A DNA stretch of 64,000 nt, taken from the NCBI GenBank assembly GCA_032622095.1, contig CP136063.1, positions 10,023,814 through 10,087,813 of the forward strand, written 5' to 3'. The position numbers and the translations under genes were made by a program. Below are positions 1-64,000 of this stretch, piece by piece. This DNA is from Siphonodentalium dalli (taxonomy: Eukaryota > Mollusca > Scaphopoda > Gadilida > Siphonodentaliidae). A model generated the notes under the pieces. It made no database searches. It had not been told where the DNA came from and saw only the letters and a list, made by a program, of their open reading frames with translations. How positions within the stretch are numbered: the stretch's first letter is position 1; each line of letters begins with the position of its first letter.

Positions 1-60
1 GATTAAAGACGTGTTCAGGCTTCCAGACCCCAAATTACAACAACAACGCGTTTTATTTGC
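1..60 (-). repeat. Inverted copy of the GTTGTTGTTGTAA repeat found at 3.3-3.7 kb
   Basis: Read on the - strand these bases give an AATAAAA stretch, GTTGTTGTTGTAA, then TGGGGTCTGGAAGCCTGAAC. The same order occurs on the + strand at about 3,680-3,735. The two inverted copies bracket the ~190-bp satellite, so together they may be the ends of one element of about 3.7 kb. The left end is cut by the window edge, so this cannot be settled here. Confidence 0.55.
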
Positions 61-639
61 TATTGCATACAATAAGTGTCGCATATCAATCAACCAATCA
101 ATAGTTTATTCTCAAAAAACCAATAATGGTATTCAGAGATTACAATAATTGGACAGCTGGAGAACCCAGCATGTCCGACGTATAGATGCACAAGTACTCC
201 ATTCCCGTTTAAGATTGAAATGCAGTAGTTTGAACTTTGGCCAATTGAGTACAGGTAATCACATTAAAACGTCCTCTCTCTGTCATTGTGGCAAATAGAA
301 AAAGCTTATTATTACTTTTTGGAATACAGTGGTTTTTATGTACAGCAACTCAGTCAGTGCGAAAATATTAAAATAGTTGACGGGGTTCAGACATTTATCT
401 CGAAAACAAAGCGATTTCCATAATTCTGTCATTTGTTAAAACTTCGTGAAAAGCATTGAAACCCTGCAATCTCATGGCGACGGGCGTATCAATGACGAAA
501 ACAACATTATCTGTGTAGCATTGCGTCCAATCAGCTCCAGCGAAACTATGTGTATATCATTGTATCCAATCAGTTCCAACTGGATTACATCCTAATTTTC
601 CCCAAACAATCTCCCTCCCAGATAAATTGTTTACCTCCG

Positions 640-3240
640 GATAGAACTACCACCTACTTATATATCGCATAGTTTCGGCCACAATATATGTTGATATTGA
701 ATTCATAATCCCTTCAGTACATGATGTGTTCAAGACCTCAAATGGGGTAGGGGTACATACAACAGTGAACATTTGCCAGCCGCTTGTTGTGGAGTGCCAC
801 ATGATGCAGACTATAGGGAACCAACACATATTTATATTCTGATAAAAACTAACCTTCGGTCAAGCCCTCAATTAATATTGGGGGGTCATATCATTTCACC
901 ATGTGGTGTCTTCCAAGACTTCAAATAAAGTAGGGGTCCTCACAATTTTGCCTTTCTTATTTTCCAGTCACTTTTTGTTAAGTGCTCATTCTTTCTGAAC
1001 CCAAATCCATCTATTTACATTGTTTACGTCCTTGTATAATTAACTCGCCATTGTCCATACACGCAGTCAATGGTGATATCGTTCCAATCCGTGGTGTGTT
1101 CTAGTCTTCAAATTGGGAAAGGGGTAATACAAACATTGAAAAATCGCATTATTTATTTTTCAGTCGCTTTTTGTAAAGTGTCCCTGACTGTCGGCTATTA
1201 ACCAATCTATAACAATTGTGTGTTTCTTTATAGAATAGCCATGTGTCCATATTGTCGTTTGACCATGAGGGCACATCCATTCAGTTCGTGGTAGGTTCAG
1301 TGGTTTACATGGGGTAGGGGTCCCTTTAAATTTCGCCTTCATCGTTTGCCATCTGCTTTGTGTAAGGTGCCACGGTGTTCTCGCGAACGGCGGGCTCGCG
1401 AGACCATTGCCATTCGGCCACAATCTCGGGTAATATGGATAGCTTATGCTTGAGCTAGTGTTGTGTTCAAGACTTCAGATAGGGATGGAGTCCCCTGAGA
1501 GTAAAATTTAGCCCTTTCATTTGCTAACCATTTGTTGTAAAGTGCCATAGGCTATCGCGAACCATCTCATCCATAACATATTCGTATTGCCAGGTAATAA
1601 TCCCATTTGTTCACAACTTAAGTTAACATTGAGAGCATATCATTTTGTTAAGACTTCAAGTTGGATAGTGGGGTCCTCAAGACATAGAAAATTCGCCTTC
1701 TTGTTTTCCAGCCGCTTTTTGTAAAGTGTTCCAGGATTTTGAGGGAACCAAGTCACCCATATATCAATTAATAATATTCCATGACAGCAATACCTTTCGA
1801 TCACACACTCAGCTAAGTATGAGAGAATATAACTTCAGTTCATGCTCTCATCAAGATATCAAATGGGTTAATGGGGTCCCTCCCAAAACAGTGAGTATTC
1901 GCCTTTCTCGTTCATCAACAACTTTTTGTAAAGTGACCCAGACATTCAAGACCCTGGTATACTATACTCTTTATATAGCGTCCATTTCTCTACACACGCA
2001 GTTAATAATGGGAGCACAGCCTTTCGGTTCATTGTGTGTCCCAATATTGTAAATGGGGCAGTGTGGCCTAACACATTACATTTCGTATTTGCCAGCCGCC
2101 TTTTGTAAAGTGTTCCAGGATTTCGAGAACAAAACCACCCATACAAATTGTAAATAATACATGAGAGCATATAGATTCGGTTCAGTGTGTGCTAAAGAGT
2201 TTAGAAGGGTTATGGGTACCCAAAACAGTGAGATTTGGCCTTCTCTTTGCTAGCCACTTTTTGTAAAGTGCCCAGACATTGGGAAGCCAGCCAACCCACA
2301 CATCGTGCAATGAAGAGGTATATTTCATGAATTACATACCATTTGTCCACACCCCAGTTAATATTGAGAACATGTCCATCCATTAGTGTGTTTAAGACTT
2401 TAAATGGGGTAGGGTGCTCAAAGAAAATATTCAGCTTTGGTTTTTGCCAGCCGCCTTTTGTAAAGTACCCTAGGGCCTAGGATTTTGGGAACCAAACTAC
2501 CCATATAACATGCATATTCCCTGATAGCACTACCTTTCATTCATACTGTGATTTAATAATAAAAGCATGAATATTCGGCGCATGATGTGTTCAAGAGTTT
2601 AAATGGGCATATAAAGGGGTCCCACAAAACAAAAAAATATTCGCCTTTGGAGTTTGCCATCCGATTTTCGTAAAGTGCTAAAGGCGGGATCCAACAAACC
2701 CATCCATCAACACCATGTATGCGCCCGGATATTACTATATTTGCCCACATCCTCAGTTAATATTTACAGCAATCATTTCAGTTCGTGAAATACTTCAATT
2801 GTGTAGGGGGTGCCTAAAACAGCAAATTCGTCTTTCTTATTTATCAGCCACTTTGTGTAAAGCGACACATGCACAACCCATCCATACAACTTATGTATTC
2901 TCTGATAGAACTACATTCCCGTCACACTCTCGGTTAATATAGAGAATTAGAGATCATATAGCTTAATTTCGAATTGCGTTGAAGCCTTTAAATTGGGTAG
3001 AGTGTTCTTGAAAAATATAGCAAATTCGCCCTTCATATTTGCCAAGCATAGTGCCACACTGTTTCGGGAACAAACCCATCCATAAACATGGTATATTTCC
3101 TTATGTAATTGTCCTTTATAATTACATGATTCTTAATACTGAGATCATATTTCAGTTCGTGGTGTGTTCAGGACGTAAAATAGGGCGGAGAGCCATAATG
3201 ATTTTGTTCTGTATGATTATGTTAGTCTATATTATGTGTC
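640..3240 (+). repeat. Diverged ~190-bp tandem satellite, about 13 copies
   Basis: A recognisable unit recurs: a G-rich 'AAATGGGGTAGGGGT' part, then 'TTCGCCTTT', 'GCCAGCCGCTTTTTGTAAAG', 'GGGAACCAA', a 'CCCATCCATA' part and 'TCAGTTAATATTGAGA'. The TGTAAAGTG-like anchor lies near 787, 985, 1176, 1362, 1533, 1720, 1927, 2102, 2262, 2456, 2668, 2856 and 3048, giving spacings of 160-212 bp. Copies are well diverged, so the array is old. Short open frames inside it are not conserved from copy to copy and are not genes. Confidence 0.8.
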
Positions 3241-3304
3241 GTTTAGAACAAATACTTCAGTTGCTCAAAGTCGATATGTGTTAACATAAAATTACATGTC
3301 ATAA

Positions 3305-4040
3305 ATAAAATATTGTGTTGTTGTTGTTGTAACTGGGGGTTTAATTGGAAACCTGAGGTCATCTAAAACCAGGCTCGCTGTGTCTACGGGTCAGGTTATC
3401 ATCACACGAATAATGATTAGATGCTCATTAGAATAATTTAGGAAGGTCTGTCTTGTTATCATAAATATGTAGTTTTTCTACCAAATCGCGTCCGGGGGAG
3501 CGGTACCTAATTCCAATATCTTGAAAACCGTTGAAAATTTCTGTCAAATTCTTTCTACTTGTGATGTCCAGATAACTACTGAGCCATATGAATTATATAG
3601 TTGGTCACGTATTGTTTATAACAAAGGTTTTAGTACTTAACATCGATGTTAATGCATGCAAAATTAACTGTTATCAATAAAATAATTGTTGTTGTTGTAA
3701 CTGGGGGTCTGAAAGCCTGAACACATCTGTAATCGATTAAACGGCATCTCTGGACAACACTTTCATTACAAGATTTATACTGGGTCCCATTCAGATCAAT
3801 TCAAAAATGTTTGTAATGTCATTATGTAATGTAATGTATTTTTTCGACCAAAAACGTGTTTGGGGGAGGGGTAGCTAAAATCCAATATCTTGCAAACCGT
3901 TCAAAATTTTTGTTAACTTCTTTCTTCATATGCTTGACAGATAACTACTACACCATATGGACTAAACATTTCAATATTATTGCAATATCCGTTTGAATGA
4001 TAATGTTCGAAAAATATAATATTTTTGAAAAAGAGCGATT
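3305..4040 (+). repeat. Tandem duplication, ~363-bp unit, two copies
   Basis: The GTTGTTGTTGTAACTGGGGG module at about 3,318 recurs at about 3,681. A second landmark, a 'CCAATATCTTG.AAACCGTT' stretch followed by 'CAGATAACTACT', occurs near 3,510 and again near 3,875. The offset is 362-364 bp at both landmarks, so this is one duplicated unit. No open frame is shared. Confidence 0.75.
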
Positions 4041-4547
4041 TTTCAACAAAAAATAAATGTTTCGGCTCCAAATGGCACGAAAATCAAAATTAACCAACAC
4101 TTCTTGCATATCAGGTACATATATGGTATGCTGTAGTCATTTTAACGCCTACAATGTGGTCCAATAACTTAGGACATAGCCGCAGGGCTCACTTGACCAA
4201 AATCGTTAATTTCTGGGAAAAGTCACTGGTGGGTATCGTTCATCGTCGATTTAGGAATAGCCACCACCAATTCCGTTATTTTTCACTATCATTTTCGTCT
4301 ACAGTATATATTTCTCCTTCAAAAAAAGTTGGTTTTAACTTGTTCTACCGTGGGTAGGGGTACCCGACCACTTTTGGCGTTTGGCCGCTGTACTAGGTGG
4401 TTATTGTTATGTTAACGGAATTCTGAGTTGGTCATTCCAAAACCAATATATTTTTATATTCTATAATTACATTGATGGGTATAATATATATGATCTTGAG
4501 CGCGTTACCATTCCTGACATTGGTTTTCTTGTAATATGGTTATCCAG
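4041..4547. other. Intron or intergenic DNA upstream of the chitin-binding exon
   Basis: No coding signal is seen. The stretch is AT-rich and ends in the splice acceptor TATCCAG (AG at 4,546-4,547). An earlier exon of the chitin-binding gene must lie outside the recognisable sequence or upstream of the window. Confidence 0.4.
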
Positions 4548-4754
4548 ATATTCAGCGCAAATTTGTAGATTGTATCACCGATTGTACTGGCGTTGCTGAC
4601 GGACACTACCAGGACTGCTCTACATGTGAGAAATTCGTCCAGTGTAGTCATGGTTACACGCACAGCATGTGGTGTGCCTTGGGTTTGGAAGGTCATCCTC
4701 TACATTGGGACGATACACTTAAGGCGTGCGACCATTCGTCCACAACATGTCCAT
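4548..4754 (+). CDS. Chitin-binding peritrophin-A (CBM14) domain exon
   Basis: An internal exon encodes a cysteine-rich chitin-binding domain. The readable protein runs from VDCITDCTG through ADGHYQDCSTCEKFVQCS, MWCALGLEGHPLHWDD and ends KACDHSSTTCP. This matches the CBM14 pattern: about six cysteines, an aromatic-rich core and a final CDHP/S-like motif before C. Proteins of this family bind chitin outside the cell, in peritrophic membrane, shell matrix or mucus. The acceptor is TATCCAG at 4,541-4,547 and the donor GTGAGT at 4,755. The exon is 207 bp, a multiple of three with phase 1 at both ends, as expected for a shuffled domain exon. A paralogous, damaged exon follows at 6,567. No signal peptide or other exon is visible, so full gene structure is unknown. 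Confidence 0.8.
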
Positions 4755-4916
4755 GTGAGTTACATAACTGCCGACGATTCCAGTGATATTTTGTATTTTT
4801 ATGGCAAACTTACACTTATACTTATATTCAACAACTACTTACTCATGTACATGTGCATGTACTCAAAATTTCAAAAGTAACCCTTTCGATAACACGCGCA
4901 CTGCATGAAAACTGGA

Positions 4917-5262
4917 ATTTATTCATTGCATAAATTCCGGATAAATGTGCATAAATCTGGATAAATCAGAAATTTATTCACTGAATAAATGTGCATAAAT
5001 CCGGAAATGTATGCACATTTATTCACAATTTATTCATGAATAAAGGCCGACATTTATACACAATTTATTCACTGAATAAACCCACGTTTATTCAACATAA
5101 TAAACTCGGCATTTATTCGTACGTTTATGAACATTTATTATCGACCTGTTTATGCATAAATGCAAATTTATTCACTGAATAAAGCTGCATAAATATACAT
5201 ATAGCTACATTTATTCTGGTTATAAACTCCAGTTTATGCACATTTATACCCCGTATAAATTA
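4917..5262. repeat. Cluster of short palindromic words (TTTATTCA / TGAATAAA)
   Basis: About 350 bp in the intron after the chitin-binding exon are built almost entirely from TTTATTC, GAATAAA, TGCATAAA and TTTATGCA words. The 17-bp word TTTATTCACTGAATAAA occurs exactly at 4,973, 5,064 and 5,167, and half-words alternate in both orientations between them. Every word is self-complementary or has its complement nearby, so many alternative small hairpins are possible. Spacing is irregular, so this is not a simple tandem repeat. Confidence 0.75.
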
Positions 5263-6179
5263 TTTGGATTTGAACATATATATCCATATATATTTGTGAA
5301 ATCTACTTTATGGTGACATTTGGCTTGTAACCAGCATATGATGCGACACGGATGTGTATATCTAACTATACATATACACATGTGTCGCCCGGATTCTGGT
5401 ATCTCCATGTGCATGTAGTAATTTGCCAACAAAATGCTGCCATATTGTTGGTTATACCAGTCACAAATATAATATGAACTACTTCGACATGGCACTTGCC
5501 GTCATCAATTTTCGTAGTTTCTGCCATAAAGAATAAACATTAAATAATTAAATGATCGCATGGGAAATAAGTATAAACGATAACATATTAAAACTAAAAT
5601 AAGAATTGTAATGTACGGCATTTTTTATTTGTGGAATCACTCTCACAAAACCACATTTTCACGAGATAGAATAACCTTATTCCGACGTCTCTGTATAATC
5701 AAATATTAATTTTGACATGTGTCGATCACGCTGCGAATTGAAAGGGAATTTAAAAATGAAATGATGTGGCGATCATGTTCTAACCCAAGCAAATATATCA
5801 CTACCAATACCCCTCCACACCCACCCACACACGAACACCCCATCCTACCACATTGGTCCCTACTGTGTGCATGGCTACATTACAGTCCACAGCGTTAATC
5901 GACCATTGCAAATATGCCTTCTAGTTTAGACAGAAAATGCGAAACCAGAAAACAAACGTATTTGTATATAAACTCGCCTTATAATTAAGAGTACCCACCT
6001 AATTCACGCACGTCTTCGCAGCAGTTGTGTTGGCAGACAAAGAAATCGGTGTCGGCAGTTAGCTTCTGTTATACGATATGTCTCACATATCCACATGTTA
6101 GTAATTAAATTATGGGCCAAGACTTAAAACCGCTGTTGGTTACAGTAATGAGCGAAAATAATGCGACATTTGTGCGAGA
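5263..6179. other. Non-coding stretch, probable intron
   Basis: No gene, splice-consistent exon or repeat family is recognised. A short CA/CCA-rich patch lies near 5,810-5,850. It lies between two exons of the same domain family and is probably intronic. Confidence 0.4.
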
Positions 6180-6310
6180 TTTAAAAATATAAATGCGAGA
6201 TTTATATTTTTGTATAAAGACGAATTTAATATGCATAAATGCATGCATAAATTTAGGGTCCTAAATTTATGCGACATTTATATTTTATAAATCTCGCTTT
6301 TCATGCAGTG
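6180..6310. repeat. Second palindromic-word cluster (ATTTATGC / GCATAAAT)
   Basis: The stretch alternates AAATGCGAGATTTA, TGCATAAATGCATGCATAAA and TTTAGGGTCCTAAATTTATG, followed by TTTATAAATCTCGC. The first and last parts (GCGAGATTTA and TAAATCTCGC) are inverted copies, so the whole can fold into a stem of about 120 bp with an AT-rich middle. It lies in the same intron as the larger cluster at 4.9-5.3 kb. Confidence 0.6.
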
Positions 6311-6566
6311 GCGGCCTTTGCTTACGTTCCTAATTTCTAAATTTGTAAAACCCAACTATGTACCACGTCCCTGTATTTTACTGAAACTACCGGTATGGGA
6401 CAATCATGATACTTTAAAGTTTTAACTTCATACGTATAATTATTCCCTATATGATGGTGTGTGATTCCACAATACTGGTACGCATACGCTTGTATTATTG
6501 TATACTTATGTTTTCTAAATTTCAAAACACCAAGCATACTTCTGTTGTGCTCCTTTTTTCACTTAG

Positions 6567-6779
6567 CTTACAACTAAAATGTCCAAGTGGCGCTTCGGAA
6601 TGTGTATCTAGATGTTATACACATTTGTACATGTTACCCCTGTAATCTGCAGTGTCCCAACCCCAGGATCCCTATATGTTTACAACACATGTGGTGTGCC
6701 TGGGGTTTGGAAGGGCATCCTCTGTATGAAGGCGAAACGCTAAATACGTGCGACCATCCGTCCATGTGTCCATGTTCAT
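6567..6779 (+). pseudogene. Damaged second chitin-binding (CBM14-like) exon
   Basis: The C-terminal half is clearly homologous to the 4,548-4,754 exon: HMWCAWGLEGHPLYEG, LNTCDHPSMCPC. The donor GTAAGT at 6,780 is in the same phase 1, and with the acceptor TTCACTTAG (6,558-6,566) the exon is 213 bp, again a symmetric phase 1-1 exon. In that frame there is a TAA at 6,575-6,577 near the start, and the N-terminal half no longer aligns (CTCYPCNLQC in place of CSTCEKFVQC). It is therefore a decayed tandem duplicate, or an exon using another acceptor inside. A MITE begins about 30 bp into the following intron. Confidence 0.6.
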
Positions 6780-6805
6780 GTAAGTTAATAATAGAGTTGT
6801 TTGGA

Positions 6806-7090
6806 TGGAAGGTGGATTATCTCTTTGTAAACATGTATTATATAGTTACTGGATATACAATATTTTAAATGAATCGAAGATTCCTGTCCGGAGATACACA
6901 CATGTATTATATAGTTACTGGAGGACTCCTGTCCGGAGATACACACATGTATGTGTAATGCTACCGTCACTATCATATTATGGATAATGATTACAAAATT
7001 ACACAATAAAATTGTCGTCTCTGTTAACAGCAACAAATATTGTTAGCTAAACAACCACACATTTTTGGGCCAGAAAATATTTGAAATAAA
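6806..7090 (+). mobile_element. MITE-like repeat, family M, copy 1
   Basis: It opens with GGTGGATTATCTCTTTGTAA, then TATTATATAGTTACTGG and CCTGTCCGGA. The same opening occurs at 12,400 and, on the other strand, at 63,590. In this copy the part TATTATATAGTTACTGG through CCTGTCCGGAGATACACACA is duplicated in tandem. An inner module ending in GAAATAAAAT is present inverted relative to the 12.4-kb copy. No open frame is present. Confidence 0.65.
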
Positions 7091-7114
7091 ATCAACATTA
7101 ATCGATAGATAGAG

Positions 7115-7432
7115 GATCTCAAATGAGTTAGTATTTTATATCGAATTTATCAACCGAGTTCACTAAATTCGATTGGAGCCGAGGTTTACCGAGGCTCAAA
7201 TAGAATTTAGTGGACGAGGTTGATAAATTAGTTATAAAATAGAAACCTTTTATCACATGATCTTATGATAGCTAAAATTTTATCGAAAAGAACAGTTATT
7301 AACTGCAGTCAGCAAACTTTGTCCCAATGAGCAGAGTCACGTCATTGCACGCGACGATATTACACGTGTATGATGCGCTCGAGTATTACATAGGAACATA
7401 GTGCTAATCATGTGATAAAAACATTTTCGAAC
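7115..7432 (+). mobile_element. Foldback element with GAG-mismatch hairpin, copy A
   Basis: The first half (7,131-7,252) is a hairpin. The left arm has AATTTATCAACCGAGTTCAC and the right arm GTGGACGAGGTTGATAAATT; the inner parts are GAGCCGAGG and CCGAGGCTC. At both places the top strand carries CGAG in each arm, so this triplet cannot pair. The second half is bounded by TTTTATCACATGAT (7,248) and ATCATGTGATAAAA, a terminal inverted repeat. A copy about 90% alike lies at 53,215-53,560. No transposase frame is present. Confidence 0.7.
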
Positions 7433-8485
7433 ATAAGTCTTCGATTCATATGTAGTATATTATGCCCCGGTAACATTTTAGCACACATTTACAAAGCTAT
7501 AATCCAACTTTAACTCGTTCTTCATTGTGGGCTCGTGTATTTCTTCATGTTATTTATTTTCTTGTATCTTATTAGTTTTTAATAGACATCTGAATTGCAA
7601 GGGCAAATCACTTTCCCAAAAATCACTATTTATAATATGATAGTGTCTATAGCATTATATATACATGTGCGCTAAATGTTGGCGTTTTATTTACAGAACA
7701 ATAGGTGTGACAGAAGGCTATGGTTCACAGACAAGAGACACTTATATAAATAAAAACGATAATCCAGATATGACTCATTTACTGTCATGACAGATACGAG
7801 ACAACATGGGACCGCTGACTTAAATACGTGCAACGGCAAACGTGGCACATACCGCATTTTTTGGCTTTGCACTAAGTCCAGTGCTGACCAACGACATCAC
7901 TGACAAAGACTAGAATATAATTGCGATAGATTATAATAGAATTGCAATAAAATTGCACAAACGCCACGGAAGGTAACAGTGATGACCCCGCTATTTGGTG
8001 CGTCAGCTGTGATGTCGACGCGTCCATATGTCCGTTGGACTCAAATGATTGGTAATCAATTCATTCTTGACGCTACAGTCAGAAATATGTCAGACTAAGA
8101 TAAACGGCGAGTCAAATACGACACCAAAGAAGTGATTAATTTATTATCCCAACATCAGGGGTATCAATTTCACACCACATATGTCGCATTTATCGTCACG
8201 TGACCCAACCAACTTATGTCAGCTGTATAAGACTGGGCACTAAAGCCATTGGACACGCCTTAAAGCGTGAGTGACGGCTGAACTGCCACGTGCTGGCTAT
8301 ATACTATCACAACTCAAAATATCAGAACTTTTATCTTATAGTGACCAGGCACTCTTCAGAGCGGCGGAGATTAACCAGTTTAAACTGGTTAGAATATAGG
8401 TCCATCTTAAAGAAGACCCGACATGCAGTCTTCACATCGCCAATGAACGCGGAGTGGTTGAAACTACAAACTACAAACCATCCAA
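7433..8485. other. Non-coding stretch without recognised features
   Basis: No gene or repeat shared with other parts of the window is seen. The open frames are short and have no recognisable similarity. Confidence 0.4.
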
Positions 8486-8660
8486 CAGAATGATTGCATG
8501 AAAATTGCAAATCCAACAATCCCACATGACGTGGCAAAAACTATATACACTGGAATACATGTTAACAGAATGATTGCATAAAATTTGCAAATCCAACAAT
8601 ACCACATGACGTGGCCCAAACTATATACACATGGAATACATGTTAACAGACATATAAAAT
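8486..8660 (+). repeat. Tandem duplication of ~90 bp
   Basis: The words CAGAATGATTGCAT, TTGCAAATCCAACAAT, CCACATGACGTGGC and GGAATACATGTTAACAG occur in the same order at 8,486 and 8,576, an offset of 90 bp. Each unit carries the palindrome CCACATGACGTGG. Two copies only. Confidence 0.8.
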
Positions 8661-8959
8661 GTCGACTTATCTAATTAAATCGCCTGTCCCTGACGAGTAG
8701 TCGGCGAATAAAAATAGACACAGAACACTAGCTTACAGTGACTATCCAAATTCATAGCGTATAGTGTCGGGCACCATGGTACATACGCTACCTCCAGTCA
8801 ATGGCTTTCGGTTGGATGTACATACACCATCTTATATACAAAATTTACATTCCTCGGTGATAGTAATCCTGTTGAATAACTGGTTTAATTACCAGGTATC
8901 CTGTCTGCTTAGAATGTGTGGCGGTTGTTTTGTGGTGATCCGAATATGCTTGGATAAGT

Positions 8960-9440
8960 CACTATACAATTCATGATACAATGCTATATTATAGCTATAC
9001 TATACTTATACAAATATCCCTAAATGGGCACACTACAATTGTATATATACCACCACGAGTATACGCTCTGGTCATAAACTAATAATGCTGTATTATTCTT
9101 ATAGCTAACGATACACGGTAGAAATACACATGACATTTCAAGGACCCGCTTATCATCGGATTTGCGCCAGCCTTGGTGTTAGGATTGACTAATTGAATAA
9201 ACTATATCGAAACAGTAGTTTCCAGTAACAATGCTATATCATTGCTATAGCTATACATATAAAATACCCCACTGAACGGGCGCACTACAATTGTGCATAT
9301 GACACCATGAGTACACGCTCTGGTCACAAACTAACAATGGTATATTATAGCTAATGAGACACGCTACATATACAGCTATATTATCACTAGTGCTATGCGC
9401 ATTAATATCCCAAATTAATGGGTGCACCTAGATGTGCAGA
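8960..9440 (+). repeat. Direct duplication of ~240 bp plus a partial third copy
   Basis: The series ACAATGCTATAT, GGGCACACTACAATTGT, ACGCTCTGGTCA.AAACTAA and TATAGCTAA occurs at 8,978-9,110 and again at 9,228-9,355. A weaker third copy (GCTATATTATC to GATGAACTAA) follows at about 9,370-9,475. No coding signal is seen. Confidence 0.65.
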
Positions 9441-9689
9441 TGATCGATGATGTCTGGACAATACTGATGAACTAATTCTCATGCGTTGAAAAAGATACTA
9501 ATGTGGCATTTGTTGAAAATACATATCAAAATGAATTGACATTTTAGTTGTATGGGGAGCTATGTAATAAATATAGAACCGTGTTCGTGTTGGTTTCTGC
9601 AAATGGTTGCCGCAATCGTCGTATCACTCCACCGGCTATCTCGTGCGGTAATCATTTACACAAACAAACCCGAAGACGGTTATATATAT

Positions 9690-9875
9690 GTGATGCTTCA
9701 ACACAGACATCATATAAAGAACTGTCAAAACATGTGTTCAAATAATATGTGATGCTTCATCACAGTCATCATAGTAATACATATCAAAATATATGTCAAC
9801 ATAGATGTAATTTTTCATTACGTACATCATATACAGAACATTGCACATAATTCATATACCAAAGTCGAGTAAGTT
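9690..9875 (+). repeat. Short relative of the 59-bp minisatellite at 33.7 kb
   Basis: Two to three units of GTGATGCTTCAACACAGACA, CATCATA and ATATCAAAACATGTGTT are followed by a terminal module (TTTCATTACGTACATCATA, TTGCACATAATTCATATACC). The same unit and the same terminal module occur in the same order at 33,720-34,165, so both loci are copies of one mobile family that contains an internal tandem array. Confidence 0.6.
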
Positions 9876-9938
9876 CCGTGAAACGATGGTTCCTCGCTTC
9901 GCGGTATGATCGTCGGGTATTTCGAATTGACAATCTTC

Positions 9939-10415
9939 GAGAATAAATGCAGCAACTTTTACGGATTGCCGAAAATACACAAAAGTCGCGAAATCCAAGA
10001 TGCGATAAAAGAACAAAATTCGACTTATGTGAAAATACAGTGCCCAGTTGATCTGAAACTCAGACCTATAATTGCAGGACCATCATGTCCGATGCACATA
10101 CTGAGTAATCGTCTAGACATAATTCTCAAACCACATTGCCGACATATTCCAAGTTCACTTCGCGATAGTGTCGACTTCATCAGAAAATTACCGAAGGAAG
10201 TGCCCGAAACATCCATAATAGCTAGTTTCGATGTTATGGGCTTTTATAGCAATATAGAATACTACCTCGGCATAAAAAGCTATCGAGTATTGATTTGGGA
10301 AAATAACACATTATATTTCAATGGCCAGTACTTCAAATAACTAATAGGTACTTCTATTGGCACAAAAATGGCCCCTACATATGCAAACTTTTTTTCATTA
10401 TATTACACATTATGA
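9939..10415 (+). pseudogene. Penelope-like reverse transcriptase fragment
   Basis: The open frame from about 9,939 to 10,340 contains FYGLPKIHKS, LRPIIAGPSCPMHILSN, IIASFDVMGFYSNI and ENNTLYFNGQYF. After an in-frame TAA the line continues with IGTSIGTKMAPTYANFF up to about 10,415. YGLPKIHK and the SFDV..LYTNIP-like motif are typical of Penelope-like retroelement reverse transcriptases. There is an internal deletion between the SFDV region and ENNTLYF, and the later catalytic DD motif and any GIY-YIG endonuclease are missing, so the copy is dead. Confidence 0.75.
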
Positions 10416-10678
10416 ACAGAACAATATCTGATAACAACGATTGCATATATATAAAGACGGTGGGGGTGTCGACATTCGTACACAACTCACACACACCTTG
10501 CACACACATTGATATATTAAATACATAGTATGCATACATGTATACTCGTATATATATATTTATGACAGTTATATTCAGTCTCAAATTTGTTCATGAACTT
10601 TGGACTTGTTTGCCGAATCTGATATTGTAAAATCGAACTATGTACTATTCAAGATAACTATGTTCCCCGCTAAGTTAG

Positions 10679-12399
10679 TTATGAGTGTGCACTATTGTTC
10701 TTGATGGCTTTCATTAGATCCTCCCACTCGAGTTGGAAATGGTTTAGATTGTCGGAATTCAGTGCAATATATCGATACGATTTGTATCGTAATTCAAATT
10801 CTCGAATGAGTAAGTTCAGAGAGAGATCGTCTGGGCTAAATTTTGTTTTATACAGATAATATTTCAAAATTGATAGTATAAGAAAGTTTAATTTGTTGTT
10901 TTTATTGTAAGCACCAATCCCAAAAAGAATATTTTTCCGAGAAAGCGAGATGCCCAGATGATAGCGATCTCGCCAGGCCTGAATGGTATTTACAAACGTT
11001 CTTACGAGTGGACAGTCAAAGAAAATATGTGAAATTGATTCATTTGCGACGTTACATCTGAGACATAGACCATCTGACCGAATTCGCATTATGTTCAAAA
11101 GCCTGTTTGTGCCTAAAATTCTGGTCAGTATTCGGTATTGAAACCAGCGTAGTTTCGTGTCGACTAATAGTTTGAAGGGTGATGAAAATATGTTTCCAGT
11201 GAAGGGAACACCTTAATTCGTTTTCCCATTTTATTTGTGACGATGATTGTCCTATTTTAGTCGATTTTATGAATTCATCGTAAAAAGTTCTGCAACTTTG
11301 CTCATTTTGAAGTAGTGATACAATATTTTCAGGAATGATTGGATTTTGAACACTGGCGATCGCTTTATCGATCCGTTTTAATAACCTATTAATTTGTCTG
11401 TTTAGGCCGTGTGCAGTGATAAAGTTTGTGGTGATGTTGTTCTTAGTTCTAAGAGTTTCGATGGAATGTGGCTTATTGTCTTCGGTGAAGATATCATTTA
11501 TGAATATTATGCCTTTGTCCTTCCACTCAGCGACGTCTATCATTGAGTCGTCGATCAACAGTTAATCATTTTTCCAGATTGTTTGCGTCATGTCGTATCG
11601 AGGCTCTTTTATGTCCAAGAAATTACGCCAGGCTACAAAGACGTCACGACAGAAAGGATTCCCAATAGTTGACTCGCATCTTTTTATATATTTTGAACCA
11701 TATGTCGCAAATAGAGGGTCATTTATTATTTGTTTTGGTGCCAAATCTGTCCATTGAGTTGTTTTCGTTATGCACCTTCGAATCCATGTTATTTTTAATG
11801 AGTCGATGAAATATTTTAGGTGCACCATTCTTAAACCACCGTTTTCATATTCTGCACACAGTTGCATTCTTTTTATTCTATCACGTTTTCCATTCCAAAT
11901 AAATCTGAACAAAATGGTATTCATTTCGTCTATGAATTTTTTATCTGGATTTGGCAAAGCCATAAATAAGTGAACAGATTTTGGTATTAGAATAGATTTT
12001 ATCAAAGTAATTTTACCAAGGGGTGGTAAGCGTCTATATTTCCATTTATTTATCGATTTCTTTAATTCGTCAATCTTCCCCATGTAGTTGAGTTGCAGGG
12101 TCTCTGTCGGATTAGTACAAAATTTTATACCTAACAACGTGAAAGACTTTGATACCTTAATGTGACAATTTGGGATTGGTGCCAATCCACGGTTCTTTTT
12201 TGTTCCCAACCAAACAATTTCACATTTACCAACATTAACTTTCAAACCAGACATTCTGGCAAACAAGTCCAATACATTAAGAACTTCACGGAAGCTAGTA
12301 TCGCTCCCATCAAGAATTAGTGTGGTGTCGTCAGCATACTGGTTAATCTTGTACTCTGTCCTACCGAGAGTTACACCATCTATTCGGATACTCTTAAAG
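10679..12399 (-). pseudogene. 3' part of an L1/Tx1-like LINE ORF2
   Basis: Reading from 12,399 leftwards, the frame gives the reverse transcriptase catalytic motif QYADDTTL (12,327-12,338 for YADD), then LFARMSGLKVNVGKCE and LGIKF, and the thumb-like region FRFIWNGKRDRIKR...GGLRMVH typical of L1/Tx1-type ORF2. The C-terminus holds a zinc-knuckle of the form CLRC...HIFFDC. The copy is inactive: an in-frame TAA at 11,562-11,564 and a frameshift near 11,060-11,100 break it, and the 5' side (endonuclease and first RT motifs) is gone exactly where MITE family M starts at 12,400. Confidence 0.85.
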
Positions 12400-12765
12400 G
12401 TGGATTATCTCTTTGTAAACATGTATTATGTAGTTACCGGGGTATACAATACTATATTTGAATCGAAGACTCCTGTCCGGAAATGCTTCTATCGACTAAT
12501 ATTAATTTTATTTCGAATATTTTCTGGTCTAAAAAGGTGTGTTTGTTTAGCTAACGAACAATAGTGGTTACTGTTAACAGAGACCAGAAATTATATTGTG
12601 CAATTTTGTCACAAATAAACTTTAATTATACAAATTATCGCTTGTATCTGTGGAACAAAACAATACAAACAACCAATATGTGACATTTGACATTCGTTGC
12701 GTAGCCGTAGGAACAGCCCAGTGCTCTATATCGCAATAGTGACCAATATACAATTTTATTAAAAT
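12400..12765 (+). mobile_element. MITE-like repeat, family M, copy 2
   Basis: It starts GGTGGATTATCTCTTTGTAA, continues with CCTGTCCGGAAATGCTTCTA, and then a small hairpin bounded by TCTGGTCT and AGACCAGA. Further on, CAAATTATCGCTTGTAT.TG and GACATTTGACATTCG match the interior of the 63.2-kb copy read on the other strand. It abuts the truncated LINE with no gap. Confidence 0.65.
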
Positions 12766-12939
12766 AATTTTGGCAAATTATAGTGGGTTCCATTGAGGAG
12801 GTCGTCCCTTGAAATCTCAGGCAGTTGACGGTATGTGTCCCCTCCCCCGGAACTAGACAAATCTCTCTGATGCCCACTTGCATTGAACCATTTAAACTGG
12901 TACCTCAAGCTGGCAGACACCCCTTCCAATAAGGTTGGA

Positions 12940-15530
12940 AGATGCTACAAATTTGAAACCAAGGGCATTTCCCCTCAGAGTTGACTCTCTTGAATGATGA
13001 AAGGAAGCCCAATGAAGCCACATATTCCTTGTTTATAACACGAAAAAGATTATATCTTAGCAGAATGCATGTCTCAATAAAACAATAAATATCTAATTTA
13101 TCCATTTCATTCGCCTTTCAGGGATGCATTCAATATGACTTTTAGGTAGTTTCCAGACTATTTTAAGTAAAATATCCATCAAATGATGTACTCTACTTTG
13201 CTTTGTCCACAAAAATGGATGCAATGACCATAAGAAATGTTAATTTATTGGCAGATATGTTCATCTGATAAGAAGTACTAACATTTGAGGTCTGATACAC
13301 CATTAGAGGGGGATGGTATCTTAGAACTAATGGAATTTCTTTATATTTGACTCTCTAAATGATGAAAGGAATGCCAATGAAGCCATTATTTGCATGTTTA
13401 AAACATGAATATGGCTATATCTCAGCAGAATGCATGTCTCTGGTGAAATAAACAATAAAATATCCATAGCTAAATTTCCTTTGGCTATACATGGATGCAT
13501 GGATTGCTTTTTGGTAGTTTCCACAGACTATTTTAAGTAAAATATCCATCAAATGATGTTTTCTACCTTGCTCTGTACATTAAAATGCATGCAATGACCA
13601 TGAGAAATGTTTAATTTATTAGTAGAGATGACCATCTGATAAGAAATCCTGCCATTTGAGGTTTGATACACCATTTCAGCTGGCTTGGCATCTTATAAAT
13701 TTGAAATAAGGGAATCTATTCAGCTTTGACTCAAAATTATGGAAGAAAGCCCAAATGAGGCCACTATTTGCATGTTTATAACATATATAAGGCTATATCT
13801 CAACAGAATACATGTCTCTGGTGAAATAAACAATAAAATATCCATAGTTTAATTTCATTTGGCTATACAGGGATGCATACAATGTTGCTTTTATGTAGTT
13901 TCCACAGACTATTTTAAGTAAAATATCCATCAAATGATGTTTTCTACATTGCATTGTATATTAAAATACATGCAATGACCATGAGAAATGTTTAATTTAT
14001 TGATAGATATGTCAATCTGATAAGAAATACTGCCATTTGAGGTTTGATACACCATTTCAGCTGGCTTGGCATCTTATACATTTGAAATAAGGGAATCTCT
14101 TCAGCTTTGACTCTCTAAATTATGGAGAAAGCCCAAATGAAGCCACTATTTGTATGTTTATAACATATATAAGGCTATATCTCAACAGAATACATGTCTC
14201 TGGTGAAATATACAATAACATATCCATAGTTTAATTTCATTTCGCTATACGGGGATGCATACAATATTGCTTTTATGTAGTTTCCACCAGTTTTCCACAG
14301 ACTATTTTGGGTAAAATATCAATCAAATGATGTTTTCTGCCTTGCCCTGTACACTAAAATGCATGCAATGACCATGATAAATGTTTAATTTATTAGTAGA
14401 GATGTCCATCTGATAAGAAATCCTGCCATTTGAGGTTTGATACACCATTTCAGCTGACTTGGCATCTTATAAATGTGAAATAAGGGAATCTATGCAGCTT
14501 TGACTCTCTAAATTATGGAAGAAAGCCCAAATGAGGCCACTATTTGCATGTTTATAACATATATAATGCTATATCTCAACAGAATACATGTCTCTGATGA
14601 AATAAACAATGTATTTCATTTGGCTATACATGGATGCATACAATATGGCTTTTAGGTAGTTTCCACAAAATATTTTAAGTAAAATATCCAAAATATAATG
14701 TAATCTACCTTGCCCTGTACATTAAAATCCATGCAATGATCATGAGAATTGTTTAATATATTGGCAGAGATATCCATCTGATAAGGAAGTACTAACATTT
14801 GAGATTTAAGACACCATTTCATGGGGCACTATGATCTTATAAACTTCGAACTGAGGGAATTTCTTCAGATTTAACTGTCTAAATGATGAAAAAGCCCTAT
14901 GAAGCCACTATTAGTATGTTTATAACATGTATAAGGCTATATCTTAGCAGAATGAATGTCTCTGATGAAAAAAAACAATAAAATATCCATAGTTGTATTT
15001 CATTTTTCTATACATGGATGCATACAATATGGCATTTAGGTTGTTTCCACAGACTATTTTAAGTAAAATATCCATCAAATGATGTAATCTACCTTGCTCT
15101 GTGTATTAAAATGCATACAATTACAATGAGAAATGTTTAGTTTATTGGCAGAAATGTCCATCTGACAAGAAGTACTAACATTTGATGTTTGTGACATCAA
15201 TTCAGCGGGCCAGGCATGCTACAACTTTCAAACTAAGAGAATTTCCTCAGATTTGACTCGCTAAATGATGGAAGTTAGCCCAAATGAAGCAACTAGTTGC
15301 ATGTTTATAATGTATAAGGCTATATCTTTGCAGAAGGTATGTCTCTGATAATAAAAATAATAACATGTCTATAGTTCATAGTTCAGTCGGCTAGGAAGGG
15401 TGCATAAAATATGGCTTTAAGTTAGTTTTCACAAACTAGAAATTCTAGAATATCTATCAAATGATGTAATCTACCTTGCCCTGTGTATTAAAAGTGCATG
15501 CAATAACCTGAGAAATGTTTAGTGTATTGG
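12940..15530 (+). repeat. ~380-bp tandem satellite, about 7 copies
   Basis: The anchor ATCCATCAAATGATG recurs near 13,175, 13,545, 13,926, 14,319, 14,687, 15,071 and 15,452, giving spacings of 368-393 bp. Each unit also has GCCAATGAAGCC, ATAAGGCTATATCT.A.CAGAAT, CATGTCTCTG, ATGGATGCAT and AATGACCATGAGAAATGTTT. The middle copies are most alike and the edges more diverged, as expected in an array homogenised by unequal exchange. No coding frame persists through the units. Confidence 0.85.
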
Positions 15531-15534
15531 CATG

Positions 15535-15680
15535 CCTTGTAAGCCAGTGCATTCTCTTATATATTATGCGAGGCTCCATATGGATGACTCACATATATAA
15601 GAGAATGTCTAGCACATGGTCTTTAATGCTGCACCAGCGCAATTCCCGCAATGGTCATATACATGGGAGGCCCTTTTCAC
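15535..15680 (+). mobile_element. Hairpin repeat family E, copy 1
   Basis: A hairpin with GTGCATTCTCTTATATAT.ATGCGAGGCTC on one arm and GACTCACATATATAAGAGAATG on the other is followed by GGTCTTTAATGCTGCACCAG and GCGCAATTCCCGC. Related copies are at 20,865, 34,385, 34,600 and 52,975. It begins exactly where the 380-bp satellite ends. Confidence 0.65.
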
Positions 15681-15692
15681 ATTTATTATTTA

Positions 15693-15822
15693 TTTACGCT
15701 TGAGCACAAATATTTGCGCTTAAGCACAAATATTTGCGCTTAAGTGCAAATAACCTCTACCATTTGGGCTTAAGCGCAAATATTTATGTTTAAGCGTAAA
15801 TCATTTGCGCTTAATCGCAAAT
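15693..15822. repeat. Array of ~20-bp palindromic units (TTTGCGCTTAAGCGCAAA)
   Basis: Six units of about 18 bp, mostly stepped at 20 bp: variants of TTTGCGCTTAAGCGCAAATA. Each unit is itself a nearly perfect palindrome centred on CTTAAG. Substitutions in one half are often not matched in the other, as in CTTAAGCACAAA and CTTAAGTGCAAA. A 12-bp break (ACCTCTACC) lies between the third and fourth unit. Confidence 0.85.
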
Positions 15823-16814
15823 AAAAATAAATGTGCATTGATTCCCCCACCCCCCTTGAATTAATTTTAAATGGCACAGGCCAAAACACATCACTCAAGT
15901 CTATATAGGCCCACCATATGAGTAATCCCTAGATACCTTTTATGACCATGCAAATGGTATAGATCTGTGCAGAAAATGTCTCTTTTATAAAATATACTAG
16001 ATCTCTGGGATGGACGAAATTGATAATCCGAACTACACATTTTACTGGACTCGGACTTGGACTACAACTCTTAGTGTGTCCCGTCAAATCACGCGGTTCG
16101 TCCATTTTGACAACAACTTATTTTCAACGTCGGAAATAAACTCTTCGCTTGATATGATTTATATTCAGGTAAGTGAACTTAATATGTAAACTGTTGAAGT
16201 GTTTTCTCTTTACGAACATGTTGTTACGAGTGATATACTTAATTGAACTACGATTACAATTGCGTGATTTATCCATGTTTTTTTAAATGAAATGATCGTG
16301 AATTTTACTGTGGGTGAAATATGCACGAAATTTTAGAAAACGATGATCGGGTTGCCATATGTTATGATTTATCATGTTAAAATAGTAACATCTGATGGAC
16401 TATGATTATACGCATTGATCATTCATATATCAATGTACCACTCAACAATATTCGCAAAACTGGGAGACTTTGCAAAAACGGTTTTTATTAAGTTCTAATT
16501 TGTGCTTAATTTCTATGCTATATAAAAAAAAGTATTCCGCGATTGCGTGAATGGGAATCTTCAGACTTTACTCTGCGAAATCTAATTCTGGCATAAAGCC
16601 ATAATTTCTGTGTATTATCGGTCGAGATTAATATGACAATAGTTGGAAAACAAAAAGGTCACATTTATTGAAAATATAACTTGAAGTTGAAAGGCAATTG
16701 TATATAAAGGTACTTCTTCATATCATTATTTTGAACAAATGTGAACCTGATAATATTAAAATGCCCATGGCATTCACACTCAAGTTATTGTGTGGCCAAT
16801 TCAACACTAAGTGT
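15823..16814. other. Non-coding stretch without recognised features
   Basis: A short C-run lies near 15,846. No open frame, repeat family or splice-consistent exon is recognised. Confidence 0.4.
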
Positions 16815-17575
16815 ACGTTCAGACGACCACGGTTCAATCGTAAGTGGGGGAATCGGGCCCGACGTGATCGTGGATAGTTTGTTCACACAATTGCGATGTT
16901 GTCGTACATGATTATACCGTAGGTTGAACATCCTAAAGCATGTGATTGACTACACCGGTCATTTCCAGCTACGTACACACGACTGCGAATTTTGCGTCAC
17001 AAGTGGAGGTATCAAACCTAGGATACGCCACAATTTTTGCTGCTATTTTGCATCTAAAATCAAACAGTGCTTGATAGTATTTTTGACCTACGATTTTGAT
17101 GTGAGCATGCACAGTCCGATTAGCGGTTACTTCCTACGACGGAAAAGTTTCCACTTACAATTGAATCATGGTGGTCTGAACGCTCACGAAGTGAATGTTC
17201 TGATGATCACAATTCAATCATAAGTGGAAAGATTTCGTTTTGGGTAGTAACTGGTAGTTTTACTGCGCATGCTCATGACATGATCGCGCGAGATAAAAAG
17301 TAATATCAAGCACTGTTTGATTTTAGATGCGAACTTGTGGCGTATCCTTGGTTATCTCCACTTGTGACTGAATCAGAACTGTATGTGTACTTATAAATCG
17401 TATAAAGTAAATAGAAAACACGTAGGGTAATTAATCACATGGTTAACCGCCGATAATATACTCATCTGCGATGACATTGTAATCATGTCAACAAACTATC
17501 CATGATTTTGTCAGGCCCGATTCCTCCACATACATGTACGATTGAATGATGGTCATCTGAATTGCCGAGGACGCT
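16815..17575. mobile_element. Inverted dimer of a ~380-bp TIR element
   Basis: The whole 760 bp is a palindrome with its centre at about 17,190. Outer left (GTTCAGACGACCACGGTTCA) pairs with outer right near 17,540-17,565. The inner blocks GCGTCACAAGTGGAGGTATC and CATCTAAAATCAAACAGTGC recur inverted at 17,305-17,370. The end motif (GTTCAGA..ACCA...TTCAAT.GTAAGTGG) occurs four times: at both outer ends and on both sides of the centre. Each half is thus a complete element with its own terminal inverted repeats, and the halves are head to head. No transposase frame is seen. Confidence 0.75.
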
Positions 17576-20500
17576 CACATTGTTGGAAGAATTAACTTTA
17601 CACTTTGTTTATAAATATGTTTGCAAATTATGAAAATACATGTATCCATATCACATACATGTACATATATGCAGCATTTATTTCTTCCAAATACAGATAT
17701 TGCCAGATTCATTAGCCACTGTCACTGTTGTGGAACTACAGTACCGTGTAATTATGATACACCAAAAGATATCACACCAAAAGTTGAAAATTAATACAAC
17801 CTGTATTTCCATGCATGTTTGTGTAAGGCCAATCAATGCGGCCTGACAATAGGCGATGGGTGGAGTTTATAAATTGACACCAGAAACAATGTCAGCAACG
17901 TCAAAGTTCATGGTGTGCTACATTTAACCCCCTAGTTGTATATAACAATACAACTTTTCTATCAAGCATTCCCATGTCCTATAGAAAGTATAGTTGGAAA
18001 AATAGACGAAAATGGCCATATGATCGGGAGGGGGGGGGTCGGAAAAAATGTTCAGGCACGTATGCTGATTTGTTCCTTTCGACTCTTGTTGGGACCCACC
18101 CACCCCCGCGTCCAAACATCCATCCCGCCCTTTTGACAATAAAACCGATTTGGGGGGGGGAGATTCACTGTAAACAGCTGTATATGAATTTATGCGCATA
18201 CTATTTGTCATGGATGTTGACATGTAAATAAGAACGACTCATTTTGGGGTCATTCAGCAAACAAAACATGGCTGCCGGTGGCCATCTTGGATTTCAAAAT
18301 TGAATCCATTAGCATGAGCTACAAGCTATACTGTTTGTCTGATCATCATGAAATGTGTCATTTATGTTACCCGTATTTCTCTTATTGTATGTGTTTTAAG
18401 CCAAACTCATTGCAATAACAGTCAAACGACTTGCAGGATAAAAACATTTTAGTTGTGGAAAAGAATGTTTGTTGGTCCCAGCAACCACCCATCCACCCCG
18501 GCATACGTGCCCGTAAATTCCCCGCCCCTCCCTGATATGATGGCCAATATTTTTAAAGAAGTCAATTAGCAGTATACTAGTAAGTGGTATATACTGGTAT
18601 GTGTGATATTTGACATGCAGAAGTACTAGTTTGTGCCGCTATCTTCTAGTATACATTTGCTTGTATATTATACAGTATAATTTTTTCAATTCCCCAATGA
18701 TTATGTATAATTGTGTTTACTAGTATATGCATGGAACTAGAGTATTTGTGAACTCACCTGATTCAATTAAAGATGATAAAATCAAATGTTATATTGACAT
18801 TTGGGGTGTCACATGTCAGGCTTTCAAGTGTTAATTAGTATTTGGAATGCCAATTGCCCCCCCCCCCCAACTGTTTAGATTGCCTTCTTAAAACATTTAC
18901 AAATATATCATATCTACAAGACCAATATGATATACGGTACCGGTACCTATACATGTATCTGGAACGTTTTTGGTAGTATTTAGTATAGGTACCGGTGTAA
19001 CATATCATCTCCTCCTGTCTGGATATATATCTCCCCCCATGGGGGAGTGCTATTTGCGAATGTCCTCAGATATCTCACTCGCACACCCTGGGCATTTTCC
19101 CTCCATGTATGACTAAAAGAAAATTCACTCATTTAATATCGTTTGACCCTGAAATGGCCAGAAAAAAATGTTTTATGAGATTTAAGTTTGTTTTTTATAC
19201 TTAAATTTTTTTTTCAAGTAACATATATCAAATGAGTGAAATTTTATTTTAGTCATTCATGGGGGGGGGAGGGGATGGTGTATCTTAATAATATGTACAT
19301 GATCAGTCTTTCCTCTTTTCTGTCGTCATTACAAGCATTCAAATCTTTTTTTCAGACAGGAGGAGCTGCTTGACTGGATTGAGACATCAAAATTTCATTC
19401 AAGGCCTGATATCTGATAACCAATCATAGAGTCATGTTTCCTGAGTGCTTCTTGCAGACACTGCATGGTGACCCTTAATACCAATATTATTAATTCTGCC
19501 CAAGACTGGATGAGGAAGGATTTCAAATGTTATTCGGTGTACATGTACCGGTACTGGATACATGTACTGTAGATGTTATCGGTATTCGTCGATGCATGCC
19601 ACAATGTATGTTGTTGCTGTGTGACAGTGAGTCCTGAATCTCCTGGCTATACACATGAACCACAGTACTATATGTATACCTACGGACGGTATGCACTGAA
19701 ACCAGTACCATGCATACCTGGTTTTATAACCAAATGACGTTCAATGTGTTCATCAAAGGAAAAAAATACCCATATATGTATGCATTCATTCCTTGATCAG
19801 ACTTATGAGGTGAAAATTTTGGCAAGTGAATTCAATTCTACAACATACATGTACTTGTATGCGTCACCGAGTCTCAGAAAATGTGCACAATGGCATCCAG
19901 CGTATGCATAAACTTTTTTATATTTCATACAACATTGACCAGAATTTGGAGGTGTACCAGTTTCAAATCTCCACACAAACTTTGACAAACCACAACAGTA
20001 CCCATGGAACAGTCTTAAGCCTTGTTTCTGAGCTTATCTAGATGAACTTTTAAGTGACAAATTATTGCAGTATGTCAATATAATCAGATTCATGTACACA
20101 TACAGGCCTTAAAATCCATAACAGAATCAAAATATTCTAATGTTCCTTTATCTTTGTCAACCTGCTGTATCACCAAGTAATCTGTACAAGAGCTTAAAGT
20201 GGTTTATACATGTACCATACAATACATGTACATTTAAATATAGATAATCCGAGTTCGCGCTCATTTACCATTTCTTTGGTAATTGATTCGAGTCGAGGAA
20301 CACACCCTTTAAAGTTCTGAGTTATAAAATATAATATTTTGAAATCTGTTATTTTTCACCACCTTGAATATTTCCCGGCCTAGCAAATATTCAACGAGCC
20401 GACTGAGTCGACTGACACAATCTTGATACCAAGTTGCGATGAACAAAATGTTGATTTATAACACGTTTTGGAAAATGTTACACTAGAGTTGACAGTAGTT

Positions 20501-20864
20501 AGCATTATGTTTTGGTAATTAATTGATTAAGAAATGTTGTTCTTGGAATCTTATGACATGGAGACCATCACATCAGACTGTTTACCTTTAATTGTCCATG
20601 TTGACTTTAAAGCATAACATAAGTTACATGTATGTTTATTTTTTGTATCCCTGCATAAAATGGGGTGATAAATTTATATTATACTCACATCTGGTCTTTC
20701 GATATTCTGTGAGTTAATTAATTTATATGAAAGAATGGCATTGCATGCTAGCAATTATGATAAACATCACTGTTACAGTGACATTACCAACCAATGTTGA
20801 ATAAGTCCAATAAGATGCCAAAGTTTAATAAAAACTAAAACCTTCCATTACTGGAGATTCCTGA
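17576..20864. other. Non-coding stretch with homopolymer runs and a small inverted repeat
   Basis: No gene is recognised. G- or C-runs occur near 18,027, 18,153, 18,857 and 19,261. A small inverted repeat joins 18,925-18,952 (ATATGATATACGGTACCGGT) to 18,982-19,008 (ACCGGTGTAACATATCAT). A 10-bp stem hairpin, TTGAATATTT with AAATATTCAA, lies at about 20,363-20,393. Many ACATGTAC words are present. Confidence 0.45.
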
Positions 20865-21115
20865 AATTTTGCTAACACCCTGTGCCAATGCATTCTCTTA
20901 TATTTGCGAGTCTCCAAAATGGAGCATCACATATATTAGAGAAAACATGGCCTAACAATATTTACCGTGACCGTGTAATCCAGTGTATTCTCTTATACAT
21001 ATGAGGCTCGCTATGTGAGACTTGTATATATACAAGAATTCACTGGTACATGATATTTAATGCTGCACCAGCGCTAATCCCATCATGAAAGGGTTAAACA
21101 TTGAAATGCCAAAGC
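20865..21115 (+). mobile_element. Hairpin repeat family E, copy 2, with two hairpins
   Basis: After CCTGAAATTTTGCTAACACC and CCTGTGCCAATGCATTCTCT there are two successive hairpins with TATTTGCGAGTCTCC and TATGAGGCTCGC stems. The tail is TTTAATGCTGCACCAGCGC and GAAAGGGTTAAACATTGAAA. The lead and tail match copy 5 at 52,975; copy 1 shares hairpin and tail. Confidence 0.65.
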
Positions 21116-23012
21116 ATTGAAAAATATTCTGAAAATAATATTTAGACTACCGGTAATAAAAACTTTGACAAATCACTGTAACAGTTTTGTTTACATAGCA
21201 ATGGTTCCAACAGGAGAAATTTCGTTATTGGAAAACTTTCAATAATTAATATATCAACCAGTAATTCATGTTTTTCTTAGTGGTGATGTTTTTACGAACT
21301 GTTATATGTTTTGGCATATTTACTCACTGTGAGTGCCTTGTGTCCCTTTAAAATGATTTGAAACACTCAATGAAAAATCTGCGCACCATTATATTATCTT
21401 GTAGGGATTTTAGTATGATGCGAGTCAGTATCATGATTCTTAGTTTGAGTCTGGTAAAAAACTAAAAAGCAGCTGATTTGATGTAGAAATGCTATAGTTT
21501 GATTCTTGCAAAATTTTAAGGCCTGTTTTACATTCGCTTTTATCCATCAAAGGTGCTCCAGACACTTCATACTGCTATAATCATAGTAGTATGTACACAG
21601 CCCTTTTAATTCAGATTGTTTGGCTTCGGCAATCTGCTACGACAATCCTTTACCGTGGCCCAGTTTGCTTCACCAAATGGCTTCGGCATTGCCGATTGCC
21701 ATAGCCAATTATGAGGGCTGTGTACATGTACCTTTTTTTCCAAACTTTTATGTTATTTTGCATGACCGCACTTCAAAGAACTCTAAAGTCGCTCATGCAC
21801 TTAATGCATCAATTTAAAACAAGTACATGTACATGTAATTCTGCACTTTTATCTGCATTTTTATCACAAAAAGTCTGGAAATACTAGTGAGTACTAGTGC
21901 TATACTAACATGTAGACTATACTGTGAAAATACTTGATAAAGTCTTAATAAAGTTAACAGTTGTTTCCAGTAGAAGATATATCAAAGCTATTTAAGTTCC
22001 ATATTTGCAGTGTTTTACACTGAGCATTAAGAGCATCGCCTTTTATACACAGCAGAATATATGCAAACAACATGTATAAATTATAATTTAAATGAATTTA
22101 TGACTCCAGCCAGTAATTCATTTTTATTATAAATACCATGTTGTTTGCACTGTTCATAGAACACACAAGTGTTGCACTTATCCATGGGCCAAATTCATTC
22201 ATTTGTTGCATATATTCTGTTGAGTATAAAAGGAGATGGTCTCATAAATGGCTGGATTTAGTGTTCCCTTTAATACTTGTAATACATGCATGCACTAGTA
22301 CCTGTTTAGACCAAGTTTTCCCGGTCCACACCTTGTGGTATCGGTTGGGTTGATGCTGTTTTTGACCGAGTCCCACCCGATGCTCTTCTCTACTGGACTT
22401 TACGTGGGCTGATGTTATCTTGATTGTAGCACTACCAGTATTTATTCAGATTAGGTCAAATTGACGCCTTTTTTATAAGAACATAGAGGGCAGCCTTTCC
22501 CAAGCATGATGATTTCAAACCTGCATATACTTAAAGTAATTGACCATCTCTAACGTGGTGTTACCCCGGTAATGATGTGGTATTGCACTGCAGTAATTTC
22601 CAACATTATGGTAAGGTTACCCCTTGAACACAAAGCAGTTGCACCACGATGTATGCGGTATGCAATTAAAATGCAGTGATTCTCCTTATATCTTTGGAAC
22701 TTAAAGGAATGGATGGCCTTCATTATAGGTTATAATTTATAAATAACATTTACAAAAAGTTTCCCAAGAATATACTAATAATACATGTATAGGATAATCT
22801 TCATATCAATGCGTTATTATCCACAAAACATACTTTGTGTGAGTCAATCGTTTGTTTATTATACAGCACTAAAATAGTGAGCGATAAGCAAAACACTCAA
22901 CACCGTTGCGATTGTTTAATTGGGTATTTCATGGTGACCCATTCAGCACTGAAATCTTGAGAGGTTATAGAAGAGTAGCCGGACAGGACTCGGTCCAAAA
23001 CAGTTTCAACTA
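21116..23012. other. Non-coding stretch without recognised features
   Basis: Only short open frames without recognisable domains are present. No repeat of the families found elsewhere in the window is seen. Confidence 0.4.
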
Positions 23013-23222
23013 CAGTAATGCTCGAAGTAATCGACTCCTTAACCACAGCAGAATTATGGGTAACTTTTTCAGGATTTAGTCGGAAATATGGCTTGTTGCC
23101 ATTCATCGAAAAGCTTAGAGCTTTTCGATGAATGGCAACAAGCCATATTTCCGACTAAATCCTGAAAAGTTACCCATAATTCTACTGTGTTTAAGGAGTC
23201 GATTATACTTAGGGCATTACTG
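23013..23222. repeat. Near-perfect 210-bp palindrome
   Basis: Arms 23,013-23,115 and 23,119-23,222 are inverted copies of each other with only about seven differences and a 3-bp centre (TAG). The centre reads CGAAAAGCT-TAG-AGCTTTTCG. The differences cluster at the outer end. The open frame across the left arm is matched by an equal frame on the other strand and is not evidence of a gene. Confidence 0.9.
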
Positions 23223-23769
23223 AATTCGATATCCCAAGCTGTTGCACACCGAAAAGACTTGGGCTAGTACCTGATCAGTAAACATGCAATCTGCATGATT
23301 CATGAAACAGCTATTGAAAGCATGTACAATATACACAGAATGACACAATTTTGTTTATGGGTTTGTTGATATGACACGAGTGCTAGCGCACAATGATATA
23401 ATGAACAGCGCAGTCTAGAGTTCTATCTATCACCAATGGCGCAAGTGCCGTATCAACAAATCCATTAATACAAGTGTCTTTCTGTGTTTATTACACATCA
23501 CCTGTCCTAGAATATGTGCATTTAAAAATACAGACTTACAATGTTTATTAAGGCACATACAGGGCATGTTTTGTCATGCGTGATGATTTTGTTTCCTATC
23601 GTTTGAACTGGATACTCAAATAACAGAAATTGTTATATTTTTTTTGCAACCGACAGATTTGAGATAACTTTTTCTATAAATATATTGAAAATCATGTGTC
23701 GGGGCGTAATTATTAGCAATCAATATATTTTTGTTGCGTATATATAGTTAGGGAGCCCGCATATGTTCC

Positions 23770-24400
23770 ATTTACACTTTTGCGTACAAAAGTTTTGACC
23801 CCCTATAGTTAGTACCAATAATGGAACATTCTGAAAAACCGATTTCTTAAGTTGCGCATTCCTGGGGTTTAGGGGCCGCTGAACCCCAAAAAGTGCCAAA
23901 AATCACTTCTATTTACACTTCCGCGTACATCGATGAATTTTGGTTTGATGATACTCCTAAGAGTACTGATTAAGAAAACAGAACTTAAGAAATGGATTTT
24001 CCTGGGGTTTTCAGATAAGAAAGGGGGTCCCATGCTGAACCCCAAAACGTGATTTTTCACTTTTTTTACACTTTCGCGTACATCTATAATTTTTGGTCTC
24101 AAAGTACTTTGATATATACTAATTATAAATACACAACTTAAGAAGCAACTTTTCCTGGGGTTTTAAGATAAGAAGGGGGTCATCGGGTCACCACTCAAAA
24201 CGTAAAAAAAATCACTTTTATTTACATCATTGCATTCGTCCAACGTGTGTGTATGTGCGCACACCCCTGGAACGTTGCACTATTACAACCAATACATCCC
24301 TAAATCGATACGATCAACTTAAGAAATATATATTTATGTCGTTTTCTGATAAGAACGAGACTTTTACCCCCCCCCCCCCCCCCCCCCACAACCGATCCAT
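23770..24400 (+). repeat. Degenerate ~170-bp repeat inside the foldback arm
   Basis: In the left arm the series TTTACACTTTCGCGTACATC, AACTTAAGAAAT, TTTTCCTGGGGTTTTCAGAT and AAGAAAGGGGGTC recurs three to four times. The inverse series lies in the right arm at about 29,230-29,840. Sub-terminal tandem repeats of this kind are usual in foldback elements and often carry transposase-binding sites; the binding role is inferred. Confidence 0.65.
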
Positions 24401-25639
24401 TTTCTAGAACTATAAGTGAGTCAGTTTTATGAAAATTATAGCGGGAAAATCTAGTAAAATGTATACCAATGTATATATTTTCGTGAAGCTAAGACATAAT
24501 GACACTTTTTTGGGCCAAAATTGAAACTCACCATCCAAGATGGCCGCCAAAATGGCCGTCGGAAGTTGAAAATATGACATTTTTTCACAAATATCTTCTA
24601 GATCAATTCATGCTGTTTGGAACTGGTTGAGTAATGTAACTTTATATTGTGTTTTGTATATTAACTGATCATTGGAGCAATTAAACATGCAATTATTGGG
24701 GTCCTAACCCCTTCCGATCCCTCAAAAATTCGATTTTACAGAACGCATTACAAAATTTTACAAAAAATCACAATTGGGATTCTAGTCATATTTCAACAAG
24801 AAATGAAAAGAACATTGTAATGTAAGTGAGGCATTACCTATGAATATTCCAAATATTTGGAACCATAAATCTTACCTTGGCTCAAAATGGCTGCGAAAAT
24901 GGCCGCCAAAATATGGAAAATGGTAAATATTGCCCCAGGGTGTCCTGCAACCGCTTACAAGTTGTGGTTCATGTACACAATTATTGGCGAATCTGTTTTC
25001 TATACATTGCATACTAACATGTCTGATGCACCATGAATCATTTTTACTATTGTCACCACTGACATCACCAGAAATATTGGAATTTTCTCTCACAAACTTG
25101 ACATAAATATCGGCAAAAATTCACTTTTCAGGTTCGACCATTTGTTCAAGTAAAATGTAACTATCTTTGGATTAAAAGGTGTTTATTGTTTCGGTCTATC
25201 TTAAATGTGTCACACTACGGTGTTTGTAGACTAAATCGCTCAAGGTGGCTTCCAAAATGGCAACCAAATTTGTAAAAAGTTAAAAGTTAACATATCCCGA
25301 ACATTATTCTCTGCGTTATCCGAAAAAGGTGGCAAATTGTGACTCACTTGGTTATTTTACGCGTTAGTTACAATGTAATTAACTGAGAACTACGTTCTAT
25401 TATGTTTGTCCCAGTTCCGTATGGGGCATGACAAATTCATATTAAAGTTGCAGTATGGAATTTTGCGGAGAACCTCTTTTGTGATTCTGGCCATATTATT
25501 GAAAGGAAATGGGCAGAACTTTGAGACGGAACTGAGCTGAACCATGATATGTGGGTATTCTGGCCCAATATGATAAAATTTATCAACTGGATACAGGGTG
25601 GAAGCCAAGATGGCAGCCAGGGAGTTACTCTATGATCAT

Positions 25640-28005
25640 ATATGAGGATAATAGGTAATAGATAATACAGGGAGTTATTGTATGGTCATGAATGATGTGT
25701 GGGTATATAGGGAGTGCCCTGTTGGTAACGGTGGGACGTATATTTATATATGTTGTGGATGTCTTATCATTGGTGGTGTATGGGGAGTAGATTTATTATC
25801 ATGGATGGCGTGTATGAGTATGGCAAGTATGGAACTTATGAGTGGTCGTATGTGCGGATATTGGTATATCTGGAAGGGCTCACCATTGGTGATGTGCATA
25901 TGTATACCTGGTTTGACTCTATGGTCATGGGTATGGCGAATATGTATACATGTAGTGGCTATATGGTCCATGGTGATGTGAATATGTATACAATGAGTGA
26001 CTGTATTATCGTGAATGTAGTGAATATGTATACATATAGTGACTATATGGTCATGTGTCGGGTGTAGGTGTATACCTGGTGTTCATGCATGGTGACTCGT
26101 GGCTGTATCGTCATTTGTGGTATAAGCTGTATAAGTATGGCTGTATGATCAGGTGTACCAGTACATGTACGTGTATAAAGTGGGTGACTATGTTGTCATT
26201 TGTGTGGTGTATGTACATATAGAGTGACTGGGGTAATGGGTGGGTTGTACATGTGTACATTGGGTGGCTATCGCTTTCCACAATAACTCAAGGATATGTT
26301 AATCAATAGAGAGGTTATGTCATAACGTTGTAAGCGATAGCCACCAATTATCACACGTCAATACATATATACATAAACACCACAGACATAACCATATAGT
26401 GACCTACTGTATACATGTACACCTGACCCATGACCACGCATGACCATACAGTCACGCGTCAAAATGCAGGCACACCGGGTATACTCCTAAACATGACCCA
26501 TAACCATATAGTCACTCATTGTATACCCATTCATATCACCATTTGCCATAAGGTCACCCCCTGTTACATATTCTCCAAACGCATGGTCAAATAGTCAATC
26601 AATATATACATCAACACTACAACAATGACCATAAAGTCACTCCGGTATACATATGCCCATCACCAATGGCCATATAGCCACTCGCTTCATACACATACCC
26701 TCACCCATGTTACCTGGTATACTCCTTCACCTGACCTATGGCCATATAGTCACCCCGTGTGTACCTATTCAAAACATTCATACACGATCATGGTCAATCC
26801 TTGTATACATATTCACCTCAACATTGGCCATGTCAATCCCTGGGTCCCTATTTGTCACACCATAGCCGAATAGCCACTCAAGATATACTAATACTCCCAG
26901 CCATGTCAGTATAGTCACTCCATGTATGCATATGCAACTCACCCATGGCCATATAGCCACTCGCTATATACACATATCCCTCGCCCATGACAATAAAGCA
27001 ACACATGTGTATACTGGTATAACCTACACATTGACGATACCGACACGAGTCACCAAACAGGAACACCGGGTACATGTATACTCATACGCCTGTCACCCCC
27101 TGTATAGATGTTCATTACATTTATGCTCATACAGTCACTACTTGTATACCTACATGTACTCATATCACCATTAACCATACAGTCCCTACCTGTATACCTA
27201 TTCGACACACATAATCATATAACCACTCGATACACATATGCAGCCCACCCTAGACCATAGATTCACTCCAGGTATACATGTAAACCTCACTAATGGCCAT
27301 TCAGCCCTTCCAAATATACAAAAAACCGCGCATACGACCACTCAAACAATCCATACTTACATATACACCTCACACATGATAATTCAGCAATTCACTGTAT
27401 AATCATAAACGCCATCCATGATAATACAGCTAAGCCCTATACACCCACCAATGATAATACATCCACGAGATATATAAATATACATCCCACCCGTTACCAC
27501 AAGGACACTCCCTATGTACACAAACGCTCGACAATATCCACCCAGCTTACTCCAGGTATTCATATTCAATCATGACTGTACAGCCATTCCATGTATACCT
27601 ACACACATTACCGTAACCATAACATCACTACCTATTTATCCACACACCCCATCTATGATCATACAGACAACACATGTACATCCCACCAATGACCTTACAT
27701 TCACTCCATATATACATAATCAACACATAGATGGCCATGTAGCTATACCCATACACCACACCAATGACCATACAGACACACGTGGTGCACCCGTACTGGA
27801 TATACACAATAATACACCATACCGTCACTCCATGCATACCGATTCACCTCATATCTGACCATGATCTCTCACTGTATACCTAGATGCCTCTTACCATGGA
27901 CAACCCACTCATAACCATATAGTCACTCATTGTATACCTACTCACATCAGTCATGACATACAATAACTCCCTGTATACCTATTCACCTCACATATGATCA
28001 CAGAG
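25640..28005. repeat. Inverted minisatellite core of the foldback with hairpin turn
   Basis: From 25,640 to 26,262 a unit of about 65 bp (TATGGTCATGGGTGATGTGA, ATATGTATAC, AGTGAC) is repeated on the + strand. From 26,347 to 28,005 the same unit is repeated on the - strand (CCATATAGTCACTC, GTATACCTATTCACC). The left side is 0.6 kb and the right side 1.7 kb, so copy number changed separately on the two sides. The turn is a stem of 18 bp, GGTGGCTATCGCTT with AAGCGATAGCCACC, at 26,265 and 26,327-26,344. Long open frames here follow from the repeat and are not genes. Confidence 0.85.
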
Positions 28006-31000
28006 TAACTCCCTGGCTACGATCTTGGCATCCACACTGTATCCTGTTGACATTTGTTTATCATAATGGACCAGAATAGCCAAGATTATGGTCCATCTCA
28101 GTTCTGTCTCAAAGTTCTGCCCATTTCCTTTCAATAAATATGGCCAAACTCACAAAAGAGGTTATCGGCAAAATTACATTCATTAAAATGAATTTGTCAT
28201 GCCCCAAACGGAACTGGGACAACTGGGAATGGAACATGTAGTTGTCAGTTAATTAACTAACACGTATAATAACCAAGTGAGTCACAATTTGCTACCTTTT
28301 CGGACAATGCAGAGAATGTTCGGGATAAAAAATTAGCATTTTACAAATTTGGTTGCCATTTTGGAAGCCATCTAGAGCAATTTGGTCTATAAACACCGTA
28401 GTGTGACACATTTATGATATACCAAAACAATACACTCCTTTCAATCCAAAGATAGTTATATTTTACCTGAAAAAATGGTCCAAACCTGAAAACTGAATTT
28501 TGGCCAATATTTATGTCAAGTTTGTGAGAGAAAAGTCCAATATTTTTGACGATGTCAGTGGTGAAAATAGTAACAATTAACCATGGTGCATCAGACATGT
28601 TAGTATTCAATGTATAGAATGCAGAATAGCCAAATTTTATACACCAACACAACTTGTAAGCGATTGCAGGACACGCTGGTGTAATATTTACCATTTTCCA
28701 TATTTTGGCGGCCATATTGGCAGCCATTTTGGGCCAAAGTAAGAATTTTGGTTCCAGTGATTTGGAATATTCATAGGTAATGATATGCCTCGCTTACATT
28801 ACAAAGTTCTGTTAATTGCTTGTTGAAATATGACTAGAATCCCAATTGTGATTTTTGTGAAATTTTATACGCATTCTGTATAATCGAATTTTTAAGGGAT
28901 TGGAAGGGGTTAGGACCCCAATAATTGCCTATTTAATTGCTCCAATGATCAGTTAATATACAGAACACAAAATGAAGTTGCATCACTCAACCAGTTCCAA
29001 ACAGCATGAATTGATCTAGAAGATATTTGTAAAAAAAGTCATATTTTCAACTTCCGACGGCCATTTTGGCGGCCATCTTGGATGGTGAGTTTCAATTTTA
29101 GCCCAAAAAAGTGTCATTATGTCTTAGCTTCACGAAAATATATATATTTGTGTACATTTTACTAGATTTTCCCGCTATAATTTTCATAAAACTGGCTCAC
29201 TTATAGTTCTAGAAAATGGATCGGTTGTTGGGGGGGGGGGGGGTAACAAGTCTCGTTCTTATCAGAAAACGACATGAATAAATATTTCTTAAGTTGATCG
29301 TATCGATTTAGGGATGTATTGGATGTAATAGTGCAACGTTCCAGGGGTGTACCCACATACACACACGTTGGACGAATGCAATCATGTAAATAAAAGAGAT
29401 TTTTTACGTTTTGAGGGGTGACCCGATGACCCCCTTCTTATCTTAAAACCCCAGGAAAAGTTGCTTCTTAAGTTGTGTATTTATAATTAGTATATATCAA
29501 AGTACTTTGAGACAAAAAATCATGGATGTACGCGAAAGTGTAAAAAAAAGTGAAAAATCACGTTTTGGGGTTCAGCATGGGACCCCCTTTCTTATCTGAA
29601 AACCCCAGGAAAATCCCTTTCTTAAGTTGTGTTTTCTTAATCAGTACTCTTAGGAGTATAATCAAACCAAAATTCATCGATGTACACGGAAGTGTAAATA
29701 GAAGTGATTTTTGGCACTTTTTGGGGTTCAGTGGCCCCTAAACCACAGGAATGCGCAACTTAAGAAATCGGTTTTTCAGAATGTTCCATTATTGGTACCA
29801 ACTATAGGGGGTCAAACCTTTTGTACGCAAAAGTGTAAATGGAACATATGCGGGCTCCCCAACTAATAGGTTTATGCAATTTTAAGAGGCAGAACAAGAT
29901 ACAGGTACTTTGTATATTTTCACTTCACGAATGTACACAGTATCTTGTTTGGCCACTTGCAATTTTAGAAACCCATAAATGCAACGAGAAATTGTTGATT
30001 GTATATTTAAAGGTACGGGAGGCCTTGGCAGTGGGTATGCTGTGAAAATATTTCCACCGGTAAAAAACCGCCACAAACAGAAAGAATATTAAAATGTAGA
30101 CAGACTTTGTCCGTATACAAATAAGAAATGTCGCATAAACAGTATGTTATTGTCATATGTTTGACCATTGTTATGTAAACAAAAGCATAAAATGTTATTT
30201 TCCTGGTGTTTGTTTATATTATGATGGTAAACATAAAGAGCGCTCTTTGTTGCTGAATTCCTGATATGGAACTAATAAAGAGCGTTTATATCATTTGTGT
30301 GTGATTAGCCAGTAACACTGTGCTGTCTTCTGTCACAAAATCAGGTTCTTGCTTATGTAAAATATAGTAGGTCTTTATGATAGCATGCTGTTTACGCGAT
30401 GGTCATGGTATATATGAACGATACTGTATCAGGGTTGGGGTAATCGTAATCAGTAATTGTAATCAAAATAATCGATTACACAATTTAGAGTAATCACCTG
30501 TAATCAGTAGTCATGACATTTTTTTATTACAAGTAATCGTAATCGTAATCGATTACTTTAAAAAGTACCTGTAATCATGATTACATTTTGATTACATTTT
30601 GATTACTTTTATTAAAATATCAATATGAATGGATATCCATAGTCTCATAGTATGGTAATGTGCAGTATGCACAAATACAAGCCAACATAAGAGAGTTAGC
30701 ACAATTTCACCATGTGTTATATTAGTGGTGCATTGTGAAGTGGTATACCTTGATGTATCACAAAGGGTCTAATAGATCATTGTTTGTTTTACTAGAATAA
30801 CAAGTCTATGTTGAATAGTGGTTATGTGAATATGTGTTGAAGTTTGTTTACTTTGAACTCTTTGCTATCCAAACAGTGTTTTCATTGAGTGTGAAGCCAG
30901 CTCAGTGAGCTCACACTGAAACCATCTCACTGTGAATATACAGGTGTGACCATGTTTTCATAAACAAAACACAAGTCACATATATAAATCCCACACATTT

Positions 31001-31037
31001 GCTTCAAACCATATACTCAGTGTTCAGAGCTGCAACA

Positions 31038-31172
31038 ATGTCTACCGTTTTGAATCATTTCCACATGCCAGACAATCCAGGTGGTACTACTATGAAAGTA
31101 CAGTGCAAACACTGTCCAAGTTATATTTCCGGGGCAAGCAAAAGCACTTCCAACTTTATGACACATATCAAG
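31038..31172 (+). pseudogene. hAT transposase N-terminal exon with BED zinc finger
   Basis: From the ATG at 31,038 the frame reads MSTVLNHFHM, then VQCKHCPSYISG, STSNFMTHIK. The CxxC followed by HIK is the first part of a BED-type zinc finger, which binds the transposon ends. The exon stops at a good donor (AAG|GTATGT, 31,173). No following exon carrying the last histidine and the catalytic domain is found before the C-terminal part, so the transposase cannot be whole. Confidence 0.75.
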
Positions 31173-31563
31173 GTATGTATTTGATTTGTATGTTAAATTA
31201 TCAACTTTTATTCCAGTAGTGTATTCTAAATATTGTTACCAGTGGCTATAAAAAGTTATAATATGCATGCTTTCTATATAATTACCTAGTATACACCCAC
31301 TGTGGGATAATAAACAGATTAAGTTATGCCTTATTGTATTGTAAATCAAACTAATTAATCCCTATTGTGTTTTACCCAGACATTGCTAGCCTTACTGCAC
31401 TGAGATCAGTGACAAGATTAAATTGTGCCTATTGTATTGTAAATCAAGCTAAATTAATCCCTAGTGTGTTTTACCCAGCCATTGCTAACCTTACTGTCTG
31501 GTCACTGATTAATCTGTGTGTGTCAAACTTGTGTTAAGTTGTTCCCCACCATGACCATAATGT

Positions 31564-32172
31564 GTGAGTGGCAGTTTAGCAGCACATATTACCCGTGGAC
31601 TGAAACAGAAACTAAATGCCCTTACACCAGAATATTTAACAAAGATGGTGAATGCACTGAAAGCGTCAGCCACCAAACGATTGACACACTACGAAAATGA
31701 CTCTGACTACCAACTAGCTGCTGCCCTAGATCCACGATTCAAGCTGAAATGGTGCACACCAAGTGAGGCAGCTTCGATCAAGAAGGACATCATCAGTCGA
31801 CTTCCAAAAGAATCTACACAACAACCAGAGACTGCACACCCAGCAAAGAAAGTAAGAGTAGACGACCTGTTCTCATTTCTGCAAGATGACACACCCATTA
31901 TAAATAAGGAGAACCAGACAGAATTCAACGACTTCTTGAAAGAGCCCATGCAGCACATAGATTCTCACCCTCTAAAGTATTGGGATGTACATCACACTGA
32001 GTATCCAAAATTGGCCAGACTTGCCCAGCGGTATTTAACAATTCCAGCATCATCAACCCCAGTTGAGAGACTATTCAGCGTAGCTGGGAAAATATACCGA
32101 CCAGACAGATGCCGACTCAAGGACAGCACCTTCGAAGACTTTATGATGGTCAAGTGCAATGGCAGAGTTTGA
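31564..32172 (+). pseudogene. hAT transposase C-terminal region (dimerisation domain)
   Basis: An open frame of about 200 codons contains AAALDPRFKLKWC, a linker with basic KKVRVDDLFSFL, and YPKLARLAQRYLTIPASSTP then VERLFSVAGKI near residues 148-180, the hallmark hAT dimerisation block. It ends in KCNGRV with a TGA. The frame is undamaged, unlike the rest of the gene, which suggests a young internal deletion. The RNase-H-like catalytic triad region is mostly absent, so it can at most make a dimerising fragment. Confidence 0.85.
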
Positions 32173-32689
32173 GACCATATCAACTTGTTAAATGTATTTA
32201 TTGCTTGCTTGTTTTATCCGATCCTCGTTATATGTTAAATAGTGATGTTTTTATTCAATAAAATTTGATATTTTAATTTATTTCATTATTTATTGCTGTG
32301 GGATCAAAATGTTTGGAAACTAACAATTGTAAACAATTGTAATCAAAAAGTAATCGATTACATTTACTAAAGTAATTGTAATCGTAATCGATTACATTGA
32401 AAAAAATGTAATCAGTAATCGTAATCATGTAAATCAAAAGTAATTGTAATCGTAATCGATTACATTGGCATGTAATCGCCCCAACCCTGTACTGTATGCG
32501 TTTTAATGTTTTTTCTGTTTACGGTGATTGAAACAAATATGAATATTTTCGACAACTAAGGCCTTCCGTGCCTTTAAGCCCCCTTATTGTCTCTATTATA
32601 CATTTAACAATAATATTTACAACGAAGTTTTTATATTCAGAATAAATGTCAATTGTATATCTTAAAAACACAATAAAAATTCTGTATTA

Positions 32690-33125
32690 ATTTACAATTA
32701 AATGTTTTTCTTATTTAAGAATTGTTTTCTAATTATCTTTCCTAATTGGGGAAAATATTCCTACTTAAGAAAACATGTTTTCCTTACTTAGATTTATTTT
32801 CCTGCTTGGGAAAATCTCATTCTAGAAAACATTGGCATCACTTAAGATAAAATATCTTGACGATATTTCTTACTATAGAAAATATTATTTCTTGTTCTAG
32901 ATTAATTTTGTAGCTTTCTTAAATTTATAGCTATTCTCCCAAGATAATCGCAGTATCTTAAACTTATCTTATTTTAAGAAAAATAAACTTATGCGAGAAA
33001 AACAATCTTTCCTACATTAAGAAAAAAAATCTATACTAAGATTTTTTTACTAGGATTTTCTTACTAAGATTACTGTGTTTTCTTAAAGAAATTTTCTCAG
33101 AAAAGAAATTTTCCCACCCTTTCAT
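32690..33125. repeat. Cluster of short palindromic words around TTTTCTTAAGAAAA
   Basis: About 430 bp are made of TTTTCTTAA, CTTAAGAAAA, CTAAGATTTT and TCTAGAAAAT words in both orientations: CTACTTAAGAAAAC, TTATTTTAAGAAAAATAA, TTACTAGGATTTTCTTACTA. Spacing is irregular. It is a third word type used in the same kind of cluster as those at 4.9 and 15.7 kb. Confidence 0.65.
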
Positions 33126-33714
33126 TTCTTGACCTAGAAAATATCCCAAGCAGGGAACCGATAACTGTACTAATATAATTCGATATTTTCTTCGGACATC
33201 AGAACATTTTCCGGTTAACTAATTGCTATAACACTATTTACAAATAAAACTATCCTCCACGTATTAGTCTCCACCAGAGAAGGATTATAATTCATCCAAA
33301 TCTGTGATATTAGTCCAGTGCATTTATGGTTTTACCCAGAAGTAATTGCAACAGAATTGTTTTTGCTGCATAAGGTTACCACACCATAATCCCATAAACA
33401 ACATGTGTAAGGTAGTAACATCATAACACACCACACACTGATATCATAAGTAACGTGTGTAAGGTAGTAAAATAAGAATATGGTAAGATCTATAATGTGA
33501 GTGTAAATGACGCGGATAAACATAAAAGAGCTCACAAACAATAACTTATTTGTCATAATATATGTGGATCAAGCTATTTATAATTAAATTAGATAACGTT
33601 TAACTATTTGAAAATATATTATTTTAAGAAACCAAAATTATTCAATAAAATTACAAACACGCATGGTTAGCAGAAATATCAAAACATGTCTTATAATAAT
33701 ATAATACTAAAAGG

Positions 33715-34165
33715 TGTTAAAATGCTATAATAACAAAACATGTGATAAAATGATAGGTGGTGCTTCAACACAGACATCATAGAAAGAAATATAAAACACA
33801 AGTGTTAAAATAGTATGACGGATAGATTCTTTAACACAGACATCATAGAAAGAAATATCAAAACATGTGTTAAAATAATGTGATGTTTCAACACATACAG
33901 CATAGAAATTCATATCAAAACATGTGTTAAAATAATAAGTGATGCTTCAACACAGACATCATAGAGATTCATATCAAAACATGTGTTAAAATAATAAGTG
34001 ATGCTTCAACACAGACATCATAGAGATTCATATCAAAACATGTGTTAAAATAATAAGTGATGCTTCAACACAGACATCATAGAGATTCATATCAAAACAT
34101 TTGTTAAGGTATATGTAATGATTCATTACAGGCATCATAGATAGGAGATTGCACATAGTTAATAT
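33715..34165 (+). repeat. 59-bp minisatellite, six to seven copies, with end module
   Basis: Units start near 33,741, 33,808, 33,871, 33,929, 33,988 and 34,047. The consensus is AAAATAATAAGTGATGCTTC, AACACAGACATCATAGAGAT, TCATATCAAAACATGTGTT. The last three copies are almost identical and the first ones diverged. GATG...CATC within each unit can form a small stem. A terminal module (TAATGATTCATTACAGGCAT, TTGCACATAGTTAATATACC) follows, as at 9.8 kb. Confidence 0.85.
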
Positions 34166-34384
34166 ACCGAAGTGAATAACTTGGCTGTGCATTTATTGCA
34201 TAAGACATAATCGTCAACATGAATGTTATGTCACTCCAACTGAACTGTGCTGCCTCAAAATATAGGCATGCGTGGACTATGCAGTAATGAATGATTATAA
34301 AATGTTTACACGAAAATGTTCCAAAGATCCAGTATGTGATAATAATACTATGGGATAGCGATTTAAAGATGCATTATCCGAATT

Positions 34385-34680
34385 AACCCAACAAAACGGC
34401 ACTGTGCCAATGCATTATCAAATATGCGAGTCGACCATAGGTCGCCTCGCTTATATAAGAGAACGCATTGGCTTAACACATATTAAAAATGATAAAATTG
34501 TCAAAGAAAGTAGAACAATTGTTAAAAAAATATATATAAAATTGTTAAAGAATGTAAGAAAAAATGGTAAAAAGTGTTAAAAAATGAATTGTTTTTAGGC
34601 CAATACATTATCTTATATATGCGAGGCGACCTATGGTCGACTCGCATATATAAGAGAATGCATTGGTACAGGGCATAACT
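34385..34680. mobile_element. Family E element bounded by two inverted hairpins
   Basis: The left hairpin (about 34,397-34,467) has ATGCGAGTCGACCATAGGTC and GCCTCGC; the right hairpin (about 34,600-34,668) is its inverse, ATGCGAGGCGACC.TATGGTC and GACTCGCATATATAAG. Outer ends are also inverted: CTGTGCCAATGCATTA and GAATGCATTGGTACAGGG. The 130 bp between them is A-rich with AAATTGTTAAA words. The right hairpin is nearly perfect over about 30 bp per arm. Confidence 0.75.
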
Positions 34681-36260
34681 GTAACTATCACAATGTGGTC
34701 AATGAGCCGGTTCCAATTATATCCATATTTGTATGGTTCTATTGAGACATACCAAATATATACTGAATTTTCAAGACACACAAATATGTACATATTACAT
34801 AAATAAGGTAATCATTAAGATCATTATGACATCATTTTCATAATATATAAATTGGGGAAGAAACAGATTCGACCAAAGAAAGAGGAGAAAGCGGTCCATG
34901 GATAGGCAATGTATTCCGGATACTGAAGAGCGAAGACGAAATCCAGATGCTACACTACATTGGGAAATTTGACGAGACTCTAACGTCTGCTCCATATAAG
35001 CAGTGGAACTGAGTATTGAAAGACCGGCGCGCGCCTGTTTTGGCGACAAGTTTATACTTGTTATGAATGAAATGGTTTATTCCCATTTTTTTTTCTGAAC
35101 AAAACACAGGACATAATGATCCTAATTATTAACGTAGGTATGGAATAAGTACATATTGATATGACTTGTTAGTCTAGTATATCTTTAAATTGGACCCACA
35201 ATCGCTATACCATAGCATTATTCACATATTCACAATGTGCAAAAACGTGTTGAAACTGAAATTGATTTTTGTTATTGCGTGTAGTGAATAGTATGATCTG
35301 AGGCAAATACAAGATATTGAAGATTATGACTATGGATTTTCGAAAATGAGTGACAGTGAAACATTTAAAACGATTATGAGAAACGATAATGTACATATTA
35401 TAATACCGTATGTAACATGGTCGTTGTTCTTTCTTAGAAGGGGATCTTTGAAGACTGAGTAAATTTGTAGAGAAAACCCGGACACGGTGGTCGAATGATG
35501 ATGCTTCAAATATAACATTTATTAAACGCAATCTATATCATTTTGTGTTTTACATATTTAATCATTATGAAACTTGCAACTAACTGTATAACAGCCAAGT
35601 TATTGTATGTGAAATGTGCCATTTTACTATCATCAAACATTTGCCAGTCAGAGAAACTGCCATTTTATATACCAAAACGTAAAACTCCATGTTGATAATC
35701 GTACTCCTGCATGTGTAGTCAGTCACTCGAATGGGGCCCCGTTGACAAATTATCGCTACACCACCCTCCACATTTCTTTCGTCAGATGCTTATTCTGGGA
35801 AATTTTGGACTAAAATTTATGGGACGGCTAGAGATAGTATTTGGCTTCAAGTGTATATAATCGTAAATAGTGAGTAGTGTATTTCTCAGTGCGAAATAAT
35901 GGATGTTCTGTCAACAGTGCCGGTATTTTCGTCATGGGTGACACACTTTCTGACACACTTACAGCATTATATATCGTTTTCTCTGCCGTTCCACCACTTA
36001 CTGCGTGCTGGACAATAACCGTATTACTGGGCAAACCTAAAACAGATAATACATACCTCTCCATTTGACCGGAGTTGAGTCCGGAGCTATAAAGCTCTGT
36101 CTTCAAAAATGACTAATAACTCATATTGTTGTTCATAGTGTAAATGAATATCCAATGTTCATTTGGCATAATACTGTAACATTGACTATGTGTGTCTTAT
36201 AATGCACATTTGTATGGGCAGGACAACACGATCCAAATCGACCAGGGACAACCAGATCGA
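34681..36260. other. Non-coding stretch without recognised features
   Basis: Short open frames of up to 108 codons exist on the - strand at 34,795-35,049 and 35,205-35,531, but none shows a domain, splice context or biased composition. Some 3' untranslated sequence of the gene at 36.6 kb may lie at its right end. Confidence 0.35.
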
Positions 36261-36275
36261 AATAAATAATGCACG

Positions 36276-36281
36276 TTTATT
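36276..36281 (-). terminator. Candidate poly(A) signal for the tetraspan gene
   Basis: AATAAA on the - strand lies about 340 bases after the stop codon of the 36,623-38,200 gene. It is the nearest canonical signal seen, but such hexamers are common in AT-rich DNA. Confidence 0.3.
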
Positions 36282-36622
36282 TACTAATACACACTAACCA
36301 CATTATATATTGAATCTTGAAATATTGAAGCGAAATATATTCTCGTTGGCGAACCATGCATATGCAGGTGTCGCACTAATCGTGACCAACTTCTTAAATT
36401 TGCTCTTTGTACTCGTTTGTGGCAACACTTGCGCAGTCTAATTTGCGGTTGTCCCCAATTAATATCGTAAATACAGCGAATATAATTAACAGAAAATGTT
36501 GTGGTACGTTACAAAAATGTTTCAATTAACAAATACAAACAATCGTCCCATCCCAGTTTACTCTTTTGCCCATTTTAAGCCACACCCGCGAATACATGCA
36601 ACCGTTAACCTACTGGACAATG

Positions 36623-38200
36623 TTACAATCCCAATGGATTTTGGCTGCTTTCATCCGATCCGGTCTTACAATGTTCCTCACACCAACCACAATACACAAT
36701 CATGATAGGATAACCAAGAACCATCACTCCATTTGCAACTAAAAAACTTTTCCACGCACCAGTATCCACCGACGAAGCATAACGAACAACTAAGAAAGAC
36801 AACACCACAACATGAGCGAGCATATAGATTCCCAGGAAAACCTTGTATTCAACACTGCAATATTTCCCCTCTGGTACAATGCACTTACAAGACTTACATA
36901 TTACAACAGTACAACATATCCATAATGATGCTGAGGTCAATATAATAAAACTAAGTTGCCATATTTGGAATGAATTGCCTTCATCATAAGACCGGAAACT
37001 CACTACCACGTTGTAACCTAATGAGGGCAGATAAACAAAGACAAATAACAAACATAATATCAGCCCCATGGCAAATCTACACCACGTTATCTCCGTCTCC
37101 TTGTTGTCCAGCGACAGTCGATGTGTCATCCGTCTCCTCGCTCTCCATCGACAGTCGATGTCCACGGGTGTATCGCATCGTCCGTTCACAATATGAGAAT
37201 CATCAATTGACTGGTTCGAATTCATAAGATCAGGCTGATTTTTAAAGGCGGCTTCATGATGTATATTGTCTAATGTGACCATCGATATCGGATCGCTTCT
37301 GGTCCCATAATGAGAGCTGTATGGATAATCGGACTGTCTAGATTCGACGTTCAGAGGGCCATCGCTTCTCGGTTTATTGTAGTAAGTGTTTGAAACATTC
37401 GACACCTCTAGTTCACTGTTCATGAACGCATCGCTTCTCGGTTTATCATAGCAAATGTTTGAAACATGCGACAGACCTGTTTCACTGTCCATGTGCACAT
37501 CGCTTCTCTGTGTGTTATAGTGAATGTTTGAAACATGCGGCACTACTCTGTCACTGTTCGTGTGTACATCGCTTCTCTGATTATTACAATGAATGCTCGA
37601 AACATGCGACACTCCTAATTCACTGTTCATGTGCGCATCGCTTCTCGTCGTATAGTCAGACAATGTTCTCCCGATATCTGGGCGATAAATGCTTCTAGCT
37701 TTAAAAGGATAATTGTATGGCACATCGGACAGTCCCAATCCAATGTTCCCAGGCTTATCCGTCGTTCGTTTATTGACTGCAATATATAGTGACTCACGAT
37801 TGCTTCTTAATGGCATATTACCTTGATGTGCATTGCACAAGTGGTGTTGCTCTCTGGCAATGTCCACGTGATTATCGCTAACCATCGTACTTTTACTGAA
37901 TGCTGTATATAATGCTTCACGTTCGCGTCTTAACGGCACAGTTCCTTGTGGTGCATCACGATGCTCTCTGCCAATGTCCACGTGATTATCGTTATCCGCT
38001 GTATGCTGATTACTAAACGAAATGTAGGACACATCGCGTTCTCTGCTTAGAGATAAATCGGCTGTCGCTACATATTTAGAATTGTATGAAACATTGGACA
38101 CATCTCGTTCTCTGCTTAGAGACATATCGGGTGTCGCTGCATACTGATAATTGTATGAAACATTTGACACGCGTCGGTCGACGTTCAGAAGCAGCTCCAT
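36623..38200 (-). CDS. Four-pass membrane protein with repetitive N-terminal tail (unknown)
   Basis: An uninterrupted frame of 525 codons from the ATG at 38,200; it can extend upstream to 38,233 without another ATG. Residues 1 to about 355 are hydrophilic and built from ~23-residue repeats of the form VSNVSYN...SLSRERD and RSDVHMDSE...HVSNI.YN. Some units are lengthened to ~40 residues and contain NHVDI.RE. A basic patch (RWRARRRM) precedes four hydrophobic segments near 376-401, 414-435, 453-475 and 485-506, with CKSCKC and WCEEHC in short loops. By the positive-inside rule the tail is cytoplasmic. I do not recognise the family. No splice sites or stops break it, and repeat units differ mainly by substitutions that keep the frame, so it looks like a real, functional single-exon gene. 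Confidence 0.8.
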   Translation of the reverse strand: MELLLNVDRRVSNVSYNYQYAATPDMSLSRERDVSNVSYNSKYVATADLSLSRERDVSYISFSNQHTADNDNHVDIGREHRDAPQGTVPLRREREALYTAFSKSTMVSDNHVDIAREQHHLCNAHQGNMPLRSNRESLYIAVNKRTTDKPGNIGLGLSDVPYNYPFKARSIYRPDIGRTLSDYTTRSDAHMNSELGVSHVSSIHCNNQRSDVHTNSDRVVPHVSNIHYNTQRSDVHMDSETGLSHVSNICYDKPRSDAFMNSELEVSNVSNTYYNKPRSDGPLNVESRQSDYPYSSHYGTRSDPISMVTLDNIHHEAAFKNQPDLMNSNQSIDDSHIVNGRCDTPVDIDCRWRARRRMTHRLSLDNKETEITWCRFAMGLILCLLFVFVYLPSLGYNVVVSFRSYDEGNSFQIWQLSFIILTSASLWICCTVVICKSCKCIVPEGKYCSVEYKVFLGIYMLAHVVVLSFLVVRYASSVDTGAWKSFLVANGVMVLGYPIMIVYCGWCEEHCKTGSDESSQNPLGL

Positions 38201-38213
38201 TCTCGATTTGTAC

Positions 38214-38315
38214 TCACGACTCGATGAAAACACGCGGTTGTTCTTCGATCACTTTGGGCGGCGACACATGATGGTTTTGTCCCGATGAAATCGTCTCTTT
38301 CGTTCGCCCCGGCAT
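38214..38315 (-). promoter_or_regulatory. Upstream open frames before the tetraspan gene
   Basis: Two ATGs precede the likely start. One opens a 33-codon frame from 38,315 to the TGA at 38,214, beginning MPGRTKETISS. The other opens a 6-codon frame, MCRRPK, at 38,269-38,249 with the context ACCATCATG. They could lower translation of the main frame. Alternatively the 33-codon frame is the true N-terminus, joined to the main frame by splicing or by a one-base difference. Confidence 0.4.
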
Positions 38316-39005
38316 TTGGGTTGTTGCTGTTCAGTTACGGGTAGCCTGAAATATATTTCAAGATGGCGCATAACTTATTTTTCTGAAAAGTACAGTCAAT
38401 TTGCTGAAATGTGAGTTAACCTTTTATATAATAAACCCTCACTCATGAGTTATCTTAGGAAATGTTCAATTAATAGGTCGAAATAGCTTGTTTTGTAAAC
38501 AGTTCCCTCTATAAATATGAGCAATTATGTTGTCGTGGGTAGTGGATTTTCTGTGAGGCGAACTCGCATTATTTACAGCCTTAATAAATTTCTTAATAAA
38601 TACCTCTGGTGTCCATATTTTACATTTGTAACAGTTTAGAAATATCGTAACTGTGTAACTGAAATATATAAACAAGTCCTTATGTGACATTTAGTCTATA
38701 TCAGTGTGTGCATGGAAAAAGAGCGAGCAACGGTATGAAAAATTAATGTGGCTAGCAGTACATCAGTATAATCAAAGAATAAATTACATGTCAATCAACT
38801 CATATGATATGTTACTCTGACAACACCTAAAATATCCAAATCTGTCATAGTGACTGTTTATCACTTAGAACAATAGAAGTTGATCCAGTAAACTACTGTT
38901 TAACGTGCATAGTGTGATATGTGTACAACTAATCACTTACATATGTGCTATCGCTTTAAATAACAAATTTGAAATAGTTGCGTGGGTATAAAATAATAAT
39001 AACGG
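38316..39005. other. Intergenic stretch 5' of the tetraspan gene
   Basis: Probable promoter side of the - strand gene, but no TATA-like or initiator element can be assigned. No repeats of the named families are present. Confidence 0.35.
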
Positions 39006-39009
39006 CATA

Positions 39010-39595
39010 GCAAGATGGCGGCGTAGAGACACTGTTTTGAATCGCGGTGGGAACTATATCAATAATTTTGAAGACAAAGCTGTCTGTTAGTTAGTATTAA
39101 TATACTGGCGATCACATATCGACACATATTATACAAATACATGAAAATTTGATTATCAGATGCTGATATTTCGGTGATATATAACTTTTCACTGGAGACA
39201 AGATAAGTTACCTATTGTCGTTTTATACTTCAAATTTAACAATTCCCGACAAAAGAGACACAGTTATGAGCTCTACTTCAGAAGGCGATGATAGCATGAG
39301 CAAAGACACTTCAAAGCCAAAAACGAATAGAACTAAACAGGTACCAGTTGTCCCAAATAAAAAGCAAAAGACTCAATCAACAATACAATTTGTAGAGAAT
39401 AATGCACAAAACAGCTCTTTCGAAACGATTCTGGCCAATATTAACTCGAAACTCTCAAATATGGTCACTAAGGATGATTTGCAGAAAAGTGTGGAACCAT
39501 TGGTAAGGAAGGCAGACTTAGATTCCACAATAAATAACATGAAAAGTTAATATGAACAGAAAATTGAAGATGTAATAGATGTGCTATAGTGGAAA
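39010..39595 (+). pseudogene. LINE 5' end with ORF1 fragment
   Basis: It begins AAGATGGCGGCGTAGAGAC, typical of the 5' untranslated start of L1/Tx1-like LINEs. The ORF1-like frame starts at the ATG 39,266 (MSSTSEGDDSMSKD), is rich in Lys, Thr and Gln, and moves into a heptad-like segment (ILANINSKLSNM, LVRKADLDSTINNMKS). A TAA at 39,548 interrupts it; the same frame continues YEQKIEDVIDVL before ending. It is cut where the Ty3-like element appears to begin. It may belong to the same family as the L1/Tx1-like fragment at 10.7-12.4 kb, but no shared part proves it. Confidence 0.6.
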
Positions 39596-39995
39596 TTCGG
39601 GGTTAATATTTGCCTGAAAGTCTGTGTAGAGTAGGTTAATAGAACCAATTACCAACTAATCAATAAGTGTGTGGGACCAGATCAATGTCACTTGGAAACT
39701 CCTTCACTGGTCTGGGAGAATAACGAATTAGGTGTGACTGGCCTGGAATTGGCTGGAAGAATATTGTATCAGAGACCAGCCATGTGACTTTGGGAGAAAG
39801 TTGGAATAAAATACTATATTTGATTTAGATCGTTGCTTTTTCGGTTATAATACTCTAAGTGACTGAGTGGCCCCTCGACAGACTTCAGGCATATTCTCAA
39901 CTGCTAGCCTTTTAAAAGTTGTTGTGGTAAATATATATCCATGCATTCTTTGGTGTTACAATAAAAGATTGTGTATCTACAAAACTGTGTCTGGA
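39577..39995 (+). repeat. Candidate 5' LTR of the Ty3-like element
   Basis: The stretch starts near TGTGCTATAGTGG and contains AATAAAAGATTGTG then a CTGTGTCTGGACC end, followed by TGTTACCCAACGTGGAGAG, which resembles a primer-binding region. This is the usual order of polyadenylation signal, LTR end and primer site. No matching 3' LTR exists in the window, so the borders rest on motifs only. Confidence 0.4.
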
Positions 39996-40139
39996 CCTGT
40001 TACCCAACGTGGAGAGACGATCTACGGCCGATTATAAGACAAATGTTTTGGTTGCCGTGTGCAGAATTCCTAATACAGCTATTGGTAAATTAGGAAAAAT
40101 AAAAATCTAAAGGACAGTGCTAACAACAATGCAAGAAAT

Positions 40140-40550
40140 ACACTTTTGCCGGGAATTTAGTGACATTCCGTTGAAAAGAAAATCCAGGAAGAAGATATAT
40201 AAACATTCCGTTGAAAATAAAATCCAGGAAGAAGATATATATAAACATTCCGTTGAAAATAAAAGCCAGGAAGAAGATATATAAACATTCCGTTCAAAAT
40301 AAAATCCAGGAAGAAGATATATAAACATTCAGTTCAGAAGAAAATCCAAGAAGAAAATTCACGAATATAAACACTCAGTTCAGAAGAAAAACCAAGAAGA
40401 AAATTTCAGAACATTCTGTGAACAATTCAGTTCAGAAGAAGGTCCAAAAAGAAAATTTCAGAACATTATGTGAACAATTCAGTTCAGAAGAAAATCAAGG
40501 AAGAAACATTCTGTGAACTAATTCAGTTCAGAACAAAACCCAAGAACAGT
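40140..40550 (+). repeat. Purine-rich ~38-bp repeats in the Ty3-like leader
   Basis: About ten diverged units of ACATTCCGTTGAAAATAAAA, TCCAGGAAGAAGATATATA, later becoming TTCAGTTCAGAAGAAAATCC and AAGAAGAAAATTTCAGAACA. They lie between the candidate LTR and gag, in the untranslated leader. The first four copies are nearly identical. Confidence 0.85.
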
Positions 40551-40962
40551 GTATACATCTGACATTTCGAGGTGTGGTGCCCAGCTGACATTTCAATGTA
40601 CTGACAATTCCAGTTGTTTGAACAGAAGTTTCCATGGTGTTGAGATAAGGTGAGTACCTTTTTCATAGACTGAATGCATTCTTAAACAACATACCAAATG
40701 TAATTTCAATGTATGGCAGATTATTGTGCAGGTATACCCTTAAAATTATATCAGCAGAATATATAATAAGCCACCTCGAGTACCAGTGATACAGATGGTG
40801 CATTGTACCCAACTAACCATTTAAATTTATAGAGTATTGTATTTTTTGTGAAGAGCGCGTTAGCATAATATCGCCGAAAGTAATTAAACGAATCGTGCAA
40901 ATTAAATTAGAGGTACATTGAAATAGAATAAGGGTTTGGAAGAGATACAAATTTTTAAATAA

Positions 40963-41202
40963 TTTGATAATTGTGTTTTTGACAGATATACAATATGGAC
41001 ATCGATTAAAACACCCTTTCCAGATTTTCCAACATTAACAGTAAATAGAATTGTTGCTCGGTTACCGTTTTTGGGATATCCCACACCATATGGATGTATA
41101 ATTCATCTTAAAACATTAATTAAAAATAAAGCACGCGAAATTGGACAAAGTGAAGAGGCAGTAATGTTTATAGATGAGGACACGGCCACAATGGACAGAT
41201 AA
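40963..41202 (+). other. Unexplained 79-codon open frame before gag
   Basis: The frame contains DRYTIWTSIKTPFPDF, ARLPFLGYPTPYGCII and IGQSEEAVMFIDED, and stops at 41,200 just before the gag ATG. It has no ATG near its start, but TTGTGTTTTTGACAG at about 40,971-40,985 looks like a splice acceptor that could open it. Composition is protein-like. I cannot assign a family; it might be a spliced leader exon or a captured fragment. Confidence 0.3.
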
Positions 41203-41233
41203 ATTAAGATTGTATGCGTGTTAATCAAATGAA

Positions 41234-42418
41234 ATGGCTCAGGCACCAGAGATACCTAGTTTAGATTTTGGAAGTGAGTCAGAGATAAGAATGATGGAAT
41301 ATGAGAATTTAATACGACAGCGTAGAGAAGAGGAGATGAATAGAAATAGGGATTTAAACCCAAATGACCGACCACCTGCATATGAACAAATTTCCCAGGG
41401 AAACGATCAGAATATGCAGAGTGTGTTGGGACAATTGACTGAACAATTGCATTTATTTAAAACTGCAGTGGTTCAACAGTCTGAGGCCTCAAAGCAGTCA
41501 ACAGCTGTTCAGGCAGCATTGGGCGCGGCTACGATAATAGGGAAATATTCAGGTGACCCCAAAGGGTTCAAAGACTGGATTTTACAAATAGAAAGGTATT
41601 CGCTGGCGATGGATGCAGCCGACGAAGATAACATTAAATTAGCTAATCAAACGGCACGGGGACCCATAGCAGAATTTGTACAAAGATTTATGAAACAAAA
41701 TACGAGGCATGGGTTCCTAAGAATTACCTGGGCTGAGTTCAAAAGGGAATTGCGGACCCGTTATGGAGATACAGCAGACAATCAACATGCTCTCTCCATT
41801 TTACGCAACATTAGGCAAATGAAAGAGGAAAGGATTCAGGTATATTCCGAACGATTACGGGAGATAACTACAGATGCATTTGAGGATCATATCCAAGATG
41901 CTGCCATTGAAATGCAATTGGTGGGATATCTTGTAGATGGATTATACAATGATTTATTGAGGTTTAAATTAACGAGGGAAAATCATCCACAGTTAGATAG
42001 GGCAGTAGAGTATGCAATGAGGGAAGCCAATTTACATAAACGGTATAAACTAAGGTATGGTGAGGGTACATATGATAGGTCTCAAAGAAATGCTGCTGAT
42101 AATGAAACACCCATAGCAATGGAAACCCAACCAGATAGGTATCAGGGACCACGCCCAGTGCAAGCTCAAAATAGGTACCAGGGGCCACGCGTTATTTCGG
42201 GGCCAAATAGAGGGGCGCCACTACAACATAATGTGAGGGCATTACAAATGAGAAATGAGACAGTAAGGCCAGTCAATCCTTCAAATTCACAGGGTTTTGT
42301 AAGGAATCAACGCCCCGGGACGCCATTTCGGTGTGAATATTGTCAAAAAGGGGGACATTCTATAGACAGGTGTTGGCTGTGTCAGGCAGATGAAAGACGA
42401 AAGAAAAATTTAAATTAA
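41234..42418 (+). CDS. gag: Ty3-like Gag polyprotein
   Basis: This is an intact frame of 394 codons, opening MAQAPEIPSLDFG. It has a Gln/Glu-rich N-terminus, a retrotransposon-gag capsid core from about residue 95 to 260 (KYSGDPKGFKDWILQIE, WAEFKRELRTRYGD, LRNIRQMKEERIQVYSERLR), a basic Arg/Gln linker, and one zinc knuckle CEYCQKGGHSIDRC (CX2CX4HX4C) near residue 370. Gag packages the element RNA in cytoplasmic particles. The frame is intact although pol is badly broken, so it may be a recent casualty or may have been kept. The pol frame follows in another phase. Confidence 0.9.
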   Translation: MAQAPEIPSLDFGSESEIRMMEYENLIRQRREEEMNRNRDLNPNDRPPAYEQISQGNDQNMQSVLGQLTEQLHLFKTAVVQQSEASKQSTAVQAALGAATIIGKYSGDPKGFKDWILQIERYSLAMDAADEDNIKLANQTARGPIAEFVQRFMKQNTRHGFLRITWAEFKRELRTRYGDTADNQHALSILRNIRQMKEERIQVYSERLREITTDAFEDHIQDAAIEMQLVGYLVDGLYNDLLRFKLTRENHPQLDRAVEYAMREANLHKRYKLRYGEGTYDRSQRNAADNETPIAMETQPDRYQGPRPVQAQNRYQGPRVISGPNRGAPLQHNVRALQMRNETVRPVNPSNSQGFVRNQRPGTPFRCEYCQKGGHSIDRCWLCQADERRKKNLN

Positions 42419-42967
42419 AGGGTTCCATTTTTGAGGTGGCCGAAAAATGGAACGAAACAAATCAAAAGAAAATAATAGAAAATTTTCAAGCTAGAATAAT
42501 TGAGCAAATTAAATGTTTTGAGTCAGGTAAACGTCGAATGAATAACCCAAATAGTTTACAAGATGATAAGACATCTCGTATACGAAACAGAAAAAACAAG
42601 AAATGAAATTAAAGGTAATCAAATAAAAAGGAAAACTGAGCCACCAGTGAAAAATTTAATAAAATTTGATAAAAATGAGTTAAAGAGAGGCAATGTTAAT
42701 CATAAGTTGACTAGTGGAAAAAAATAAATCTAAACTAGATCAGAGAACTCCAAAAACAATAATTGAACAAAAGAAACAAACTATCACTCATAAACAAGAA
42801 GTGAACACTAAAAGTAGGGATTTTATGAAGCACAAAAACATTGATATGAATTGTGTAACAAAGACACCTGAATTTAAAATTAGTAGCACAAATTACAATT
42901 ATCCCGGAGACACTGCAAAACTATTAGAGGAACATGTAGCATGTTCCATTGTAATAATGATTAGAAA
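42419..42967 (+). pseudogene. pol: Start of Ty3-like pol, degenerate linker before protease
   Basis: This Lys/Asn-rich stretch connects gag to protease. An open frame 42,714-42,977 carries the likely pol line up to the GAAA at 42,964-42,967, where foreign DNA begins. Several frameshifts lie before 42,714. The codon phase of GAAA here is the same as at 48,537-48,540, where the protease starts. Confidence 0.6.
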
Positions 42968-44719
42968 TATTCTTTAAGTCGTTTGACCGGAGGGAATTAG
43001 AGTTAAAGTACTTTCCCGTAGCGGTGACATACGAATCGCCGAATGCGGCGCTTCTCGTTGGCGAGAGGTATATTGTCATCTGCGTTGATTCCGTCTTAGG
43101 GTGTGGACCGCCTAAATTTTGTTGAGCAGCCATATTGAATGTGCACCTTTGCCGGAGTTACAATATATTGAAGCCAACAAGACATTATCGCTTTACAGAT
43201 TCATGCATTAACTCAATAACAAAATCGAACGGACAATGGCTGTTACGCTGGTGATATGACACGGACGTTGGTCACTGTGAGATAAGCTGATTAGTGTGAC
43301 GACTGCGTGATCGTTGTTACCGGCTTCATTGAGTGAGACATTAGCAGTTCGCCTTGCGCTCTTGTGCATCAAATTCGGAAGTTATACAGCACATCAAGAT
43401 AGCGGCAAACGTTGGTGTCTTCTAAGGGAATCGTCCGGTTGAGAAATTATGGTGGCGAATCGGCGATGAGTTATAAGATTGAAGATAAGTATAATTCTTC
43501 TTTGTTAAGTGACAATGTGCCCAAGGGTTTCGGAACTGATGTATATATATTAGAATACATAAACACATAGGCCCATGGCTCGGTCAATGACACAAATGTA
43601 TATAAATTCCGAAATTGGGAGCTAAATTGTGGTTTTATACTTACTATATATGTGTAACAGCACGCAGTTATATTATTGTAAGCTGCTGCGTCGAAGGTGG
43701 TAAGATCGTTTTGTTCACGAAATAATTCGAATTCTTAGTATGGTTCCGAATGTGTGAAATTGTGTAAATCGCGAGAAAATTGTGATTCAATGTTGTATCC
43801 GGGTTAGACATGACGTCTGATTGGGCCGCATAACGATATTGCAGTTGGTTTGCTCTGCATTCTCACTGATGCATACAATATTGGTTGTATTGTGAACGTT
43901 AAAATATACATACCATATATTATATATAGAGTTGTCAACTTTTCAAAATTGCGGATTCACAAAAAAAAAAAATTAATTGGAGAATGGTTATTCCAAATTA
44001 CACAAATTGTTTTGAAAATTTGGTTGAAATATCAATGGGTGACTGTGAGTACTGGTTTTGTCGATGTTCCATTCCAGGCGTATGGCAAAAAGCTTGGTTT
44101 TACCGGAGGTTTAGACATCACAGATTGGCTGTCATCAATCGGTGAGGATTCGTCTTCGAACAAGTGTTCATTTGGAAACGCATGGCGCTGAATTCATATG
44201 TTTACATGTAACAGACTTATGGGACTATGAAATCAGTCTATATATCAACGGAACTCGTGTGTTCTGTATATCTTCGAACTGAACTCCAGATGGTTCTTGT
44301 TAAAACTGGAATTAGCATCTAAGCTAGTAATCATATAGTTTTGCGGAAATATGTTATCATTATGTGGGCTAATTGTTTGCGATTCACTGCAATGGTATAG
44401 CATTATAAATTTATGTCATGCATAATTATGACCAAAGATATATTTATTATATGTAAATAATCGACTGAACAGTATATTTGAAACAGATGTGTGAATCTTG
44501 AAATTTTGAATAACATATTCAATGGCACAATTGTCGAAGATCAGAATGTGATAAGGTACTCAGTGTGCCGCTCTAGTTTTATTAGAAATTGAGCATATCT
44601 AATTATTCATCATTCTTTCTTTGTCAGTCTGTGGTCTGCGTGACGATGCAGCGCGCTATCCTATATGGGTGTTGTTGTTCTTGGGTATATTCGGGATGAA
44701 GGATGGAACTCGTTTAGGG
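42968..44719 (+). mobile_element. Inserted block 1 in pol (1,752 bp), GAAA-bounded
   Basis: It is preceded and followed by GAAA (42,964 and 44,720). Its first 153 bp (start TATTCTTTAAGTCG) match the start of block 2 with two differences, and its last 82 bp (GCGTGACGATGCAG to GTTTAGGG) match the end of block 2 exactly. The middle is not alike between blocks. Start and end are not inverted copies, so this is not a TIR element. No protein is recognised. Confidence 0.75.
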
Positions 44720-45289
44720 GAAATATTCTTTAAGTCGTTGGACCGGAGGGAATTAGAGTTAAAGTACTTTCCCCTAGCGGTGACATACGAATCGCCGAAT
44801 GCGGCGCTTCTCGTTGGCGAGAGGTATATTGTCATCTGCGTTGATTCCGTCTTAGGGTGTGGACCGCCTAAATTTTTACGGTCTACGAGGCGTTAATACG
44901 TATATATATACGTGTATATATCCGCATTGCAATGAATCTGATAGCTCTTTCATGAATTAAATCGATACATGTCTTTGTATGGAACATGTTGAAATACATG
45001 TCATATGTATTAGCTCAATTGTTGACACCGATTTAAAGAGAATGTATAGGGAGTGGTATGTGTGCATGAAATAATGTTGCCAGTGATAAGCCGACACTGA
45101 GGTACGGTACCGATCGACAGATCTGGTAGAGATCGGACGGTATAAGTTGTTACTTGGCATTGGTTTGGTGTCACAGGTTTCCATAGGTGTTTTATCCTAC
45201 GGGTTTTTATCTATGGTTTTTCCTGGCCGGCCACATACCGTAGTAACATTATGGTTCATGTTGTTTTTTATTGTGAAATCCATGATGAT

Positions 45290-46015
45290 TGTATAATATG
45301 ATTGTATATATATATATATTGGAAATATTATGTTTCATAACTCAGTATTACATGTAGAGTAATATATTGTAGTGTGTTAAGACTCGAATAGTCTTTCTAA
45401 AGTATATCCGACTGGCCGTATGCAACATATATTTTCATATAACATCAGTTGTATGTTGAAGTGCAGAGTATCCACTGCATCTACAGTGTATCTTGTTATC
45501 TGCATGGTGTGTAATTGGAATACGAATTACCATTGGAATTACTTGTGCATATATGGAAATTTGAGATTCGTAAATTTTTCCAGATGAAACCGAGTAACCG
45601 TGGTTATTCACAATGGTGTAAACGGGTATATATTATGCTCACTGTCAGTACAGTATGATTGTATAATATGATTGTATCTATTTATTGGATATATTATGTT
45701 TCATAAATCAGTATTACATGTAGAGTAATTTATTGTAGTGTGTTAAGACTCGAATAGTCTTTATAAAGTAGATCCTGTATGCAACATATATTATCATAAT
45801 AGCATCAGTTGTATGTTGAAGTGCAGAGTATCCACTGCATCTACGGTGTATCTTGTTATCTGCATGGTGTGTAATTGGTATACGAATTACCATTGGATTT
45901 ACTTGTGGATATATGGATATTTGAGATTCGTAACCGTGGTTATTCACAATGGTGTAAACGGGTCTATATTATGCCCACTGTCAGTACAGTGTCGTGTTCG
46001 AACAAATCAAGTTGG
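45290..46015 (+). repeat. ~365-bp tandem duplication inside block 2
   Basis: CAGTATTACATGTAGAGTAA, ATCAGTTGTATGTTGAAGTG, CAGAGTATCCACTGCATCTA and GTGGTTATTCACAATGGTGT occur in order near 45,345-45,620 and 45,710-45,960. Each unit ends in CACTGTCAGTACAGT, a palindromic word that also follows the next duplication. Confidence 0.8.
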
Positions 46016-46189
46016 GTTTTTTGATCGTATGCGCAGAGGCAGATGGGATATCAGTGTATTCTAGGATTGTATGGATACTTATTGATACATATCGGCGATA
46101 TATATATGTATTGGCTGTATATTATATTTGTTTCAATTAATGGAGAATTTATATGCATATTACCGGTAATTCAAATATAATTATAAGTA

Positions 46190-47035
46190 ATGCAGACTGA
46201 CATTATACTGCCCATGCAGTGTTCGCTTGTCCGAACGTTTAGTGATGTTCTGGAGTTTGCGCCGATGCAAACGGATGCTTGGCTCCATAATTAGATGCAG
46301 TCATCTCTCAATGCATATTATATGGCTATTTATGCTATTGTATGCATTTCCAGTGGACTGAAATATGTAATATTTGGGATATTTGAGCATTGAGAATTGT
46401 GAATAATTAAAAGTTCGAACCGATGCAATGCGATTTTTTGGTGGACTATTTTGTAGAATACTACAGTAAACGTTGTTTTGGGTCCATAAACAAAATCGTG
46501 TAAACTGGACAAAACTATATTCTCACTGTCAGTACAGTGTCGTGTTGGAACCAGTGATGTTTGGTTTTCTGACCGTGTGCTCGGTGGCCGACGGGCGATT
46601 GTTGTATTATAAACAAAGCGATGCTTATCGATATATATGTGTGTATATGTGTATATATATATGTATGTATACGTATATATGTGTATATATATGCTGTGTG
46701 TTGTATTGTTTCCAATTTTGGCGAATTATATGCATATTAATTCAATTAGAATTATAGGTAATGCAGACCGACGCTATATACTGTGCATGCAGAGTACGGT
46801 TTCCGAACGTTCAGTGATGTTCTGGAGTTTGCGCAGACGCAAACGGATATTTTGGTTCCATGCATAATTCGATGCAGTCATCTCTCAATGGTTAATAGAT
46901 GGCTATTTGTTCCATTTTATGTATTTCTAGTGGACTGACATGTGGGATATTTGGATACTTGAGCATTGAGATTTGTGAATGATTAAATGTTCGAACCGAT
47001 GAAAAGCGGTTTTTGTTGGACTGTTTTGTGAAATA
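46190..47035 (+). repeat. ~568-bp tandem duplication inside block 2
   Basis: AATGCAGAC.GAC, CCGAACGTT.AGTGATGTTC, TGCAGTCATCTCTCAATG and TTCGAACCGATG.AA occur near 46,190-46,430 and 46,757-47,010. Between them lies a TATG/TATA microsatellite (46,630-46,695). Both copies contain the double-hairpin motif. Confidence 0.75.
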
Positions 47036-47180
47036 CTACAGTAAAAGTGGACTCGGTGCCATAAATATCCGTACATATTTCCGATGGAATAGGAAAATTG
47101 CGTATATATTGGAGACTAATTACACACTGTCATTATAGTGACGCGTTGTAACTGCATTGCGAATGCGATGCGATTTCATG

Positions 47181-48146
47181 TCAGTTCGCGGTGTAGTCCA
47201 AGTCTTCTTGTACTAAAACCAGCTAAGATATTGGGATGGCGATGCTGGCGTTTAGTCCAAGCCCGCTTGCATACCAATCCTACCACACGACTTACGCCCA
47301 CGATCTGTGGCGGGAATCTGTGGTGTATTTTACTCGATTTACCTAGCAAATCAATACATGATGCTATATACATCGGAAAGGCTTACATCTTATGGTCACA
47401 ATGGTGTATAATAATCTAACTTTAATGTTAAATTACACATAGAATATTCCGGTTGATTGCCACAAACATCGTTGTTTTTTCTGTTTGTTTACTTAACTGA
47501 AAGCCGAACTCAGGTTCCGAAGAACTTCGGCATTGTCCGGTGTTTGTTTTGGCCGAGACGAATTTCGATACAAACAAAATGGCGGCCCCCATGATATTCT
47601 AATGCTCATTGTGTTTACACTGTTTTAAACTGTGAGATGGTTATAATTCCCGTAATTTATTTAATGTATTACATTTATATCTTCAATATGTTTTTAATCT
47701 ATGTATTTATTTATTTATTTATTGTCACGTATAATTACGATTACAATGGATAATTCATCGTGCGTGGTTGATTGAAAATCTACGGAATATTTTCACCGGA
47801 AAATGCCGAACGCAGTTCGCAAGGTCAACTGAGTTCGCATACTTAAAAAAATATGTAAACACTGCGGCAAATGTTTCTTTTCACATTACATTACCGCTTT
47901 CAATTCACAACCGATGTGGGTTTCAGATCAAATAGCATGTCTTCTGCGGAAAATATCCGTTTATTGTCGCAATTGTGATATTTTATTTCATATAATTGTG
48001 GTTTTATTTGAGCGGGTCACTAACGCTTAAGCCGTGTCATAAGCGAGCATATAGGGCGGTCTTGGACTAAACGCCAGCATCGCCATCCCAATATCTTAGC
48101 TGGTTTTAGTACAAGAAGACTTGGACTATTCGCGGTGGGGCACTGC
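47181..48146. mobile_element. ~970-bp inverted-repeat element inside block 2
   Basis: An ~85-bp inverted repeat bounds it. The left copy holds TAGTCCAAGTCTTCTTGTAC, TAAAACCAGCTAAGATATTG and GGATGGCGATGCTGGCG; the inverse is at 48,058-48,140, nearly identical. Inside, GCCGAACTCAG and TTCGGCATT.TCCGGTG also recur inverted near 47,502-47,540 and 47,788-47,830. No open frame of note. Confidence 0.75.
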
Positions 48147-48540
48147 GACGTGATGCACGGCCCGGGTAGTGCGCGTGATAGATTATCAGGCCGCACTATC
48201 ATTCAAAGTGCGAGGTTTATATAGAACATTCAGTGATGTTCCTCCATCTGCGCAGATGCAGGTGAGCGTGTACACAATAATATCATTTTCTATCTCGGGT
48301 GTGATTTAGAACATTCAGTGATGTTGGGCCATCTGCGCAGATGCAAATGGCTGATGTAATTGTGATGGATGTCCTTGTTTATATGGTTGTGATGGAATGT
48401 TTTTGTGCATGTATATTGGAATGATTGTGTAATTGGTGAGAATAAATATGGTCCGCGTGACGATGCAGCGCGCTATCCTATATGGGTGTTGTTGTTCTTG
48501 GGTATATTCGGGATGAAGGATGGAACTCGTTTAGGGGAAA

Positions 48541-48748
48541 ACAAAGGGTAAGAGCATTGGTGGATAGTGGAGCGGATTGTTCACTAATTAATATAAACTT
48601 GTATGAGAGATTACACGAACAACCCAAACGTATTAAGAAACAAGCAACTGTTACTTCAGCGAGCAATGACACATTAGAAATAATAGGGTATATAAACCTC
48701 GATTTTAAAATAAACAAACTAAAGGTTATAAAGGTTGTATGTAACTAA
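48541..48748 (+). pseudogene. pol: Ty3-like pol: aspartic protease remnant
   Basis: The frame reads RALVDSGADCSLI, where DSG is the active-site aspartate loop of retropepsins, and ends in a TAA after VVCN. The protease would free Gag and Pol products. Its reading phase matches the left pol piece through GAAA. Confidence 0.75.
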
Positions 48749-50605
48749 GAAATTAAACAGGTAACTTATACTTGGACGAGATTTTTTAAGAGACAATGGA
48801 GTAAGAATGTATTTTTTCATATGGGAGCCATGAAAATTAAAAATCAGTTAGTGGGTCTCGTACCAGATATCCAAATTGCATCTTTAATACGCCTGAAGGC
48901 TAATTGTAAATTAAAGCCTAGGACAGGTGCCATTTGTTCTGCTAAAATTATTGGAGGAGCAAAAATGTTTGAATCTTCCTTCATAATGGCGACTTGTACA
49001 GAACAGGGATTTCTCAGTGAACATCCCGGACTCACGTTGGAAGAGTCAATAACGACAACTGAAAGTGATTATATTCCTGTTAAAATAATTAATCAAACTG
49101 ACAGGCATTATAATTTAAAACATGGCTATGTTGTGGGGAAAATATGTCCTATGCAAGAAGCAGAAATAAATCAAATTTCTAATTCTTTTGAAATGGAGGA
49201 GGCGCATGTCGATGAGAAAGAAATTTAAATGTGGTCACTGAATTGGTATTGAAAAATCAGGATATTTTTGCTGCAAACAATAGACAATTGGGGGAAACAC
49301 CAACATATAAAATGGAAATCAGGAACTGGTGTCACAAAAACCTTATAGAGTACCTTTGCACCGAAGACAGCTATATAGAGATGTTATTGATTCAATGGAA
49401 AACGCAGGAATAATAACCAAATCTAAGAGTCCGTGGTCAAATGCCTGTTTTATGATTCCTAAAAGTGATGGTACATGGAGATTTGTTTGTGATTTTCGAT
49501 CGCTAAAAAAGATAACAAAGAAAATTTGTTATCCTTTGGCTATAATTGATGATATAATTTCGGAGATAAAGGGATCCAAAGTGTTCAGTCTATTGGACGC
49601 AAGACAAGGCTATTTTGCCATGCCTATCAATGAAAAAGACAGAGAAAAGACTACATTTATTTGTTTCTATGGTAACTGTTTTTTTAATCGCACTGCATAT
49701 GGGTTGAAGAACGCTCCGAGCGCATACAGTGATTGATGGCGATTGTTTTAAAAGGGCTAACTAACGTTATCAACTATATTGATGATATATTGATTTTCAG
49801 TGATTGTATGTCTAATCACGTGACTCATGTAAAGCAGGTATTTCAAAGGCTAAGGGAACATAGTATCAAACTGAAATTAAAGAAGTGTTCATTTTTCAAA
49901 TCAGAGACAAAATATTTGGGTTTTATAGTAAATGAATCAGGTATAGCACCAGATCCTAACAAGATTAAAGCATTGAAAAACATGATAGCGCCTACTACGA
50001 TCAGGGGCGTAAGAGGTTTTATTGGCGCGATGTCGTACTATCGACGTTTTCTCCCTAATTTTAGTAAAATATCTATCCCTTTGATTAATTTAACTAAGAA
50101 ATATGCCAAGTTTAAATGGGATAAACAGTGCCAAGAGGCTTTTGAATATTTAAAAGAAAGTCTAGTTGTCATACCTCAACTTGCAAATCCAGATTTGAAT
50201 AAACCATATACATTGTATACAGATAGTAGTCAAAATGCGATTGGGGCGGTGTTAGTTCAAAATTGTGATCAAAATGAGGGAATAAATATACCACAATGTA
50301 GGAATGAAAAGCCAATCTATTTCCTGTCAGCAAAATTGAGTCCTACACTGTGCAAAATGTCAGTGATAGAAAAAGAATCCTATGCAATATGTTATGCTCT
50401 TAAAAAGCTTGATCATTATTTAAATAAAGCCACCTTTACTATTAAAATGGATCATCAACCTTTAAAATATTTATTAACCACTCAATATAATAATCAGAAA
50501 ATTCAGAGGTGGATGTTGTGTTTATCAGCCTATAATTGCACTATAGAATATCTGCCAGAAGTGAGAATAGTGTAGCAGATTTGTTGAGTAGAATTCCATA
50601 CTCAA
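48749..50605 (+). pseudogene. pol: Ty3-like pol: reverse transcriptase and RNase H, broken
   Basis: Motifs in order: a linker (ESSFIMATCTEQG), the RT entry SPWSNACFMIPKSDGTW, VCDFRSLKKIT, FSLLDARQGYFAMPI, YGLKNAPSAY, the catalytic NYIDDILIFSD (about 49,764-49,800), then YYRRFLPNFSKIS. RNase H has LYTDSSQNAIGAVL, EKESYAICYALKK and MDHQPLKYLL, so its acidic residues remain. Breaks: a stop at 48,748, frameshifts near 49,230, 49,330 and 49,735, and another near 50,560, after which the end of the region (NSVADLLSRIP) is in another frame. Confidence 0.88.
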
Positions 50606-50911
50606 TATAAACTGAGGCACATTTGTCTGACATCGAGATAAATTATAATAATTTACAAATAAATGTGATTCACTCAAATCAAATTTCTCGAAAGTTGCAG
50701 AATGTAAAGTGGAACCCAATGATCCATTACCCCAAGGCGATTTATCAAATGAAGAAGTCGCTCAATTTAATATGAAAACTGAACAAGGAAAAGACTCAGC
50801 AATTCAAGAGGTCATTGCATCATATAAAATAATCCTCCCCCATCAATTACTAATAAACATTTACGTATAGAAGATGTCTTATATTACATATCAAATGCAG
50901 ACGATGACCCC

Positions 50912-51601
50912 ATGTTGACATTATATATACCGGGTCATTTACAAGAAAATGTACTAACTCAATATCATGATAAACTGGGACATTTTGGATTTGAGCACAC
51001 ATTTCAAATAATTCGTCGTAAATATTACTGGCAAAATATGTACAAGTGTATATATGCACATTGTGAGAAGTGTGTAATTTGTAAATCACGGAATCTGGTT
51101 AAACTGAGACCTCCATTACAAGACACTGACATGCCAGCTTTTACAGGCGCAAAATGGAGTATAGATATATCAGGGCCATTTCCGCGGACATTAGCAAATA
51201 ATAAATATTTGTTAACTTGGTTTTGTTTGTATAGTGGTTGGATAGAGTCATTTCCAATAACTAGTAAAAGCACGGATTTGATTATTCATTGTCTTTTGGA
51301 AGATATTATACCAAGATTTGGCGTTCCAATACAGATTTTGAGGAATAATGCGAAGGAGTTCACTTCAAATAATTTTAAAGAAGTATGTAAAAATCTAGGA
51401 ATAAAATTGGTTTTAACAAATTATTATTCACCTCAGTCTAATAGTCGAAATGAAAGAAGCCATAACTGTTTGAATGATATACTTTCCAAAATTATGGAAG
51501 GAAATCAGCGAACATGTGATCTTGTTTTGGAACAAGCATTATTAGCACATAGATGCATGATTTCAGTAACGAAAAGACACGAAGACTCCTGTATGATGTG
51601 A
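50912..51601 (+). pseudogene. pol: Ty3-like pol: integrase fragment, 3'-truncated
   Basis: The HHCC zinc domain (HDKLGHFGFEH... HCEKCVICK) and the catalytic core (WSIDISGPFP; FGVPIQILRNNAKEF; SPQSNSRNERSH) are readable. The second catalytic aspartate is replaced: the usual DxGxEF-like position reads NNAKEF. The core is followed by a few residues and a TGA at 51,599; the C-terminal domain, the 3' end and a 3' LTR are absent. The integrase would be inactive. Confidence 0.85.
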
Positions 51602-51794
51602 TTGCCTTCTGATTAATAAAATATTGGTGCCAACAATATGATAATATTATGTTGAACTAAATCAGACTAAATCCAAATTCACCAACAAGCAATATTGTTA
51701 TTAGAATGAGATACCACCATCATACCGGTTGGTATTTTTTCATTCTTGCCATATTTGTCATGTTTCAGGTGTTAGCGTGTGCAATCAAAAGAGG

Positions 51795-51990
51795 ATATAC
51801 AACGACTCCCCAGTTTATAGCGGAATTTACAAACCGAGTCCAGAAAATTAGATCTGGACGAGCCTTTGTTGAGGTCCAGACCTAATGTAGAGGACGAGTT
51901 TTGTAAATTTCGCTATAGCCTATACTCTGGGACGAGTTATAGATTATATTTATTACATGATCTAAAGCCTCGACAAAACCTACTTAAATC
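51795..51990 (+). mobile_element. Foldback with GAG-mismatch hairpin, diverged copy C
   Basis: Left arm 51,812-51,862 has TATAGCGGAATTTACAAACC, GAGTCC and TCTGGACGAGCC; right arm 51,866-51,920 has GAGGTCCAGA, GGACGAGTTTTGTAAATTTC and GCTATAGCC. As in copies A and B, GAG stands on the same strand in both arms at two symmetric places. The lead GAGGATAT and the following TTATTACATGATCT match parts of copies A and B, but the stem sequence is different. Confidence 0.65.
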
Positions 51991-52680
51991 AACAAATGGG
52001 ACGCTAAACTAACATCGGCGTCTATAAGACATGCGATGACTGTCCATGTAAATGTGCGTTGTTTGAGCATGTAAAAAATAATCCCAGATAAATAAAGACA
52101 CTTTGATGTATTTAATGGTGTATATATCATGACATAACTTTTCAAACTATTCATGCTAATAGCTGGTTGGAAAAATATTGGAAGGCATAATATACGATAA
52201 ATGTGATATGAAGGTTACATATGTATCAATAAAGAATGACCCATTTTACTGATTTCCTTATACTTCAAATACGAGTGACTCTCACTTTGGTGTGGAACGT
52301 CAATTGAAAAAAAGAAAATTAAATTAATTAGTACATGTATTTATTACTTGTATATGTTAATTGTAAATTTGCGAGTCTAGGGTGGATAATGTTATACAAA
52401 TATTTACTATAAGTTAACCTTTCATACATGCAGGGTACATGTACTATTATAGCTATATACGATCATGAAACATGACTACAAACAGCAAGTGTTATGTTCT
52501 ATTAGACACTCCAAGAAGGAACATGCATCGGTGCTATGGGCCCAAGTTTATGAAACTCCTATGATCCCATAAGAATAACACATGAGGTATTTCACTGTTC
52601 GTGCAAAAAATGTGCTATCTTGGCGCATTTGCACTCGTATGGTAAACTGACGACAGGAACAACCACAATCACTTGTGTGT
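51991..52680. other. Non-coding stretch without recognised features
   Basis: No gene or shared repeat is recognised; AT-rich throughout. Confidence 0.4.
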
Positions 52681-52974
52681 ATATATTTCCTAGTGGTAGG
52701 AAGTTCAATGGCGGCTATAACTTAATTTCACAATGCGTTCCATAGTTGGGTATTTCGATATTCCAGAAGGGACATTGATCAACTCATCCTAGAATATAGA
52801 CAGAATGTCCTTTATCAATGTACCAGCCCAGTGTGAAAATGAGTGGTGTGAGAGCGCAATAAAATATATAATACGGCCTTAGAATTGTGACATAACCAGT
52901 AATTGTGTACAGTGATCTCAACGCTACCTGCTATTAAAGTTTTGATGCTGACGGTGCTTGGTGTCTATTCAATT

Positions 52975-53160
52975 TAACAATTTCATGACTTGAGTTTCCT
53001 GAAATATTACGAAAACCCTGTGACAACGCATTATCTTACATATACGAGGATTCCTATATATAAGGGAAGGCACTGGAAGGTGGTCTTTAATGCTACAGCA
53101 GTGCAGCTCCCAGCATCAAAAGGTTAAACATTAAATATTGCAGGAAAAATACAAACAGTC
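52975..53160 (+). mobile_element. Hairpin repeat family E, copy 5
   Basis: TTTCCTGAAATATTACGAAA, ACCCTGTGACAACGCATTAT, a weak hairpin (TACATATACGAGG...TATATATAAGGG) and the tail GGTCTTTAATGCTACAGCAG, AGGTTAAACATTAAA. Lead and tail match the 20.9-kb copy. Confidence 0.6.
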
Positions 53161-53214
53161 ACTAAAATGCTTAAAATGTCCAGGTTGTGCGATTAAATCT
53201 GAGTTTAAATCGTT

Positions 53215-53560
53215 ATATCTAGAGGATCTGAAACAAGTTATTATTTTATACGGAATTTATCAACCGAGTTCACTAAATTCGATTTGAGCCGAGGTTTACC
53301 GAGGCTCAAATAGAATTTAGTGGACGAGGTTGATAAATTACGTATAAAATAGTATGAGTTTGAGATACTTTTTATCACATGATAATATTATCATACTATC
53401 GCTAAAATTGTATTGAAAATAACAATAATTAACTGCAGCCAGTGAACTGCGAACTTTGGCCCAAAGAACAGCGTGACGTCATTGCACGCGACGATATTAC
53501 ACGTGTCTATTACGCTCGAATATAACACATGAAAATAGTGCTAATCATGTGATAAATATA
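53215..53560 (+). mobile_element. Foldback with GAG-mismatch hairpin, copy B
   Basis: A close relative of copy A at 7.1 kb in the same orientation. The stem arms (TATTTTATACG, AATTTATCAACCGAGTTCAC and GTGGACGAGGTTGATAAATT, CGTATAAAATA) pair better at the outer end than in copy A. The second half shares GACGTCATTGCACGCGACGA, TATTACACGTGT and CTAATCATGTGATAAA with copy A. Confidence 0.75.
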
Positions 53561-54109
53561 TATATGTCACTTTTATTGAAGAAACTGTGTTAAGCAACAA
53601 TAATGCAGGAATGTAGAGACACTTGTGGGGAAGGGTCAGTTAGAATATGCCGACCCAGCGTGTGATTAACAGCCCGCATATGTGTGTTATCGGCATCTGG
53701 TATATGACATACTTGCATACGTCGCGTAAGGATAACAATTTGTATTTGACTGAACGTGCGATCATTACGCCTTTGCAATTGTTCGATATACTGCAACAGT
53801 AACTCACGCCTGCGATTTTGTGTATATATTTCGTACCAAGCGTGCGATATTGATGTCATGTCAAGTGCGTCCATATGCGTGCGACATACATTATATGGCA
53901 ATAGTTTGACAATCCGTTAGTGGTATACTATGTTCAATCGTGGCTAATTCTTAATTTCACATTGCGTTCTAGAGTTGGGATTAGTCAATATTCCGCAAGG
54001 GGTGCTCACATGGTTGCGACATCGATGAAATGATCCTGGCATCACTGAACATTGCTTTATTGAAGTAGTAGCGCAGTGCACGAAGTGTACACAAAATAAA
54101 GCCTTAACA

Positions 54110-54424
54110 GTTTGTTTGTTTGTTTGTTTGTTTGTTAGGGTTTATCGTCGATCCAGCCGCTAGGCCACACACGACGTTGTCATTTTTACGGGTGGAGGAA
54201 AGACCACGCAGAGGCTTAATTTCTCTGGGAAATCGTTCCACTGCGTGCTGAAACCACCGACCCCCGGAAAGCAACTGACAAACTTGCCCAGATACACGAT
54301 TCTGGTCACCCTCTGGTCACCCTCCCTATGGGTTTCGAACCAGCTTCGTCAGCGCTGGACGGCCTGTGAGGGCGTACTGGACCTGGCTGGCACTCTACCG
54401 ACTGGACCACGGGGGCCCCATAAT
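54110..54424 (-). mobile_element. tRNA-derived SINE with 9-bp target duplication
   Basis: Read on the - strand it starts GGGGCCCCCGTGGTCCAGTC, with an A-box-like TGGTCCAGTCGGTAGAG (54,393-54,409) and a B box GGTTCGAAACC (54,331-54,341), the split RNA polymerase III promoter of tRNA-derived SINEs. A central region with TCTTTCCTCCACCCGTAAAA follows, and the 3' tail is (AAAC)n at 54,110-54,135. The flanks carry the exact direct repeat GCCTTAACA at 54,101-54,109 and 54,425-54,433. It is the most GC-rich part of its surroundings and appears young. Confidence 0.9.
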
Positions 54425-55334
54425 GCCTTAACATGTTTACATAACCAGTAATTGGGTACAGTATTCTCGGCTACGTGTATGACTGAATGGTGGTGCTGGT
54501 GGTTTTGGTCTCCGTATTAAATCGAAGCAGATGACAATTATCGCAAGAAAAATACAAATGAAGTCACTAAAATGCAGGTGTTATATAGTTGAATCAATGC
54601 GTATTTTTTTACCTGAAATTGGGCATATTTATTCAAGAAACAGTGTTAGGCAACATCTATCTTGAATGGATATAGAGACATCGGTGGGGAAGAGTCAGTT
54701 ATAATATATCGATCAAGCGTGTGGTAAACAGACCCAACTGCGTGTTTGTTACTGGTCGATAGTGTGTGATACTCATGCATGCGTCTCTTAAGGAGAACAA
54801 TAATGGTTCTTGCCAGATTGTGCTATCCTACGCCATTGAACTCGTCCGATATAGTGTTGTCAGTAACCCACACGCGCCGTTTTGTGTATATATTCCATAC
54901 CAAGCGTGCGGCATTGCTATCGTGTCATAAGTGTATCCATATGCTTGCGATATACACTAGTTATGGTAATAGTCTGTCCAACCGGTAGTGGTACATTGTA
55001 TTCAATCGTGGCTACTTAATTTCACATTGCGTTCCCAAGTTTATCAACATATCCTGGTATTTATTCCACACCCGTTGACGTGAGGTACATGTATTCAACG
55101 GAATCCCAGCCATTGGATACATAGTAGTGTATACCTCTAGTGGAATACAAGCCGGAACTATTCTTGTTGACGTTGTCGCCAAGAAAGATGACGTACATTA
55201 CGTCCATCATCCGCTTCCGGTGATATCCCCCCATAATTACTGGCTATTTGTCAGACTTAAATCACAATAAAGGTGGCTATAGTAACAATCGATATGACAT
55301 TCATGGATTGAACTTATCTGACTGAATGGTGTAG

Positions 55335-55515
55335 GATAAATACAGAACACAACTTGCATCATAATGTCAAATCTTTTATCGAACTCGTTGCGGACGGCAC
55401 AAAGTTATATTTCGCTCTGCTACGCTCTCGCGAAATATATCGTTGCGCCATCCGCAACTCATTCGATAAAAAATTCTCGATTAAGATGCACGTTGTGTTC
55501 TGTCTATATATTGAC
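55335..55515. mobile_element. Foldback hairpin D with CTC mismatches
   Basis: Left arm 55,341-55,419: ACAGAACACAACTTGCATCA, TTTTATCGAACTCGTTGCGG and ATATTTCGCTCTGC. Right arm 55,424-55,503 gives the inverse of ACAGAACACAACGTGCATCT, TTTTATCGAATGAGTTGCGG and ATATTTCGCGAGAGC. Pairing is near perfect except at two symmetric places where both arms carry CTC on the top strand. The layout is that of copies A-C read on the other strand, although the stem sequence is unrelated. Confidence 0.7.
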
Positions 55516-55950
55516 TGAACAATGCGTTATTGACGTAGTAGCAGTGTACAAATTATTGATGTAGGAACGCTTTGCACACAAATAACGCCTTATAACGGTG
55601 TGACATAACCTGTAATTGGGCACAATATTATCGACTATGGTATGACTGAATTTTGGAATTATGTCGCGTAAGGATGACACTTAGGGTATTGGCTGAACGT
55701 GCTGTCCTTATACATTGCAATCGTTCGATATACTGATACCAGTAAGACACGCGTGCGGTTTTGTGTATGTATCTCACATATTGATATAGTGTCAAATGCA
55801 TGCGTTCATATGCTTGCGACATACACTGTGGCATGGTATGTCAATCCGTTAATGTCAATATGTTCAATCGTGGTTAGTTCTGAATGGCACACTTGTGTTC
55901 TTTAGTTGGGATATGGGACGAACACCCGTATACTTGCGACATGACTCTAA

Positions 55951-57590
55951 CAGGCCTTGTTCCTTCAGATTGTAAACTGTACTATACTATATGACGTCAC
56001 CATGTGCTCACACAATTCCCTCCAACTTATACAAATAAGCATTTCCATCTCAGATTTGAATAGTTGGAAATTTTCGGACTATATGACAGCTGTGTAGCAA
56101 CATACCATGAGCTATACAGCACACTCTGTAATCACTCCACATGTAGTGCCGAATTTCAACACACAACTTGGAGCATGTTGTAATGTAATTTTATTAAATC
56201 TCCACGCTGTCAAGCAGACCAGATCTTCGATATTACCAGTATACACATCAAGTAGATACCATGTTGTGAAAATGTCAACAGTGTCGCACGAAAGAACACC
56301 TCTTCGAAAGTTCTATTTGAGCACAGGAAGACATGTCATTATTTCCCTTTATCTTTGTCACAGCAATTTCGTCGATTAATTTCGATACCGGTATAATTCA
56401 AAAGCGGTAATAATTATAAATGTATTTTGGATCGCAAACTGCCAGATTTAATCTACATGGGCTTTATTACGTTTACGTATGGTCATATTAATCATTAATC
56501 CTTCCCATGTTGGATACAAATTAAAACAAAAAAATGGATCACACTTTGGTAAAAATAGATGGTATTTATGCTCAATTTTAATTATCCACATTCATGTCAT
56601 GATTTCTGAGTACCAAGCAATTATGCCAGTGTATATGATATGAGTGACTGATATAAAAGAAAAGACCACATTCAAGTAATTGTGCTAATAATAAAACCCA
56701 CCCCTTCATCTGTGTATCAACACTAAAATTGTAATTTATACAAACATTACTATTCATCTTGTAAATGTGACCAGAGTGTAGTATCAATCAGTGTGTTCGT
56801 AAAATATGTCACCAAGCTATGTTCTGATATACATGTATATACATGCCCATATTTATCATTATATGGCATTATAATATGATCTATAACAATTGTTTAATGA
56901 TATATTTAGTTATATAATAATTTTGGACTTAATTCGTGATCCAAAGTTAAACAGATGTAAATTTGGTTCTCCATTACCCTAGTGAATAACTGATACCCCA
57001 AAGCTGATAATAAAACTGACAATTATTTTCATAACAACTGAAGTTTGTTCCCCAAATCACATATCATAACTACAACATTTGTTTTCATAACTGAAATGTG
57101 TACCCTTCATATGAGCTCTCTCCAATGAGCAAATAACCAAATTTTGAACATGTATACATAATGTCATTGTGGGTAAGGGTTACTGATCATATACATATAT
57201 AAATCAGTCTCAATAATTGGAGTCAAAATACATTGATATACATCTACCGCCACAGTAAATTAATAATACATCATGGTGGCATGGGCCAAACTTTAACTGT
57301 AATATTGCCTCCTCCCATCAATCCAGTTATTATTCCCCCAAGTTGCCCCATACAGTGTGTAAACATAACTATGTGCACCATGAATGCAACATACTAAAGC
57401 ACATATATATAATTATTCATTTGTATATGTACATATTGCCATAATATGATATATTATATATTATATTGATTATATACATTATGTGTATTATTTGTTGTAG
57501 ATCCATAACAAATGATAAATTATGTGAGCATATATATATATATATATATGTCATTGAAAAATGTCCTTTGCAAATTTGAATAGTTTTACT
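55951..57590. other. Non-coding stretch without recognised features
   Basis: AT-rich DNA with only short open frames. A short (TA)n run lies at 57,530-57,550. Confidence 0.4.
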
Positions 57591-57594
57591 TAAT

Positions 57595-57675
57595 AATTAT
57601 ATATGTATGTGTGTATTTGTATGTATGTGTATGTGTGTGTATGTATGTATATGTATATGTGTACATGTATATGTG

Positions 57676-57723
<48 letters not shown>

Positions 57724-57845
57724 GTGTGTGTATATATGCGTATGTATGTATACGTATATATATGTGTATGTGTGTATGTGTGTATATGTATGTATGTATA
57801 TATGTGTGTGTGTATATATATACACAGATACACACATATATACAT
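57595..57845 (+). repeat. TATG/TA compound microsatellite
   Basis: TATGTATG and TGTA runs flank a pure (TA)n core of about 40 bp at 57,678-57,720. Long open frames on both strands reflect the repeat (Tyr/Ile/Val/Cys/Thr/His only) and are not genes. Confidence 0.95.
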
Positions 57846-59744
57846 ATGCAACAACCATGTAAATTGATATTATGTATCTGCTCCAAATATGCTTCCTTTG
57901 TCATGATGTGCAATGCTACGATGCTTTGTTAAATGCATAAGTATGCATGTACTCATATACAGATTGAGTTCAGTCATATCTGTACGTACCAATGCAAAAT
58001 AGTTAAATTTAAATATGCAAAAACTTAAATGCACACTGGTCAAATAAACATGCCTTTCCTCAATTCAAAGTACCGATTCATAAGTAGTGGAACTTGAATT
58101 TACCCCCCCCCCCCACCCCAATTTATGTCAAGGACCACATACGTGTCACCATCCCTGTAAATGTCTATGAATACCTGCACCAAACGTTGGTAGACGATAT
58201 CTGTATGCCATTCACAAGTACAGCTGAAGTAGTCACTTCCCATGTAAACAAAGTCAGTATTAACTCTTAATATAAGTTCACACAAACATCCGCATATCGA
58301 AATTCATCTACATACAATTTCAGTATGATGGGAATCAGAGACAACAAAACTGTCTCGTTGTGTTTAGTGATCGCATAGTTGTGTACCAATACCACGTTCT
58401 AGCTTGTCCATGTTGTGCGTGCTTATACGAATACCTCGAGAAAATCATCATGGGTCCTAATTCCATGTCACTGTGCCAAAATTGTAATTTACATAATTAT
58501 GTTAGTGGTCAAGCCTCTGATACTTACGTCCGCCTATCACGGACGATGTTGTGTATTTTCATATGCGCTACAGATCCGTGCAATGAGTGACATCTTTTGA
58601 ATCATAACATAACTGTATCCCCTTCATCACATTATAATATATCTTGCACCGCTTTATATCATTGAATACATTGTGTACCTACAGTATATGAATTTCAATT
58701 TCATAATTGCTCATCAAAATCCAAGGAGAGGTTTCGCGAAATCACGACTGCATATATAATGTATGCGAGCGGAATCTGGATTGGTAACTGTAAGTATCGT
58801 TAAATCAAAATATTTGTCAATTATTTTATAACACTACGGCGCTTATATACTGAAAAACTATCCATTAACAGTTTTGTTTTTATTTTTATTTTTTTGGTCT
58901 CTAAAATGCCGCTTCTGATATCAGAATTGATAAATTGCCAATATAATGCTAACCACTGTCAACTACAATATCAAACTGCCCAAAATATGTTGTTCTATTC
59001 AACTTACTTTGGCTGCATGGTAAAATATCTAACAATAAAGCCACTTGATAGAGTTATCCATCTGCATCCGCATTTCTGGTCCTAAACCATAGACTTGACG
59101 ATTTTTGCCAGGCCACCAAAAATTACATATCTCAGAATATAACACATTTTAAAAATCGATACATGATCACTCTGAGCTTTTATGGGTGGGTCGATCCACG
59201 ACTCGAATTAAATACTTTTTTATCTCCGAAATAGAAATTAGGGCTCGTTATTTCCTGATTATTCATTTTTAACATGATTAGTATCGCCGGCGATAGTTTC
59301 TCGAACTATCTCTATACTTAATCCAACATGTATGGAGTAATTATGATGACACATATCAACATTTTAAACCTTTGTCTATCATCCATTTCGTGTAGTTATA
59401 CTCCCATCAATTTCATATTTCTGTATTATGTGCTGTTTCATGTTCATCCCGTTTTTGTTTACATATCACGGACTTGAATTTACTATCATTTGTATATTAG
59501 GCATGTTTGGTCGGTTGGGTTTCTCGAATACACGACAACATAAATGCTCGTTTGGATTAAATCAGGACAAGAAAGGTAACTCCATCTTTAAAACTGATGA
59601 CAGGTATATTCTCACTGACTGATGTTCAGGGAGGTAACTCTTTAAATCTCAAAACCTAATTACATGGATCACCAGACGATGATAATGAGACATGTGCTCA
59701 CCATACAGTTTTGCTAACCACTCTTGCGAGTATTACTCACCGTT
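57846..59744. other. Non-coding stretch without firm features
   Basis: A C-run lies near 58,103. On the - strand a frame at about 58,130-58,285 (SDYFSCTCEWHTDIVYQR, LVQVFIDIYRDGDTYVV) has a protein-like composition but no recognised family or splice proof, so it is not called. The remainder shows nothing. Confidence 0.35.
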
Positions 59745-62700
59745 GCAATTGCAGGACAATATAGATATCTCAAAATCTGATTTGTTCAATTCTTGGTCTA
59801 AATTGCCGAAGCCAGAACGCTAACTGGGATCCACTTACAAATCTCCTATCAGATATAACTAACTCTGAACATCCTATCGATATACTTGCTCTGACGGAAA
59901 TATTCAAGATACGAGAAGAATATTCTCTTCCTGGGTATCATCAATTCCAATTCAAATCACGACCAGATGACGATGATGGACGTGGTGGTGTAGCATTTTT
60001 GTAAATGAAAAACTTTCTTATAAAATCCGTGATGACCTGACGATATTTATCCCACATGTTATTGAAACTATATTCATAGATATTGACTCGGCTCACTCAT
60101 CGTGTGTTGTGGCATCTATCTACAGACCAAATACGGCACCTCATGCAGATATCGACATATTTATAGATAAAATTACAAGTGTGGTCGAACATTTAAATGA
60201 TTCTGGAACAAAGGCATATATCATAGAAGACTTCAATATCGACTTGCTTAACTTTCAGTCACATCCGAAAACTAACAACTTCATTGAAACTATGTTTGAA
60301 AATGGATTCTTACCTGTAATTACAAAACCTACACGAATAACCGACCACTCGGCAACACTGATCATATTTATACTAATAACAATGTTTCCCGTGCCGATAC
60401 TGGGATTATCCTCTCCGTTGTGTCAGACCATTTTGCTACATTTTATTCCGAATATCACGATATCATAAGTATATAAAAGCGAGCAGCTCTACCGATAAAC
60501 GTATAATTAGTAATGAGAACACAGACAAATTTAAATCAATACTTCGACAACAAGATTTTCGATGTGTCTTCAATAGTACATCACCAAACCAAGCTTATGA
60601 CAATTATTTTTCAATATATCTATGGGCGTTTAATGAATCATTTCCATTGGTCAGATCTAAACCACCAACTAAATATATATAAAAAAAACAACCTTGGATG
60701 ACAAAAGGTCTCATTAACTCCTCTTTAGTCAAGAACAAACTTTAAATAACAAAATTAAAAGCTCCTAGTGATAACAACGCTGAGAAATATAAAATATATT
60801 GTCGAATATACAAATCCTTAATTAGGAAAAGCAAAAAACTATACTACAACAATATTCTCCACGAAAATAGATTTGACATGCGACATACATGGGTCATCCT
60901 GAAAAACGCTCTTAAAGTAACAAATAACACTCCAAAAATACCAACAAATATATCAAATGGAAACACTATAATTTCGCAACCAGAGAAAATAGCTCAATAA
61001 TTTAACGATTATTTTGCGAAAATAGGTAAAAACAAAAAACTAGTGACGAGGTGCCCTGTAACATCGGAATGACATTTTCTGACTATCTAACTGATCCCAA
61101 TGCAAAAAACTTGTTCATATTCCCAACAGATACAAATGAAGTTTTGAAACTCTCGAATGACATCACTGGAAAAGGAACCACAGATATCGATAACCTGTCA
61201 TATAACCTGTCGTCAAATGTAATGAAACAGACCATACCCGAAACGTCGCCAGCGCTAACGTATATATTCATTCTATCATTTAAACAAGGTATTTTCCCCG
61301 ATAGGATGAAAATATCAAAGTAATTCCACATTATAAAAGTGAATCTCCCGATAAAATAACGAATTATAGGCCGATAAGCATTCTGCCCGTTTTCTCGAAG
61401 TTGTTAGAGAAACTCATGCATAAAAGGCTTTTTTCATTTCTCGAAATACATGAAATTTTACATAAAAATCAATATGGCTTCCATAAGAATCACTCTACCA
61501 TGCATCCTTTGATGCACCTTCTATATCATGTAGCAACAAATAACGACAAACCAACTAAGGATTCTATATTAGCGATTTTCATAGACTTATCAAAAGCATT
61601 CGATACAATTAACCATGATATTTTATTGAAAATATTTGAGCATTATGGATTTCGGGGGTTTTCCAATGAATGGTTCAAGAGTTATTTGAAGGGAAGAAAA
61701 CAATACGTCGATTGTCTTGGTCAAACGTCTGACTTTGCGAAGATAACGTGTGGTGTGCCCCAAGGGTCCGTTCTTGGCCCGATAATTTTTTTTCTGTATG
61801 TTAACGATATGCCCAAATTTACCTCGATGAACTTGCTATCATTTGCCGATGATACCACGCTTTACTTTTCTGGTCATGATAGGAAACAGTTGAAAAAATC
61901 ATCAACAGCAGAACTAAAAACATTTTTGAATGGTGTTGTTGCAATAAACTATCTATCAACGCAACTAAAAGTAAATTCATATTGATCCACCCCAAAGGCA
62001 ACGAGGACAAGTGGAGAAATTTTACAATATAATTGAATAATATGGAAGTAATAAGAGTTGGGAATCAAATGCGAGAAAAATCAATAACATTTTTAGGCAT
62101 TTTGATCGATGAATACTTGACTTTTAAAAACCATATATCAATGATACAACGTAAACAGTACCACACTCTCTACTTATTGAACAAAGTTAAAAACTTTCTA
62201 CCAAAAATATCTCGAAAAACTCTATATCAGTCGTTAATCCATAGTTATCGTATTTATGGTCTCCCGATATGTGGACACTCAATTCACGCATGCGTACTAT
62301 CTACCTTACAAAAAATGGCAATTCGTATTGTATGCAACACAAAATATAGGAGTCACACAGAACCTCTCTTCAAACAAGAAAATATCCTAATGTTCAAAGA
62401 TATATATATAGTGAATGCATCTGATTTTATGTACAACTGGTCTAGAAATACTCTCCCCAAATCGTTTAAGAATATGTTCACATATTCCCTCGGTGTTAAC
62501 ACTAGACAGGCAAATTAAGAAGCAATAAGGCAAGAACATGTTTTTCAGAAGTCCTACCAAAGCATTCATTTCCTAAAGTGTGGAACTCGATAAATTCCAA
62601 AATAAAAAAAGTTAATTTATTTACACATTCAAAAATAGGTATATATTCTCAAATGGTTATCTGTGAAAACAAATTATGCTTCATTTGCAGTCGGCAAAAT

Positions 62701-63195
62701 CCACATGACTCAATAATCTGCCAAGGTTAACTTTTTAACTCATATTATTATGCACACCAGTTATCACCCTGAACATCCTAGATAGCCCTGTGTCACATCC
62801 ACGGTGCCGTCCGCGAATGTGACGCAGTACTGTCGCAACAACCTCACTAGTTTTGTTTCAGTATCTTAAACTTGTCCAAAATCTCTATTACGGTACAGGA
62901 TTGTTCAAAACTCAACCCAGTCTTGATTTAAAGTCTTGATTAAAATGAATACATAAAATATTAAAGTAGGCACCAACCGGCCATCCAAATACCAAATAGT
63001 CTGTGTCAAATTGTAAATACGCCATCACATGTTCATATTACATTTATCATTCAGGGGCAGCAGGAAGACGGCCAGCTAGGCCATGCTGCTCCTGTGCAAT
63101 AACATACTTTTGTTTACTATTTTGTTAATGTATTGTATTTAATATTATTGTGCAAATAAAGATCTATATATCTATCTATCTATCTTTCTATCTAA
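59745..63195 (+). pseudogene. CR1/L2-like LINE ORF2, nearly full length, inactive
   Basis: The endonuclease-like part (59,785-60,370) has LPGYHQF, GRGGVAF, ASIYRPN, EDFNIDLL (usual GDFN) and KPTRITDHSATLI. The reverse transcriptase (about 61,330-61,985) has FSKLLEKLMHKRL, FIDLSKAFDTINHDIL, GVPQGSVLGP and the catalytic FADDTTLYF. The C-terminal domain (62,033-62,518) has KSITFLGILIDEYLTFKNHI and Y.LPICG. Frames are broken at least near 60,002, 60,470, 60,700-61,050, 61,323 and 62,000. The 3' UTR carries a hairpin-like CAGCAGGA...TGCTGCTCCTG (about 63,056-63,095) and ends AATAAAGAT with (CTAT)n at 63,160-63,195, a microsatellite tail usual for this class. Confidence 0.87.
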
Positions 63196-63204
63196 TAATG
63201 AATC

Positions 63205-63595
63205 GACGAGCCCTGTCCGGAAATGCTTCTATCAATTAAAATTGATTTTATTTCCAATATTTAATTATGAAATGAGGTGATTTATTGGGACACTTTATCG
63301 GTCTATTTTTATAACAGACAATTCGGGTGATACCATATATCGATAGAGAACATTAGGATGTTGCTATAGATACGTACCGAACGTCAAATGTCCCAGATTG
63401 ATTGATTGTATTGTATTGTTCCTTAGTTATAAGCGATAATGAGTCTAATTAACGTTTAGTTTTGACAACATATTCCAAATATTCAAAATAAATTTCATGA
63501 AAGCATTTCCGGACAGGATTCATATATAATATTTTCTACCCCAGTAACTATATAATACATGCTTACAAAGAGTTAATCCACTTTTAAATGGAATT
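63205..63595 (-). mobile_element. MITE-like repeat, family M, copy 3
   Basis: On the - strand it begins AGTGGATTAACTCTTTGTAA and TATTATATAGTTACTGG. CCTGTCCGGAAATGCTT occurs near both ends in opposite orientation (63,210 and 63,505), so these are terminal inverted repeats. The interior (CATTATCGCTTATAACTA, GACATTTGACGTTCGG) matches copy 2 but lacks its ~110-bp hairpin module. It begins about 10 bp after the LINE tail. Confidence 0.75.
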
Positions 63596-64000
63596 TAGTA
63601 GGGATGCATTGATTCTGTGATCATCTTAAGAAGCCGAGATATACATGTATTTACTCGAGAGCAATCTCACGATTGTGTCCGATCATCATTTATTTGATAT
63701 ATACACCACCTTCAAAATTCAGTATTACAAGGCATTATGATATATATTCGCAGAACACTTAGGGAGTGTGCACAATTGCAGGAAGGTGTGCTGGGGTGCA
63801 CATTTGTTACTGAAGACTTACATTGGACATTTGTAGGAGTTAAAACATAGTATAACTGCAAACACCATACTTATGTTAGTGTGGACCTCATGTGATGAGA
63901 ATTGTAGGCATAGACCACTGCGTGCATGGACATATAGCGAGCAACTGTCTGAAACAATATTGTGACAATCAACTGCTAGAACATAATTGTCATCAGTGCA
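63596..64000. other. Non-coding stretch at the window end
   Basis: No gene or repeat family is recognised. Confidence 0.4.

Follow-up and report, generated by a model that had tools for sequence, protein, structure and literature searches.

In the model for split-direct-repeat retrotransposons, the paired repeats are regenerated at every transposition. The nematode form of PAT has, in the cited part of its description, internal repeats between its domains (PMC4157794). Solo AB repeats are mentioned for Ngaro in the corresponding section of PMC8547959. In the sections of PMC6681497 and PMC12278014 that deal with them, SIRE is the A2-B2 part of VIPER, and VIPER/TATE elements are without target duplication. 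Animal Cryptons are described, in the cited part of PMC3212892, without terminal repeats. Non-autonomous split-direct-repeat elements seem to be little described: in a text search covering parts of PMC8969392, PMC12278014, PMC6681497 and PMC12477816, SIRE was the only one named, and others may be in print.

The element described here lies in a 64,000-nt window (the whole stretch of DNA that was analysed) from Siphonodentalium dalli (GCA_032622095.1, CP136063.1, 10,023,814..10,087,813, forward strand), and copies of it were searched for in the genome of 2.23 Gb, in nine contigs. The two joined blocks found in the window are one mobile element, present many times in this genome. The whole element, on the plus strand, occupies 42967..48539 (5573 bp) and has the order A1-int1-B1A2-int2-B2. 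The left terminal repeat A1 (42967..43120, 154 bp) starts with ATATTC and is followed by the first interior, int1 (43121..44637, about 1.5 kb), which is non-coding. The internal repeat B1 (44638..44722, 85 bp) terminates in GGGGAA, has no AATAAA within the 40 bases upstream, and is directly abutted by the internal repeat A2 (44723..44876), giving the junction GGGGAA/ATATTC. The second interior, int2 (44877..48454), measures 2.6 kb without a nested insertion and contains internal tandem repeats and a TA-rich microsatellite. The right terminal repeat B2 (48455..48539, 85 bp) also terminates in GGGGAA and contains TGGGTGTTGTTGTTCTTGGG, which is GU-rich as RNA. ATATTC...GGGGAA are the usual ends of the family. 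The only AATAAA on the plus strand of the element is located at 48441..48446, immediately ahead of B2.

The nested insertion is an inverted-repeat element of 935 bp (47194..48128) with 73-bp arms that are 99% identical, flanked by a 9-bp target duplication, TTCGCGGTG, at 47185-47193 and 48129-48137; it is missing from the other copies of the second block that were compared and span its place. Without it and one copy of the duplication the element measures 4,629 bp, and five other full composites measure about 4,595-4,685 bp. None of the three frames of at least 100 codons (one in int1, two in int2) has a Pfam match, so that the element is non-autonomous at most. The original prediction of two head-to-tail blocks with shared ends in direct orientation was confirmed, and the repeats were refined to 157 bp for the start part (42964-43120 and 44720-44876, two differences) and 92 bp for the end part (44632-44723 and 48449-48540, one difference). 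The interiors do differ, as had been claimed; what they share, at most 17 bp at a stretch, does not exceed chance. Also supported is the related proposal that the element is non-coding, lacks terminal inverted repeats and fits a circle-forming type that uses a recombinase.

With respect to the rest of the genome, all 40 scored candidates matched the start part (the best 40 of 162 candidates) and all 40 matched the end part (the best 40 of 104), and the end-to-start junction was found in at least 25 places (40 of 232 candidates scored). The parts recur as element ends elsewhere, and 25 junctions with different flanks rule out chance or a single local duplication. Two of the junctions lie on C6, at 229.84 and 230.40 Mb, and are so similar that they perhaps belong to one duplicated locus.

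The block order is constant in the copies read. The 12 composites in which both outer flanks were read all have exactly two blocks, int1 and then int2, and all show the A1-B1A2-B2 direct repeats of PAT, Ngaro and VIPER. Around the 25 junctions, int1 lies directly before 21 and 750 bp upstream of one more (three are not settled), and int2 follows 23, one of them past a 7.2-kb insertion, the other two showing 12 int2-like bases only. No reversed, int2-int1 order was seen among them, and none of 20 int2-side B copies read is followed by A. Even two composites that have diverged to 79-91% identity with the window element keep this order and layout. A different interior was rejected at the two most diverged junctions, which also have int1 and int2, and behind the A copy at C1:91845473, where 49 bp of int1 are followed by satellite-like repeats. 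Moreover, int1 and int2 distances agree between elements (r 0.745, reached in 35 of 5000 permutations; 11 composites, some partial).

Single-block copies are also present. Clean-ended derivatives with both flanks read comprise four with int1, five with int2 and three miniatures. Two int2-only copies look like derivatives, lying only 0.2% and 0.6% away from composites that belong to different lineages; for two int1-only copies the distance to the nearest is 1.8-2.2%. The clean-ended single blocks are what would be seen if two independent Crypton-type circle-integrating elements with a common attachment site had landed head to tail. The fixed order in the composites read largely contradicts this, and so do the covariation of int1 and int2, the likeness of the repeats within elements and the derived appearance of the int2-only copies; such an origin is improbable.

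The repeats are more alike within elements than between them. The A1/A2 distances within elements total 36, where random pairings average 65.9 (12 composites), and the B1/B2 distances total 17, where they average 34.1 (13 composites); none of 20,000 random pairings was as close as the observed A or B sums. For instance, a 10-bp deletion is shared by B1 and B2 of the element at C2:29366797-29371653, CTTAGG by both B copies at C3:6498394, together with one A variant there, and one base plus an insertion of 2 bp by both A copies at C9:55442030; no other aligned copy has any of these variants. No site separates A1 copies from A2 copies (largest frequency difference 0.29) or B1 copies from B2 copies (0.16). 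The layout is constant in diverged composites, yet A1 and A2 diverge by only 1-3% in the 12 composites compared, which indicates that a single template is used to rewrite the repeats. The end repeats thus appear to be copied afresh from the internal junction at each move. Such rewriting is in keeping with split direct repeats of the PAT/Ngaro/VIPER type and tells against a tandem made by passive re-integration. Together with the fixed order and the two blocks in 12 of 12 composites, it speaks against the earlier view that a further integration into the same core had produced the tandem.

The regeneration modelled for PAT, Ngaro and VIPER is recognisable in the within-element likeness and the private variants, though in imperfect form. 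Both alleles of within-element differences occur elsewhere in 21 of 35 cases for A and 4 of 16 for B, so that either the rewriting is imperfect or the sites recur. The junction at C8:158240-158242 carries a 10-bp flank-like insert, which suggests that gene conversion also acts. Conversion is central to another explanation, in which a DNA-only circle of two modules, with two identical attachment sites and no RNA stage, would be moved by a site-specific recombinase, its repeats being kept alike by gene conversion and by recombination at the B/A sites. The flank-like insert resembles conversion, and a circle is needed for the block order of the 264-bp mini-element at C4:131763097, in which the int2 start is joined to an apparent int1 end (10 nt). 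However, conversion would have to be heritable and efficient over repeats of only 85-154 bp, no permutation was seen, and the position of AATAAA would be unexplained. We regard this DNA-only cycle as improbable, to about the same degree as the chance meeting of two Crypton-type elements.

Two facts indicate that the element inserts cleanly. With the ends set at 42967 and 48539, a left frame of 85 codons joins a right frame of 68 codons in phase, and one or two extra bases would break this host frame. In addition, one empty paralogous site was found, for a copy other than the insertion in the window. The host is a Ty3-type retrotransposon with Pfam matches to gag, reverse transcriptase (RT), RNase H and integrase, and the claimed clean insertion in a retrotransposon pol is supported. 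The GAAA core proposed for every junction did not hold as a rule of the family: first GAAA and then GAA were reduced, as more flanks were read, to a preference for AA. Left flanks vary (plus strand, A at -1 in 23 of 31 and at -2 in 24 of 31), the base after GGGGAA can be A, C, G or T, and the GAAA of the window is partly flank rather than a fixed core. No long target duplication was found, the longest flank duplication in 24 copies being 3 bp. An LTR retrotransposon, TRIM or LARD was ruled out, since the left end is A, the right end is B, and there is no 4-6 bp duplication. Left and right flanks match over 2-3 bp in 9 of 24 copies, versus 3.67 expected (reached in 4 of 5000 shuffles), a surplus that the split-direct-repeat model does not predict and that counts against it.

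Signals and possible partners were also considered. AATAAA precedes 19 of 21 int2-side B copies and none of the 16 int1-side B copies examined, whereas its scarcity in the element is not significant by itself (23% of shuffles have one or none). A known RNA family was rejected, the 10 Rfam matches at a permissive cut-off (seven in the TA microsatellite) all being under the curators' score, and the RNA fold predicted for the junction is not unusual (z -1.61). A longer member encoding a recombinase had been named as something to look for; the extra length of the two long members was judged by eye to be unrelated insertions, and coding content was rejected. The insertion on C5 holds a 202-codon frame that by eye resembles a piece of non-LTR RT.

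Among tyrosine recombinase candidates (the best 150 of 1445 scored), many matches lie in frames longer than 500 codons. The search for a coding partner found none: the A, B and interior sequences match nothing in 20 recombinase loci or in four recombinase regions of 9.9 kb. The four recombinase families opened all carry DUF3504, which we take to mark the Crypton type, and have no sequence match to the element. At L129, two repeats of 3.6-3.7 kb lie in direct tandem, with a recombinase frame in the second. The long frames, the Crypton type of the families scanned and this tandem are further points for two independent Crypton-type elements, and the ends of the one Crypton-type family read, which differ from those of the element, are a point against them. 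A possibility only slightly less improbable is that the element, which would lack genes but have two attachment junctions, depends on the local Crypton-type recombinases for its integrase and on another retroelement for its copying. If so, two unrelated enzyme systems would jointly maintain a 4.6-kb non-coding parasite, and the circle could also split at the two junctions, each block inserting alone.

The explanation that we prefer, and hold to be somewhat probable, is that the split-direct-repeat element, itself non-coding, travels by way of RNA and a circle and is mobilised in trans by a tyrosine recombinase; we infer the RNA, the circle and the enzymes. Plus-strand RNA would begin in or near A1, pass through B1A2 and be polyadenylated in B2 by means of the single AATAAA. 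A reverse transcriptase provided in trans would copy this RNA, and the lost outer parts of A1 and B2 would be rebuilt from the internal B1A2. The product would be a circle whose new B/A junction serves as attachment site, and a tyrosine recombinase acting in trans would insert it behind an AA of loose specificity, making no long target duplication. Copies with a single block, and the miniatures, could result from recombination between paired repeats, as solo LTRs do, or from resolution of the circle at its two B/A sites. A circle with two identical B/A sites should integrate in either order, and the lack of any permuted composite seen thus tells against this preferred cycle. So does the failure to find a coding partner among the recombinase candidates examined, and no reverse transcriptase has so far been linked to the element.

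An 8-bp asymmetric inverted repeat, which recalls Helentrons, also appears to tell against it. The main rival, although unlikely, is a non-autonomous element of the Helitron2/Helentron type (HINE/DINE-like), read on the minus strand, whose tandem pair was founded once and then copied as a unit; rolling-circle replication would have run past the first terminator, and single blocks would arise when it was respected. The earlier rejection of Helitrons stands for the classic Helitron, since Helitron1 needs 5' TC, 3' CTRR and A/T insertion and ATATTC...GGGGAA gives TC...CTRR on neither strand, but it did not cover Helitron2/Helentron. On the minus strand, TTCCCCTA at the 5' end can pair with TAGGGGAA, which lies about 45-53 nt from the opposite end; with A2 the complementarity is 8 bp, which was reached in 40 of 3000 shuffles, and 49 of 55 A copies have the motif TTTCCCCTA. 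The position next to T-rich sequence on the minus strand, the absence of a long duplication, the tandem repeats and microsatellite inside, and the tandem insertions and joined-end circles reported for Helitron2 in parts of PMC4067079 and PMC5148889 point in the same direction. However, the inverted repeat (only 5 bp with the A1 of the window) is short compared with the 12-15 bp reported for mite HINEs, and the polyadenylation signal is on the opposite strand. Rolling-circle copying would not on its own lead one to expect that A1 resembles A2 or that B1 resembles B2, and it should yield permutations and longer arrays, of which the 12 composites read have none.

A multi-copy family that retains the full A1-B1A2-B2 layout without recognisable genes can reveal, through natural variation, the parts that are needed. 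It allows a direct test of the model in which internal B1A2 is the template that rebuilds the ends, and its exact-ended single-block and miniature derivatives are material for comparing resolution with ordinary recombination.

With respect to known systems, Cryptons resemble the element in lacking terminal inverted repeats and, as originally proposed for it, would resemble it in integrating as circles by means of a recombinase, and Crypton-type genes are present in the genome; a Crypton, however, is a single recombinase gene without long terminal repeats, whereas the element has long direct repeats and no recognised gene. The Helentron-derived HINE/DINE elements share with it the non-coding nature, a short asymmetric inverted repeat, A/T-biased insertion, internal tandem repeats and known tandem copies. 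Their subterminal inverted repeats measure 12-15 bp and lie 2-4 nt from the 5' end and 38-60 nt from the 3' end, while the element has a shorter one (8 bp), with one arm at the 5' end and the other about 45-53 nt from the 3' end. Within-element repeat likeness and a fixed two-block order are not among the HINE/DINE features described in the cited parts of the literature. Ngaro and VIPER/TATE have split direct repeats and no long target duplication, and the solo AB repeats of Ngaro and SIRE resemble the single-block and mini copies; their B1A2, however, lies near the 3' end beside B2, whereas the element has 2.6 kb of non-coding sequence between A2 and B2. The gag, RT/RNase H and tyrosine recombinase expected of PAT, Ngaro and VIPER were not recognised in the element, which also differs from PAT-type DIRS in having no recognised methyltransferase and no coding partner found. 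The nematode form of PAT nevertheless has the split direct repeats of the element, A1-B1A2-B2, and a B1A2 that likewise lies far from the ends. The apparent renewal of the end repeats from the internal junction suggests a gene-less relative of the circle-integrating retrotransposons.

The element occupies positions 42967-48539 of the window, as delimited by sequence and repeat comparison, and has the form A1-int1-B1A2-int2-B2, in which A and B are direct repeats and int1 and int2 are non-coding interiors. It is probably a gene-less variant of the known split-direct-repeat kind. The anatomy and inheritance of this element are well supported; its mechanism is what we infer. Re-examination of the window bore out the repeats originally described at the two blocks, and the original prediction was also correct that they are an insertion and that their ends lack inverted repeats. 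The host is a Ty3-type retrotransposon, with gag at 41225-42418 and, at 49311-51601, domains for reverse transcriptase, RNase H and integrase. Its open frames extend 85 codons to the left of the insert and 68 to the right, and are in phase if the element ends are ATATTC and GGGGAA; one or two added bases at the insert would abolish this phase. A nested non-autonomous element (47185-48137) has 73-bp inverted ends, which start TAGTCCAAG, and a target duplication of 9 bp, TTCGCGGTG, features from which we take it to be Mutator-like. Elsewhere in the window, broken open frames at 59977-62518 and 10679-12404 look by eye like non-LTR reverse transcriptases.

All genome match counts are lower bounds, the best 40 candidates being scored per DNA search. 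The start part has at least 40 matches (best 40 of 162 candidates), the end part at least 40 (best 40 of 104), int1 at least 46 (best 40 of 87), and the first 1.2 kb of int2 at least 72 (best 40 of 128), many of which are int2 internal repeats. The end-start junction, B1A2, occurs in at least 25 places (best 40 of 232). Upstream of the 25 junctions listed, int1 lies immediately before 21 and 750 bp away in one more; of the remaining three, two have only similar last 10 bases and one is cut. Downstream, int2 is present in 23, once past a 7.2-kb insertion, and the other two show no more than 12 int2-like bases at the start. None of these 25 junctions, two of which (both on contig C6) may be one duplicated locus, was seen in the reverse block order. 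Both outer flanks were read in 24 copies, which comprise 12 two-block composites, four with int1 alone, five with int2 alone and three miniatures (short A...B copies), and no A follows the int2-side B in any of the 20 B copies read. An inverted repeat encloses the copy at C7:26203699-26208346, with 64 bp from its left flank present in inverted form in the right flank (98%). In the 264-bp miniature at C4:131763097-131763364, A is followed by 14 bases from the start of int2, then by 10 resembling the end of int1, then by B; judging from those 10 bases only, this order would require a template that is circular or permuted.

Within-element A1-A2 distances sum to 36 over 12 composites, versus 65.9 for random pairings (minimum 46), and B1-B2 distances to 17 over 13 composites, versus 34.1 (minimum 18); none of 20,000 random pairings was as low as the observed A or B sums. 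Only 2-5 positions differ between A1 and A2 in the 12 composites compared. Some variants are confined to both copies of a single element, the clearest being the loss of 10 bp from both B1 and B2 in C2:29366797-29371653, and no site separating A1s from A2s, or B1s from B2s, was found among the aligned copies. The two most diverged junctions belong to composites with the same block order, so the layout is old; their identity to the window element is 79-89% in int1, 79-89% in int2, 85-89% in A and 90-91% in B. Moreover, int1 and int2 distances correlate across 11 composites, some partial (r 0.745; 35 of 5000). Taken together, these sequence comparisons say that the two-block unit is passed on as one and that its paired repeats are rewritten from one template, as those of LTR elements are. 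For this reason the tandem origin first proposed, a second integration at the same core, is most likely wrong.

Several variants in the window B copies are shared by the single-block copy at C6:168796084, in which the start of int2 differs by 0.2%. Alleles found elsewhere occur at 21 of 35 within-element differences in A and 4 of 16 in B, so either the rewriting is not fully faithful or mutation recurs at some sites. Gene conversion may also contribute to the likeness of paired repeats. For instance, the internal junction of C8:158240446-158242361 carries a 10-bp insert, cgcacagaaa, adjoining a shared TTTTAGG and near-identical to agcacagaaa, the sequence flanking A1 on its left, which looks like conversion of A2 by A1 together with that flank.

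Recombinase genes were sought with a phage-integrase family profile, the best 150 of 1445 candidates being scored and one copy each of four families opened (L126, C8:20.66M; L127, C3:96.21M; L128, C6:2.60M; L129, C2:46.81M). Each gene has DUF3504 together with Phage_integrase in a frame of 548-659 codons, and all four are presumably of Crypton type; many further matches among the 150 lie in frames of similar length. The recombinase is the sole open frame of at least 150 codons in L126 and L127, and others accompany it in L128 and L129. None of the four regions matched A, B or the interiors, and the one recombinase family with ends read has ends different from those of the window element. Palindromes longer than 160 bp occur in all four regions. 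Recombinase elements stand head-to-tail at L129 284-8231 as two direct copies, 93% identical, and the search table gives three recombinase matches at 3089-bp spacing at C2:39406686-39413067.

Most copies of the element begin with ATATTC and end with GGGGAA. Departures from this are four A2 starts with a single substitution (GTATTC once, ATATTG once and ACATTC in two copies), an A at C2:230636350 without its start, and three B ends: AGGGAA, one that is broken at C2:230639141, and that of C8:158240692. Adenine predominates at the two positions preceding the left end, being present in 24 and 23 of 31 copies (p 3e-7 and 4e-6); nominal preferences at -9, -4, +7, +8 and +10 are weaker (uncorrected, among 40 positions). 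In 9 of 24 copies the last 2-3 left-flank bases equal the first right-flank bases, versus a mean of 3.67 for shuffled partners; the observed nine is reached in 4 of 5000 shuffles. For the single-block copy C9:33866533-33868222, an empty paralogous site is present within an insertion on C5; it matches the joined flanks (83% identity left, 72% right), with a gap of 2 bp and one mismatched base next to the edge.

A plus-strand RNA of the element is likely from the placement of polyadenylation signals, counted without the window's nested insertion. Each of the six full composites has a single plus-strand AATAAA, 99-100 bp from the right end and directly before B2, against 3-5 on the minus strand. 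This signal stands ahead of 19 of the 21 int2-side B copies (the exceptions being one with ATTAAA and one miniature) and of none of the 16 int1-side B copies examined, one of them a miniature; B itself holds a GU-rich stretch. This position before B2 and not B1 suggests a transcript that would run through B1A2 and stop in B2. The argument rests on position and conservation among copies of one family, which are not independent; the scarcity of plus-strand AATAAA is not significant, one or none occurring in 23% of shuffles. In the split-direct-repeat mechanism the internal B1A2 rebuilds the element ends, and the model requires a transcript that passes B1A2 and ends in B2, which the predicted one fits.

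A Helentron-type element is the main rival to a split-direct-repeat element moved via RNA. Of the Helentron and HINE features described in PMC4067079 and PMC5148889, the A/T-biased insertion is loosely matched here, as is the asymmetric inverted repeat, at 8 bp (reduced to 5 bp with the A1 of the window element). As for split-direct-repeat elements, which are defined in PMC8969392, DIRS elements are described there as lacking a target duplication, and PMC6681497 and PMC12278014 likewise state that VIPER/TATE elements make none and that SIRE, the non-autonomous form of VIPER, spans A2 to B2. Ngaro, according to PMC8547959, is arranged as A1-[ORFs]-B1A2B2, and solo AB repeats occur in the genome as well. 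In the nematode form of PAT, as described in PMC4157794, the split direct repeats have B1A2 in an internal position, as in the window element.
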